Assembly (NCBI GenBank): GCA_029959195.1
Contig: CP114119.1
Span: 310,001 to 374,000 of the forward strand
From: Dictyophora rubrovolvata
Taxonomy: Eukaryota > Basidiomycota > Agaricomycetes > Phallales > Phallaceae
DNA length: 64,000 nt
Reading direction: 5' to 3'
Part shown: piece by piece, positions 1-64,000 of the stretch
Numbering within the stretch: position 1 is the stretch's first letter
Layout of the letters: each line of letters starts with the position of its first letter
Notes under the pieces: model-generated
What the model was told of the DNA's origin: nothing
The model's database searches: none
What the model saw: only the letters and a program-made list of their open reading frames with translations
Translations under genes and position numbers: made by a program

Positions 1-3000
1 AGACGCCTGGATCATATTTTCGACGAATGAGAAAGCCATGGAGAGACGAGGCCTAGCATCCATTTTTGTTACAAAGAGAAAGAAGGGAGGATGATTCAGA
101 AGTGAGTTGAAGTAACCCTTGATGATATGACACGTAAAACCGCGTGTTTTAAAAGGATTTCTACAGCCAGATTATTTGACTCGGTCAGAGAAGAAATTGT
201 GGTTAGTTGAGATAAACGTGACAACATTGTTGGCATGAGTCTCAATAAATAGCTCAAGGGTCTGCGGTCGGCGATAAAACATGTTTTTCCCGGTGATCGG
301 AGGTTCTAGATGGGCTTGAAATTCTCCAAAAGAGAAATGAAACTGCGGGTATGTTCATCTTTATGACTGGAACAGTGAAAAAGACCTAAAAGTACACTTT
401 AGAAGTTAAATTTAACTGGCTTGCATAGGATAAGTGCGGCGGACGCGGCTTAAATTTTAATAGTAGATTTTTTTTCGGGACTTACGTCAATTACCCGGAG
501 GGATGTATAGCAAGCACATCGGAGAACGTCAGACTTCAGTGAAAGGCTCCGGTGAAAGGCAAGTGAAAGGAGATATAGAGTCTAATAGGTTGGGATACAT
601 CGACGCCGTGGAATAACTTATTTCCAGCTTTTTGCCAGGTTCCGAGTCTGCGAGATTGTTAAAGAAAAGCTTTCATCCGTCAAACTCACTAGATTGTTCA
701 ACGTGGTGCACACTGGTTCACAATCCGCATGTGCGGTTGCGATGATGGCGCTAGTGCCAGCCAATCGGCCGGCAGCCGATAAAACACAGCTCAACTCAGC
801 TCACAGTCCGACTCCGAGCCGATACGTGTCACCGGCCGGCCCTAACCTCCCAATTATATAACCTTAAACTTTTCAAGTGCTTCAAGTTGCCCCGATGTGC
901 ATTGCACACATACAAATGCAAATGCATTCAGGTCCAGACAACTGTGCAGAGCTGTGAACACTCCAAGTTTCATGTTTGTGATACGTATCCGTTCTGATTC
1001 TTCCGCAAAAATTCAACATCCCTTGTCCCTAGGGCCTAGAGTTTGTACCGCTGCCTGGGTCTATCACAAGTAAAGTTGCAATGGATAGGACGACCTAATC
1101 TGGTACGGAGTGCATAGAATGACCGTTGAGCCTTCGAGGGGACAGACCGCATATACTCCCATTCATCTTGGAAAAATGAAAAACTCATTCATTACAGAAG
1201 AAAAATTTCCCGGCGGACGAATCGTTCCCCCGGCAGGTGGGTGACAAACAAATATCCGGAATAAACAGGGTTACCCACTGATTATACCGTCCATTTCGGA
1301 TAGTACAGCCGTTTCTTCCCTAATTTCAACAGAAGAATTCGAAGTTGACCACTTCGTCGTCGACGTGTCGATGATACAGAACATTCAATCCATTGGATAG
1401 AAAAGCAGGATAAGAAAGTGATAAATAAATCACCCGTTTGAGAACATAATTAGAACTCGAACTCGGAAGACCAAAAGATTCAGTGAAATTGAATTATTAG
1501 AATTTCGAATGCCATAAAGGTCTTGGCCTGGGTCTTTCTAAGGAAGACAATAGATTTCATGATATTTGCAATAATTCAATAAATACATCCGCTGGTTATT
1601 TTTAGCTTCAGCATTCGTTGATAAAGCTAATGATGGATCAATTGAAACCCTTTTTTTGAACGTGCGCGCGAAGATGAAGTTTGGTTAGCGCTACTGATGG
1701 AATGTGATCTGCGCTTGTTTCTGGTTATGACCCTACAATTAAATTAACCATAACGGATGCATGGAACATGCTAAATAATAAGTCTGAAGTCTATCGGCAT
1801 TATTCATGAACCTATTTTGAATAAATGACAGGCCGGTCAAGATATATGAAATGTAGCTCGAACTCAGGTTTACTCTTAGTAAGACAGTCAGACTCACTTT
1901 CTAAATTTTTCTAAATTTTCTTCCTTACCTGTATAGACACCAGCCCTATGAAATAACGCCCAAACTTCCCTTCTTTGATTGATTTAGCGTCAATGTTTCT
2001 GGGCAAACCAGAACCAGTTGCAATTATGTATATGTGTACACACGAATTCCTGACCCTTAGTACTCCCTATAAATACATATTTAACTAGCGGAGTTCCGTT
2101 AGACATCATCGCGTCGTCTAATTTGAAAATCGACGTTGGTCTTCAAGTTGGAAGTTGGAATTTCCAGCCTAGCATGCAGGGTTAACGTTGACTACGTATA
2201 CAAGTTACTACATATGTATCTGCACGACAACATAGCACTAATATGTAGTGATGCATCATGTTATTAGACTGTTAAGAGGTTTTTAAAGTAATCAAAGCAA
2301 ATTTCCGCGAGATACAAGTTTTTTTCCCTACTCACCTGAGTCATATGCGATTAGATCTCTAATGCACTCAACTGTTACTTACAAACCTGTTGTTTGATGT
2401 AATGTAAACACAAGTCGGCATTTGCCAAAAGAAAAAGATTTGTCAGAGCGTCGTAAGTGAAAAAGGCTCGGACGACGGAGCGCCCGGAGATCAGCTCAGA
2501 AAAGGCCACCTCGTTGACATGTCACGGCATTAAAACCGAGTCGAGATGTTAAGAGAATTGAGTGTAAAAAATTATTTGGCTGAAGAAACAAGGTTTGGAC
2601 ACTGCTATTTTCATCAGTTTTAGGACGGAGAACGGAGAACGGAGGACGGAAGACGGGAGAAAAGACCTCGGCGGTTCAGGCTCGACTTGAATGGCGAACG
2701 CTGTATATACATACCTCGTGGCAATATATCAATAGAATTGAGGCTTTCAGCCAGAGGGTTTGAAACCTGTCAAAAAAGTCTATTAACTTTAGTGTTTGAG
2801 TAAAATTACTGGTGGCTGGAGGTGACAAACACGTACATTAAACGGACTTTTTTTTTCTTCGACCCACGGCGGTAGTGCATTATATTCAAACGTCGGAAGG
2901 AATCAATTAAACACAAGAATTGTCAGAGCCAGAAAAAGAAAGATTAATAGATTTATCATTATGGCACGAGCGCACTTCCAAAGGTAATAAGCGTGAAATT

Positions 3001-3578
3001 CGTACGTAAAACGTCAAAGCACTTGAACTAATTAGCGCTAGCTGGAGCGCTGACGCCAAGCGTCGATCGCGATAAGACGTTCCTTTTCAGCTGAAAAATC
3101 TCCCGTGTGATTCATAGTTACGAGAGAAAACGTCAAATTGGTTGGCATATATTATTGCTAGCATAATGTAATGAATTTGTTCTTCCTATCGTATTCTACC
3201 CTATAAATTCGAGAAAATAACAGATATATGGAATTATTGGTAAAAAGGGGATAATATAGGTATAAAAGCTACTTAATGCGACGTTGTATCAAAGCATGAG
3301 ACTATTATCGTGGAGTATATGATAGTAAAGTTATCGGATATCAGAATAAAATCGACGTTCGAGTTTAACATTCCAAAAAAAAACGTCAAAGTGAAAAGAC
3401 GGCGAGCGAGCACAGAAGTAAAAACGAGAATAACTAAAAGTCGTTGAAGAAAAAAGTTCGTGATGTCCATGCATTGCGACACGAAGAAAAAAAACCACGT
3501 TATCGAGAATGGCGTCCGGAACTAACAGACAAAAAATGAGGGGGTTGTCAAACGAGGGTTATTATTAAACACGGCTAC
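1..3578. other. gene-poor region
   Basis: No reading frame on either strand looks like a known protein or joins into a multi-exon model. The only small-scale structure I see is a purine-rich stretch near 2622-2660 made of repeated GGACGGA/GAACGGA-like units, and GC-rich short repeats around 760-840. It may hold the upstream or downstream region of genes outside the window. Confidence 0.5.
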
Positions 3579-5269
3579 TTACACAACATTTATCGAAGTC
3601 CTAAAAAAACCGCCCATCTTAGTTTTCCAAGTACGCGATGATCCTTGTTGTCTCGGGAATGTAGGAAAGGGATCTGAGCGGGTATAAGAGTGAAATGAAG
3701 GGCGGCACTGGGTGCCATCTGGCCGATCTGTCATATTCACATTGCGTACTGATGTTTGTCGACTAGAACAAGACGTAGGCGGTGATGTAGGCGGTGATGG
3801 TAAGTTGGCATACTGATCCGGGCGATACCAGAAAGGGGATAGGAACGAAGGAGGTGCTGGAATTGTGTAATAATGATCTGGGTTGTTATTATTCGGTGAT
3901 GGCGACATGGGTATGGATGCAAGCGGTGCTTGCGAGTACATTAGTGGTACAGGCTGTGGGGAGAGAGGAACGGTCGAATCGGGTATGGCTGGTATTGTTT
4001 GACTGCGCTTCGAGGTCGAACGGCGATGATGGTGATGGCGATAATAGTATTCTTCTTCTTCAGCTCGGATTTTGAATTTCTCTTGCTGTGGTTGAACGTG
4101 GCGAACATGCGTAGGCGACGACGGTTCGATAGTAGCGTCCAGGAGGGGAACAGCGTCTTTGCGGAATAGCGCGGATAACCTTGTCTTCTTCACGATCATA
4201 CCAGCCGTAGTGCGTATAAGATGCCCTTTCCTTCTCAGTGGAAGACTGTGATAACGGCGACTTTGGTCGTCTTGTTGTGGTGATGGTGGATGACGTTCCT
4301 GTTGCAGAATATCTGATGTAGTGATACGTTGTCGTCCAGTGTCGTCGACTCGTCTAAGTCTAAGTATTTGTCTATGGCACGGTAAATTTGATTCGGGGGT
4401 CGTCACTGGGTTCGTCTCTTCAGAAGAAGTCGTGGAAATCGTAATGGTCGATGTCGTCGAATTATAACTTGACCGTCGTAACAAGGCGGAACGCGCGGAT
4501 GCCGCACGGTTTATCCTGTTGGAACTTGGAGGAACAGAAGCAGGAACTGGAGCAGAAGGAGGAATAAAAGACTTTTGGCATGTCTGATTATATATGACGC
4601 TGACCGCCTGATGCATCAATTCAAAGTAAGCAAAAATGATAAGTGAAAAGAATAAATTAAGCCATGAAAATAAATAATAAGAATAGCCGTCGGCAAGTAT
4701 ACGTATGGCCAATAGCCAACTACTTCCCACGAGGGAAAGAATATAATATGTATGATAAAGCATACATATACGTATATGATGATGCGCACAGCTCTGGACA
4801 AAGCCAAGCTCGACAGATTTCCCGATTTAAATAGAAAAGAAATATCTCCATTGAGATGCAAGGAAAATTTTAAAGAGGCAAAACCGATAAAAGGAAGAGA
4901 GAAAATAACACCAAACACATATATAATGCGATGGTAACAAGGCATGGAAACGCTCACCTTGTCGGGCTTCAGTTTCTCAGCGGCGGCGGCACGTGGACCT
5001 GACATGTGTTGGCCCACAGCGACGGGTGTCATCACCTGTCTACTCGGCTTCTTAAAGCTGTTCGAATAAATCATGTGCACTGGAGCGCTAATCGTACGTT
5101 GTTTTGGCAAACTAGACCAAAACGCGGCGGTACTCTCCGGGCTTGTGGATCTGCACCAAAAACAAATCGGCACCTTGTCGTTTGAGAAAAAACAGACGGG
5201 ACATTCAAATATAGGGCGGTCCTTCTGAACTAGCTGAAGGCGTGGTAGTGATACCGTTGCCCGGAGAGT
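3579..5269 (-). CDS. membrane protein with Cys-pair motif and long disordered tail
   Basis: I do not recognise a family. Two exons are supported: 5269-4958, after a pyrimidine-rich acceptor, and 4793-3579. They are joined at phase 0 with donor GTGAGC. At least 508 residues result. Near the N-terminus there is a double Cys pair (CPVC then CFWC about 13 residues on) that could bind one metal ion. After the intron come hydrophobic segments that look like two membrane helices. The last roughly 320 residues are Ser/Thr/Pro/Arg-rich and low in complexity, with a poly-His run, so probably disordered and cytosolic. The true start is not resolved: at least one more 5' exon probably lies above 5269, and an ATG near 5430 is one candidate but its phase does not fit. 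Confidence 0.5.
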
Positions 5270-5302
5270 CTGTAGCCAAAAAAAAAACGTTCCGTCAGTC
5301 AA

Positions 5303-8300
5303 ATATTGCTACACCACATGATCAGTTGGATTTGGACGAACGCGATGTTTTACTCTCCACTCCCTGCAGTATATCCGCTTAGTTTGTGTTAACCCTGCAC
5401 TCGTTATCGCGTTGTCCTCGTCCTGCATGGACCACGCTTGGCCGTCTGATCGCGAAAATAGGAGTCAGAGAGAGGGAGGGAGATAAAGAATGTAAACAAA
5501 GGGACGGGGAGTCGTATGATCGGGATCGCGTCAGTTCCAAGGGTAAGAGTCGTTACAAATTGTTGAACACCAGGTCACAAGTTATAAAAACCAAAAGTAG
5601 AAAGAAAGAGCACAAAGTGCATTCAGGAAAAAAAAATATAATGGACACACGGCGTCAAGGGGTGAAAGGAAACACGCAAGGCCTTTTTGTTCCGCGTGTT
5701 GGCACGAGTCACAAACCCAAACACGTTCTAGCCCGGGCTATTTGCAATAGATGGTTCCGTATTCAAAGTCAGCGCTACACAACAATTTCGGAAGAGATTT
5801 CATATACTTATCTCTTTGATATGGAACATCATTGCTCAGAATTCGTCGTCATGTCTAATTGGAGAGTTCGAAGTAGAAACTTCGGAGTCTTTATGGCCCT
5901 AGATGTTATTATCTTTCTTCCTCAACTACTAAATTTGCCTTGCCTTGATTAAAAACTCGAGCTGGGGATGAGATGTATCGCACCACGCTCAGGTTCGAAG
6001 TTCGCGTAAGGCCATGGCAATCATAGTAAGCAGGCGCCGTGGAGCCTCGGTATACATACATAATATATTATGTATGTATGGGGAGATTTAATAAACGGAA
6101 TGGATGAGAGGATCACATGATACTCTTCAAGACTGTATGTTCAAAGAGTAGCAGTATTGTCGCGAGAAGTAAGGCATCTTCCTATATAACAAGTGCCATG
6201 ACGTTTGGGGTCGTTGAAGTTGAATGAAATCCACATGTCAATTTACCACCAGTGCCTTTGCGCGTTGGAAGAATACACTGACATGAAATGACGAATAGGC
6301 TGGCGTCACATATGTCTAGAACACCATGTAGAGTAATTCATTTACATTCTGAATTGAGCATACAATAATAATATTACCCATTCAAACAGAAATGTCAAAG
6401 AGATGTACCCACAACGCCAGCATAATGGCATGCCAGAAGTACTCGTAGCTTCAGCCATTGAGTTGTTTGATTGGCAGCCACTTGTTCAGCCATAGGCTTC
6501 AGTAGATGGGCTGGCGTGGAGCAGCAAGGGTTACTCATTGGCCTTCTCGCAGATAATGAATTGAAGCATTTGAAGAGTGATCAGTAATCAACTAGTCTTA
6601 GAAGAGCACTGTACTGAAATCAATTCAGAAGGTGCTATGACTAGGGAGGGGATCGACTCCATGTTCCGAGGTTATAATTGAAGGGGGGTCCAATAGTTCT
6701 AGGTCCCGATTATCTAGTTAGATGATAGATATACCATTAAGGTACGTTCCCTATCAAGGAAATTAATAGTGCACCACATGCTACCGATCATCACGAAGTT
6801 GAAAATAGGAATGTAAAAGTTTATAGTTCTGATGTGTGTAGAAGGAAAGAAGTGATGTGGGGTAAAGATGAGTACAACCCAGAACAGCGCCGGTTTCCGA
6901 AATGTGGTCAGCGATAGGTCGTCAGTACGGTCCTCCGCTTAGGCTCTGTAAAGGCATCGCGTTTTAGGTGACCCTAAGTCGAATGTCGCGTTGCTCTTTG
7001 ACGACGTTCCCAAATTAAATGCACCCTAGAAAATTGCGACAGCATTTCAGTGATAACCATGGCAGTTTGAAACCGCAACAGAATGCACCCAGTTTGCAGA
7101 TGTACGGAGGATCAAAGAATAGCACCACAGGTGAATTTTCCGAGTGTCCGGGTGCTGCAGACAAAGAAAGGACAATTACGGTGGCAGAACTGTTTCCACA
7201 CAAAGCCCAAAACCGAAAGAACCAATTCAAGCGAATCCCGACGGCAGTAAGTCAGCCAGATATACATAGTCAGGCTTGCAGTAACAAAACTATCGAGAAC
7301 CAGTGTTCTACTTCATTGACGCGGTACGGGTTGAGTAACAGGACGAAGCAAATTAAGTCCTCGGAGTTTCAATTTGAGCTCTTCGTGCCAGAACATGGCT
7401 TTATCTTCTCTCACCAAATATGAACTCTGCGCCGCCTTATCCACCAGGAGAGTAAATGGCACTGGACCATCTACGTCCCACAGCCGTCCATAAGTTTCAC
7501 GCTAAGCAACTGGCTCCGGGTATATGGATGTATGAGTGTTCCTCTGATATTTTGAAAGAGACCACGACTTGTTGTGCAGTCGTCAAGATAAGTCAGTAAG
7601 ATGGCCTGATCATATAGCGATAGTGTTTCAATCGCCGAGCAGGAGGCCTCAAGTCGGTGAGAGTGTCGAGACGATTAACGAGCTCCCCAAAGTCATTCCG
7701 GTCACGGTGGCCACGTCAGCGATACATGTCGAGAGTGTGTCGCTTTAAATGTCGCGTGTGATTTAGGGAAGCCATTCGTGTTTTGAAAGCGAACGGTATC
7801 ATTAGCTGCTCCGACGTCGATAGCCTCGAAGAAGAATGTAAGAAAATCGCGATGACCAACGATCTTTCAAAAAGGGAGGGAGGGTACATTTATAGCAACG
7901 CAAACCACAGCTCCTCTATAGCCACTCGGATATAAACATCTTCGTGCTCGAGGTAGGGTCAGGTCCATCACCACTTTGGCGCATTCGATATATTGGGACG
8001 GAGAACAAGATGCTTCGTTCCCTCGTCTGGTCAATCTGATAGCCGCGCAGAAGCTTTGAGCGTATAAGTCCATAACATAGAAAACTGTTCAGACTATTTT
8101 CTTGCTCGTCATCAATCCTAACACCTGCAATAGTCCTCCATTGAAGCTAGCAACTTTCTTCCAGTGTAACAGCGGTATCTTGCGAAACTGAATTGGAGTT
8201 GAAATGACCGAAACGGGTTTAAAAGACCTCCTTTTCTTGGGCAGTATTGAGTTGTCACATCATGTCTGTGTTACAACGCTGCAGATTGAACAAACAGGAG

Positions 8301-9422
8301 AGAGGTAATGGTTAAATACGAAGGTATAAAGGTGGCTTTCGGAGTTTGAATTTCAGACGTCAGCCCTCCGTCTAGTACTCTTTCTCCGTCAATTGTATTT
8401 CTATCTTTCGTCGAATGAAAGTGCCATTTTGAAAGGTAAAGACCGCTGAAGCTGCGAGACAAAGCGAAATGTCTGCAGTAGACCCAGTCGTGAGAGTAGG
8501 AAATAATATTAACCTCAAAGTTGTGTCGCTTCTTATGACGAAGGCTCCTTGAAATCCAGGTAAAAAGTTTTCAAAGTTCTATTTATTTCCTTTGCCCTGA
8601 CGGTAATGTTTTCAGGGCGATTTTCGATTTGTTTTGTTACTTTTGTTACACTAGACTATGGAAGTTTTTTCTTTGTCTAGACTGTCTTTTAAAACGTGTC
8701 GAATTCAACCACTGCCAACATGACCAATCCCGGTACACTGCTGAAGTTGCGAGAAAGTTCCGACAAGAAGTTGAAGCAAAGCATAAACGTTCAAGTGGCT
8801 AATATTGGACTCATTTCGTAAAACAAGCAGAGCATTGAATGACAACTACTAGTATATATTGACACATGTCCTTCAGTTCAGTTTTCACCCATGATGCATG
8901 ACGAGTCAGACACCTGAAATCACCAAAGTTAATCTCCGAGTTCTTCATGCAATATTTCAATGAAAACGTTTTCGATATTTTTAGCCTCATCCGGCGCTTC
9001 TGCTTTAGCAATGGCTGCGCAGCATCGTGGACTCGTGCATCATGATGGATGTTCTTGCCGCTAATTTTTCGAATTTCGTCCTTATTCAAGTCACATTTGC
9101 TGCGTTATTATTCGAAATTTTTAATTACTCAGGTAACTAGCTCCGGCTCGGACAATCAATAAGCAAGCGTTTTGAGTTTGCACTGACCATAATCACTATC
9201 AACAGAAGCGTGACGTAGGACAGCGTAAGCAGGTATGAAGACATTTTACTCATGCTCATCCAAACCCCTGCTCAAATCAACCGGCGATTCCCATATGCCT
9301 GCAGAAGCCCGGACAACTGAGCCCGAGACTCTATTGCCGACTCGGAATGATCGATATTGCTTGCCCCCTACAGTAGCAGGCTGTAGCGTTTACCCATTCC
9401 AATAAGCAAGTATCCAAATAAT
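5303..9422. other. long intergenic stretch
   Basis: Several open frames of 60-190 codons exist here, the longest at 5386-5952 on the plus strand, but none shows a recognisable domain, codon pattern or splice structure. A perfect 28-bp palindrome lies at 6052-6079. The part between 7.0 and 7.8 kb has weakly protein-like frames on both strands and could be a decayed gene or element, which I cannot name. Confidence 0.45.
6052..6079. repeat. perfect 28-bp AT-rich palindrome
   Basis: The sequence is a perfect palindrome centred between 6065 and 6066 and made almost only of A and T. Such sites can extrude or simply arise by microsatellite growth (ATAC/GTAT units). No gene start is close enough to assign a regulatory role. 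Confidence 0.7.
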
Positions 9423-11163
9423 ATGGCCAATCCCAAACTTCGCGTCGCCATTGTGTACGTGATAAGGGCCTGGTGCTATCTTCAGACCTGTTCTAACGAG
9501 TCATTAATAGCGGTGGAGGAATCGGAGGGCTGGTTTTTGCCATTGCATTAGCACCTTTTCATGACATTCAAGTTGATATCTATGAAGGTGCTGCCAAATT
9601 TGAGACGATTGGTGCAGGATTGGCGTTATGGGGAGATAGTGTTACCGTATGCAGAAAGCTTGGTATAGAGGAACACTTGATGACGATTTCACCGGGTGTT
9701 GAAGGTATGTTTGGGGTGTGATGCAGTTGTCTTTGCTATGGCTGTCAGCTGTCTAGATCCCACCTACATGCAGCTGAGAAGGGCGAATCGACCGGAAGGG
9801 CATTACTTTGGGAACATGGTTCTCTCTCGTCCGTCTTTAGTCCTTTTCTCTCAGAACCTATCGACACATCCTTGACACTGTTTTTTGTTTCCTAAAGGCA
9901 CAATGGGGTTCCACAGGGCGGGGTTCCTCGACCTTTTGGTTCAGATCCTCAGTGAGACTGGAAGAGGAAACATCCACTTTGGCAAACGCTGCGTCAGTTA
10001 CTCGCAAAGTGAGAGTAGTGAAGAGGTTACGATTAGCTTCAAAGATGGCAGTACTGCCACTTGTGACTGTCTTATCGGATGTGATGGAATCAAGAGCATC
10101 GTTAGGAAGCAGCTGATCGAGGAGTTAGGCTGGAGTGCTCAAGATCCTGATGTCGATGCGTCTCAATTGCGGTTCACTGGTACAATAGCATACCGTGCTC
10201 TTATCAACCCGGAGAGCCTTGGGGACCATCCTGCACGTAAAGACAAAAAAACTGTAAGCCTGTTAGACTCCGTCCCCATGACGTATCAACATCTGAAGAC
10301 TGGTCTAGTACTGTGGTTCCTACAAGGTAAATAAGTACTCGGCCTTTCGTGTCACTTCCTGATGCTTGAATCGGACCATCACAGCACCTTGTTTCCTACC
10401 CAGTCGCAGGTGGAAAATTCATCAATTTCATCGGATACTCAAGTAACCCAGCTCGGCGTGACGAATGGAAGAACGGACCCTGGACACTGGACGAAGACGG
10501 CAGTGAAGTCCTGAAGGAGTTTAGTGATTTTGAAGCTGAAGTGCAAGCTATGTTACGCGTACTATTTTCCAAAGTTCTTTTCAAGAGTCGTTAGTTGTTT
10601 TTGAAACGCGTTTCAGGCAGCTGATAAAACGTCAAGATGGGCTTTGTACGAGGTCGACCCTTTGCCGCATTGGTTCAACGGTTGTGTAGCCGTGTTAGGT
10701 GATGCGGTACGATTATGTTTGCATTTAAAAAGAGAATATTTCATATGACGATAATAAAAAGGCGCATGCAATGTCCCCTTTCATAGGTTCCGGAGGTGGT
10801 CAAGTCATTGAGGTACGACCCTCTTCGTCCGCGCCATCCATGTACGTTCCTTCTAACGTCGTGTAACGCCAGGACGGATACGTACTCGCACAATTGCTCG
10901 GTAACCCAGAGGTTACACGAAAGGATATACCCCACGTCCTGCGTAGTTATGAATTCATAAGGAAAGAGCGAGCTGAAAAGGTCCTGAAATGTACTCGAGA
11001 AGCCAAATGCGCTTTTGAGTCATTAGACGAGTATACCGACGCAAGTGATGAGCATATTGAACGAGGCATCAATGGGCTTACCAACTGGCTGTGGCAAGGG
11101 AAGCTTGATCTGGATGAGGAAATATCGAGAGGGAAAAGAGAGTTTGAACGTTTGCGAAGTTGA
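9423..11163 (+). CDS. FAD-dependent monooxygenase (salicylate hydroxylase-like), copy 1
   Basis: Group A flavoprotein monooxygenase (PF01494 type), which hydroxylates aromatic or enol substrates using NAD(P)H and O2. Eight exons: 9423-9454, 9511-9704, 9757-9828, 9898-10326, 10404-10558, 10617-10706, 10762-10812, 10873-11163, giving 437 residues, usual for the family. Visible motifs: dinucleotide-binding GGGIGG directly after intron 1; the middle motif CLIGCDGIKSIVR; and FAD-ribityl motif GDAAHAMSPFIGSGGG, split by an intron after GDA. No signal peptide, so cytosolic. The end of exon 3 is the least certain: 9828 keeps the frame, whereas the GT at 9819 does not. It is diverged from copies 2 and 3 and lacks their 18-nt mini-exon. 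Substrate unknown. Confidence 0.88.
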
Positions 11164-12285
11164 AGGCAGAATAAGGAATGAAAAAGAACGGCTATAGCCC
11201 TTAGAGGGTTCGTCGTGAATCATTTCTATAAAGTGTTCTAACTTATTAGCGTATAAAATTGGTGAATAAAACGTAGTCTGTTACCTGGGAAGTCTTTATG
11301 GTGTCTGGCTCTACCAGCAAAAGGGGTTACACAATACCGATATTGTGTATATCAAAGAATGTGACCGAAAAAAAACTGGACATGAGGAGAGCTGACGTGC
11401 GAGAAGAGCTCCAGTTCTGAGCGGATCCGGACTAAGGCAGAAAAAGGCCCGGGCTCTACGTTTTTACTAGCGCCAGTGCAGCAGAACTGAGGCCCCGTCC
11501 AACGTTCACATTAACCTAAAAAAATGTTTTCAGGCATGGCAACGGAAAATTTAAAGAAGAACCTAATCCATCGGATTCGGATAGAATTAGCGCTGCGAGG
11601 GGGGATTGCAACCTTTGAGATGTCCGAGTTTATTGATCTTTTCAATTTGCCAATAAATTCTCGTAAATGGTTTGGCTGTTTGTGAAAAGGCCTCAAGCTC
11701 CTTTTAATGAAGAAAATCTATTCAATATATTAGACTAAATGAACGAACAAATCCCGTGGGCTTCTTAAAGTGATTTGGCAAAATACCCTCGGCGTGGCGT
11801 CAGCTGATTTCACTCTTGCATGCGTCTTCCACACTTGTATATGTACTGAAGCCTACATTTTCTTTCCGAGCGGACTCGGGGGGTGATCAATTATATTGAA
11901 CGTCATAGCATGGGAGTATTAATCTTGGCAAATCATTTGAATATATGAATGCATAGTAGTCCGGATCCTCAAATAGTAACCCGGAAAGGTCGGCGATAGC
12001 AATTTAAATGGCACTTCGACTAGAACTAGGCTAGCATGGCTCAGTTGTCATAACTAAGAACATGAATTATGCAAACAGCCCACAAGCCATACTTACTGAA
12101 TAAACTCACAAAATTCGCACAAACGTCACATACACGAAAGAACTTCGGAACGGAGTGACTTAGTGACAAGGCAATGTCACGTTGAAAATCCCCCGTCGCA
12201 TCCCACGCTGATGTCAACAAACGCCCAGGTTTCTCGGTTCTACCGGTACTTTCTTCGTCGCGGTATCAGGCTGCTGAGCTCGACA
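11164..12285. other. intergenic
   Basis: No gene seen. The right end holds the 5' region of the aldo-keto reductase. An in-frame upstream ATG at 12211 could extend that protein by 25 residues with a basic, Arg-rich sequence that could be a mitochondrial presequence. Confidence 0.5.
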
Positions 12286-13697
12286 ATGTCAATTGCAAAA
12301 GCCGACGGAAGGTTATCTATCGCTTCCCGGGTGAAAGTAATTCTTTTTCTCGACTTAGTCAAAACTTTTGAATAAGTGGAAATCTGTCAGTTAAACGATG
12401 GGATCGAAATGCCCATTTTAGGTTTAGGTGAGTGCATATCAACTAACTGTGCAGCGTGTGCTGCAATTCTAGACCTGTAATTAAAGTTTTCCAAAGGCGT
12501 TTACGAGATGACTGAGGCTGAAACTGAGAGAAGCGTGTTCAACGCACTTGAGGTTAGACTTACGCGCCGTAGAAAACATGCTCTCACGTAGTTTTCGGAC
12601 AGGCTGGATATCGGCTTATCGTTCAGTATTAAATGCTATTAGCTCATATTTTCTTCTGAAATCATCGTAGGATACCGCAGAATGGTATGAAAACGAAAAA
12701 GGTGTGGGAAGAGGAATTCGACGGTTCTTGGCCGCACACCCTGAGATTCCTCGCACCAATTTGTTCATCGAGACAAAGCTGAAGTCCAACAGGGGGTATG
12801 ATCATGCCAAGAAAAAGTTTGCGAAAAGTTTGCGCAATCTTGGTTTAGAGTTCGTTTATATATAGCTTCTAATATCTCGTCTAAAGCCACGATCTAGATA
12901 TGTCGACATGTACCTGATCCACTCGCCTCTTGGAGGTCCTGTTATGCGAGAGGAGTCCTGGCGGGCACTGTTAGACCTGAAAAAATCAGGACTTGCGAAA
13001 AGCGTTGGAGTGAGTAATTTTGGGACACAACACCTGAGGGAAATTACCACAAAGTTGCCTCAAGAACAGTGGCCATCCATCAACCAAGTGAGACCGTTAT
13101 TTTTGTAAGACTCTTCCAATGAACGTATGTCCCTAACGCTTTAACAGATTGATGTTCATCCATTTATGAGACATCAAGATATCGTGGACTTTTGTCAAGA
13201 ACACGGAATCTTTATTCAAGTAAGCACAGAATTTGGTTGGTCGGCTTACATTTGAATTGAAGAGAGTACAAATTTGTAAGACTTGGGGACCACTCGCCAG
13301 GGGAATGCGGTTGAACAATGCTCGTATCAAGGAAGTAGCAAAGAAACATGACAAGACGCCCGCTCAAATATTTCTGCGATGGAATCTCCAGAAAGTGCGT
13401 TTGTGATTGATCTTCATGTCATCTGGTCCGTGAACCGGCTCATCATCCATCTCCCTATCCACAGGGGCATGCCCCGATTCCGAAAAGTGTTCAAAAGGAA
13501 CGTATTCTTGAAAATGCAAAGATTTTTGATTGGGTATTATCAGACGAAGATATGGCCTATTTAGAAAATTTAAACGAAGGTGAAATGAGTTTCTCAGCTT
13601 TCATTTTTATAATCACAGACTCATTCTCGATGTACATATTTCTTCTTTGGTTTGTACAGATCTTGTGACCGATTGGGACGTTACCATGGTGGACTAA
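12286..13697 (+). CDS. aldo-keto reductase
   Basis: NADPH-dependent reductase of the AKR superfamily that reduces carbonyls to alcohols; closest in pattern to fungal 2,5-diketogluconate-reductase-like AKRs. Exons used: 12286-12330, 12391-12427, 12497-12552, 12603-12620, 12671-12853, 12887-13087, 13148-13219, 13281-13394, 13465-13579, 13660-13697; 292 residues. The catalytic tetrad is visible: Asp and Tyr in IDTAEWYENE, Lys in ETKLKSN, His in LIHSPLGG. The cofactor-binding end is seen in IPKSVQKERILENAKIFD. It lies between two monooxygenases, so it may act on the same substrate. Oddities: an 18-nt mini-exon, and an implied intron of only 33 nt at 12854-12886, where the model may be wrong. An upstream start at 12211 is possible. 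Confidence 0.88.
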
Positions 13698-15017
13698 TCG
13701 ACCCTGTATGGTGGATTGGGTCATCGCTCCGCCACATGGAAATTGCGATCTAGGAATCAGGAGTTCATTTTTAGTTTCTTTGAAGATTACTCCTTGTAGT
13801 TTTCCGCTATGTTGTATATTCCGCAAATTTCCCGACAAGAAGAAATGCGTCAACGCCTACGGTGTACTTTAGTGCCGGTACCGGGAAAAGAACTGCAGCA
13901 GAGAACACCCTTGTGCAATGCCGAGTTTCGGCCACAGCCACGAACATTGAACATGTCACATTACCCGCAACCGCGGTCCCGAGATCATCTCCTGACAATT
14001 CACACACCACATCTTCATCTAATGACTACCGTTTCGAGAGCACGGTAATCCGCAGTCAACATTCTGGCTTCTTCTGGCTATCATGCAGCCATTATTTTGA
14101 TTTTTCCCGGTTGAGCTGAGGAACAGATCGTGACGGAAAAAGGGTGCCGTCCCAGACCAATGGGATCCGAACAAAGCGTAATATCAGCTTATTTTTCCGA
14201 TGCCTATGTTTCAAAGTCGCAATGGTATGCTTTCATTGGGAAGTTTTCTAATAGAGTGATGATTCAAGATGGGGTTGGCTTAACGAAAGAGAGAGAAAAC
14301 ACGTTTTGTGATAATGAAAAATGCGTTTTTAGCTTTTAGGCGCGGGTGAATGATTCTTTATATCTCTGTTCCGACACAATCGTCCTTCCGTCATTTATCA
14401 TGTAGTGCTGCTGTATAAGCTGTTACGTTGCATTTCATTTTTCCGCGCTTGGGACATGGATCTATGGCAAAATTTGGTTTAGTGAGATGCCAATTTCACA
14501 TTCTTATTAGCACTCTTTCGAAGAAGTGTGAAAGAATAATAAACAATGTTGCAACGTGCTACAGCTGTGGATCATCGACGTCTTCCCGAGAGTAGAGCGG
14601 AGAATGCTTAACCAAGTATGTAATGTCTCGCCTGGCGTCTTTGAGTATCAACCTTCACTTGAATTTCGGTCTATCGTTTGTATTCGAAACATTCAATTGT
14701 GTGCCTAGATTAAGGCTTCCGTTCGGCACGGGCAATCAAAAATCAATTATATTGGCCGTGGTCAGGGTACACGCTTGCAGACCGAAATGGGACCTTTTCC
14801 GAGCTAACCGGGTACCCCAATGGCAGTCAAAAAAATACTAATACAAAGTATCTTTCCACTACGGTGCTTATTCTCACGATACGTACGGTGGAAATTTGAA
14901 GATCGTTGACATGCGTCAGATACAAATAGTGCCGTGGATTTCGCTTCTCCTGTTCATCCTATTCTACCCACCATCTATCCCTCAGGCTCTTAGGCTACCT
15001 TGAACGTTTTTGAGTCA
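13698..15017. other. intergenic
   Basis: Overlapping open frames of 60-98 codons occur at 13.8-14.3 kb on both strands, but none has conserved blocks or plausible splicing. I see no gene. Confidence 0.5.
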
Positions 15018-16943
15018 ATGTCGAAAGTTAGAGTGGCTATATCGTAAGTTCTGCATAACTTCGCATCCTTTTCGTCGTCTTCATTGCATCTTTTCAAAAA
15101 AAGTGGAGGCGGAATAGCAGGATTATGTCTCGCCGTCGCATTATACAAATTAGATCCAACGAGGGAATGCGTCCAAGTCGACGTGTATGAGGCATCACCC
15201 GAGTTTACCGAAGTTGGAGCGGGCCTTACGTTGTGGGGGCGAGTATGCGAAGCGCTCGATACGCTCGGTCTGGCACAAGATTGCATCGACACCTCCGTCA
15301 TTGTAGCCTCAACAAGCCATATACCGTCCTGTTCGTCATTACAAATCACTAAATTTTGATTGACTGACATATCTCCCAATTATTAGCCAACGGCTTCACC
15401 CTACGTGATTATAGACAGCCATACACCGCATTCGGCAAACTTCCATTTCAAGGTAATTTCATATCCGCAAAACACTAATCAAAAGGAATGCAAACTTATT
15501 TCCCGTCCAGATGCGTGGTCTTTACATCGCAAAGACCTTCAAAACATCCTCCTACGTCGCATGCCTCCAGGAATATCTCATCTCAGCAAACGGCTTGTCA
15601 AATATGAATATGTCAGTCCTTTAGGGCCCATCGTATTGCATTTTTCCGATAACACGACGGTGGAATGCGACGTCCTGATTGGTGCAGACGGGATCCGTTC
15701 GGCAGTCCGAGCGCAAATTATGAGGGAAGCTGCTGAATTGACTAGAGCGAAACCTGAGTTGGAAGACTATACGCCTTATCATCGACATATTCTTCCAAGG
15801 TACAGCGGTACGATAACCTACCGCGCGCTTGTCAATCCAGTTGAACTAGCTATGCGTAACCCTAATCATCCCATGCTATATAGTCCGCAGGTCGTGCGTA
15901 TACCTTTTTAATTTCATTGAGTTGTTCGCAGAGATTAATTGCTTCTGTCTAGTACATGGGGAAAAGTCAGGTGCGTTTCGTGCTACTGCTATAGTTCGTA
16001 GAACGGCAATAACACTGATGTCTAATTTACAGCATGTTGTGGGATATCCTATTTCCGAAACTGTTATTAATGTCGCCATCAACATCACTCCAAAGGGTGT
16101 ACCGTATTCTTCGCCAGGAAGTCCGCTGTCACCGAGAAGCAACGCGCTTGTCGACCGCTCGCGAACAATCACTCGCGAGGCATTCAATTGTGATGTCAGA
16201 CCCCTGTTCAAAGACTGGGTCGGTCAGGTAGATGAGCTCCTTGATGTATGTCATTCCTTGTTCATCATATGGTAAAAACGTTCTCAACCGTAACGCCTCA
16301 CAGGCTGTGGATACATCTATTGAATGGCCAATTATGGATGTAGAACCGTTACCATTTTACTCTCGTGGTAGAATTGCGTTGATCGGAGACGCGGTGAGTT
16401 AAATCTCGGATTCTCCCCCGATCTATGATGACTTAAGTAAACTTTCGGTCATCTTTGTTCTTCTCCGGTTCGGTCCCTGCAGGCTCATGCTACTGTTCCG
16501 TATCTCGGAGCTGGAGCTGCATTTGCTATTGAGGTATGTGCACACTTTCATTTACATACGCTGTTTCTACTTCCGAATCGGCGGATATAGCTGATTTTAC
16601 TTTCTCTTAGGATGCTTTTGTTTTATCCCGTCTTCTTCACCACGCAGCAGCAATACTGTCGGAAACATCCTCAGTATCTCGTGTACACGTTCTAGAACAA
16701 ACCCTCCGAATATTCGAGGAAATTCGGTTACCATACGGGAACAAAGCTGTTGAGAACGGCCGCAAAGCATTATGCGATTTCCAACTTTGCGGGCCGAGTG
16801 GGATGGACCTTGAAAAGTCCGTTTTGTCGATTATTGAAACTTATGAAGATACCACACGTGTTGTTGGCGGATGTGGTCCTAATGCTGATAGCGCTAGAGC
16901 GTTGAAGTTACTAGATTTACGATGCCGCAGTCTTCGAAGATAA
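15018..16943 (+). CDS. FAD-dependent monooxygenase (salicylate hydroxylase-like), copy 2
   Basis: Group A flavin monooxygenase, cytosolic. Nine exons: 15018-15043, 15104-15330, 15387-15452, 15511-15890, 15953-15970, 16033-16245, 16304-16393, 16483-16533, 16611-16943; 467 residues, all phases closing. Motifs: GGGIAG after a very short first exon; DVLIGADGIRSAVR in the middle; LIGDA then AHATVPYLGAGA, split by an intron exactly after GDA. A mini-exon of 18 nt encodes YMGKSQ. Exon order and phases match copy 3 almost throughout, so the two are duplicates, whereas copy 1 is older. It follows the aldo-keto reductase on the same strand at 1.3 kb. Substrate unknown; the family includes salicylate, kynurenine and polyketide hydroxylases. 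Confidence 0.9.
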
Positions 16944-18837
16944 CTCTGGTTCAGTAACCAGTCTTTTTTTACCTGCTTGCTCCCTACACATGGATTCATG
17001 ACGAGTTGTCTATGATAAGCTATACCATTTATTGCTAACGCTTTGTATTATTGTCTCAATTTTGACGTACATAGATGCTAAATCAAAATAAGATGTTGCA
17101 CCGATATATACCCATATAATAATATTATACATTACATATGCAATAATGGGAACTGATCAAAATCAAGCCTGCAATCACAAGATGCTGTTAATTTACCTAA
17201 AGTGGTACAACCTGCATATTGTAGTCGGAGGCGGAAGGGGAGATGTATATCAAGATATGTCGACGAATGTCACTCTCACAAAGAGTAGTGTACTGTGCAC
17301 ACCAGACTTCTACAATATGTACTTAGTGTACACTGACAAAAATTATGTACCAACCATCTCGCCGCACTAGATTCCAGAAGTGTGGCTGAAAATTATGTAA
17401 TTCGGATCAAAGGCTAATTGTTCCAGAGATTAAGGAACTGCAGATAAAAAAAGGAAGTGAGAGGGAATTTATTATGAAACACTCTTAAGCCCTGTAAATT
17501 TTGGAAGTTACTGCCAATTTGTAAATTTGTGTAATTTAGAGACTTCGATGTGTGCATGCTTTGAGGTTCTTTAACCCGGCATTTTCCTATAATGAATATT
17601 GATGTTATATCCAGAAATTCTCAAACAGAACTTCTAAACCGCCTGCCAAAGTAGAGAGCTTCAAAAGAAGCCTTCTGATGACTCTCTCCCACGGTGGGAG
17701 CCCAAAACATGGGAACGTCCTGCTGTTGACAGCTCGTCTACAAACTCATTAGCATCAGCGGAATATCTACCGGCGGAACGAAGAAAAAAAAACTTGTGCG
17801 CGGTGAAACAAAGGGGTCGGTTGACCATATGCTAATCAGGATACTGTAATGTATTTTGATGTATTTATATTAGTATACGTTGTCGGAGGAAGTGCAGGTT
17901 AGGAAAGAGCAGAATATTATTCTTTAAAATTCGGCAGGTTAACACATGAGATAGTTCACACCGATCGTTGCTATAATGGGTCTCTGAATGTGTCAGAACC
18001 ATGCAGAAGTCCCGATTCCGATGGAGTAGGGATAGCTGAAGAGAAAGAAGGCGACAGTGATTTTTTAAGCGTTAAAGGCAATACCAGTAACAGCTATGCA
18101 AAATGAATCCAGTAAATATTCTTAATTTTACGTCTACTTGATAGTATGTAGTTTAGTGGAATGCTGGTTGGCTTGTGGCGATAACACTTTCACATTCACT
18201 ATTAGTTCTTATATTAGTCCTAACGAGTCGGAGTCGGGCTCTCGAGTATTTTCTTCTATTGGTGTGACATACGCATTCTTCCTAGGTCTCGTGGAAAGGG
18301 GAACAGCAAACTCCGTTAGAGGTTCTTTTGCTAGCCTGATATAACGATGACATGGTATACCTGGGAAAAATTACATAGGACCGGCGGCGCAAACTCACTA
18401 GTATTTTTTTGTGAAGCCAGCGGTCTCGACATTTTTACAAGTAAAAATAATCATATACACGTTCGATCTCTTGAGAATGCGAATAAAACGGGTGATAGAT
18501 TGGAGGGCGGTTCTAAGAAGCTCGATTGCAACTTCGGATAAATATAGGTACGGTTCAACTCCCCCGCAATTCTCGGGTCACTCGGAGCGCGCCGTTGCCT
18601 GCTGTTGCTACTCCATTTTACTTGATTAGGCTTTTAAATATTGGAAATGAGACATAAAGCGAGCACAAGCGGGGACGCCACTCCGATTGCGAGTAATTTC
18701 CAAGCAAGGGGCAAGCCCGGTAAATGAATGAATTATCAGTTGCACTGTAGATCAAGGAGGCTCTACATTAATGATCGACGAATTAGGGAAAGATAAGATA
18801 GGGAACATACTGAGCAATTTTGACTAACCGATTCTCA
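16944..18837. other. intergenic
   Basis: AT-rich, with only short unsupported open frames (60-74 codons). It contains the 3' flank of monooxygenase copy 2 and the 3' flank of the DUF4604 gene, which converge here. No other feature seen. Confidence 0.5.
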
Positions 18838-19511
18838 CTAGCTCATGTCATTCTGATTGAACGAGAGTGACCCTTTTTGGGGTTTCTTCACCTTCTTGGT
18901 CGGCTTATCCGTTTCTTCATGTAAAACTTTACGTTTATTTCCAGATGGCTTATTTTTTTTGGTTGAAAACGAAAGGCCCCCACCACTGTCTAACTTTGTT
19001 TGGGGCTCTGACTGATGGGGTATCGTTGTACTTGACGTTTGCCCGTTCTTATTCTCGTCTTCATCCTCGTGACGCAAGGGTGTCAATCCCTTGGCTAATC
19101 AAATAGGCAATCAATTCAAGACGGAAAAAAAAAGAATGACTACAGAAGAGAATGAGATGGTTAGCGCTGAATCTCACCTTTCCGTTTTTCGTTCTCTACC
19201 TCCCGTTCCGATAAGTGTTTGCCTTCTTTAACGACCACAATGACAGGTTTCTCATCTTCCTTGTCTTCTTCATCCGAGTGGTGCGGATCGTCATTTTTCG
19301 GTGTTTCTGTGACAGGCGGACGCCGTCTTTCACGTCCAAATTCGTCTAGTTCTCCTTCTCCTTCGTCGTCAGCAATTTGGGGTTCGTATTCGTCATCCGC
19401 CGGTGCTCTCCCGCCAACTTGCCTCTGTAATTTCAGCAAAAATGCAGGTGTCTTGCTTTGATAAGTTAATCGGGAAGAAAGCTGTTGCCTTGTGGGTTCT
19501 TTTGGAGCCAT
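18838..19511 (-). CDS. DUF4604 protein (KIAA1143-like)
   Basis: Small, highly charged eukaryotic protein of unknown function. Two exons, 19511-19178 and 19094-18838, joined at phase 1; 196 residues. The N-terminus has the family block: SRLTYQSKTPAFLLKLQRQVGG, then an acidic stretch (DDEGEGELDEFGRE) and PVIVVVKEGKHLSEREVE, which is diagnostic for DUF4604 (PF15377). The C-terminal exon is Lys-rich and carries repeats such as KKVKKPQKGSLSF, probably a nuclear localisation signal plus the terminal conserved SLSF patch. It shares a 220-bp divergent promoter with the TFB2 gene, which supports housekeeping expression. Confidence in family is high; function is not known. Confidence 0.88.
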
Positions 19512-19731
19512 AGACGTAGTATTGAATAGTTCTCAGTGGGAGGTACTCAGTTGGTACTGCCGTTGGTACTCAGTGACACTAGTGACAGAGTCTGAGTCAC
19601 AATGTGACGTAAGCGCCGAAGGAAGGGGCTACGGCGGTCACACACCTTTGCAAGGAACCTTCAACGCACCTCATTCAAACCGTTCCTCTCTTGTGGATTG
19701 CAAATAAATCCCATGCTTCGATAAAATTTAA
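19512..19731. promoter_or_regulatory. divergent promoter, DUF4604 / TFB2
   Basis: The two start codons are 220 bp apart and point away from each other, so the space must hold both promoters. Short repeats of GGTACTCAGT and GTGACACTAGTGAC lie near 19550-19590, and a TGACGTAAG element resembling a CRE/ATF site lies near 19605. The role of these motifs is inferred only. Confidence 0.6.
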
Positions 19732-21815
19732 ATGCCACCTAAATTGGTACAATCGCTTCCGAATTCTTTGCTACCGTTTTTACACTCCCAGTCACAAAGC
19801 GCGTTAACTCGTCTTTATTCACGTCCTTCGGCATGTCTTGCCATCTTCCGGTATGACGAATTGTTTTCAAGTACTTTGATACCAGTTCATGATACTTTTT
19901 TTCAGACTTTTGAGCCCCTTAGAAAGACAGATTATCATGAGCACCGTGTGGTTAGATTCCTCTTTGCCGACAGCCACCTTTGAGGCTTGGATAACGAAAG
20001 ATGGTCGAAAGTATGGTTTTAAAGTTCAAGAGTCAAATGCCTATGTGTATCTTGTTTTTTTAGACCATATGAAGAAGCACTGAAGTCTCTTTCCAAACTA
20101 CATATTCTCTCTCTGACGGGTTCCAAGTTGAATCTAAACACTACCTTCCGTGCTGCTTTCAGAATGTCGTTGACAGGAGAGTACGTTATACGCTCATTAT
20201 TATTTACATATCAAGTTACCTTTTACCCCTGTGATAGTGGTGAACACCGAAGTTTTGGTATTCCGGCCGACAAAAGTGAAAAGGGCAAAGAAAGAGAGAA
20301 GCGCTCAACGTCAACCGAATCTCTTGATAATTACGCTAGAGAACACTGGGAGGCAAGCAATATTGTCGAATACGTCTTTTTCGCTCTAATTCAGTCATGG
20401 TTTAATATTAGACCATCCTTCATTTTATGGTAGCTTCTGGTACCGGCCAAGCGCCTACAAGACCGTCGCAAGGGGTTCTATATCTCCTTCAAAGGAGCGG
20501 ATTAATGGCCACTTTATTATCTACATCGTATGGTTTGCTTCTGAAAAAAGGTTAAATGTTGACACATGGTCGTTTTTAGAGGTACTAGCACGCGGATAAC
20601 ATCGGCCGGTTTTCAATTCCTCCTTCATTCTCCACATGAACAGATATGGATGTTGCTACTGCAATATCTAGATATGGCAGAGGTACGCTGGTGTCTAGTG
20701 TCCGATTTCCTATATGAAACCATCAACAGGAACGCCAAATGGACGTTGTAGAAGTTCTAAGTTTTCTTCTCATGCTCTCAACAATGGAGCTTGGACAGGC
20801 ATACCTGACAGAAAATCTCAGTCCCACCCAATTGACTATGTTAGAAGATCTTCAAGATTATGGAATGATCAAACACAAAAAGGTATATTTGTTTTTTGCG
20901 GCAAGCGGGTTCCATCATATAACGGATTTTAACCACAGCAAAAAGGCAACGTCGCACCCGGTCAATCGCCTATACGGAAGTTTTATCCTACTCGGCTCTC
21001 TACCACGCTCACTTCCTCATCTTCTCCTCTCCCCATTGTTCCTGGTACTGCAAGCGGTCTTGGTACTTTGACAAAGAATCCGATTGGAACGACTGGGACC
21101 ACCTCAGAAGGTTTCATCATTCTGGAGACCAATTACCGTCTTTATGCCTACACTGGTAAGCATCGTGTCTTCCATTGTTCCTGACTCCAAGCAGTAACTG
21201 TCCTCAAACCAGACAATCCTCTTCAAATCGCTGTCCTTAATCTGTTTGTCACATTGAAGTCCCGGTTTCCCAACCTCGTTGTGGGTAGCCTTACCAGAGA
21301 AAGCGTTAAGAGGGCTTTGGCGAATGGTATATCGGCTGAACAAGTAACCTCTTTTTTTGCCTTTTGGGAATCATCTGACTACGTCCACCTATCATATATA
21401 GATTATAAGTTATCTAACTGCGCATGCTCATCCACAAATGCGAAAAAATGTGCGTTTTACGCTGCGATCCTCCAATTCCTTATTTTGACTATATCTGCGC
21501 AGAATCCATTACTACCCGTAACGGTTCAAGACCAAGTTCGACTTTGGGAGCTTGAACGCAATAGGCTTGAGTCCAAAGAAGGTTAATCCGTTCAACTCCA
21601 AACTTTTTCCTCATGATAACCCTGCGTTCTACGTTGCAGGGTACCTTTATACGGCTTTCGCTTCTCAATCGGACTACGAGTTCGTTCTGGAGTATGCACG
21701 AAAGCTCGGTGTCGTTGTTTGGGAAAGCTCTGCTAAACGGTGTTTCTTTGGGACGTTGGAAGGCCATAGTCTTGTAAGGGCTTTCATTGAGAGTCGGACT
21801 GCTGGAAGAGCCTAG
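19732..21815 (+). CDS. TFB2: TFIIH subunit Tfb2/p52
   Basis: Core TFIIH subunit that anchors and activates the XPB/Ssl2 translocase in transcription initiation and nucleotide excision repair; nuclear. Twelve exons: 19732-19850, 19906-20010, 20064-20180, 20238-20352, 20412-20527, 20580-20682, 20730-20882, 20939-21155, 21213-21343, 21402-21449, 21503-21581, 21640-21815; 492 residues (yeast 513). Every block lines up with yeast Tfb2: RLYSRPSACLAIFR, NLNTTFRAAFRMSLTG, ILHFMVASG, TSAGFQFLLHSP, GFIILETNYRLYAYT, VGSLTRESVKRALANGIS, ISYLTAHAHPQMR, VQDQVRLWELERNR and the C-terminal LGVVVWES that meets Tfb5. Intron 4 begins with GC (20353), not GT: only that donor restores the conserved HWE-TILHFMV junction. 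Essential gene, probably intact. Confidence 0.95.
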
Positions 21816-24648
21816 AAAAACCTAAAAAAATGGATTAAACCAATCGTTTAACAAAAGTTTACTGTATACGTTACTAAGCGCTAAGACCGGCTGACTCGCA
21901 GCATAGTTCTGTAAAACGTTGGGTTGTTGATTGTTGTTGACTATTTTTATTATCATTGGTATAGAAAATCAAAAAGTAGACTAGCCCCAGAGACCCGGTT
22001 GAAAGATTTTGAAAGGTCGGAGTATATCCCTTCGTATTGACACAAAATTTCGCATGCGAAGCTTTCAGCTGAACTTTGGCTAGAAGCGGTGAGTTCATTG
22101 ATCCCACGCGTATACGACGAAACGCAGGGTCACTTTCCAGAAGCATTCTATGAAAGATGGTGATAGTGGGACGTCTTCTGTCAAAGCATGAGAATTAAAG
22201 GAAGAACCGTTCTCACTCCAGCCGTACATGTTTATTCATTTGAGCCACACTTAACTCTACGCGCGAATTCTGATTTCGGTTTCGGATGCGAGGTTCTCGC
22301 AAACCTTAGGAACCACTACTCATCTTCTGCTCAAGAGAAGGGGGTTATGTACTGCAACTTTGACTCCAGTACCGCACAGTATCCTGGACCCACTATCTGG
22401 GATACATTTATAAAGTGCCCTTTGCAATAGCGTCATCCCGCTTGAACCGTAAGTCGTCTTGTTAGTGCCCTTATTACAAATTGAGTCATATCTTTGATTG
22501 GCAGATTGCGAAGGATGTGAATCGACGTCATTGACCCTCGTTTTTCGGATATTAGCCGCGTCTGAAAATCGACGACCATTTTAATGTCCGGGCTCAAATA
22601 TTCTCCATTTGCCCCGGACCTAAAAGCCAATGGTATCACGGATACGATAGTTTGTCGTATAGCCACAGGGGCAACAACACTCAAGCCTTTTATTTATGTT
22701 GAAGCGATCGAAATCGCATGTTTTGAAAAAGTTGAGGTTTTACCTCTTGGCGTATCCTATATCTATTAGTTAATTAACTTGAAAACATGTCCGCTAGTTA
22801 CCTTTAATGGAAAATACATGTCGTTCATAATGAAGGAGCTGCAGAAGAAACATACTTGGGTACCCAATGGTCGATCTTCTCATTAACACGACTCGGAACT
22901 GAATGCTGGCTTTTCGGAGGTTAACTTTAACAGGGAACGTCTGTCGTCGATTTATCCTGATCACGTTTGCGATTATCCATTCTTCTCGGACGTAAACATT
23001 ACCTGATCTGCTGAATTCTTGAAAATATCAAATAAATATCAAATTGAGAAAACCCAGACTAGGAAGACTGACGGTACAACTGTGTTCTGCTGCCCATTCA
23101 GTAGCGCTCAAAGTGTGCCTGTCATCAAAGCCAGAGATAGGCGGCTAAGAGGTCCACCTGGAATCTTTGTTCTAGAAAGGGAGAGGTAGGTGGGAAAGGC
23201 TTCAAAATACTCAACTTCTGACCCATAAATCGTTGCATCGTAATGAAGCTTCGCATAAGCTCGTCAAATGCTAGCGCTCGGGCACAAGCACGTATTAGTG
23301 TTGTTGTCTAATTATATCCAAGCTCTGTTTTTAACATCCATATTTCGAAACGGGTTTAGCAGAAGTCAAGCTGCCAGGCAGGTTTATTGATGGAACGATG
23401 ATTTCCAACTTATGGTAGGGCTAAAATAAGCCACACAAGAGCCAAGTTTGAAATAAAACATACCCAGTTTTGCATTCCTAACTGTCGATTTTTTTCTCAG
23501 AATTAATCATCATTGGGACCATAGAGTAAATGAGTTTGTCATATTGAACTCTTCTTCCGCCGAAGGACTCGGGCCCCGGTGAAGTCGCACCGTGGCGACA
23601 GTTTGTTGATTGAAGCCCATTCAGGAGACAGCTTGTGAGTGAGATATACATTTTCACCTTCTTGTCATAGTTTAAATAGAGACAGATAATTAAAGTATGT
23701 GAATAACAGAAAGTAATAAAAAATTGAGCTATACGGACATTGGCAGTTTGTTGGAAGTCACATGCGCATTGGTCACGCGGTCACGCGCCACGGCCTCTTG
23801 AGTCTTGACTTGGCCTAGTCTAACGCGGTTTGGAGTTCTTTTAAATAATTTCTAACTTTCTCTTTGTTCGTGACGTTCGAGGGTATTCTTAGGATCATGA
23901 GTCTCGACATGTCCAGTGAAATCTCTGGCGGCCAGCTTCTTTTATGACAGACTGCGCATGCTAATCGAAATCATCGGAGACAAAGATGTCCCTCTCACGT
24001 TTTTCTCTTCTGCAGTTCACTTATTGAGGGGCGCCTTGTAACGAGGCTATCTCAGGCTTGCGCGCGGCGTCAATTCAACTCAGTCCCCCATCATCACATC
24101 GCCCCCCCTGACCCCCGCTGTACTCTTTGCCTGAGGCCTCTTCTTCACAGATGAAGTATTGATGATATCGTTTCATTGCCTCCAAGCTTCCTCCATTAGT
24201 ATCACATTTCAAGTTCCTAACTGGTGTAATCTTTTTTTTCACCTTACCGGTGAAAGAAAGTATCTTCCGAAAAGATTGGGGATAAAAACATCATAATATG
24301 ATAGAACCGTTAACTGTGACGGCTCTTTGATCCCATTCGAAGTCATCTTGAACCTTATTCTTTGTGTTATATTAATGATAACATAAAATTAAAAGTGTCC
24401 GTGTCCACCGCTCTCAGCTTTTTTTAACAAACCCCTCACTGGTAGTCCGCCCATCTCGGAAGAACGTCATCTCCCTGGAATTTCCAAATCATCAAATAGT
24501 CCGAGGTCATCCAGTAGCAGTGCACATCCGATATGTACGGCTTACCCAGGATAGAAGTTCGTTACCTTTGAGCTGGGTTGAAAAACCTTATAAAACAATG
24601 CGCATCCCCGTCGACGAGGCTGGCCATTTCCGAAAAAATCTTCCCAAA
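21816..24648. other. intergenic
   Basis: Open frames of 60-90 codons around 22.1-22.8 kb on both strands lack recognisable domains. The stretch 23.4-24.5 kb is AT-rich and without frames. No gene, RNA or repeat I can support. Confidence 0.5.
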
Positions 24649-26453
24649 ATGACGCGGTTCACAGTGGGCATTTGGTGTGTTACCCATCCTTTACAACAGC
24701 TACCTGCTTTATCCCTTTCAACTCATTATATGAACAGTGGTGCCGGAATTGCTGGAGTCTGTTTAGCCCTTGAGCTGATGGGATCCCCTGATATTCGAGT
24801 CGATTTATACGAATCATCTACTGAACTATCGGCAGCTGGTGCAAGCATTACGATTTCCCGTAAGGCCCAATATGTCTTGCGAAAGATGGGTTTGGAAGAT
24901 GCTTGTGTGAGAGCTTGCCAAGATGCAGGAGAGGGTAGAGGTATGCTTCTTTGACACTATTAAAGGAGTAAAATAATTTCATATGATATATAACCAACTA
25001 ATCCTAGATTCTATCTTCTACTTACGCAGTCCCGATCTGGAAGGTGATTTTGGCATTCTACCTTTGAAAGGCAAGCATCGCAACTCCGGGTCTCGGGCCA
25101 AGCTCGGACATCGCATCTGACGAAGTAATTTCTTTTAGATGCGTTACGAATCTCCCGAGGAGAATTCATGAAAATTGTCGTCCAATCATTACCAAGAAAT
25201 ATCATACGTTTGGGGAAAAGACTCGTCAAATACTCTTATGTTCGAGAAAACGGTCCTATTGGGCTTCAGTTTTCAGATGGGACGAGAGCCATTTGTGATG
25301 TGCTTATTGGATGTGATGGCGTGCGATCCATCGTTAGAGGTCAATTTATTCGGGATAAAGCACTGGCCGACGATGACGATAGGCTCCTCAAGCACGTCGA
25401 GCCGAGATGGAGTGGAACGGTGATATATCGTTCCTTAATACCAAAGTCTCGGTTAGCCGCGCAAAATCCAAATCACAGCTTACTTTCGGCAGGGCAAATT
25501 GTAAGTAAATAAACACCTTTTTTGTGTGTCAATTTCATTTATGTGATTTCATGTCCGGCGCTACTAGTACTTAGGGAAAAGTCAGGTTAGTTTTGTCATT
25601 TCGGTTCCTTGTTTACCCTTCATTCACTAATGTCGTTATAGCACATTACGGCACATCCTTTTCGTAGTGGAATGCTGGACGTGGCAATATCTATAACGGA
25701 TTTATCCAAAGAGGGGTCGGTATGGCCCTCAACCAGTTGGTCGTCGCAATTGGATAAAGAAGCTGCACGTCAAAAGCTATCTGAAAAATCCTCGGACTGG
25801 AATAAAGAAGCGCAAGATGTTATTAGAGTAAGAGCTTTACAATTATTTTCTGGTGATGAGCCGAATTGTATAACCTGTGTATATAGGTTTTCGAGACGAC
25901 CATCAAGACCGCGGTAATGGACGTCGAACCTTTGCCTTACCATGTTCGAGGACATGTCGCTCTCATTGGAGATGCGGTATGTTCTCACAAGCTGTTTTAC
26001 GCTCCCTCTTATTCAATGACTATCAAAGGGGCATGCTGCACTACCATATACAGGAGGAAATGCGTCCATGGCAATCGAAGTATGTTTTCTTTCATAAATT
26101 TTCGCAGTTTGCAGTTTTGATAGATCTATTAGGATGCCTACGCTCTGGGACGCATATTGAAAGCAGCAATCACTACAAAACCGAATCTTCCAATCGCACT
26201 AAAGGCCTATCAACGGATACGAAAGCCGTATGGAAATAGAAACATTCACAACGCACGACAGGTGCTACGCGAATTTCAATTCAACGGAAGTGGAGATGAC
26301 ATGGAAGACGTGGTAGAAAATATTTCCTACTGCTTCAATGAGACTTTCGCTACAGCAGGATCTACGCCTGATGCCGATGTGCGGAAAGCGTTAGACTGGA
26401 TGATTAGTCAAATTTCACAAGGTCAAAGTGCCAGCGGTCCTGGGACTGCGTAA
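24649..26453 (+). CDS. FAD-dependent monooxygenase (salicylate hydroxylase-like), copy 3
   Basis: Group A flavin monooxygenase, duplicate of copy 2. Exons: 24649-24674, 24738-24940, 25008-25070, 25139-25500, 25568-25585, 25642-25827, 25887-25976, 26029-26079, 26133-26453; 439 residues. Motifs: CGAGIAG after a 26-nt first exon; DVLIGCDGVRSIVRGQ; LIGDA then GHAALPYTGG across an intron. The 18-nt mini-exon encoding YLGKSQ is conserved with copy 2. Intron 3 starts with GC (25071), while the equivalent intron of copy 2 starts with GT. The FAD motif reads GDAGHA instead of the usual GDAAHA; the change is mild and the gene looks intact. An in-frame ATG at 24520 would extend the product but breaks the family's usual start. 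Confidence 0.9.
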
Positions 26454-28322
26454 GGCGGACCGGACGCTTCGGGACAATAATAAGTACTCATGTATCATTA
26501 ATGTTCATCTACAATATTGTAATCACCACTTTCATCATCATGCTAACGCGCTGTGCAGTGAAAGTTCTTTCGTGAATCTCGAGCTCACTATTACTACACT
26601 AATGCCAGCGCCGGGTCTTGGCGCGCTCAAAACTCGGTTATTTCAACTTTCAATTGTTGGTTTGGTTCCATCCTGATCTTTGTCCAAATTAGACTTGCGA
26701 ATGTGACAAGCATTGAAACTTGAAAGCGCGTCAGAAGGAAACAACGTAAAAGCCACAGTGAAAATTTAGACCAAAACACGTGAAGATTTGATCTTATTAT
26801 TCTTATACCACCCCGTCAGACTCAAGAACACGATGTAATTTGTGAAATTCAAATGTAGCCACGGCGGCTTATTACAAACTCAGCTAGCGTACCGACAATT
26901 TGATCATTTTCATTTACTCATACGCATACCATTGAGAACACTTTACAAATCACATTAAATAAGTTGCATGTTACAGTCTCTATTAGGTTGTAATAAATGT
27001 ATATACTATAGAAGTTCCCCAAAACGGCCTTGCTATCTTTAATAAGGTTGCTGTTCTTTGGCATGGAACCCATGATAACAAGTTAATCACCTTTAATCAC
27101 TGCCTTATAATATCGCCCTTCATAAACGAAACTTGGATTAGTTGCAGATAGCTAAACACCAGGTCGATCTATTTGATGAGATCACATGTCGAGGTATGAA
27201 CCCTAAGGAGTGTCACTTCGCTTTGGTAGATTTCCACTAGGTGCTCGATCCAAACGGGGTAGTGATTTCTCTTGTGTAGATGTGATTCGCGTGAAGCCAC
27301 GGCACCTACGCGCCCGAGTAGCGCGGCCACATGTTCGAATAATACCATGCCGTTTTCTGAACTAAACCTTTATTTCCTTGAGACTTCGGCTTCTTGAGAG
27401 CCTCAATTGAAGTTTCATATAAATGGCTAGGTCAAACTTATAGTTGGTTGTATTGTCAACACAACGAAGTTATGAGACCTGCCAGTATGCCACAACACGT
27501 GTAAACATACAAAACCGAAGTCTAACCTTAACCCCTGTTACAAGTGGCTCCTTCGTTTTCTGTAGATTAAATGGCGAATATTGATGGAACAAACAGATAA
27601 ACGACTCGTAGCACATGTTTGGCACTGCTACGTGCCTTCGGACTCAGAGGGACTGTTGGATCCCTCATTGCGAGGATGTTCAATTTAATTCAGTTTGATG
27701 GCACCGTGGTTTGGATTTCATCTCGGGTGCTAGATAGAGAGCAGACATAATTAGTGGCTTAGAACAGCCACTATATTGGGTGGCTTAACCAAAGTTTTAA
27801 TTGCTATCATAATACATACGTCGCTGAAGAAACAAGCACGAGGCAACTTTTTGTCGAATCACGTTTACCTGAAAAAATTTTCAGGGGAAGTTTTCAGTTT
27901 CCCGATGTGTAATGTGATTCAGAAACCGGATAGTCTAATCTTCCTGTTTCGTACTGGTCCCCGCGAAGTACATCAAGCGTAACCGAACCCTGCATTGACT
28001 AATTTGACACCCTTATTACACATAAGCCAAAGGGTGGGTGCCCGTAATGCCGAACTGGATAAAGCGGGGCACTCTATTGTCGAATTTATGGCCGCTCCCC
28101 AAAGAAAGACGATAAATCTTGGACCCGGTAAGCCATATGCATTCTCCTCTCTTTTTTACATAATTCCGCTAGCCGGAATAGAGATGAAACGGCAAGAATA
28201 GAAGGGATTGAAACATTTGAAATTTTACCTGGGATTTGAATATGTATTTAAGGCTTGAGAAAAAAAATTGGCGCGTTCATTGTCAATTATCAGTTTAATA
28301 TGTCTCAGACGCAAGAAAGTAC
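26454..28322. other. intergenic
   Basis: No supportable gene. Short frames at 27.8-28.2 kb have no conserved block and do not splice into the methyltransferase downstream. Confidence 0.5.
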
Positions 28323-29461
28323 ATGTTACCCCCTCCCTGTATGATAAGATATTCCGATGTGTTTTCTCTGTTGGCTAACATCCGACCCAGTCCGCGGATC
28401 GCCATGAAGAAAATGCTAGGTATGTGCGCATAGCCAGTTGTCTTTCTGCGAGACTAATCAAGGAGGGCATTTTCTGGCCAGACTCTCCCACCAATTCAAT
28501 ATCATACAAGAATTTATCGGTGGTTTGACGTTCGCACCTCTGGAAACTATAGAACCAAAAACACTATTGGAGCTAGGGTGAATTCCTTGCTTATACCGTA
28601 ATTTAGCATCATCAACTTCGCCACTAAATGAATTCGTAGATCGGGAACAGGGGCCTGGGCAGCTCAAGCAGCAGATACCTTCCCCAATGCTGATATTTTA
28701 GCAGTAGACCGAGTCGAACCGTCAAAGGAGTGCGTTTTTTTTCATATGAGATCGTCAATGACGCTGATCGGAGCACAGTTCACGGAGAAACAACTTACAT
28801 TTTCAATGCTTAGATCTTCGACAACCTTTGCCATGGGATTTCCAATCTTTTGATGTCGTGCACGCGCGACTTACTATCATCCATGCAAGTCCCTCCCCAA
28901 GAAAACTCGACTCTAAATCTCATCACTTGACAATACAGATACCCAATGGAAAGGATGTTCTTTCACGCGTCTTACCACTAGTCAAGCCCGGCGGGATTTT
29001 GATATTGGAAGATACGGTCGCATCTTTTCACCCAGATCACCGAAAAGAACGCACACCGGGCATTACGAAGTTTTGGGAGAATTTTGAAACTGAAATGCGT
29101 AACAAAGGAGTTGATCCTGAGTTGCCGCTCAATTACGTCTCTATATTGGAAAATTCCGGTCTTTTCAGTGAAGTACATTTGCGAAAACAGTTTTGCAATT
29201 TTTCAACTGCTTGCTTGGGTAATTGCAACTCAAATCTTATCCGTTTTGAAAAGAATCGTACTCATAAGAAATCTCCAAGACACGCCCGCGGGTCGCCTGT
29301 CAGCCATGGGTGCCAAATCGTTTCGGATTGGCCCTCTTCATCATTATCCAGGTCGTACACCTGAGCTCGTAAAGCAAATTATGGAAGAAATGGAGGACCC
29401 GATGATAAATAAAACATTAGGTTATGAATTTCATTTTGTTTGGGCTCGTCGAAAGCTTTAA
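28323..29461 (+). CDS. class I SAM-dependent methyltransferase
   Basis: Rossmann-fold methyltransferase of the fungal LaeA/UMTA-like type; often found beside tailoring enzymes of secondary metabolism. Exons: 28323-28419, 28463-28577, 28640-28729, 28788-28884, 28939-29218, 29280-29461; 286 residues. SAM-binding motif I is LELGSGTGAWAAQAAD, created across intron 2; motif II ends in ILAVDRVEPSK; the block LRQPLPWDFQSFDVVHARL and the motif LVKPGGILILEDT are typical. The start codon is tentative (28323 or 28341). Intron 4 (28885-28938) uses a GC donor, is 54 nt and has no stop in frame. The last junction is the least certain. It ends the row of oxidoreductases and could O-methylate their product, which is inference only. 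Confidence 0.85.
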
Positions 29462-30904
29462 ATGTTACTACAATTGCTATCTTCATGTCATAAGACGTAA
29501 ATTCATCATCATAATGGAAACTGCAGTGTATTCCGTAAATAAATGGGCATGTGACAAAAACCCTTTTTAGACCTTACTGTTTATATGGAAGCATGGTACT
29601 CTGAACCAACTCCTGCGGGGACGATAAACGTGAAATCCGGATCACACTTTTAATTTCCTTAATCTAAAGGAGCCGAGGATGATTAGACCCAAATAAGGTA
29701 TTCTGAAAATGAGGTTCGTGTAGTACGTCTGCCTACAAGCACTTTCCGGCCCTCCGGTAACAGCTGCTAGAATAGGAACCACATTTCCGGTCATATCTTT
29801 TTGAGATTACGGAACTTCCGTAGAGTTTGTTGTCTCGTCCCGGAGTGTTCTGACCAAAACCTCGGACCAGTCAAACAAGATGAGATCAATGCCAACTCTA
29901 CATGCGCTTTCGAAGTGGATGCAGTGCTGTACCATTAGTCTGTCGTTCCACCGCTACTGAAATTTAAGACAAAACGATGAAATCATAATAAACCACGTAC
30001 CACCCCCAACAACACGCCTCGCATTCTATATGGTTAATATCAAAATCAATTCCGCAGCTTGTAATAGTTTGTAAGCTGCCCTGATTTTCGTAATGTTATT
30101 GCGATATACATAATTCCATTAAGGAAAGCCGTGATACCAAAATAAGCCCAATTCAGCGAGCAAAGTTTCGGCAGAAACATTAGGAGTGTACCCCGCTTGC
30201 TGTATATCATCGATTCATCTACGAGCGGTTCCATGGAAAAATTGGTCGTTTGATCTGTCTGATTTGGAAAGTGTGTCATGACCACAAAGTCAAGTTCGGA
30301 TGAGCTTGAATCGGGGATAGGTGATAATTTATGTTTGAATTCGTAGACACCTGACCGCATAACAGAGCGATATTATAGCCAGTTTATTCAAAGAGATTTT
30401 TTCTCATGCGGTTTCGGAAGGAACCAGTGACCGAGATTAAGAATAGTTCCCCCATCCAGTATCCATCAGGTTGGCGCCTCGCCCAGCACGGGATTGCCGG
30501 GAGCACTAACACTGTTAAGCACAATGCTGAAATAAGAAAGCACTAACGACATTACCTGATTCTGAGGTTGGGCAAGGCCGAGGTTCCCTCAAGGTTTCCA
30601 TAAGATTACTTCGATTTTTGATGATTCCGATAATTCCGGTGACTGCAGGGTGACTGCGGGAGAGAATCGAATAGAATATTGTGGAATGTATAGACAAGCT
30701 TACTATAAGGAGTCAGCAATAAATGCAAATGCCCACAAGAGACTCGCATGACAAGACAGAAGAAAACTTGCTTGAAACATTCAATTTTGCTTCCGCGGTG
30801 ACGTGACCTTGCGTCACAGGAGCTTACAATGGCAGGTTACGTAATTACACTTGACCATCCCAAAAAGGGACAATTGCGTAACCGTCCATCCACAGCTCAC
30901 AAAA
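29462..30904. other. intergenic
   Basis: A minus-strand frame at 30046-30360 (104 codons) ends in one hydrophobic segment, but I find no family or upstream exons for it. The last 130 bp before Nas6 contain GTGACGTGAC and GTTACGTAA sites that may be promoter elements. Confidence 0.45.
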
Positions 30905-32139
30905 ATGTCTCTGTCCGGATTTTCAGCACACTCAGCTGCACAAAACAGTATGTTCTATCATAACATAATAAAACCTGATCATCTTGTTAAACTATCGTGA
31001 AGATCAGCTTTCCCTGCTCAGAGCGCTTTTGGACGAGAATCCTTCTCGACTGAACGAAGCTGATCAAGTACGTTCTACGAATGATCCACCGGAAGAAGTT
31101 GTTTATTTCTATTGCAATAGGATGGTAGAACGGTTTTACATTGGGCTGCTAGTACAGCAGGTGGACTGGAGATGGTGAAATATTTGCTGAGCAGATCAGG
31201 AATTGATGTCGATAAACCGGATGGAAGTGGCTGGACTGCTCTTCACATTGCTGGTAAGTTTGTCTTTGGTATGACTAAACTCTCTTGACATTTTCATCTT
31301 GTTGTTTGGGGCAGCTAGTGCAGGACGTGAAAGTGTCGTTCGAGAATTATTGGGAGCGGGTGCCAATCCAAACCGGACGAACGATAAAGGTTTAACACCT
31401 TTGTAGGATCTATCAAATCATTTAGCTTTTGTTATTTGAATGTTTACATCGTATTTAGACACTACGCTGCGTCTAAGTCGCAAATTTCGGTAATACGAAC
31501 AGCCAAAATGACACTTAACTCGCCATTCTAAGAAATCTTTAGATCGGTCAACTGCTCATAACTAGGGGAGCTGAGGTATATCCCTTCCTCTGAAATATAG
31601 ACTAAATCTCAAACCATGTCCCAGATTAACGCCAAAGACCGAGCAAACCAACATCCACTGTGAGCATAATCGTTCACATAACACAAAGGTGACCAGGTGA
31701 CTCACCGGATTGCACAGCCATCGAGCAGCTACAACTGGTTCAGTAGGGTTTATCAAACTTCTTGTCAATCCTCCCGAGGGGTCTCCAAAAACACGTTTGA
31801 ATACCGCAGATCGCGTTGGTGAGTCCACAGGAAAAGAAAGGATACCAGCAAGGTCGATCTGATATTGAATTTTTTGTTCAAAACGACTGACAGGTAACAC
31901 CCCTCTCCATCTCGCCATGGAATCTGGACATGGCGAAGCAGCGATTGCGCTAATTGAAGCAGGAGCTGATCGGCATAGGGTAAGCGTCTCGGATTTGTTT
32001 ATGTCTCATGTTTCTATTGACGTCAATGATACTGTAGACAAATCATGACAATCAGATACCTGAAGAAGTAGAAGGGGTCGGAGAACAAGAACAGAAACGC
32101 GTGAGGGAGTATGTTATTAGTAGGGTTGGAAAACCATAA
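30905..32139 (+). CDS. NAS6: 26S proteasome assembly chaperone Nas6/gankyrin (PSMD10-like)
   Basis: Ankyrin-repeat chaperone that binds the C-terminal region of Rpt3 and guides assembly of the proteasome base; cytosol and nucleus. Ten exons: 30905-30947, 31003-31067, 31121-31253, 31315-31402, 31459-31489, 31543-31575, 31625-31659, 31718-31818, 31894-31979, 32038-32139; 238 residues (human 226, yeast 228), all phases closing. Ankyrin consensus turns are visible: DGRTVLHWAAS, GSGWTALHIAASAGRESVV, NDKGLTPLHYAAS, DRANQHPLHRAATTGS, GNTPLHLAMESGHGEAA. The C-terminal tail with IPEEVEGVGEQEQKRVREYV is characteristic of Nas6 as opposed to generic ankyrin proteins. Tail-to-tail with the first SET gene, 238 bp apart. 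Confidence 0.95.
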
Positions 32140-32377
32140 GAATAACTAGGGCTTAGGGTTTTAAGAATGTACATATGTATATGTGAATTGTATCAGTGCG
32201 TGTAGTATTTTATCTTGCATGATCTTGACTTGTCAAGTGTTTGGTACTCTGGTCGAAAGCATCGTCGGAATTGATTCTTTTAAAATTACATCATAACTAA
32301 TATTGTCTTACAATTGTAGTGAACACGCGACCAGGACACGTCACTCTTTCTCTTAAACTGTTCGATATCTCAATGTT

Positions 32378-33613
32378 TCACCGGAATAGAACCCAATCAG
32401 GAAACCTCTCTGGTACTCTCACCCAATCAATCCATTGCTCAACCTCGCGGCGCGCTTGTTCACCTAGCTCATGCATATATCTCACAGAAAGCAATATGGC
32501 CTTAAACCCCCACTCCCTGAACCCCTTCCTATCGCCCAAAATCCCCGATACCTTCATCAAATACAGATAATGCCAAAAAGCCGAGGCACACTCGACGCCT
32601 TCCATCATGACCAGTTCCAAACTTTTAGATATGCCGTCTAGGAGCACCTGTGCATGTCCAAGACCCATATAACGTGGTAGACTTGATTCAACGAGTTCAC
32701 CGTAAAAATGTTCCAAGGAGGCGGAGACGGTGCCTCCTTGCTGGAGGAGACGAACTTCATCCGACATTGGTGGTGCGTTCGTGCAGTAGTCGCATGTGCA
32801 TTTGAAGCGATAACTGCGCTCGAGGTCATATCTCCGATTTGCATGTGATTGACTGCAAGGGGCTTCGTATGCTATGGTAAGTTCTTGACCTGCACGAATG
32901 GGACGAACGGCTTGCGCAGAAAGGGTAAACAAGTAAGGGTCCCATGAGCGGGTAAGGTTAGGACCACAACTTTAAAAAACAAATATTTATCAGTTAAAGT
33001 AGATGTAAATGGTGGTAAATCACAAATACCTGTGATTCAAGCGCGAAAGTTCAAGAAAAACACCATTGTAATTCTCTTTTCCTTTCATCAAGTCAATCTC
33101 AAACGCGTTCGTTTCCAAAATCCCAATGAATTCAGAAACGTGAGCATCTTTAACGTTGGCCAAATTATAGAAATTATTCCAAACATCACGATCCATAGCC
33201 AGCCTGGCATACTGCTCGAACATGGCAATGTCCCTCGTTTTTATTGTATGCGCACATATGAGAATTGGACGTTCGACTATCACAATTTCACCCAAAGCTA
33301 TATCTCGAGTTGCAATTATGCCTTTTCCTTTCCCTAGGATATTACGGATTTCGTATGATGGAGGTGGAGGTGGCAGAAGGGTAGGAAGCCGCGGTGGAAG
33401 CATTCGACGTACGACATTGTACACGGCACCAACAACGAATTTCTCCTCTCCGTTATGATCAGAATAAGGGATAATCATAAAATTGATTTTCTGTGGCCTC
33501 TTTCCGCCAAGTATGATATCAATGTCTTGTTTTGTTTCGTTCGTGAGGCCGTTTACGTCGACCTTGTTCGGAGGCTCGTCCATGAGAATACTATGGATTT
33601 GGACTTTAGACAT
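32378..33613 (-). CDS. SET-domain protein, paralog 1
   Basis: Putative lysine methyltransferase of the SMYD/SET5-like type, without a MYND finger. Two exons, 33613-33030 and 32969-32378; 391 residues. An N-terminal module of about 85 residues (VDVNGLT, then VVGAVYNVVRRMLPP) is shared by all paralogs here. The SET domain starts at GKGKGIIATRDIALGE (about residue 92); RLNHSCGPN (Ser near 195) and RPIRAGQELTIAYE form the SAM/lysine site; post-SET CTCDYC (C-x-C-x2-C) follows, then a helical C-terminal domain ending in EVEQWIDWVRVPERFPDW. The intron splits the Ser codon of NHSC at phase 2. It is intact. Substrate unknown. Confidence 0.85.
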
Positions 33614-34204
33614 GGAGATGTTGAGGGAATATAAATATCGACTGATTGTGGGACTGTGGCAGTGAGAGGAGCTTGTACTGTAGGCGCTCTGTCCAGAAGA
33701 GGTTCATTTATAGAGGACATTTTCCGGTCTCGTATAATAAACAAAAAATATATATTCATCACTAAATGTGACAATACAGCTGTTTATGGATGATGATGAA
33801 CTAGGTTCAAATACTTCAAAACCAAAACTCCACAGGAAAAAAAAAGAAGTTCATTTATTAGGACCATGAAACTTCAAACACGTAGAACCCCAATTTTTGT
33901 TTTTTCATGTTTGATGTAAGGTGATATGAGGTAATGTGCTCACCAGCCGAAATAGATACTCCTTGGCATAAAAATTCTTATATTATTATATATTCGGACC
34001 AAGCTTGATTGTTTGCCCAAGCGTCGCTTCGACTATTACAACAAGACAATCTAACCATTTAAAATCAGGTGGTTGACAATGAAATTAAACAGCGAGCGCA
34101 TCATTATTATTAGTAGACAGTAGAAACACGACACTGTTATACAAATATTATGACACTAAATGCACACAACACGTACATTACAATTTATCTCATAAACCCA
34201 GCAT
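33614..34204. other. intergenic between SET paralogs 1 and 2
   Basis: Upstream region of paralog 1 (starts at 33613) and 3' flank of paralog 2. A short frame just upstream of paralog 1 (from about 33720) is out of frame with it and may be only leader sequence or a uORF. Confidence 0.5.
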
Positions 34205-35464
34205 TCAGCGACGGTACCGGCCCCAGTCGGGAAACTTCTCCGGCTCTCTGATCCAGTTAATCCACTGTTCAACCTCCCCGCACGCATTTTCTCTCTCTCC
34301 GTCCGTGTAATGCATAGAAAGCAATATGGCCTTAAACCCCCACTCCTTGAACTTTTTTTTATCACCCAAGAGTCCAAGAATCCTCATCAGACACGCATAG
34401 TGCCAAAGAGCGGCTGCGGACTCGATACCTTCCTTCGTGACTATAACCAAACTTTTGATCAAATGGTCTAGAACCACGTCCGTCTGTTGACGTCGTACAT
34501 AACGTGGTAGACCGGGCTTGATGAGGTCGTGGCACATGTGTCCTAGGCGGATGAAGAGGTTGTTTCCCTGGTTGAGGAGACGATCTTGATCGGATGTGGG
34601 TGAAGTGTTTGTACAGTAGCCGCATGTACATTTGAATTTGTATTTGCGCTCAAGGTCGTATCGCCGATTGGCATGTGATTGACCGCAGGGATCTTCGTAT
34701 GCTATGGTCAGTTCCTGGCCTGCACGAATGGGGCGAACGGCTTGGACGGAAAGAGTAAAGAGATGAGGATTCCACGAGCGGGTAAGGTTGGGACCACAGC
34801 TGAAGGGGAGAAAAATAAAATAAAGGTTACAAAAGGAATTCAAAGCGTAGGTTAATAAGTGGGTGTACCTGTGGTTCAAACGCGAAAGTTCGAGAAAAAC
34901 ACCACCATAATTCTCTCTTCCATTCACCAATCCGATTCCAAACGCATTTGTGCCAATGATACCTCTGAATTCAGATATACTGTCACCTTTCACGTTGCTC
35001 AGATCAAAATACTTGTTCCAATCGTCGGGGTGCATTATATTCTCCGCGTATAGCGCGAAGTCGGTTATGAGTTCGAGGTCCATTACACACGCAAATATGA
35101 GAACCGGTCGTTCGACTATGACGACCTCACCCAAAGCTATATCTCGAGTTGCAACTACGCCTTTGCCTTTGCCTGGTATATCACGGATTTGGTATGCAGG
35201 AGCGTTTGGAGGTGAAAGAAGTGTAGGGAGTCGTCGTGGAAGCATCCCGCGTACGACATTGTATACCGCGCCTACGATGACTTTCTCCATTCCGTTATGA
35301 TCGGTATAAGTGAAAGTTGTGAGGAGGATGTGCTGAGGTTCGTCGCCGACGCCGGATATGAGGTCCGAGTCTTTTTGATCTTGGGGCGTGAGACCATTTA
35401 CATTGATGTTCTTCGGAGGCTCATCCACGTAAACATAAATGGGTTTGTTTTCATTGTTAGACAT
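34205..35464 (-). CDS. SET-domain protein, paralog 2
   Basis: Same family as paralog 1. Exons 35464-34869 and 34799-34205; 396 residues when spliced. Motifs: shared N-terminal module (NVNGLT ... VVGAVYNVVRGMLPRRLP), GKGKGVVATRDIALGE, GTNAFGIGL ... GVFLELSRLNHSCGPN, RPIRAGQELTIAYEDPC, post-SET CTCGYC, C-terminal EVEQWINWIREPEKFPDW. The 69-nt intron (34868-34800) sits at the same site as in paralog 1. It is a multiple of three with no stop, so the unspliced frame is open for 419 codons; retention would insert 23 residues into the NHSC motif and should kill catalysis. Head-to-tail with paralog 1, so a tandem duplicate. Confidence 0.87.
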   Translation of the reverse strand: MSNNENKPIYVYVDEPPKNINVNGLTPQDQKDSDLISGVGDEPQHILLTTFTYTDHNGMEKVIVGAVYNVVRGMLPRRLPTLLSPPNAPAYQIRDIPGKGKGVVATRDIALGEVVIVERPVLIFACVMDLELITDFALYAENIMHPDDWNKYFDLSNVKGDSISEFRGIIGTNAFGIGLVNGRENYGGVFLELSRLNHRYTHLLTYALNSFCNLYFIFLPFSCGPNLTRSWNPHLFTLSVQAVRPIRAGQELTIAYEDPCGQSHANRRYDLERKYKFKCTCGYCTNTSPTSDQDRLLNQGNNLFIRLGHMCHDLIKPGLPRYVRRQQTDVVLDHLIKSLVIVTKEGIESAAALWHYACLMRILGLLGDKKKFKEWGFKAILLSMHYTDGERENACGEVEQWINWIREPEKFPDWGRYRR

Positions 35465-35975
35465 GTTGAGGGTTTAGACTGCGATTTACATTGATTTATG
35501 GAGACTTTTGACAAAAGAACTTGAACTTACATGTACGCCTCAGGCCTCAGCTCAGAGTTGAGGGAAACAACTGAGGGCAGCTCAAACAAAGAAGCTATTA
35601 GCTTTTATACATGAAAAAAAAAATAGACGCGAAAAGTAACTTGAAAGGAACACAAAAGGAATATGCCTCGCCATAAGCAGATGCTTACAAACCCTTATTA
35701 TGTAACACGTCGTACTCTTTCTTCGAACAGGTGTGCTAAAACTTGAAACCTTTTGCTTGCCCTTTGCTGGCAATTGTTCAAATTGTCTTACTCATTTTTT
35801 AGGCTCTGGCTTGAGGTCGAAATGTGTTTGGTGTAAGGTGAATGGACATTATACTCGAAGAACAAAGGAACATGATATACGTAATGGATGAAACGAAATC
35901 ACAATGTATGTACACAACAACAAACACAACATGCACATACATATCACCAAGAAAACAGAAAAATAGAGACACCTT
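35465..35975. other. intergenic
   Basis: Promoter side of SET paralog 2 and 3' flank of the RING-like gene. No other feature seen. Confidence 0.5.
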
Positions 35976-38014
35976 TTAAATATAAATAGCAATAGGCCCA
36001 CTCTCCTCATCCGGTTTCCACACATCCTGCAACTTATAACTACTATGCATCTTCCCACACCCAGCAACGGGGCACGTCCAATTGTACCGAATTTCAATTT
36101 TGGGTGGTTCATTATTCTTGACAGCCTTCCCGTCGTATTTACGTTTCGTACCACGAGTTTTACGGGAAGGTTCTTCTGATGATGCTGGTGCTGTGCCTGC
36201 CCGGTTCCTTCTGTTTGAGGAGCGAGAGGAAGCGGGCTGTTCCTGTGGTGGTGGTGGACGCCGTGTTCGAAAGTTATACCGGCTTCCCGACGTGGATTCT
36301 GGTTGTGATTGTTGTGATGATGGAGGTGCGTCGTCAATAATATTGACTGGAGTTGACACGGGTTCGGCACCAACGACTTCTATGGCGGATGACATCGCAG
36401 CATCTTCATCATCTTCCTTTGCCTTCCCTTTACCCTTGTCTATCGAAGGCTCATCATCCGCGGGCACAACAACTTTCTTATCTTCCTCCTTCTCCTTCTC
36501 CTCTCCAGTCGTCGTCGTCGTCGGCGTCATCATTTTTGGTTTCTCTTTCTGCCAATTAGGAACCATAAGACCCTCGATACACTTCCCGTCGAACATATGA
36601 CCGCATCTCAAAGCCCAAACTCTTTTCTTTCTCTTCTCTTCAACGCTCAAATCCCTCCTCTCCTCCACATTCGCATGAAGCGGGTCCAAACACAAAGCAC
36701 AAGCCAAATATTCAGCAGGTGCTGTACCACTACCACCACCACCACCACCTGTAGCACCCTCATCATCAGCATCAACATCAACGCTCTGAACACTCTCCGT
36801 CCCAAAACTGAACGACCAACCAGGTGGTGGTACACCAGGATGTGTCATATCCTTGGTATACTCCGGCACGGACGTAACAGCCGCAGCCGCAGCAGCCGTC
36901 CCAATGATATTCCGAGACAAAAAGAAAAAAGCACTCTCCAGAGTCCGACCCGCTCGTCGTGGATTGAACCATCCACCGGCGGCTTCATATCGACGGAGAG
37001 CATGATCGACATGGTGATGGTGATGGTGATGGTCGTGCTCGCGCTCGTGGTGTTGTTGATCATGATTTGGGTTCAGATCTTGATGATTCGGATTCCGGTC
37101 TTGTTGCGGATCGTGGTTCAGGAACGTAGCTATGTATCGTCCAACGGGTGGAGTCCGACCATGACCATTTGCATTCGCATTCGCAGACGTCGACCCATTG
37201 GGACGTGACAGATCGCCCCAGCCTGACATATTCGCAACGCGTCGAGGTCGGATGCTTTGCGAGACTAGTCCGCCTCCTAGCTGGATACCAAGACGATTAC
37301 TGGCTCGTCGAGAAGCTGAGGTCGAGGATGTGCTCGGTTGGGGAGGTTCATCGAAGGGGAGACGACGTCGAGAGGATGTGTTACTGCTGTCTTCTGATGC
37401 TTGAGACGGAGCGAGGATTGCGAAAGGTTGGGGGTTGGCGATGATTGGTAGTGATGGTACTGGTGGTATCGGATGATGTGTTGGTGCAGGTGGCGGTGGA
37501 GAAAATATTCGGAATGAATCTATATATAACACAAACGCCAGTGAGAAAAGGGGCAAATTCGCAACCAAAACTACAAGTTCTTACCCCTTCGTTGATATTG
37601 TTGTGTTGACGGTCCGGAGGGAGCATTCCTAGTTGGAGAATGTTCTTCATCGCTGTCTGGAATCACAATTGGGCGGTTGATGCCGCCACCGACGCTGATT
37701 CGGCGACCGCTGGTGTTACTCTCGGCACTGGTGTCAGGATCAACAATAATAACATCATCATCATCCGGAACTGTTCCCACTAGTCTTCGCCGTACAGCAG
37801 GCGGCGGGCTACAAAGCATAGCACATAGTTAGAAAAACATCCTCGCAATAATTTATAATTTTGTGAACAGTGCATACGCATTGGTATCGGCATCATCGTC
37901 TACGAGATTGATTACTTGGGGAGCGGATGACGGACGAGCGTGAGTACTTCGGAAGGGAAGACTGTCGACACTGACAAAACTGACTAAAGGTGAGTGTAAT
38001 TGAATATTCGACAT
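35976..38014 (-). CDS. RING-like zinc-finger protein, disordered
   Basis: Likely E3 ubiquitin ligase, probably nuclear. Three exons: 38014-37878, 37808-37585, 37519-35976; 634 residues. The first 380 residues are mostly disordered: acidic DDDD patches, VIIVDPDTS and VIPDSDEE, which resemble SUMO-interacting motifs, Ser/Pro-rich runs, and a His-run near residue 290. The zinc-binding residues come in three groups: CALC near residue 392, RCGHMF-GKC about 30 residues later, and CPVAGC near 600. This matches a C3HC4 RING whose last pair is displaced by about 170 residues of low-complexity insert with KGKGKAK and a KKTRGTKRK-like basic stretch. SUMO-targeted ligase function is an inference from the SIM-like motifs. 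Low complexity makes the model less certain, though the long third exon is fully open. Confidence 0.7.
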
Positions 38015-38450
38015 GGAGTTGGTAGAGAGAACAACAGGCTTTTTTCCGTGAGCTCGTCGTCGTGGTAAAAGAGCGAAAGGATGCGAGACGCTGACTAAGC
38101 GTTTTTGGTGTGCCAGACATGAAAGGTGTTTCAGCGCTTAGTGGACAAGTCCGAGGTCGGCATCCCAGGAAATAATTGGCACGAGCTCCGACGACGACCA
38201 CAGCACGACGTTTTTCTAAGCACACTCTGCCAAAAGAAATTGACTTCCCCCCCAACGTTTTTGTGTGAAGAACAACTTCGGTGTTCAATCAGTACATTCA
38301 GAAATTTTTGTTTTTTTGGACGGTGAATCGAAGAAGGCCTGCCGACTCGTCACTCAACTTGAACCCCTCCTAGTCCCGTGTTCGTTGTTACCTCGTTGTT
38401 TTCGCGGCTAACTCGGATTTCTCTCGACTTTTTTCTCACTTTGCTTTGCC
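38015..38450. promoter_or_regulatory. divergent promoter, RING-like gene / HSBP1
   Basis: Start codons at 38014 (minus) and 38451 (plus) leave 436 bp for both promoters. No TATA box stands out; a long pyrimidine tract precedes the HSBP1 ATG, as is common in fungal housekeeping promoters. Confidence 0.5.
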
Positions 38451-38950
38451 ATGCCACCAAAAGCCACACCTCTCAAGGTTCCAACAAATGGAATTTCTTC
38501 TGCACTCAGTCCGCTGACTCCTCGAACTTCGAATTCACCGCATCTAACAAAACCTTCCGCAAGTGCGAGTGAATCGGCCAATAATGACGAATCGGGAGAG
38601 ACTGCACAAGCACTAGGGATTTCAAGTCCATTGGAGCTGACCACTTTTGTACGCGATCTACCAAAAAAAAAAGTCTCTTTTTTTCTCATTTTCTGATTCA
38701 AGGTCGATACCGTTCTCAAACAGTTGGAAAGCAAGTTTACAGACATGTCGCAAGAAGTTTTAGGAAAAAGTATTTATATTTCTCACATTTGTAAACAGCC
38801 TGATCTCGATTTCTCTCTCTAGTGAACGAAATGTCTAATCGAATCGACGCACTTGAACTGTCCTTGCAAGATCTCCTAAGCTCAGATCTGAACGCATCCG
38901 GCGAATCACCAAGGCGTTCCAGTACCGGTTTATCGTATTCCACTAGATAA
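38451..38950 (+). CDS. HSBP1: heat shock factor-binding protein 1 homolog
   Basis: Small coiled-coil protein; in animals HSBP1 binds HSF1 trimers and dampens the heat-shock response, and it is related to the WASH-complex assembly partner role. Three exons: 38451-38648, 38703-38769, 38823-38950; 130 residues. The core is SPLELTTFVDTVLKQLESKF, then MSQEVLGKMNEMSNRIDALE, a heptad pattern matching the HSBP1 family (PF06825) over its full length. An N-terminal Ser/Pro/Thr-rich extension of about 65 residues is typical of basidiomycete versions (animal proteins are about 76 residues). A poly-T run follows the stop. Confidence 0.88.
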
Positions 38951-39010
38951 TCACACAAGCACAACTCATTTTGTTTCTACTTTCTTTTTTTTTTTTTTTT
39001 TGCAACTCTT

Positions 39011-40284
39011 TTAAGGAATAGAATATGCCATCCACTCCGCATTTTCTGCGATACCCAACCACTGAGACGCCAAATGAGACACCCATGCCTTAAAAGACCA
39101 CCCGATCATAATTATCAATGCCGTTAGCGAAGGATGACAGTCAAGCGCCACTGCAATTAAATGTTAATTTTTGTTCCGAGAAAAAATGAGCATTTTTGGT
39201 TACCGCGCAAACCGAAACCAGCTGATATCCCACCAATCACGTTACGCACTAACCAATGACGGTCCATTTTATCCTCGTCTAGCATGTTGAGGAGACTGTT
39301 TAGTATGGGAATGTTTGGGTGTTCTGCGTAGTTTGGGGTTGTGATTGGTGCAATTTCGGGTCTCCAGATAGATAGACAGAGCAGGAGGAAGATTTTTGTG
39401 AAAGAGGAGTAGAGTAACGTTAGTGGGATGTGAGATAATCTATTGGAAATGATGAACAAACATTGTTTTTCTTAGTCGTTTATATCAGACGAGCGTACCT
39501 GACTTGACGACTTATTAAAGTTGGACCATGTGGCTTTAATATCCGAATGGTGCGAATAACGAAGAGTGAAGCAAGCATGATTCCGATGTGGAACGTTATG
39601 GTTTCTTCAAAGACAGTCAGAAGGTTTAGATCAATGTGCAATGACTAGCTAGAAACGCACCTATTAAACAAGAAGTGAATATCTTCAAAAATATCCGTCC
39701 TGCTTCCTCATCCCAAGGATAATCTGCTTCAAGCGTCGACAAAGGAACTAAAAAAGCGATGAAACTATCGCGTCTTTGAAAAAAGCAAAAGTTGCTAACA
39801 ATGATTCGACCACCGGATAGCTTTAACCATTAGCACAACGGAAGAAAAAAAAGTTAATAATCAAATCATCTCGCGTACAAGTATCAATAAATATCAAAGT
39901 CATTCCCAACTTCCCAGCCGTATTCCACCTCAACCGCTCCCTCTCTGCAAGAAAATCAGCCTTCTGAGATAGCGGCTTCTCAACATGCTCAAAATCCTTT
40001 CTAGGAGGCCATCCACGATTGAAAAGCAGATGTCGGTATACTCCTCTTTTAAGCAAAATAAGATCCAACAACAAGTTTAATGTGTCATATTCGACATATG
40101 GATCTGCGAATGAAGAACATTTTGGCTGGCGAATGTGAATATGTGGATGAGTGGTGTGATTGTGATTGTGATAAAACGACGAGGAAAGGTTTCTTACACA
40201 TTCTTCTAGACGAAGGTTGTTTTTTGACTCGTAGACTGTGTATAGGTAGTTGACCGGAGCGGTGCATGTGGTGCAAATCGGCAT
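39011..40284 (-). CDS. ARV1: ER sterol/GPI homeostasis protein ARV1
   Basis: Membrane protein of the ER needed for sterol distribution and for GPI and sphingolipid synthesis. Seven exons: 40284-40198, 40125-39879, 39820-39800, 39747-39661, 39604-39499, 39439-39204, 39150-39011; 307 residues, all phases close. The N-terminal ARV1 homology domain is clear: a zinc ribbon CTTC ... C-x2-C formed across intron 1, then SFADPYVEYD and LDLILLKRGVYRHLLFNRG. Several hydrophobic helices follow, then the conserved WLVRNVIGGISAGFGLR. Exon 3 is only 21 nt. The start at 40284 gives the usual ARV1 beginning (M-P-I-C). Its 5' end lies about 45 bp from a truncated nuclease-like gene copy, so its promoter may have been invaded by that copy. 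Confidence 0.93.
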
Positions 40285-40327
40285 TTGCCAGTGTCGATGT
40301 TTGTGACGTGTGTGACATGTCCTCATC

Positions 40328-40858
40328 TAACGGATTTGCTTACAAATATCACGGTACGTTGAGAGGGACGAACAGCAATTCTTGGATGGCCCCCTTCCCG
40401 CCTACACTGGCCCAGCTGGTTTCATCCAGTATGAGAATCGCGCTCAAGACATCGATAGCCAATCACTTGCGCTCATTAAGCGCCTCGACCTCGCTATGAA
40501 GATAAAAGAAGGCGTGTGTGAATGACCGTTTGCTCCGTCTCGTAACCTAGTGCACGGAAAAATTCTGCAGCATTGAAGTCGTCGAAGGCCGATTCTTCGC
40601 AAGAACCTTCGGCTCAGTATGTGTTCAGAGCAGGTGTACGCGAAAACTGACGTTTGCGTCCAAAACGTCGACTCCGACTTGACTCCGACATCCTACTTCT
40701 TGTTCAAGAAGACAAATCGCATACAAGTCCGGTCGATCCAAAAGTACGAGCACGACTGGTGGCTGAGATGATCTCTGCTTTTCAAACGAATAATGCCTCG
40801 AAACTCTTTCTTCCACCGTTGCAAAGCTACTTTGTCCTTCACGCAATACCTGAATCTT
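40328..40858 (+). pseudogene. broken 5' part of nuclease-like family gene
   Basis: Sequence clearly alignable to the intact genes at 41.2-43.0 kb, from about their codon 15 to codon 165, but no longer open. Around 40515-40600 the segment that should encode the VDDF ... FRALGYE block is present in reverse orientation, so this copy has an internal micro-inversion of about 90 bp. It stops at 40830, where a 35-bp sequence begins to be repeated at 43649. The 3' part of the gene lies there. It is truncated at its 5' end next to the ARV1 start. Confidence 0.85.
40796..40830 (+). repeat. 35-bp direct repeat, left copy
   Basis: Identical base for base to 43649-43683. It is part of the nuclease-like coding sequence (the LFLPPLQSY region), and marks the left edge of the block that separates the two parts of the broken copy. 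Confidence 0.85.
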
Positions 40859-41165
40859 AATAGTCAAATACATCCCGTTCCCTAATCATTTCTTTTAACA
40901 CTCCCTCCCTGTCAATGAGACAATAACATATACGGAGTATTATTACATTCATTCCTCCCTCATTCCACCACACAATACTTTTACCGTGACGTTCAAGTAT
41001 AATAATATAATAACAAATTCTACTAATAGTTCTAACACTCAACTCCATACAACCATAATCGAACAAAAGGGACACAGGGTACCGCAACAAACCCGTCGAA
41101 AGAGCTCCATCAGCACTCTTCACTCAGCCCAACCTCGCGCAGACCTTGCCACACCCAGCTCAAGC

Positions 41166-42035
41166 TCAAGTAAGCGTGGAGACTGGATATTGATGAGTGC
41201 CATCTCCTAGAGGATTGGGAGCATTGAGATAATAAATGTAAAACAAGGGGTTGTGCTCACCTTCTTGTTGATAAATAAACTGCTTGAACGCTTCATAGCA
41301 TTGTAGAATTCTGACTCGGTTATCCAAAGGTCTCATACCATCACTGCGACGTCCAGGTATACGGGGAGTATGTCGCTCAAGAATGGTTTCAACTGCAGGG
41401 TACTGTCCAGTCCATATAGCTGAATCCAAGTCACAAGTGACTTTCATCTTATAAAAGTGCGGAAAAGTTCCGACCATTGCGATGCCTGGGAAGATGTAAC
41501 TCTGCAACGGTGGAAGAAAGAGGTTTGCGCGTCTATTAGCGTTATTTGCTTGAAAAGCAGCGACCATGTCGGCCACCAGCTGTGCTTCTGAACCAAGCGG
41601 GCTAATATATGATTTGTCCTCGTGAACAAGCAGTAAGATGCTGGAGTCGATGTTTTGGACGAAAACGTCAGCTCTGGCCCACACCTGCTTTGAACACATG
41701 GCGAGCCGAAAGCTCTTGCGTGTGCGAACGACCGTTTGCTCCGTCTCATAACCCAGTGCACGGAAAACCTCTACGGTAAAATCGTCGACGGCCGATTCTT
41801 CGCCTTCTGCCATCTTCATAGCAAGGTTGAGACGCTTGATGAGCGCAAGTGATTCTCTATCGATGCCTTGAGCGTAATCCTCATATTGGATGAAACCGGC
41901 TGGACCAGTGTAAGCAGGAAGAGGGCCACCGAAGAATTGCTGTTCATCCCTTTCGACGACTGTGATATTGTAAGCAAGCAAATCGTCCAAGTCCCAGTCA
42001 CTACCGGATTTGGAGCGTCTGATGAAATTAGCCAT
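41166..42035 (-). CDS. nuclease-like orphan family protein, copy A
   Basis: Single-exon frame of 289 residues. It belongs to a family I associate with many uncharacterised Agaricomycete proteins. Seen: start MANFIRRSKSGSDW; conserved FFGGPLPAYTGP; then an acidic block EGEESAVDDFTVEVFRALGY; RADVFVQ followed by LLLVHEDKS; then QLVADMVAAFQANN. The spacing glutamate - LGY - Asp - (E)xK with hydrophobic strand LLLVHEDK and a following QxxA helix is the pattern of PD-(D/E)XK nucleases, so a nuclease fold is my inference; no activity is known. C-terminal half has MVGTFPHFYKMKVT and ILQCYEAFKQFIYQQ. Diverges from copy B, from which it is separated by a 171-bp shared promoter. Confidence 0.8.
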   Translation of the reverse strand: MANFIRRSKSGSDWDLDDLLAYNITVVERDEQQFFGGPLPAYTGPAGFIQYEDYAQGIDRESLALIKRLNLAMKMAEGEESAVDDFTVEVFRALGYETEQTVVRTRKSFRLAMCSKQVWARADVFVQNIDSSILLLVHEDKSYISPLGSEAQLVADMVAAFQANNANRRANLFLPPLQSYIFPGIAMVGTFPHFYKMKVTCDLDSAIWTGQYPAVETILERHTPRIPGRRSDGMRPLDNRVRILQCYEAFKQFIYQQEGEHNPLFYIYYLNAPNPLGDGTHQYPVSTLT

Positions 42036-42206
42036 TAGAGTGCAAGTGGGAGAGCTTGGAGGAGCTTGGGTTTAAGAGCTGAGCCAAGTAAGCGCTGTTG
42101 CATAGGCAGGGCGCCGGCATGCTCTCCTTGGTCTTACTTTCATTACGTTTATGTGACATTTATTATGTCAGCAAGGTCGCCATATCTGCACGCTCTTTGC
42201 ACTCCG
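42036..42206. promoter_or_regulatory. shared head-to-head promoter of copies A and B
   Basis: 171 bp separate the two ATGs. The 20-30 bp before each ATG are similar to each other when inverted (a GCTCT...TTGCACT pattern), so both genes probably keep an ancestral leader, while the middle is unique. Both genes must be driven from here. Confidence 0.5.
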
Positions 42207-43049
42207 ATGGCTAATCACATTAGACTTGCGAAATCCGGTAGTGAATGGTCTCATAACGATTTGATCTCTTACAATATCAAAATCGTAGAAAGGGGCGAAC
42301 AGCAATTTTTCGGTGGCCCTCTTCCCGCTTACACTGGTCCAGTTGATTTCATCCAGCATGAAAATCGCACACAAGGCATCGATAGCAAGTCACTCGCGCT
42401 CATTGGGCATCTCGACCTCGCTATGCATGTGGAAGAAGGTGAAGAATCGGCTGTTGATGATTTTGCTGCAGAAGTTTTCCGTGCACTGGGATACGAGACG
42501 GACGACACGGTAGTTCGCACACGCAAGAGCTTGCGGCTCAAGATGTGTTCAGAGAATGTGTATGCGAAAACTGACGTTTGCGTCCAAAGCGTCGACTCCC
42601 ACGTCCTACTACTTGTTCAAGAAGACAAATCACATATTAGACCGGATGATCCAGAACCACAACTGGTGGCTGAGATGATTGCTGCTTTTCAAACAAATAA
42701 CCTTATCCGATTCGCGAAGGACCCCCTTTCACTGTTGCAGAGCTACGTCTTCCCAGGCATCACAATGGTCGGAACTTTTCCGCGCTTTTATAGGATGAAA
42801 GTCACCCTTGACTTGGATCGAGCTATAAGGGCTGGACAATACCCTGAGATAGAAACCATCGTTGAGCGACATACTCCCCGTGTACCCAGACGTCACAGTG
42901 ATGGAATGAAACCTTTGGAAAACCGAGTTAAAATTCTACAATGCTATGAAGCGTTCAAGCAGTTTATTTTTCAGCAAGGTGAGCACAACCCCTTCTTTTA
43001 CATTCATTATCTCAATATTCCCAATCCTCTAGGATATGACACTCATTAA
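42207..43049 (+). CDS. nuclease-like orphan family protein, copy B
   Basis: Single exon, 280 residues from the ATG that matches copy A (MANHIRLAKSGSEW). The frame is open upstream to 42066, but that part has no counterpart in copy A. Same blocks: FFGGPLPAYTGP; EGEESAVDDFAAEVFRALGY near residue 80; Asp in KTDVCVQ (about 123); LLLVQEDKS with E-D-K at about 139-141; QLVAEMIAAFQTNN. These fit the core of the PD-(D/E)XK fold (inferred). The product is full length and lacks visible signal peptide or membrane helix. The C-terminus (HYLNIPNPLG) lies where copy A has YLNAPNPLG. No DNA-binding or targeting domain is recognisable. Confidence 0.8.
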   Translation: MANHIRLAKSGSEWSHNDLISYNIKIVERGEQQFFGGPLPAYTGPVDFIQHENRTQGIDSKSLALIGHLDLAMHVEEGEESAVDDFAAEVFRALGYETDDTVVRTRKSLRLKMCSENVYAKTDVCVQSVDSHVLLLVQEDKSHIRPDDPEPQLVAEMIAAFQTNNLIRFAKDPLSLLQSYVFPGITMVGTFPRFYRMKVTLDLDRAIRAGQYPEIETIVERHTPRVPRRHSDGMKPLENRVKILQCYEAFKQFIFQQGEHNPFFYIHYLNIPNPLGYDTH

Positions 43050-43648
43050 CATCCAGTCTCAACGCTTACTTGAGCTTTCGAGAGTATGACGGGGTCTGCG
43101 TGGGGTTGTCCTGAGAGTGGGCCAACTTGAACCGTAGGGTGAGGAGTGCTGGCGGGACTCTTTCGACGGGTTTGTTACGGTAATTGTGTCCTTTTCTATT
43201 CGATTTTGACCTTTTCTGTTCACTTATGGCTTTTATCGTTATTATGGTTGTATGGAGTTGAGTGCTAGCTAATAGAGTTTGTCATTATGTGTCCATGTGC
43301 ATGTCCCTGTCATTTTGACACCTACTTCTCCATTCAGTCCCTTGACGAGTGCGTTTCTTGTAGATGGTTTATGGTTCACAAGCCTTGCAATTACTTTATA
43401 AATCAACTGCGTTGTTTGCCGTCCTCGCCAGCCGATAATTTTATTATTATCTGTCTTCTCTTCCGAGAACAGCCTGTAATAAAGCAAAAGCTATGTACAT
43501 ATTTGCGGTGTCAAATCATGGAAAGTCGGTGTCATCATTGATCCAGTCCTTTTACATCTCGCTGTTGGTATTTTCCTTGCCGGAACGATTACCCTCTTTT
43601 TCACGTTGGGTACTCGAATTGCATGGACCATCGTCGTTATCACGGGCA

Positions 43649-43683
43649 CCTCGAAACTCTTTCTTCCACCGTTGCAAAGCTAC
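43649..43683 (+). repeat. 35-bp direct repeat, right copy
   Basis: Identical to 40796-40830. The interval between the two copies, 40831-43648, is 2,818 bp and contains the whole inverted repeat with genes A and B. Confidence 0.85.
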
Positions 43684-43979
43684 GTTTTCCCCGGTATCAC
43701 AAATGGTCGGAACTTTCCCGCTCTTTTATAAGTCGGCCGTGACTTGGATCTAGCTATACGGGCTAGACAATACCCTGCGGTAGAAACCATTGTTGAGCGA
43801 CATACACCCTGTATACCTGGATGTCGCAGGGATGATGGTATAAGACCTCTGGATAATCGGATCAAAATTCTACAGTGCTTTGAAGCGTTTAAGCAGTTTG
43901 TTTTTCAGCAAGAATGTAAGCATAACCCCTTCTCGTTTTACATTCATTACTTCAATGTTACCAATCATTTTCTCTAGAG
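43649..43979 (+). pseudogene. broken 3' part of nuclease-like family gene
   Basis: Matches the last 110 or so codons of copies A and B (blocks QYPAVETIVERHTP, NRIKILQCFEAFKQFVFQQ, FYIHYFN), same strand as the 5' part at 40328-40858. The two parts overlap only by a 35-bp identical stretch. No start or complete frame. Closest reading: one ancestral gene whose middle was separated by the 2.8-kb block carrying copies A and B. Confidence 0.85.
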
Positions 43980-44694
43980 TCGATGGCACTAGTCAACCTC
44001 GATTGCATAAAGAGAATGTGTTTCGCAGTTTTGTTATTTCTTTTTTTCCTAGTAATTGACGTTTATCCATAGGTGAAAACCTTAATCAAAGATGCGCTCG
44101 GATTTGTCGTTGGACATAATTCAGATTAGAGCTTTGTTAGAACTTGGACTCCAAAGTAGTAAAACTGAACCTTGTATTCCATTAATAATGAAGCATTTCT
44201 TCTGTTAAATATCTTACAAGTTTGACACAATGTTTATCCAACCAGGACTAGCGCCTTCGTGGCCCGGTATCAGTTTAGCGCTCGCCTTGCGTTTCTCCGT
44301 TGCCCAATCGTCGATAATTGTTGTTCAAATGTCGCTCAACCCGCCGCAATGCACTTCAGATGGTCACCCGATAATGGGATAAAGATAAGCAAAAATCACA
44401 CGCACTATTTATGTATGTGATTTATGCCTATTTGTTTTGGAGGCTACGGCATTAGACTCCGGACCATTTGCCCCGGCGATTTCATCCCTTAAACATCAGT
44501 ATAAACTATGTAGATCTCACCGTTTCTTTGGTGATGATCTTACCTTATCACCTCGTATCGGAGTTTTGTGCGTTTAGTTTGCCTTTGTAGACCTTTTTTT
44601 TACTGCCACAAAGGAAGAGGTGCGAGTCTCCAACAACACCAACAAACATTTATTTGTCTCTCATTTCATCTACCTCCCTATCAACAACACCCTC
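43980..44694. other. intergenic
   Basis: AT-rich, without supported frames; includes the 5' flank of the broken SET copy, with a TATA-poor pyrimidine-rich leader near 44570-44690. Confidence 0.5.
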
Positions 44695-45926
44695 ATGCTT
44701 CAAAATCTCAGAATACGATCCGATTTTGCCACCCGTGCTCCAAAGAGCGTCAGCGCAGAAGGTGTCCCACCCGAAAAGCAAAAAGACTGGGACATTCTAT
44801 CGGGCAATGGCAAACCTCAACACATTATCTTCATCAATCTTCCTTACATTGATCACGGTGGCAATGAAAAATACATCGTCGGTGCGGTGTACAATGTGGT
44901 ACGCAAGACGCTCTCACCATTGCTCCCTGCCCTACTGCCGCCTCTACAAGGTTCCTCCGGCATACGCGATCCGTGACATCCCAGGAAAAGGAAAGGGGAT
45001 AATTGCGACGCGCGATATTGCGCTTGGTGAAATTGTGGTAGTTGAACGGCCGGTTCTTGTATACCCTCTTATGATGTATATGAGTTCTTTCGCGCCGTTC
45101 CGAGAGTACGCCAAGCTATCGATGGATCTAGAAGACTGGGAAAAGTTCAGTAATCTGGTGAACGCGAGGGATGGTGAAGAATACGAGTTCGATGGAATTA
45201 AAAGCACGAACGCGTTTACCAACGAATTGAAGAAATGAAAGGAGGATTACGGTGCTGTTTTTCTCGAGCTTTCGCGTTTGAACCATAGGTGCTCACATCT
45301 TTATTCTTATATATCGAACGCGTGTTAATTAACTGAGATTCCTTAGCTGTGGTCCTAATCTTCTTTGTTCATGGAATACTAACCTCTTCACACTCTCTGC
45401 ACAAGCCGTCCGTCCCATTCGGGCAGGCCAGGAGCTGACCGTCGCGTACGCGGACCTCTGCGAGTCACACGCCACTCGCCGATTTCAACTTCAATGCCGC
45501 TACGAATTCGAATGCAAATGCGGCCACTGCATAAAGACATCACCATCAACATCTGATGGAGACCGTAAGGTTATGCAACCAGACGTCTCCTCCGCCACCT
45601 TAGAGCTCCTGTACAGCAAACTTGCCAAACCCAGTCTGTCTCGCGAAGCGGCTCGTCCATACATCAACCAGTTCTCGGGCCTTATGAAGAAGAATCTGGT
45701 ATTGATCGCGAAAGAAGGAATTGAGTCCTCATCGGCTTTTTGGAATTATGTTTATCTGATGAAAGCGTCGAGACTTGTGGGTGATAAGAGGGAGTTTCAA
45801 AGGTGGGGATTCAAGGCTGTATTGATGTCTGCGAAATATGTGGAGACTGAGGGCGAGGAAGCGTACTGCAAGGTTGAGCAGTGGATTACCCGAGAAGAAA
45901 TTTCCTGAATGGGGTCAGTTTCTATG
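44695..45926 (+). pseudogene. broken SET-domain paralog 3
   Basis: Recognisable over the whole length: the N-terminal module (IIFINLPYIDHGGNEKYIVGAVYNVVRK), GKGKGIIATRDIALGE, the SCGPN motif after the usual intron, AVRPIRAGQELTVAYAD, post-SET CKCGHC, and the C-terminal GFKAVLMSAKYVETEGEE. Compared with paralog 4 it carries a 1-nt insertion near 44948 (after LPPLQ), a premature TGA at about 45236 replacing a Gly codon, and a 14-nt deletion near 45890 that removes the usual IDWVKEP block. The intron site in NHSC is kept. The many intact motifs suggest recent loss. Sequencing errors could explain one of the changes but not all. Confidence 0.8.
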
Positions 45927-46683
45927 ACATTGAGATGGTAGTACGCATGGTGGAAATTGAAACTGCAGGGTGGCGAGGGTTGGTTTATGGGCACTTTGTC
46001 CTCAATGCGTCCATCGGATATACCAATGGACAGTTAGGACAACATGCGTGTCCAATATATCTGGGACGCGCTGCTCAACGCGAACCGTGTACAAAGCAAG
46101 TATTCGAACTGGAGGGTGTCTTTCTTTATCTAATGGGTATGTGGACAGGAGCAGAAAACAATGTAACGATGAACTATCCCATGGATGAGGCTCTAGTAAG
46201 ACAGTGCTCTCTCGTTTTGTTGCTTTCTTACCCTCGCTAGTCTAGAATTAATCTTCACATTTATCGGACGATCTTACTCGATCATTTTTTCAAACTGCCA
46301 AACGGCACTGGATACATCTTGCACCATTAATGATCGAGTATGCCATGTACTCACTGCGTACAGATCCAGCGCAGCTGAAGGCAAATATTTGACAGACAGA
46401 CACGAACAATAATAATCCATGTCTTCAGTCTACAAACCCGCAATAGATGTTGGGGCCGTAATTCCTGAATAAACAAATAGAATTTCAAGGCTGAATATTA
46501 AATGATACCTATTAATGGCGGTATGTGAATTAATAATGCGCGTTGTCACTTTCACGCATGCAACTAGTCGGAGTTTCATGCATCTGTCTCACTTTAATTT
46601 GCCTTCGCAGTGACCTCCATTTTATTCACTTTTTTACATTACCCCCGGCCGTTGTCTCTTATTTCCTAATCTTTTTGTCCGTT
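45927..46683. other. intergenic
   Basis: An open frame at 45881-46240 overlaps the pseudogene tail and has no recognisable domain. Otherwise the promoter side of SET paralog 4. Confidence 0.5.
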
Positions 46684-47903
46684 ATGGGTGATGCTGCACT
46701 GTATATCAATGAAGAACTTGAAGTTCCCACATCCGACCACCAAAGGAACTGGGACATAATATTCGGCGGGAGTGAACCACAGAACGTTGTACTCGCAAAG
46801 CTTCCCTACTTTGACCACAACGATAATGAGAAATTCGTCGTCAGCGCAGTGTACAATGTCGTCTACGAGATGCTCCCACCAGTGCTTCCTGCCCTGCTGC
46901 CCCCTTTACAGGAACCTCCAGCATACACAATCCGCGATATCCCAGGAAAAGGAAAGGGGATGATTGCGACTCGAGATATTGCCCTTGGTGAAATTGTTCT
47001 AGTCGAAAGACCGGTTCTTATATTCCCTCTTGCGTTGCTCAGGGATGCTGTTACCTCGTTCCGAGAGTATGCGACGCGATCGATGGATCCTGAAGACTGG
47101 AAACAGTTCTCGAATCTTGTAAATGTCAAAAATAGTGATATACCCGAATTCGACGGGATTATGACCACAAACGCATTTACCATCGAGTTAAAGGCAGGAA
47201 AAGAGGGTTATAGTGGTGTTTTTCTTCAGATATCCCGTATAAATCACAGGTACAAATTACTACTTGCATCTTACATCTGCTCTAGTAATAATAATAACCG
47301 ATGCTTCTTAGCTGTGGCCCTAATATAGAGTGTATATGGGATTCCCATCTCTTCACTTTTTCCGCACAAGCCGTCCGTCCAATTCGTGCAGGCCAAGAGC
47401 TGACTGTCACATATGAAGATCCCTGCAAGCCGCACGTTGAACGCCGACGTCATCTCCAACGCATTTATAAATTCAATTGCCAGTGCGGTTACTGCACAAA
47501 GACTTCACCATCCTCCGACCAGGACCGTTGCTCCTTAAACCCAGATGTCGCTGCCCCACACTTTGACGCCATGTACGAGAAACTCCTCGGACCCGATCTT
47601 CCTCGTCGTGTGGGTCGTCAAGAGACTAAGCAGTTTATAAACTCTCTGACCAAAAGTTTGGCGTTGGTCAGGAAGGAAGGTATTGAGTCCGTCTCGGCTC
47701 TGTTGCATTATGTTCATCTAATGATGTTGTCGGGTTTTTTGGCCGACAAGAAGTCGTTCAAAGAGTGGGGTTTCAAGGTAGTGCTGCTTTCTTTGAAGAA
47801 TGTGGGGACTGGTGGTGAAAACGCGTGCCGCGAGGTTGAACAATACATTGATTGGGTGAAAGAACCTGAGAAGAATTTTCCTGGGTGGGGTCAGTTCCAA
47901 TGA
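46684..47903 (+). CDS. SET-domain protein, paralog 4
   Basis: Intact member of the SMYD-like family. Exons 46684-47249 and 47312-47903; 385 residues. The N-terminal module VVLAKLPYFDHNDNEKFVV ... MLPPVLPALLPPLQ precedes GKGKGMIATRDIALGE; FDGIMTTNAFTIEL; GVFLQISRINHSCGPN with the intron inside the Ser codon (near residue 189); RPIRAGQELTVTYEDPC; post-SET CQCGYC; C-terminal EVEQYIDWVKEPEKNFPGW. An upstream in-frame ATG at 46543 would add a hydrophobic segment, but paralogs support 46684. Same strand and orientation as broken paralog 3, 760 bp away, so a tandem pair mirrored to paralogs 1-2 on the other side of the nuclease-like block. Confidence 0.87.
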
Positions 47904-48245
47904 AATTTTGGAGATGAGATTGAAATGGAATAGAGAGATCGTGTCAAATGTATTTATAGCAGTATTGTAGCTTTATCACTTAGAAGGTGTTGTACTAGTT
48001 ATATTATCATATTCCCATTAAATTACGTCTGACTTTGCTTAAATTTAATTGAACACGGAACATCGAGCTTTCACTTCGTTTGTCCACAAGGTCCTTTCTC
48101 GTCGTTTTAAATTGTTTATTTCAACGTTTTAGTGTTTGCTTTACTCAAGAATATTGATGCAAAAATATACACATACAAAAAGATATACGTAGTCGCACGG
48201 CGAAGTTTTTTGACTGCAGATAAAGAGTAGATAGCAGGCCGAGAC
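47904..48245. other. convergent 3' flanks
   Basis: Short AT-rich gap between the SET paralog 4 stop and the DUF6534 stop, which converge. Nothing else seen. Confidence 0.5.
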
Positions 48246-50146
48246 TCAGACCTGTACTGCTTCATTCAACGGATCGTCCTGCAATAAATTTTGCGTTTCA
48301 TATCTCGTGCTCTAACGGGGACCGGGAGGCCGGTTACTTGGTGATAAATGAAAATGCGAAAATGTTAATAATACTTACATCTCCGGTTTGCCTGGAAAAG
48401 GCGAAGGCGGTACTGGTTTCCGTCCCGGTATTATTCGTGCTGGATGCCAATTTGAATTTATTTGCCATCTCTACTACCTGTCCTGGACTCTGACGGGAAC
48501 TCTTTAAGGTGTTACGGGCATTCAAAGACGCGAGCATGGTATTCACGTAGCTATGCAAACAATACAATTAGTACCGGGTCAGCAAATTTCCGAGATCGTT
48601 TGAAAGTTGTTTCTTACAGTCTTCCCGTGCAGAAATAAAATATGGCATAGATAAATGCTCGTTGCCAGACTTCAGCTGTGATAAGAGTCACAATCGACGC
48701 CAAGGATGTTATAACGCCGGTATTGATGGTGTAAATCTTACATAAAAGATGCTTTAGTTCTTTCGTGACCGATTGCATATAAGCAGCTGAGCGTACCATA
48801 AGCTTTTCCAATATAGTATCAGACGTGGTCAACCCTGTGCGCGATTTGCGCAGAAGAATCACCATAGTGACGGCTAAGAGGATGTCACCTCCTGCTGCAG
48901 CGCCATTGATACCGGCCGAGATACTATGTTCTTGAACAAGACCTTGAGTAACCGATTTGAGGGCGGAACATTTAATCGTCCAGACTGACAAAATATCAGT
49001 GCGTATGGATTATGCTTCGGCATCAATACTCACTTATGCTGAGAACTAGAAATAGCCCAATCCCAAGTTTGTCAGAAAAGGTAATAAACCAAATGTCATA
49101 TATTACGCACTGAGTTTTGCAACGATGAAGAGTGCCTGTTTACCCAGTTGTTATTTGTCGATAGCATGCCTTGAAGGTTTAGAGGAGACCTCGCTCACCG
49201 GAAGAATGATAAATACCCAATTGCCATGACTCACTGTTTGAGATTCAGTAAAGTTGATATGAATGAAAGAAGATTTAGTCACAGATCCAGATACGCATCA
49301 AGAAGAAGCTCTGTACGCAAAAGCATGGTATGAACTGAAAAATGGAAGTTAGACGTTAGTGGGCACCTTTCCTCCATAGTACATTCATGAATCGAACACG
49401 TACTTCAAAGATAGATTGAGTCTGTTTGAGTCGGATATATGAGCTCCAGCGAAAGTAGATGTCAAAAACTCTCACTGACTGTAAGGCTCCAGATGGCAAA
49501 ATCTAGGTTCAGCGGGTTAAAGTAGTTCTGTCCAAGATATAGGTTAAGATTGACAATTGAGATAGATTAGTAGATGATAGATTCTGCTGACCGTAATGAC
49601 GTAGAAGTAGACTAGCACAACCAGTAAGCCTTGTTTAGGTAAAAATTCACAAACACTTACGGGTATAAGTGATTAGTGCCTGATGAACGGTATCGAGGGT
49701 CCTATTGAAATCAAACAGCTGTTGAGGACTTGAATGTCGCCTGAAATGCGTTTATGATCACATACCACATAAGCGCAACCTTGATCAAGAAATTGAGAAT
49801 TAGAACTATTCGAGAACAAATGCCCTAGATACGTACCAATAACTTTAATCGAAGGCCATCCTTAGGATATGTTATAAAATACCTTCAAGAATAATACTGT
49901 TCAATAAAGATGTAAATGACAAGTAATGGGACGACTATACCAGTAAGCTTGAACCGTCCCGATGCCCCAAAGGCTATGGGCAAACAGCGATGAATATCTG
50001 AGCGCTGTTGAGAAACAAAGAGCTTACGCGCAGGCAATGACTACACCTATCAGCAGCGCCCCGAAGGTGTTGTCCAACGCAGGCAGGACAAGACTTGCTG
50101 TTGGGGGCACTGCAGAGGGCGGGGGCAAGGGTGCACTCGAATTCAT
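48246..50146 (-). CDS. fungal membrane protein, DUF6534 family
   Basis: Seven-helix protein of a large Agaricomycete family of unknown role, perhaps GPCR-like. Start at 50146, with a Pro-rich MNSSAPLPPPSAV leader, then LDNTFGALLIGVVIACALWGIGTVQAYWYFITYPKDGLRLK, shown here as separate blocks across introns, followed by VALMWTLDTVHQALITYT, LYFYVITNYFNP and VQSFFLMRIW. The last long exon pair is secure: 48984-48618 then 48550-48379 with GVITSLASIVTLITAEVW and LYVNTMLASLNAR, and the final exon 48278-48246. At least ten introns. Exon limits in the middle (about 49000-49450) are approximate. The cytosolic tail is Ser/Thr-rich. Confidence 0.8.
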
Positions 50147-51282
50147 GGTTGTTATTGGGAGGTTTGGAGTTGAATTTTATCCGATACTTCATCCTTGGCG
50201 ACTTGATTTGCGAAAAACAATAAGAAGAAAGTGACTTGGCACACGGGGCGCTTTAACTCGTATAACAATTGTCAAATAGAGATTATAGGAGGCTAGTGCA
50301 TTGCGCATCAGTCGGATATGTAGTATGAAACGTTCATTTCCGTTCATCTATATGCAGATAGTGCTACGCTTATCACACCCAATACATGGCGCAGAAGCAA
50401 ATTCAAACGAACCACTATGCTATTACGGAATAATCAACGCATTCAATATCATACCCCCCGCTTGTTCCTTGTCGTTTATGGTTGGCTGTGATTCCGGCGC
50501 CTCGATTAAACTTTTCATGTTCGATTGTACTAACAGTACTCGATCTCAGTTGAATTGTACCATATACGATCCCTGGTATGACTATGTCGACAACGTGGGC
50601 GACGTCAATCCTTCGTAAGAATGTTTTCTCGTGCAGTGGACGAGTGCTAAATCGAATCCACAAGGTCGTCATCCTCTTCTTTTGGAGTGGGTGAAAGTCT
50701 TTATCACAGCTTCTAGAAACGGCCATCGTTCACCATGGCCTTTAGTGGATGGAGCAAGTTTTCATGTAGAAAAACACGCGGCGAGCTGCAGGTGTCTGTT
50801 TCACAAGTCGACCTGTTGTCATGGTGAACTCCGGCTTTTACTGGATGTCAAGGTACATTTTGTTCTACTGATATCTACACTCACCGGAGTCGAATATATT
50901 CAGGAATCTGTTCTCAAGCCAGTAATAGGCATTCTTCGTCAAGAATTCGAGGGCAATGGTGGTTACAAAGGTGTCAAAGTTCTGTTGCGTTTTAAGCTCC
51001 TCCGGCACTCAGGCTGGCTATTCATGTCAATGTAGGAATTCACCTAAACTTCACCACGATGACCTCAATCTCTGAGTTCTTTACAGGGTTGTAGCACATC
51101 CTTCTTAAGCTTTCCGTGTCGAGGTGGCGGGTTCATTTTGTCCAGCGGGTGCCTGACTTGGTGAAGCGTGCCGATGAAGTAGTCACCCGCGTGACACGTC
51201 TTTCATCGATGGCACTCATCCCTCGCCGTTGAAGAGCGAAACAAAAAAGGTACACAAAAAGATTTCTTTTAGATACATCTTC
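50147..51282. other. intergenic, with a possible small secreted protein
   Basis: This lies between two divergent and convergent genes. A plus-strand frame at 50325-50618 is the only candidate gene; the rest shows no supported frame. Confidence 0.4.
50325..50618 (+). CDS. hypothetical small Cys-containing protein
   Basis: Open frame of 97 codons starting MKRSFPFIYMQIVLR, which looks like a signal peptide with likely cleavage near HGAEA. The mature part has four or five Cys (LCYYG, PPACS, VGCDS, FDCTN, LNCTI), a composition seen in small secreted fungal proteins. No family recognised, and a same-length random frame is possible. Low confidence. Confidence 0.25.
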   Translation: MKRSFPFIYMQIVLRLSHPIHGAEANSNEPLCYYGIINAFNIIPPACSLSFMVGCDSGASIKLFMFDCTNSTRSQLNCTIYDPWYDYVDNVGDVNPS

Positions 51283-53772
51283 TCACCCCATTTTACAGCA
51301 ACCTGGAAAATTATACAAAAACTCGTCGTGAAAACTATGCCAATCCTCTTTCTTCTGCATCACCTCACAAACCCTCGCCAATTCACGCTTTCGCTCGCTT
51401 GGTGGATCGTTTTTATGAACAGCCTCCAAATGCTTGACAACATTCTCCTTCCTCATCACCGAACACGTCTCTCTCGGGCATAACGAGCACTTGAGCGCTT
51501 CAATATGTCGACGAGCGTACAGATACTGTTCCTCCGTGCAGACAAAGTGAGCAGGCATCTGCGGATCCTCTAAAGCTTCTGCATCGTACTCATCCAGGTT
51601 CTCGACAGCCTGTATGATGTGCGTCGAAACGATATGCTCCAACTCCTTGTCTTCCCTACCGTTCGTGGGACCTCCTCCACAGAATCTACAATGATGTCCC
51701 TCGCCTTTTTCCTCACCCACCGCCTCATCCGTAGTGAAGCAGTAATCCAACCAATTCTGGCCTCCAAATCGGCGCACACATCATCCTGCGCTTCTTTTCG
51801 CTCGGGGAACCGGTCTCCCTCTTCCTCTTGACTTTTGTGCGTGGCGCCGGGTTAAAGATGGGTGACAAGGGTGGGATTGGCACCTCGACATTGACGGGTG
51901 AAGGATTGGATATCGGATTGGGATCGTTGGTGGGTGAACCCGAAGGTAAAGTCGGGTGTGGGGTGCCTTGTTCGGACTGAATAGGCCGTGGAGAAGGCGA
52001 TGGATTGTGTGTTTGGGGAGCGACAGCAGCGTCTGTTGGAACAGGAACTGAAGGAAATACAGACAAGAAGTCGTCAGTTGGGGGAAAAGATGTGTTGACG
52101 GCAGGAGGCGAAGCAGTGGGAAAATGCAGAGTTTGAGGAATTACGAAGTTTGCAAAGGGATTGAGTGGTATTGGCTCGACGGAGTACATATAAGGTGCGG
52201 TTGTCGCCGTCCGGTATTGCGCCCCTTCAGCATATTGGAAGCCATATCGTTGAAGATCGAGGGCATCTTGGGAATCATTAAAAACTAAAGGGACAGCAGG
52301 ATAAAGAGAGGAAGCAGAAGTGAGAGAACAGTCAGCGAGGAGCATTGACTCATCCCCGGGCTCCATCATCAACTCCAACGAAGCAGTTCGATTGTTACCT
52401 GCCTGGGTATATCCAGCCTCTCCACGTTGGAGATGTTCCATTTCGGCGCGGAGGTGGGCATGTTGAAACGGTTGGGGTTTGATATGGGACTCGGGGGTAT
52501 ATTCTAAGTATTCCGGTCGCGTCGTTAAATTGGCATGTTGGAACGATTGGAGGTTAATTGCAAAGTGGGTATCTTGGTGATCTTCGGGCGCGGGGGGCGT
52601 TGGAAGGGTTAGACGGATTGTCCAACTCTTCAAACCATCGCATCACATCAACTTGGGGGACGTCGCCATTCGACATCCCTTGTTCCATGCGACATGTAGG
52701 TGATAGTGTAGAGGAGCTGGAATAAATCGTGTGATATTAGCAATACGCGCAGCGATAATAAATTAATCAATTTACATATTGAACTCCTCTTGAGTGCTGG
52801 CCAAGGTGTTAGCGTAGCCTATGTAAAGCGGGTCGTCCTTAAGGAATGTGGGCACAGCACTTTACATTTGACACGTCAACGATGAGATGAACGAACGGAA
52901 GAAGAAAGAAGTAAATCATACCAGTCCGGAGGCACTATCTCCCCGCTGGATATAATATTAGGGGATGTCAGAGTAGGTCGTTTCAAGGCCGTTTCGCTGT
53001 CCGTTTCGATTTCAGTGAAACGGCTGGTGAAACGGCGAAACGAGTGAAACGCCTCAAGAGGCGTTTCACTGAACTGAGCGAAACGGCAGCCGTTTTGCTG
53101 TCCGTTTCACCCATCGGTCGTTCTCGGTCAGGGATGAATTTTTAAGGAGAATTTCTAGAAATATTTCTTTAATAAATCATATAAAACTTTTTTGAGCGAC
53201 TGTACAATACATAGGTGAAACGGCGCACGAAACGGACTGGCAGCGGGGGTGTTCAGAGTTAAAACGGGATAAGTGGTATTCCCGAGGTATTCCCGACATC
53301 TCGAAACGGGCAGCGAAACGGACAGCGAAACGGCCTTGAAACGACCTACTCTGACATCCCCTAATGGACCGTAGCCAGTCCGAACTAGAAAATTGAAGAG
53401 TCGTCAAATTATGAGACATCTGAAGACGATAATTACTTACCCGTCATACGGTGTCTCGTTGAGTTCGCTCGATTGAGCGGTTTCAATTTGCCGATCTTGT
53501 AGTGGGACGGCTTCTACAGGCGGTCCCCCATCGGCTACCCAGTGAGCAGGCATACTAGCGACAAAGTCGTCCAGCGCTGTCCTGAGCTGTGTGTCATCGC
53601 TGAGGCACATGTTCTTATTATTAAATAATAAGACGGCATGAACGGCTTACAGATCTTTGAGGCTTTCAAAGAAGTTGTGGTGGGGGGGAAAAGCATGAGG
53701 GTGGCTCCCAGATTGAGTATCTAAAGGAAAGGGAAAGTCGTTGACGAGGGAAGCGGTGGTAATGGGGTTCAT
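51283..53772 (-). CDS. C2H2 zinc-finger protein, putative transcription factor
   Basis: Exons seen: 53772-53651, 53599-53441, 52945-52922, 52859-52776, then from 52726. Phases of the first five close. Long Pro/Ser-rich middle with repeated SFQHANL / PFQHAHL units, a basic KVKRKRE ... EKKRR stretch near 51800 that may be an NLS, then two C2H2 fingers: CRFCGGG ... HIVSTH and CSLC ... HLEAVH. Nuclear. Two problems: the frame breaks inside a run of six C at about 52625 (one C fewer would connect MRWFEELDN to the repeat region), and the junction to the finger exon near 51777 needs an intron I cannot place securely. The second intron holds a 401-bp MITE. The gene may be a mutant allele or contain a sequence error. 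Confidence 0.6.
52961..53361. mobile_element. MITE with 48-bp perfect terminal inverted repeats
   Basis: Non-autonomous DNA transposon of 401 bp. The left end starts GGGGATGTCAGAGTAGGTCG and the right end is its exact inverse for 48 bp. It is flanked by a TA duplication (52959-52960 and 53362-53363), as in Tc1/mariner-type insertion. The interior is built of GTTTCGCTG / GAAACGG-like units in both orientations, including a hairpin centred near 53056, and no transposase frame is present. It lies in an intron of the zinc-finger gene, which becomes about 500 nt, the longest here. Perfect TIRs suggest a recent insertion. Confidence 0.9.
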
Positions 53773-54527
53773 AATTGTAATTGCAGAAATAAAATGGGTG
53801 GGGGACAAAGTTGAAGGCTGGTGAAACTTGACCTTTTTATTACTATCCTTCGTGTCCAAAACATGCCGGCGCGGGAGTAGTTTAGTTCTAGTCGCATTTC
53901 TAGGCAAAATTATTGATCAAAATGCAGGGTTTGGTCAGGTTATTCGCCTCGTGTTTGGGGCAGTTTTTTTTTCTGTAACCAATATGGTCTCAGCTTAAGT
54001 GAGATCTGTGTAGTATGCACATAACTCAGGATGAACAACAAAGCTCAAAGTTTCGCCTGATTCCGGGAACTGACGCTCTTCCCAGAAATGAGTCGTCATT
54101 TAAAGCTTCTGTTCAACAATAATATCAAATGCACCTTTTCAGTGCGTACATCTGACATGTGGAAGGCTTGTGAGAATCCATCTTGGTAACCCCCACAGTC
54201 TGTGACAGCCACACGAGGGGTGTTGCGCCGAAGGGTCAATGTTGTGAAAGATTGTTGGATTAGGATGAACCTGGATGACTGCACATAGAAATGAATTCCG
54301 CCGAGCCGTAATTTACATATTGTGAGCCTATGTGGTGCTCAAAAAATGACCTCTTGTTCCTTGTAATTTCTCCGGCTATAATTAGTAGTTACGCTATGAT
54401 CGTATTGGTGATCTGTTGATAACCATAAACATTGGGCATATTTGTGTATGTAGACAGAGGCAAAGTTTGGTGATGGATTGTGATAACGGTTGGTTAGGTC
54501 AGTTGAGAAAGGGAAAGGGAAAAAAAT
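53773..54527. other. intergenic
   Basis: The zinc-finger gene's promoter and sequence up to the tRNA. In-frame codons upstream of 53772 (from 53907) are open but without conservation. No other feature. Confidence 0.5.
54521..54526 (-). terminator. Pol III terminator of tRNA-Gly
   Basis: Six T residues on the minus strand begin two bases after the tRNA 3' end, as expected for RNA polymerase III termination. Confidence 0.8.
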
Positions 54528-54612
54528 TACACGCAGCGGGAGTCGAACCCGCGCCGCTTGCTGAACCGATTTAACATGGAAGGCAAGCATGATACCGTTT
54601 CACCATGCGTGT
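54528..54612 (-). tRNA. tRNA-Gly (anticodon UCC), with intron
   Basis: Folds fully on the minus strand: acceptor ACACGCA/TGCGTGT, discriminator A, D-stem GTGA/TCAT with GG in the D-loop, anticodon stem CTTGC/GCAAG, T-stem GCGGG/CCCGC with loop TTCGACT. The anticodon loop reads C-T-TCC-A, then an insert of about 14 nt, so the gene carries a short intron one base 3' of the anticodon, the standard place. Decodes GGA. Confidence 0.93.
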
Positions 54613-55657
54613 TATTGTAAGTGCAGGCTCATATTTTTATCTCGACTAGATTCTTGAAATTTGTAAGCTCGGCTCATTGATTCCGGATGTTAGATCACGA
54701 TATAAAATTAGACAAAGATAAATACTGCATCACAATCAGTAAGGCACGTAGTTCGTTTTATGTGGAATGAAGTTCTCTATTAATGCAGTCGATGTCAAGA
54801 ATTGGCGAGGTAATTGCTTGACTGTCATGATATACATTGACCTGCACTCGATGGGGTAGTATTCCTCCTAATTATAATGCATGTGCATCTATTGGCAGAA
54901 TAAACTACATGGGCCTTTAATTTATTTTAGATCGGAAGCAATTGGCAAGCATAGTCATATGACATTAGAAATGATGGAATAGGCTTCCAGAAGCTAAGTC
55001 GCCTCACGAGTCACAGTGTTTACTAGCAAGATTAAGGAGTTCGTCGTCTTCATAAGCGTTGCGAGTGTTATTAGGTGTTATTACTCGTTGGTGTCAAATC
55101 TATTAGGGGGTGTCACGTTGGTGAATTCCACGTGAATTCGGACTAAGATCGGGCTGAATTCGGACTTGAATTCGTTCTCGGAATTCTCCGGAGATCAGTT
55201 TCGAGAGTTCAGTGCTTTCGTACTTTGATCAAAAACTCCACTCGCTGGGATGGACTCCGAGTTCAAGTAAGAAATTTATTATCCATTTTCTATGACCGAT
55301 CATTGTTTATAGTCACCATCCAATTGATTGGAAACGATTAACGGATGACTGGAAGTCAAAGGCGCAAATTGAAAGCATGTGGTTTGATGCAATACTCTTC
55401 TCTTTACGTAGTATTATTATTTCTCGGTAAGTGCCGGACTATAAAATTAAAGTTCTTGCGGTTGGACCTCACTGTTCAATGTCATCGCCCACATGCATGC
55501 AGCATATCTTCTATTCTGTTCAGTTTTCATTCTTTACCACCACCTCCCAACTCAATTATCCTCGCATCAGTCACTACTGCTAACCTGTCGAACCCAAGTC
55601 GAACCAAGCTCTCGAGTCGCGAGTGTATACTAATATCAAAGTGGAATTTAGCGAACC
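54613..55657. other. intergenic
   Basis: Upstream region of the beta-glucosidase gene. A cluster of short direct repeats of GAATTCGGACT/GAATTC type lies at 55120-55200. No gene seen; the plus-strand frame at 55345-55986 is a shadow of the glucosidase start. Confidence 0.5.
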
Positions 55658-58600
55658 ATGCCATCCACATTTCTTTCGCCGCTTTTTCTTGCAGCATTAA
55701 CTTTTCTACACTTTGCCGCAGCCACCTTCCAATCTTCTTTTACTCTGCGTGCGTAATTCACACTTCTCTGCTCGAAAAGCTCAAACCACACAATTCATTT
55801 AAAAGGCTCGTGGTCAGAATCCGAACTATTAGCGCAAGAACTCGTAGCCAATCTATCTCTCTCAGAAAAAGTAGGGATTCTCACAGGCCAAGGACAGTTT
55901 TCGTCGCGTTGCATCGGGAATACGCATGGCGTAAATCGACCTTTGCCCAACGCCCCCAATGGTCTACCCAGTATCTGCATGAATGATGGTCCAGCAGGTA
56001 TTCGTGCCGCCGATTTGGTCACCGGCTTTCCAGGAGGGCTTAACGTAGCTAGCACGTATGAAGTTAATTCCTTCTGAACTTGGAAAAATACTCTGCTGAT
56101 GAATTTGATATTTATGCTTCAGGTTTAGCAAGCGTTTGATGCGCGCGCGCGGACGTGCTCTCGGAGAAGAAGCTAGAGGAAAAGGAATCAAGTCCGTGCA
56201 CGTACTACATGATCATGCTCAAATAGTGTCTAACGTATTCTGAAAAGCATTTTATTGGGACCTCAAGTAGATCTTATGCGTTCTCCTAAAGCAGGTCGCA
56301 ATTGGGAGTCATTCGGACCCGATCCTTATCTAAGTGGCGAGACTGCATACGCAACTATTGAAGGCATGCAGTCAGTGGGAGTGGTAGGTTGTGCAAACCT
56401 TGTAATAACATAAACCGGACTGATTTGTTTTCTAACTTCAAAGCAAGCTTGCGCTAAGCATTTTTTGGGGTACATGCAAGAACATTGGCGGTATACTTAT
56501 TCTGCTCAAATCGACGATCGGACGACTCGTGAATTGTATTTGTGGCCGTTCATGAGAGCAATTGAGGTTTGAACAAAATTCACCTCTTCTCAAGCTATCA
56601 TAACTCCTTCGTCATAGGCAAACGTTTCTTCGGTAATGTGCGCATATAATCAATTCAATGACACGTATTCTTGTGGAAACGAGGATCTCCTTGGTCAAAA
56701 TGGTTTACTTAGGGACCTTGGTTTCCAGGGTGAGTAAATTTCACGAGGGTCTTGTCGGCCGAATTTGAATAAGTTTTTCAGGTTTTGTAATGAGTGATTG
56801 GGGCGCGACACACCCTACGACTTCGCAGTATGCAAACGCAGGACTCGATATGGAGTAAGAATCCCCGATCTAGTGTTTTTATTTCGTTAACTAAAACTTT
56901 TATAGACAGCCTGGTGATTTCATACTCATAGGTCCATCTTACCCCCTCTAATCCCGAATGACCGACGGTCTCACTTTGTGTTCAGGAGGAGGCATATTCG
57001 GAGACTTCCTCCAAATCGCCGTAGACGTTGGCGACGTCACACAAGACCGATTAAACCAAATGGTAACGAACGTTTTGAAACCTTGGTTCAGACTCGGACA
57101 GGATCAGGGATATCCTGCTACAAACTTCGACAGTCAACATCCGGACGGATCTGGACCGCTTAACGAAAACGTCACTGTTCGTACGAAAGCGCATACAGAC
57201 CTTGTGAGGGAGATTGCGGCGAGGAGTAGTGTGGTTTTGAAAAATGAGAATGGGGCTCTTCCGTTGAAGGGGACGGAGAGGAGTATGGCTGTTATTGGGC
57301 TCGATGTGAATCCCCCTGAGAATGCGTGTGATTTGGATGCGTGTGATGGCGGTGTTGTCGTTTGCGGGTATGATAAAACTTGAGTTTTCTTTGAAACCAC
57401 CATGTGCTCATGATGCTTATAAGCTGGGGTTCTGGCTCAATCTCATACGACTTCGTTGTTCCCCCTCTCGAAGCTCTTCTTTCCTACTCTAAAACGAACC
57501 CAACATCCATTACCCAAATTACCAACTCCTCGTCAAACGATGTAAACAATGCAGTGGCTGCTGCCATGAATAAAGACGTGGCATTGGTTTTCGTTAATGC
57601 GATGAGTGGCGAGTTAGGCGCGTTTCAGGAGGTAAATTGGAATTTTGGTGATAGGAATGATTTGAATTTGTGGTTTAATGGGGATGAACTTGTAAGTCTA
57701 TTTGAAACCCAAAGAAGTCAGCTAATGGGAGTTACATAGATTGAGAAGGTCGCAGCTGTGAATAATAATACTATTGTCATTATTCATTCTACCGGAGCTG
57801 TTTTGTAGGTTTTAATCCCTAATTACAAATGGATCACTCACTTGCTCGGCACAGAACGGAACCGTGGAGTACATCTCCAAATGTAACGGCCATAATATAT
57901 GCCGGCACGCCTGGTGAACAAGCGGGCCCTGCGATAGTCGACATCTTGTATGGAAACGTAAACCCAAGCGCACGACTTCCGTTTACAATTGCGAAGGTAT
58001 TTTCACGTGTTCTTCAAGTCGTTTTGTTAATCACATATGTCGAAACTTATAAATATCAGGATCCCTACGATTACCCAGCCGACATTCTATATACCAGCTT
58101 TAATCCATTTCCTCCGGTAAGAAGCAGAAAGCTCATAATACAGATTTGACAACCACGTGGAATTTGTAGATCAATTTTACGGAAGCTCTTCTTTTAGACT
58201 ACAGATTTTTCGACGAACGAAATATTACACCGCGATATGAATTCGGATACGGCCTTTCATACACTTCTTTTCAATATTCCAATCTGATGATTGATCCGAG
58301 CCCGAAGAAAACTGACAACAACACTAAGGACAATTTACGAGAAATCATAGCAACTATCTCTTTTAAACTCACAAACACAGGACCAAGAGCCGGAACGGAG
58401 ATTCCACAGCTCTATATCGGATATCCGAACGGGTCTGGAGAGCCACCTAAAGTTCTGAGAGGGTTTGAGGACGTTGAGTTAGTGCAGGGTGAAAGTTGTG
58501 TTGTTTCGTTTAGCCTTGAAGAAAGGGATTTAAGGTTTGTGGTCCCATGGCTCTGTTCATAAGTTCTGTCCAAAAAGATAATCAATGTCCACAGGCTTTG

Positions 58601-58799
58601 GGATCCAACTTCGCAGGCTTGGACTCGCCCTTTCGATATTAGCGGGTATACGGTTTATATTGGAAGTTCGAGCAGGGATATACGATTGACTGGATTGTTG
58701 TCAGTGGTACCACCCGTGGTCGTTACTCCCGATGACTCGGACGATGTTGTAATGACTGTAGTGGATATGTTCGCAGAACTGGACTCAGACTGTCAATGA
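55658..58799 (+). CDS. secreted GH3 beta-glucosidase
   Basis: Glycoside hydrolase family 3; cleaves beta-1,4-linked glucose disaccharides and aryl-glucosides outside the cell. Fifteen exons, phases closing throughout, 787 residues: the main ones are 55658-55748, 55806-56055, 56123-56191, 56248-56383, 56444-56566, 56618-56729, 56782-56854, 56906-56931, 56986-57367, 57424-57691, 57740-57804, 57855-57996, 58060-58116, 58170-58534, 58595-58799. Signal peptide MPSTFLSPLFLAALTFLHFAAA. Domain 1 has NDGPAGIR, GRNWESFGPDPYLSG, KHFLGY and the nucleophile Asp in GFVMSDWGA (near residue 266). Domain 2 has VVLKNENGALPL and YAGTPGEQAG; the C-terminal FnIII-like domain has YEFGYGLSYTSF and LRGFEDVEL. Several N-glycosylation sites. 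Exon 8 is 26 nt. Complete. Confidence 0.93.
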
Positions 58800-59259
58800 G
58801 TGAATACAGGCGTTTTTGATATCCCTGTTGACAGCTTTTGCTGTTGTTGTTGTTTTTTTGAGTTTTTATTTCTTTTTGTGGAATGTCTGATTAATCGTAA
58901 TTTATTGTAACCCGCGTGTCTAAAAAGCATTAGTCAGGGGTTTCTAACATTGAAACCTCTCAAAACGGTAAGTCCACACGAAAGTTCCTCATTTTCTTGT
59001 TTCCATGTCATCCGTACTCTTAAGTCCTCGATGAGGCCCACATTTAGTATTATGATATTCGCATCCTTAATAAGTTTATTATTCAATAACATAAGATTGG
59101 GGACAAATGACCTGAGGGCTCGGCGCTCAGCCTCAGGGAGTCGTCGTCTGAACTTGTCCCTAGAACGAAATAGACAGCATAAAAAGATGCTCCGAAAAGT
59201 CAACATTTCTTTATCTCGAACTACAACGTTAGTCCTCAACACGCCGAAACCGTCAAAAA
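58800..59259. other. intergenic
   Basis: 3' flank of the glucosidase with TTG-repeats near 58840 and the 5' flank of the homeodomain-like gene. An open frame from 58950 overlaps the latter in another frame and is not supported. Confidence 0.5.
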
Positions 59260-60087
59260 ATGCAAGACTCGAGGGAATTACCAGCCGACCAACTTCCAAA
59301 GGAGCTAACTTTAGTAAATGGAGAGAAACGAGATCGACGTCCAAGATGGACTCAATGGGAGCTTGATTTTATTGAAGAGTGTTTTGAGACAACGCAACAT
59401 CCGACCGCTTGGTTGCGGAGAATTTGGGCTTTGCAGTTGACGGAGAAGAAGCTGCGGACCATGACGACCATTGACGCGGACGGCTCTGATTTGGAAAATG
59501 AGGAAGGTCTTGCTTGGACCTGGTTTTCATTGTAAGTGATTGACAATAATAATTTTTTTGAAAAAGATGAGGTTTTAACTATTTTATATAGCTACGAGAG
59601 GCGAGTTAAGAACTGGGTGAAGAACAAGAAGACGAAGTTGAGACGGGAGAGGAAAACTTCTCGGGAGGGAGAGCACCTCGACGATGTCGATGACAACCCT
59701 CCTGCTTCGCACACCCTGCCAAGACGTTCTGTCATCCATGACAGTACTCCATGTGAAACTGTTCGTATTACGTCCCCCATAATGCATTTCTTAAATTCAT
59801 TCGTCTTTTTCCAGCTGTCCAGAGTCAAGGGTAAAAAAACGAGTCCAATATTCCACCAAAGTGAATCACATATATCAAATGGATCCATCTCGCCGGAGAG
59901 AGATTATGATACATGCGATACTAGTGGTTCAGCCCGACTGAAACTAGAAAAACTAGCCCGCTTTGTAGTCATGCAGGAAGAGCTCCGACGTTTTTATTCA
60001 ACTACTGAATCCGAAAACGGGTCCCATCTGGCATTCCCCGTTTCAGTGTGTCGAGAGGAGCCATATACTAGGGACGAACCGATGTAG
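59260..60087 (+). CDS. divergent homeodomain-like protein
   Basis: Two exons, 59260-59531 and 59592-60087, joined at phase 2; 255 residues. A pattern like a homeodomain is seen: RRPRWTQWELDFIEECF (basic arm and helix 1), TAWLRRIWALQLTEKKL (helix 2) and, across the intron, ERRVKNWVKNKKTKLRRER, where W-V-K-N-K-K fits the W48-x-x-N51-x-R/K core of helix 3. Between helices 2 and 3 are about 25 additional residues, more than in a standard or TALE homeodomain. A further possible intron (about 59761-59814) ends in a strong TTTTTCCAG acceptor but is also open in frame. Not beside MIP1 or a divergent partner, so not an obvious mating-type pair. Nuclear if real. Confidence 0.55.
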
Positions 60088-60573
60088 TTTAGCTATAGAG
60101 GCAGTCATCTTTCCTCGTCACAATTCATATACTGTATTGTGTAATGAATAATTGTCATCTAAACGTGGTCAATTTGGTATTTTCAATTGCTTTGATGCAA
60201 TGCTTTTGTCCAGCAATGGATCGCTTATAGCTTTGACTACCAGACGGAAGCTTGTGATCAATCCACAGTTCAAAGTCATTGTCCGGGTCCGGATGTCGTT
60301 GTTGATGTGGATTCAGAATCGAGGCGCGAGGTTACGAGTTACTCAGTTCAATTGAGGACTGTAACGAAGGCTGAAACAAGCCTTCGGACAAAACGTGACT
60401 ACGCCGAACGGCAGTGTTGTCGGTGTTCTAAAATCCCAACCAATCACTTGCGCTGATGTCTCCAAACCACAAACACAAGACCCAAAGTTGATTCTGAGTC
60501 GTTGTCAAAACTTCATCTGATAAGTTGATACAATGTACACAAAAGACAATGTGGATTGCTTCTCTACAAAGAA
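60088..60573. other. intergenic with a dispersed repeat
   Basis: A stretch of about 45 bp at 60391-60437 (GTGACTACGCCGAACG, then TTGTCGGTGTT) recurs at 63489-63535 with an extra 10-nt unit. Otherwise convergent 3' flanks. Confidence 0.5.
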
Positions 60574-62176
60574 TCAGTCCAAACGAGGCTCAGTTTCCGC
60601 AGCCTGAGCATCAACTTGAAGTAACTCCAGATCCTGACCAACCCTTGTCCAAGATCTTTCCGTGTCTCCAAGCTCTCCAATAATACAATTTCCCATATTA
60701 CTTAACGTGTCAAATCTGGATATCGAGCTCTGATGACTCCGCCGAAGCTCGAGAAGGAGTCTACAGACTATTATTGTTGTGAGTCTGATAAGGTGGATCA
60801 AATGAGAAACAATTAGTTGAAAACCGATCGCGACTCCGCGAGACGTACACATGTTCTATATTGAATTCAGAACCCTCTATTGGTCGAATAATGGATATCT
60901 AATGTCCGTCATTAGTCAAATAAATGCATGAACTTGGAGTTACAGCGTGCCTCACATTCAGACCAATAGTTTGTTCCATGCCTAAAAGAAAAATCGTCCT
61001 AATTGACCGGGAGTCTAAACCATTTCAAACATAAGAAATCACTCCACATACACAAATTGAAGGACACCTAATCAATTACATATAAGCATAAAACTTGTCT
61101 TGGAAGTAAGACCAGAGCCTCCTATACTTACTTTGACGAAGAAAAAGAGCCCCGAGAGATAGCCGGTTGGTTTTGCTTTTTGATGATATATTATTATACT
61201 CATTCCATAAGCTGGATACTGTGACGTATAAAACGCCGGCCTCAAAGAGCATGAATATTATATTTAAGGAAATATCTTGGCTTTGACTCAGAAACTTTGC
61301 ATATATAAGCAAAAGAGGTGATAAAACCTCACTTAAACTTCAAAATAGTGTGTAATATAAATGCATCGAAAAGAAATAAGGTTTACTCACTAGTTGTTAG
61401 CTTTTGAACTTGAAGATGCCTCGGTGCATGACCAAGCCAAAACGGTTACCTACATGATATGGGACATGGGACTTGTTATCAATCAATAGTGCATGCTACG
61501 AACCGTGGCTTGCAGTAGCTGATTTAGAACAAGGAAGATTATCAGAAGGGCCATTATCAGCTTTTTATCAGGTGCGATAGCATACACTCTTGCTAGGGAT
61601 AATCCTATCCAATGGACTCAATAGTATCAATGATAGCGAAGAAAGATGCCTACTACTACCTTGTGTACCAAAGAGATACATTAAGATGGCGACATTAAGA
61701 ACCAAATTCAACGGGGCGCATTGCCTGCCAATTAATCATATTCCGCGTAAATATAGACTTGGGAGTACTCACTGAAAATCAATAAGTATCAACAATGTTG
61801 CCAAGTTAGAAAAATTACAATTCATTTACCGATGGGGTGGCATCAATAACAAAGAAAAGCGTCAATTCACCGAACAGACCAAATCGAGCCGAATAGTATA
61901 GCAATGTATTCAGTCGAAATGGTTGCTTCCATATATAATCAATCTCGTCAGGAATTGCCAGGACGGTGTCGTAGATGAGGAGACCTTATAAGTGAGAGAA
62001 GATTAGTCTTTTTGATGAACAGCACGGACAATAGTCATTTCATACACAGTGCCACTGCTGCGAGATAGTTTTCTATTGACCTGGAAACACGCTATATCAA
62101 AAATCTACAGGCATTTTTTTCAGGCAAACACCCACTTATCCGAGGCGAGGAGAGCTTCTGAAGTAATATCTGACAT
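60574..62176 (-). CDS. fungal membrane protein, DUF6533 family
   Basis: Multi-pass protein of an Agaricomycete family with no known role. Start at 62176 (MSDITSEALLASDK). The N-terminal DUF6533 block is clear across two introns: SIENYLAAVALCLLIYDTVLAIPDEIDYIWKQPFRL, listed here as successive blocks, then LLYYSARFGLFGELTLFF. Later exons: 61312-61076 region with VLYVTVSSLWNEY, and the last exon 60852-60574 with LTTIIVCRLLLELRRS and ISRFDTLSNMG, as in relatives. The middle exons (about 61400-61800) are not resolved, so the length is approximate, about 320-350 residues. It is a distant relative of the DUF6534 gene at 48-50 kb in topology only. Confidence 0.7.
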
Positions 62177-62438
62177 TTTTGAAAACTGATGTGCGCGCGC
62201 CAGGAGTGGTCAGGTAAGGAAGGGAATTAAAGTGTGCTCGAGGAGGAAATATGAGAAAGTAAATAGATTAGAGAGTATGATAGATGATAAAATCAATTGA
62301 TGAAAAAGGGTATCGAAGCGGGGAGAATGAGTTTAATAAGGATTTAGTGGGATCAAGAACGCGGCACTGCCGCAACAAAAAAAGAATAGAGAAGAAAGGG
62401 GAATACAGTGTTATTATTAGGCGTCGGTAATGACGCGT

Positions 62439-62880
62439 TTATATTCTATATATATCACGAAAGTCATGAAAGTCAACAAATTTATAATAGACTGAAGTAC
62501 GAGGCTGAACGGAGGTCGGGGAACCGGTGTAATTAACAAAAGACGAGGATTCTGTCTCGGGCACGAGCGTTCTTCGTTGAGAACTCGACTCGGGTGAATG
62601 ATGGCGTATATCAGGGTACATGCGTTCCGGAGGCTTCTGGAGGCTAATACCGTGTGCAGGGACGGAGTCCGTGGGACTCGAGACGGAACGACGATTTTTC
62701 TTCATAGCTCATCGTCGTTCTCAACAACACTTGGTCGCGAAAATGAGTCTTCGGAAAAGATTCATAGATTTTGAGGCGGAAATAATATCGGCCACTTACC
62801 TTTGCTTCACCGGCTTCACTGGCCGGAGTGGCAGTTTCAACATGTAATGTCCCGGTATGAACTGTGTGCATGATTGACAA
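62439..62880 (-). CDS. hypothetical C-terminal fragment, unknown
   Basis: Two frames can be joined by a typical intron (donor GTAAGT after GEAK, acceptor near 62708, phase 0): a short N part with VETATPASEAGEAK and a Ser/Pro-rich C part ending YKFVDFHDFRDIY. No family or start codon is certain; more exons would have to lie to the right, up to 63 kb. It may be the disordered tail of another membrane protein gene. Low confidence. Confidence 0.3.
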
Positions 62881-63735
62881 CCTTATTTTTTATTCAAAGC
62901 ACAGGTTATGCTCGCCTGCACTGTATCAGTAATCTGGTCAGTGGACTGACTGAGTCAAATCCGGCAAATCCGGGTTATGAACGTTGAACAGTGGGATCTA
63001 GTGAGATTTAATTATGGCTCGCCACAGAACTCTTTCGAATATATATGGAATGCGGAGACACAACAGCATGACACGGGCACTCCCGATGAGAACGAAAGCT
63101 CAAGGAAGCTAAAAATAAATAACGGCAAATTTTAGAACCATCGAAAGAGTGTGTCGAGCCTGAAGGCTTGCGCCAAGAACAAAATCGAAGCTCAAAAAGA
63201 GGAAAGGTCTTCGCTGGGTGGAGACCGCACTCCCTATACTCATTCATCCACTTCCAGGACGAACTCGAGCTCGAAAATATGTCAAAGCAAACCAATTCGC
63301 TAGTACCTACCCACAAGGCATCGTGACGATGGTTTGAATTGGGATTAGAACGAGAAACAATGGCCCATTTCGCATCCATGTAAGAGTTCCGAGTCCCTCG
63401 TGTATTTTTTTGAACCGAAGTCTGTCGTGAGGTCTCTGTTAATCGACGTCGACCTGGAGGACAGGAACAGGTTGCTCAGTTTATGTAACGTGACTACGCC
63501 GAACGAGACCGAACGGCAACATTGTCGGTGTTTCAAAGTCTCATTCATTCGGCATTAACAATACATAAAAAAAATTTGTTTTGTTCTCAATTCAATATTC
63601 ACCGTCGTTCATTCAATAGCAACTCCGTCATCAGAATCTCTCTTCGCGGTTTACGTTTTCAAAGTCATTCGTAGTACATGTACATATGCATACAACACCT
63701 AGCAGCTATAGGACTTAAGTCCACATATTTCAGTC
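62881..63735. other. intergenic
   Basis: Holds the second copy of the dispersed repeat (63489-63535). The frames at 63008-63548 on the minus strand show no conserved domain. Confidence 0.5.
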
Positions 63736-64000
63736 TCATCGAAATCGACCCCAACCGGGAAAACTCTCGGGCTCTTTCACCCAGTCAATCCACTGCTCAA
63801 CTTTACGAGACCCTTTTTCGCCTTCAATCTCCATATACCTCACTGAGAACAGCAGAGTCTTGAATCCCCAATCTCTGAATTTTTTCTTATCGCCCAAGAG
63901 TCCCGATACCTTCATCAAATACACGTAATGCCAGAAAGAGTAAGACTCGATACCTTCCCTTGCGTTCGCTATTACCTTTTCGACAAGGGTGTCTAAAAAA
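63736..64000 (-). CDS. SET-domain protein, paralog 5 (cut by window edge)
   Basis: C-terminal 87 codons of another member of the SET family: FWHYVYLMKVSGLLGDKKKF, then DWGFKTLLFSVRYMEIEGE and the terminal EQWIDWVKEPESFPGWGRFR before the stop. It aligns closely with paralog 1 (YLYLMKVSGILGDRKGF ... EQWIDWVRVPERFPDW). The rest lies beyond 64000. Confidence 0.85.
   Translation of the reverse strand, partial: FLDTLVEKVIANAREGIESYSFWHYVYLMKVSGLLGDKKKFRDWGFKTLLFSVRYMEIEGEKGSRKVEQWIDWVKEPESFPGWGRFR

Follow-up and report, generated by a model that had tools for sequence, protein, structure and literature searches.

The window, by which we mean the whole 64-kb stretch of DNA that was analysed, holds a 2818-bp block (40831-43648) with two intact paralogs, A and B. 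On either side of the block lie the remains of a third copy of the same gene family, C: its 5' part, or C5, to the left and its 3' part, or C3, to the right. Gene A lies on the minus strand (41166-42035, 289 aa) and gene B on the plus strand (42207-43046), where its 280 aa are counted from that ATG within a longer open frame; the two genes are head-to-head and their proteins are 70% identical. The same 35-bp sequence stands at both edges of the block as a direct repeat on the plus strand, with its left copy at 40796-40830 and its right copy at 43649-43683. An exact repeat of this length at both edges, and a pair of intact head-to-head family members between same-strand parts of a third copy, had both been proposed in the original prediction and were borne out. 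The extents of the two parts needed some revision. The 5' part, which had been placed at 40328-40830, is family sequence on the plus strand, but BLAST to A and B detects it at 40336-40830, and it is not clean, being disturbed by an inversion, an 11-nt insertion and frameshifts. The 3' part, which had been placed at 43649-43979, is likewise family sequence on the plus strand by BLAST to both genes, and its detected end extends to about 43996.

The window reads as a chromosome of a fungus, probably a basidiomycete, judging by its short intron-like stretches, a DUF6535-like scrap and its ARV1 and SET genes. To the left this feature borders on ARV1, a minus-strand gene with a Pfam Arv1 match at E=1.7e-20, and to the right lie SET-related genes, whose Pfam SET matches are below the cut-off (E=0.0048 and 0.0027); a left-hand SET relative at 34208-35473 matches with E=1.6e-8. 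The Pfam scan of this neighbourhood covered 20 of the 40 stop-to-stop frames of at least 130 aa. Tandem pairs of related genes at 32381-35473 (minus strand) and 44591-47900 (plus strand) are placed as mirror images around the region, with identities of 69-71% inside the pairs and 65-66% between them. Three scanned frames of these pairs match SET, two of the three below the cut-off, and another related piece lies at 63725-63958. C begins about 50 bp away (40284-40336) from where ARV1, on the opposite strand, probably has its start codon, and the dead gene C may double as ARV1 promoter sequence.

Judged from its sequence, C is a pseudogene, with about eleven indels in total and lesions in both parts. 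In C5, about 31 nt are missing near the start; it also carries three insertions (1 nt, 11 nt and 6 nt), a 9-nt deletion and a segment of about 85-89 bp inverted in place (40512-40600, minus strand). In C3, an in-frame stop lies between a 1-nt insertion and a 7-nt deletion. The inverted piece matches A in the sense opposite to the remainder of C5 (84% by BLAST), and once reversed it is 87.2% identical to A and 82.6% identical to B; at its edges only GCG/CGC was seen. The start of C5 is uncertain: a weak similarity to the start codon region begins at about 40318, and its score was reached by 64 of 300 shuffles against A and by none of 300 against B. C3 holds an intron-like GTAAGC..CTCTAG stretch, recognised by consensus match only. 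Shuffle tests detected no family similarity beyond the coding part of C on either flank. The sequence after C3 scored 27 against the 3' flank of A (reached by 124/300 shuffles) and 25 against that of B (269/300), and the upstream flank of C5 did no better, its scores being reached by 208/300 shuffles against A and 248/300 against B.

We compared C with A and B on either side of the block, counting the repeat on both sides. The identity of C to A is 406/495 (82.0%) in the 5' pieces and 274/344 (79.7%) in the 3' piece (p=0.42), and that of C to B is 398/495 (80.4%) and 266/341 (78.0%), respectively (p=0.43). C is thus similarly distant from both genes on either side, so C5 and C3 fit one split gene. 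A and B themselves are more alike in the 3' part (300/348) than in the 5' part (424/540; p=0.004), a contrast that is seen at nonsynonymous changes (p=0.02) and reaches p=0.06 at synonymous sites alone. This contrast could reflect different histories or origins of C5 and C3. As C is about equally far from A and B on the two sides, we read it as conversion between the inverted arms of A and B, or as constraint.

The homology of A and B extends past the genes into an inverted duplication, with a left arm at 41007-42045 (minus strand) and a right arm at 42197-43288 (plus strand) that are 79.4% identical over their main stretch. The 3' flanks of A and B are common to both (score 159, as compared to a maximum of 62 among 300 shuffles), and their upstream flanks are not clearly so (score 24, reached by 30 of 300 shuffles). 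Over 257 codons the two genes differ with a dS of 0.35 and a dN/dS of 0.51 (bootstrap 0.34-0.76), and over all 280 aligned codons with a dS of 0.32 and a dN/dS of 0.55; when the alignment is divided into two parts, dS is 0.43 and 0.20. By these values both genes are probably under selection, and their split is old. A 38-bp perfect inverted match (41273-41310 and 42932-42969) lies in the higher-identity 3' part of this otherwise diverged pair, possibly as a result of gene conversion between the arms.

Set against the dS of 0.35, the complete identity of the two repeat copies implies that the A-B pair is older than the event that made the repeat, if short-tract conversion is set aside; judged by divergence, the A-B split would predate it well. 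The private branch of C is about 0.08-0.14 changes per site, by arithmetic from the identities, and the repeat event therefore appears to have come late in the history of C.

The two copies of the repeat are identical at 35 of 35 positions, and the match ends on either side. The 64-kb window has no longer exact direct repeat, and the next two, of 31 and 28 bp, are shared by a pair of SET-gene paralogs of about 71% identity; A and B have a common exact run of 38 bp. Since these runs occur between diverged paralogs, exactness by itself does not show that a run arose recently, and we therefore counted identical 35-column windows in nine alignments (A against B, and four pieces of C, with the repeat left out, against A and against B). 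Only 4 of 2130 windows are identical, all of them within the one 38-bp run of A and B. Inside the repeat, C matches A at 29/35 positions and B at 24/35, and A matches B at 24/35, so the repeat is not a specially conserved stretch. If each copy had since gathered 0.043 changes per site, the two would still agree over all 35 bp with a probability of 0.043; for 0.08 changes per site per copy this probability falls to 0.002. Identity of this kind is unlikely between independent paralogs, and the two copies are most likely of recent common origin.

Of the lesions in C, the 9-bp deletion lies 0-3 bp from the left edge of the left repeat copy and is seen against both A and B. A plain target duplication is expected to leave a seamless edge, and a rejoined break end need not be seamless. 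The loss of these 9 bp hints weakly at a templated-copy origin of the repeat; the hint is weak because C carries about eleven indels, and the chance that one of them falls within 3 bp of either of two edges is very roughly 1 in 5.

No terminal inverted repeats were found at the ends of the block, the best inverted matches in the outer 100 bp being three of 6 bp, none at both tips. The right end is a 47-codon open stretch (43507-43647, plus strand) that matches the end of the DUF6535 profile (PF20153, positions 143-176 of 177) and is cut by the junction; this match is below threshold, with 17.2 bits against a gathering cut-off of 23.9 (E=0.0049), and we refer to the stretch as DUF6535-like scrap. 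There is no other copy of the block within the 64-kb window. The left flank of the block matches nothing in the window at an E-value below 0.11, and the right flank matches a single 32-bp stretch at 39839-39870 (81%, E=0.005). By its ends, then, the block does not look like an element.

Several routes to this arrangement were tried and rejected. Gene conversion does not account for the junctions, as the 100 bp just inside each edge do not resemble the segment of C that should follow at that point (227/300 and 113/300 shuffles score as high), and conversion between C5 and C3 fails since their overlap is limited to the 35 bp. Retroposition was rejected because there is no A-run next to either edge and C3 keeps its intron-like stretch (a consensus match only). 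Crossing over between inverted copies would result in chimeric genes.

We consider it moderately probable that the locus is a scar of break repair or template switching, which duplicated 35 bp and took in a segment with a ready-made A-B pair. The decayed copy C, divergent beside ARV1, would have broken, or a replication fork within it would have switched template. The ends would then have been rejoined with about 35 bp present twice and the 2818-bp segment between them. Along with the already old head-to-head pair, this segment would have brought a fragment of a DUF6535-like gene at its right end. The repeat might have arisen when the overlap of a staggered break was filled in, or when the right-hand end served as template for a second copy during joining; in the template-switch version, copying would resume 35 bp back. 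The anatomy, the 35/35 identity and the lesions in C are observed directly, whereas we infer that a single, unsplit C preceded the event, that the block entered as one piece, and that a repair route of this kind joined it.

Counted for the repair scar were the 35/35 identity as compared to 4/2130 windows, the similar distances of C5 and C3 from the intact genes, the A-B dS of 0.35 set beside the lack of any difference between the repeat copies, the absence of inverted matches longer than 6 bp between the block ends, the right edge inside DUF6535-like scrap, the 9-bp deletion at the left edge, the other scars in C, and the precedents in other systems described below. Against it we counted that the insert belongs to the family of its target, which random capture does not require and which local clustering could explain; that the insert is longer than the 10-1000 bp range given for rice in PMC7407515; that the DUF6535 match is under its gathering score; that one of the indels of C could lie so near an edge by chance; and that A and B differ in similarity between their 3' and 5' parts (p=0.004). 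The insertion into a homologous target that had been suggested stands as the best reading, with break repair, which was among the suggested routes, favoured, while the suggested gene conversion does not explain the junctions. A self-targeting mobile unit, the other route suggested at the outset, has no backing here apart from the guess that the product is a nuclease: terminal inverted repeats are lacking and the right edge lies inside DUF6535-like scrap.

Among the alternatives, C5 and C3 might be two recent duplicate paralogs that were truncated independently and overlap by 35 bp by chance, with A and B always between them. The many lesions of C, the lack of detectable family flank on either side and the shift in A-B similarity between the two parts (p=0.004) are consistent with such a history, and in about 8% of cases (by arithmetic) two random truncation points in a gene of about 870 bp would lie no more than 35 bp apart, a share that is not negligible. 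However, an overlap of 35/35, against 4/2130 windows, means that C5 and C3 would need to be very recent duplicates, and C is similarly distant from A and B in both parts. We regard independent truncation as unlikely.

The arrangement could also be an artefact of assembly, in which a short overlap of about k-mer length led to a contig carrying A and B being placed inside C. Overlap-based joins can leave an exact repeat some tens of bases long on either edge, and an exact repeat of that size is present here. The window, however, contains no N, and neither the DUF6535-like scrap at the right edge nor the 9-bp deletion at the left is predicted by such a join, although these points are not decisive. 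An artefact seems to us quite improbable.

The block might instead be a transposable unit of a kind not yet described, with target duplications of 35 bp. A direct repeat of the target flanks a block with two intact genes that show some constraint (dN/dS 0.51, bootstrap 0.34-0.76), just as a direct repeat flanks the insert in a transposon insertion with target site duplication. Unlike such an insertion, this block has no inverted ends, its right end lies in gene-like scrap and no other copy of it is present in the window; in addition, 35 bp is unusually long for the target duplication of a DNA transposon. This explanation is very unlikely.

The remaining explanation concerns the proteins themselves, which had been called nuclease-like. 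D123 and E139-D140-K141 are conserved in both A and B, and we take these residues to resemble a PD-(D/E)XK site. Among the PADLOC profiles only PDC-S03 matched, weakly and in B (residues 71-159, E=0.02), and among the NCBIfam profiles only TIGR02246, weakly and in A (E=0.17). There was no match to Pfam profiles for A or B; a search of PDB with A gave four chance-level matches (best E=0.51), and the A/B profile gave none. Two structure models, one led by A and one by B (two sequences each), had mean pLDDT values of 30.7 and 31.9, too poor to show a fold. No relatives of A or of the A/B alignment were confirmed in viral contigs (22 and 129 pattern matches), none in bacterial and archaeal genome contigs (554 pattern matches), and none of A in plasmids at E up to 0.1. 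A literature search on restriction endonuclease-like proteins in Agaricomycetes returned no paper. The term nuclease-like is best taken as a guess, and nothing ties the A and B proteins to the break.

That these proteins are nucleases cutting copies of their own family, so that the pair inserts into its own relatives, is highly improbable: the insert and target are of the same family, and the conserved residues and the PDC-S03 match of B are compatible with it, but there is no Pfam match, no PDB match above chance and no usable structure model. A self-targeting unit is further disfavoured because homing copies without leaving a long target duplication. We likewise give very little credence to a selfish A/B pair that cuts members of its own family and has its DNA taken in at the break, so that the family nests in itself with long duplications. 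If the pair itself had caused the break, it would represent a novel route by which a gene family spreads, and nothing here shows that.

The repair scar has partial counterparts in other systems. For rice, the review PMC7407515 describes insertions of 10-1000 bp, ascribed to breaks that were repaired wrongly, in which partial tandem duplications occur and the inserts come from several places; a 'patch-mediated' break repair is attributed to Vaughn and Bennetzen 2014, as cited in PMC7407515 and PMC6097286. Like those insertions, the present locus has a short direct target duplication with other sequence between the copies and no apparent element ends. Unlike them, it has an insert of 2.8 kb that is paralogous to the target, and no empty allele was seen here.

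According to PMC8355091, fill-in of complementary overhangs as short as 43 bp gives small tandem duplications, which resemble the present repeat in being a few tens of bp long, there set by the overhang; in that system the copies are adjacent, whereas here 2.8 kb lie between them. In Magnaporthe oryzae, large insertions of added donor DNA occur at Cas12a cuts (PMC9684475), and on the repair-scar reading both cases would involve a fungal break that took up kilobases of other DNA. Those inserts differ from the present one in being added donor DNA in concatemers, and the portions of PMC9684475 available describe no 35-bp target duplication. If the repair-scar reading is true, the locus would be a natural example of a gene-bearing, multi-kb insertion with a 35-bp target duplication, and it would show how a family gene pair could move as a unit.

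Two further elements were seen elsewhere in the window. A 409-bp unit at 52957-53365 has perfect 52-bp inverted ends and GAAACGG-like motifs repeated inside, and by this structure it looks like a small non-autonomous DNA transposon. At 6052-6079 there is a perfect AT-rich palindrome of 28 bp.
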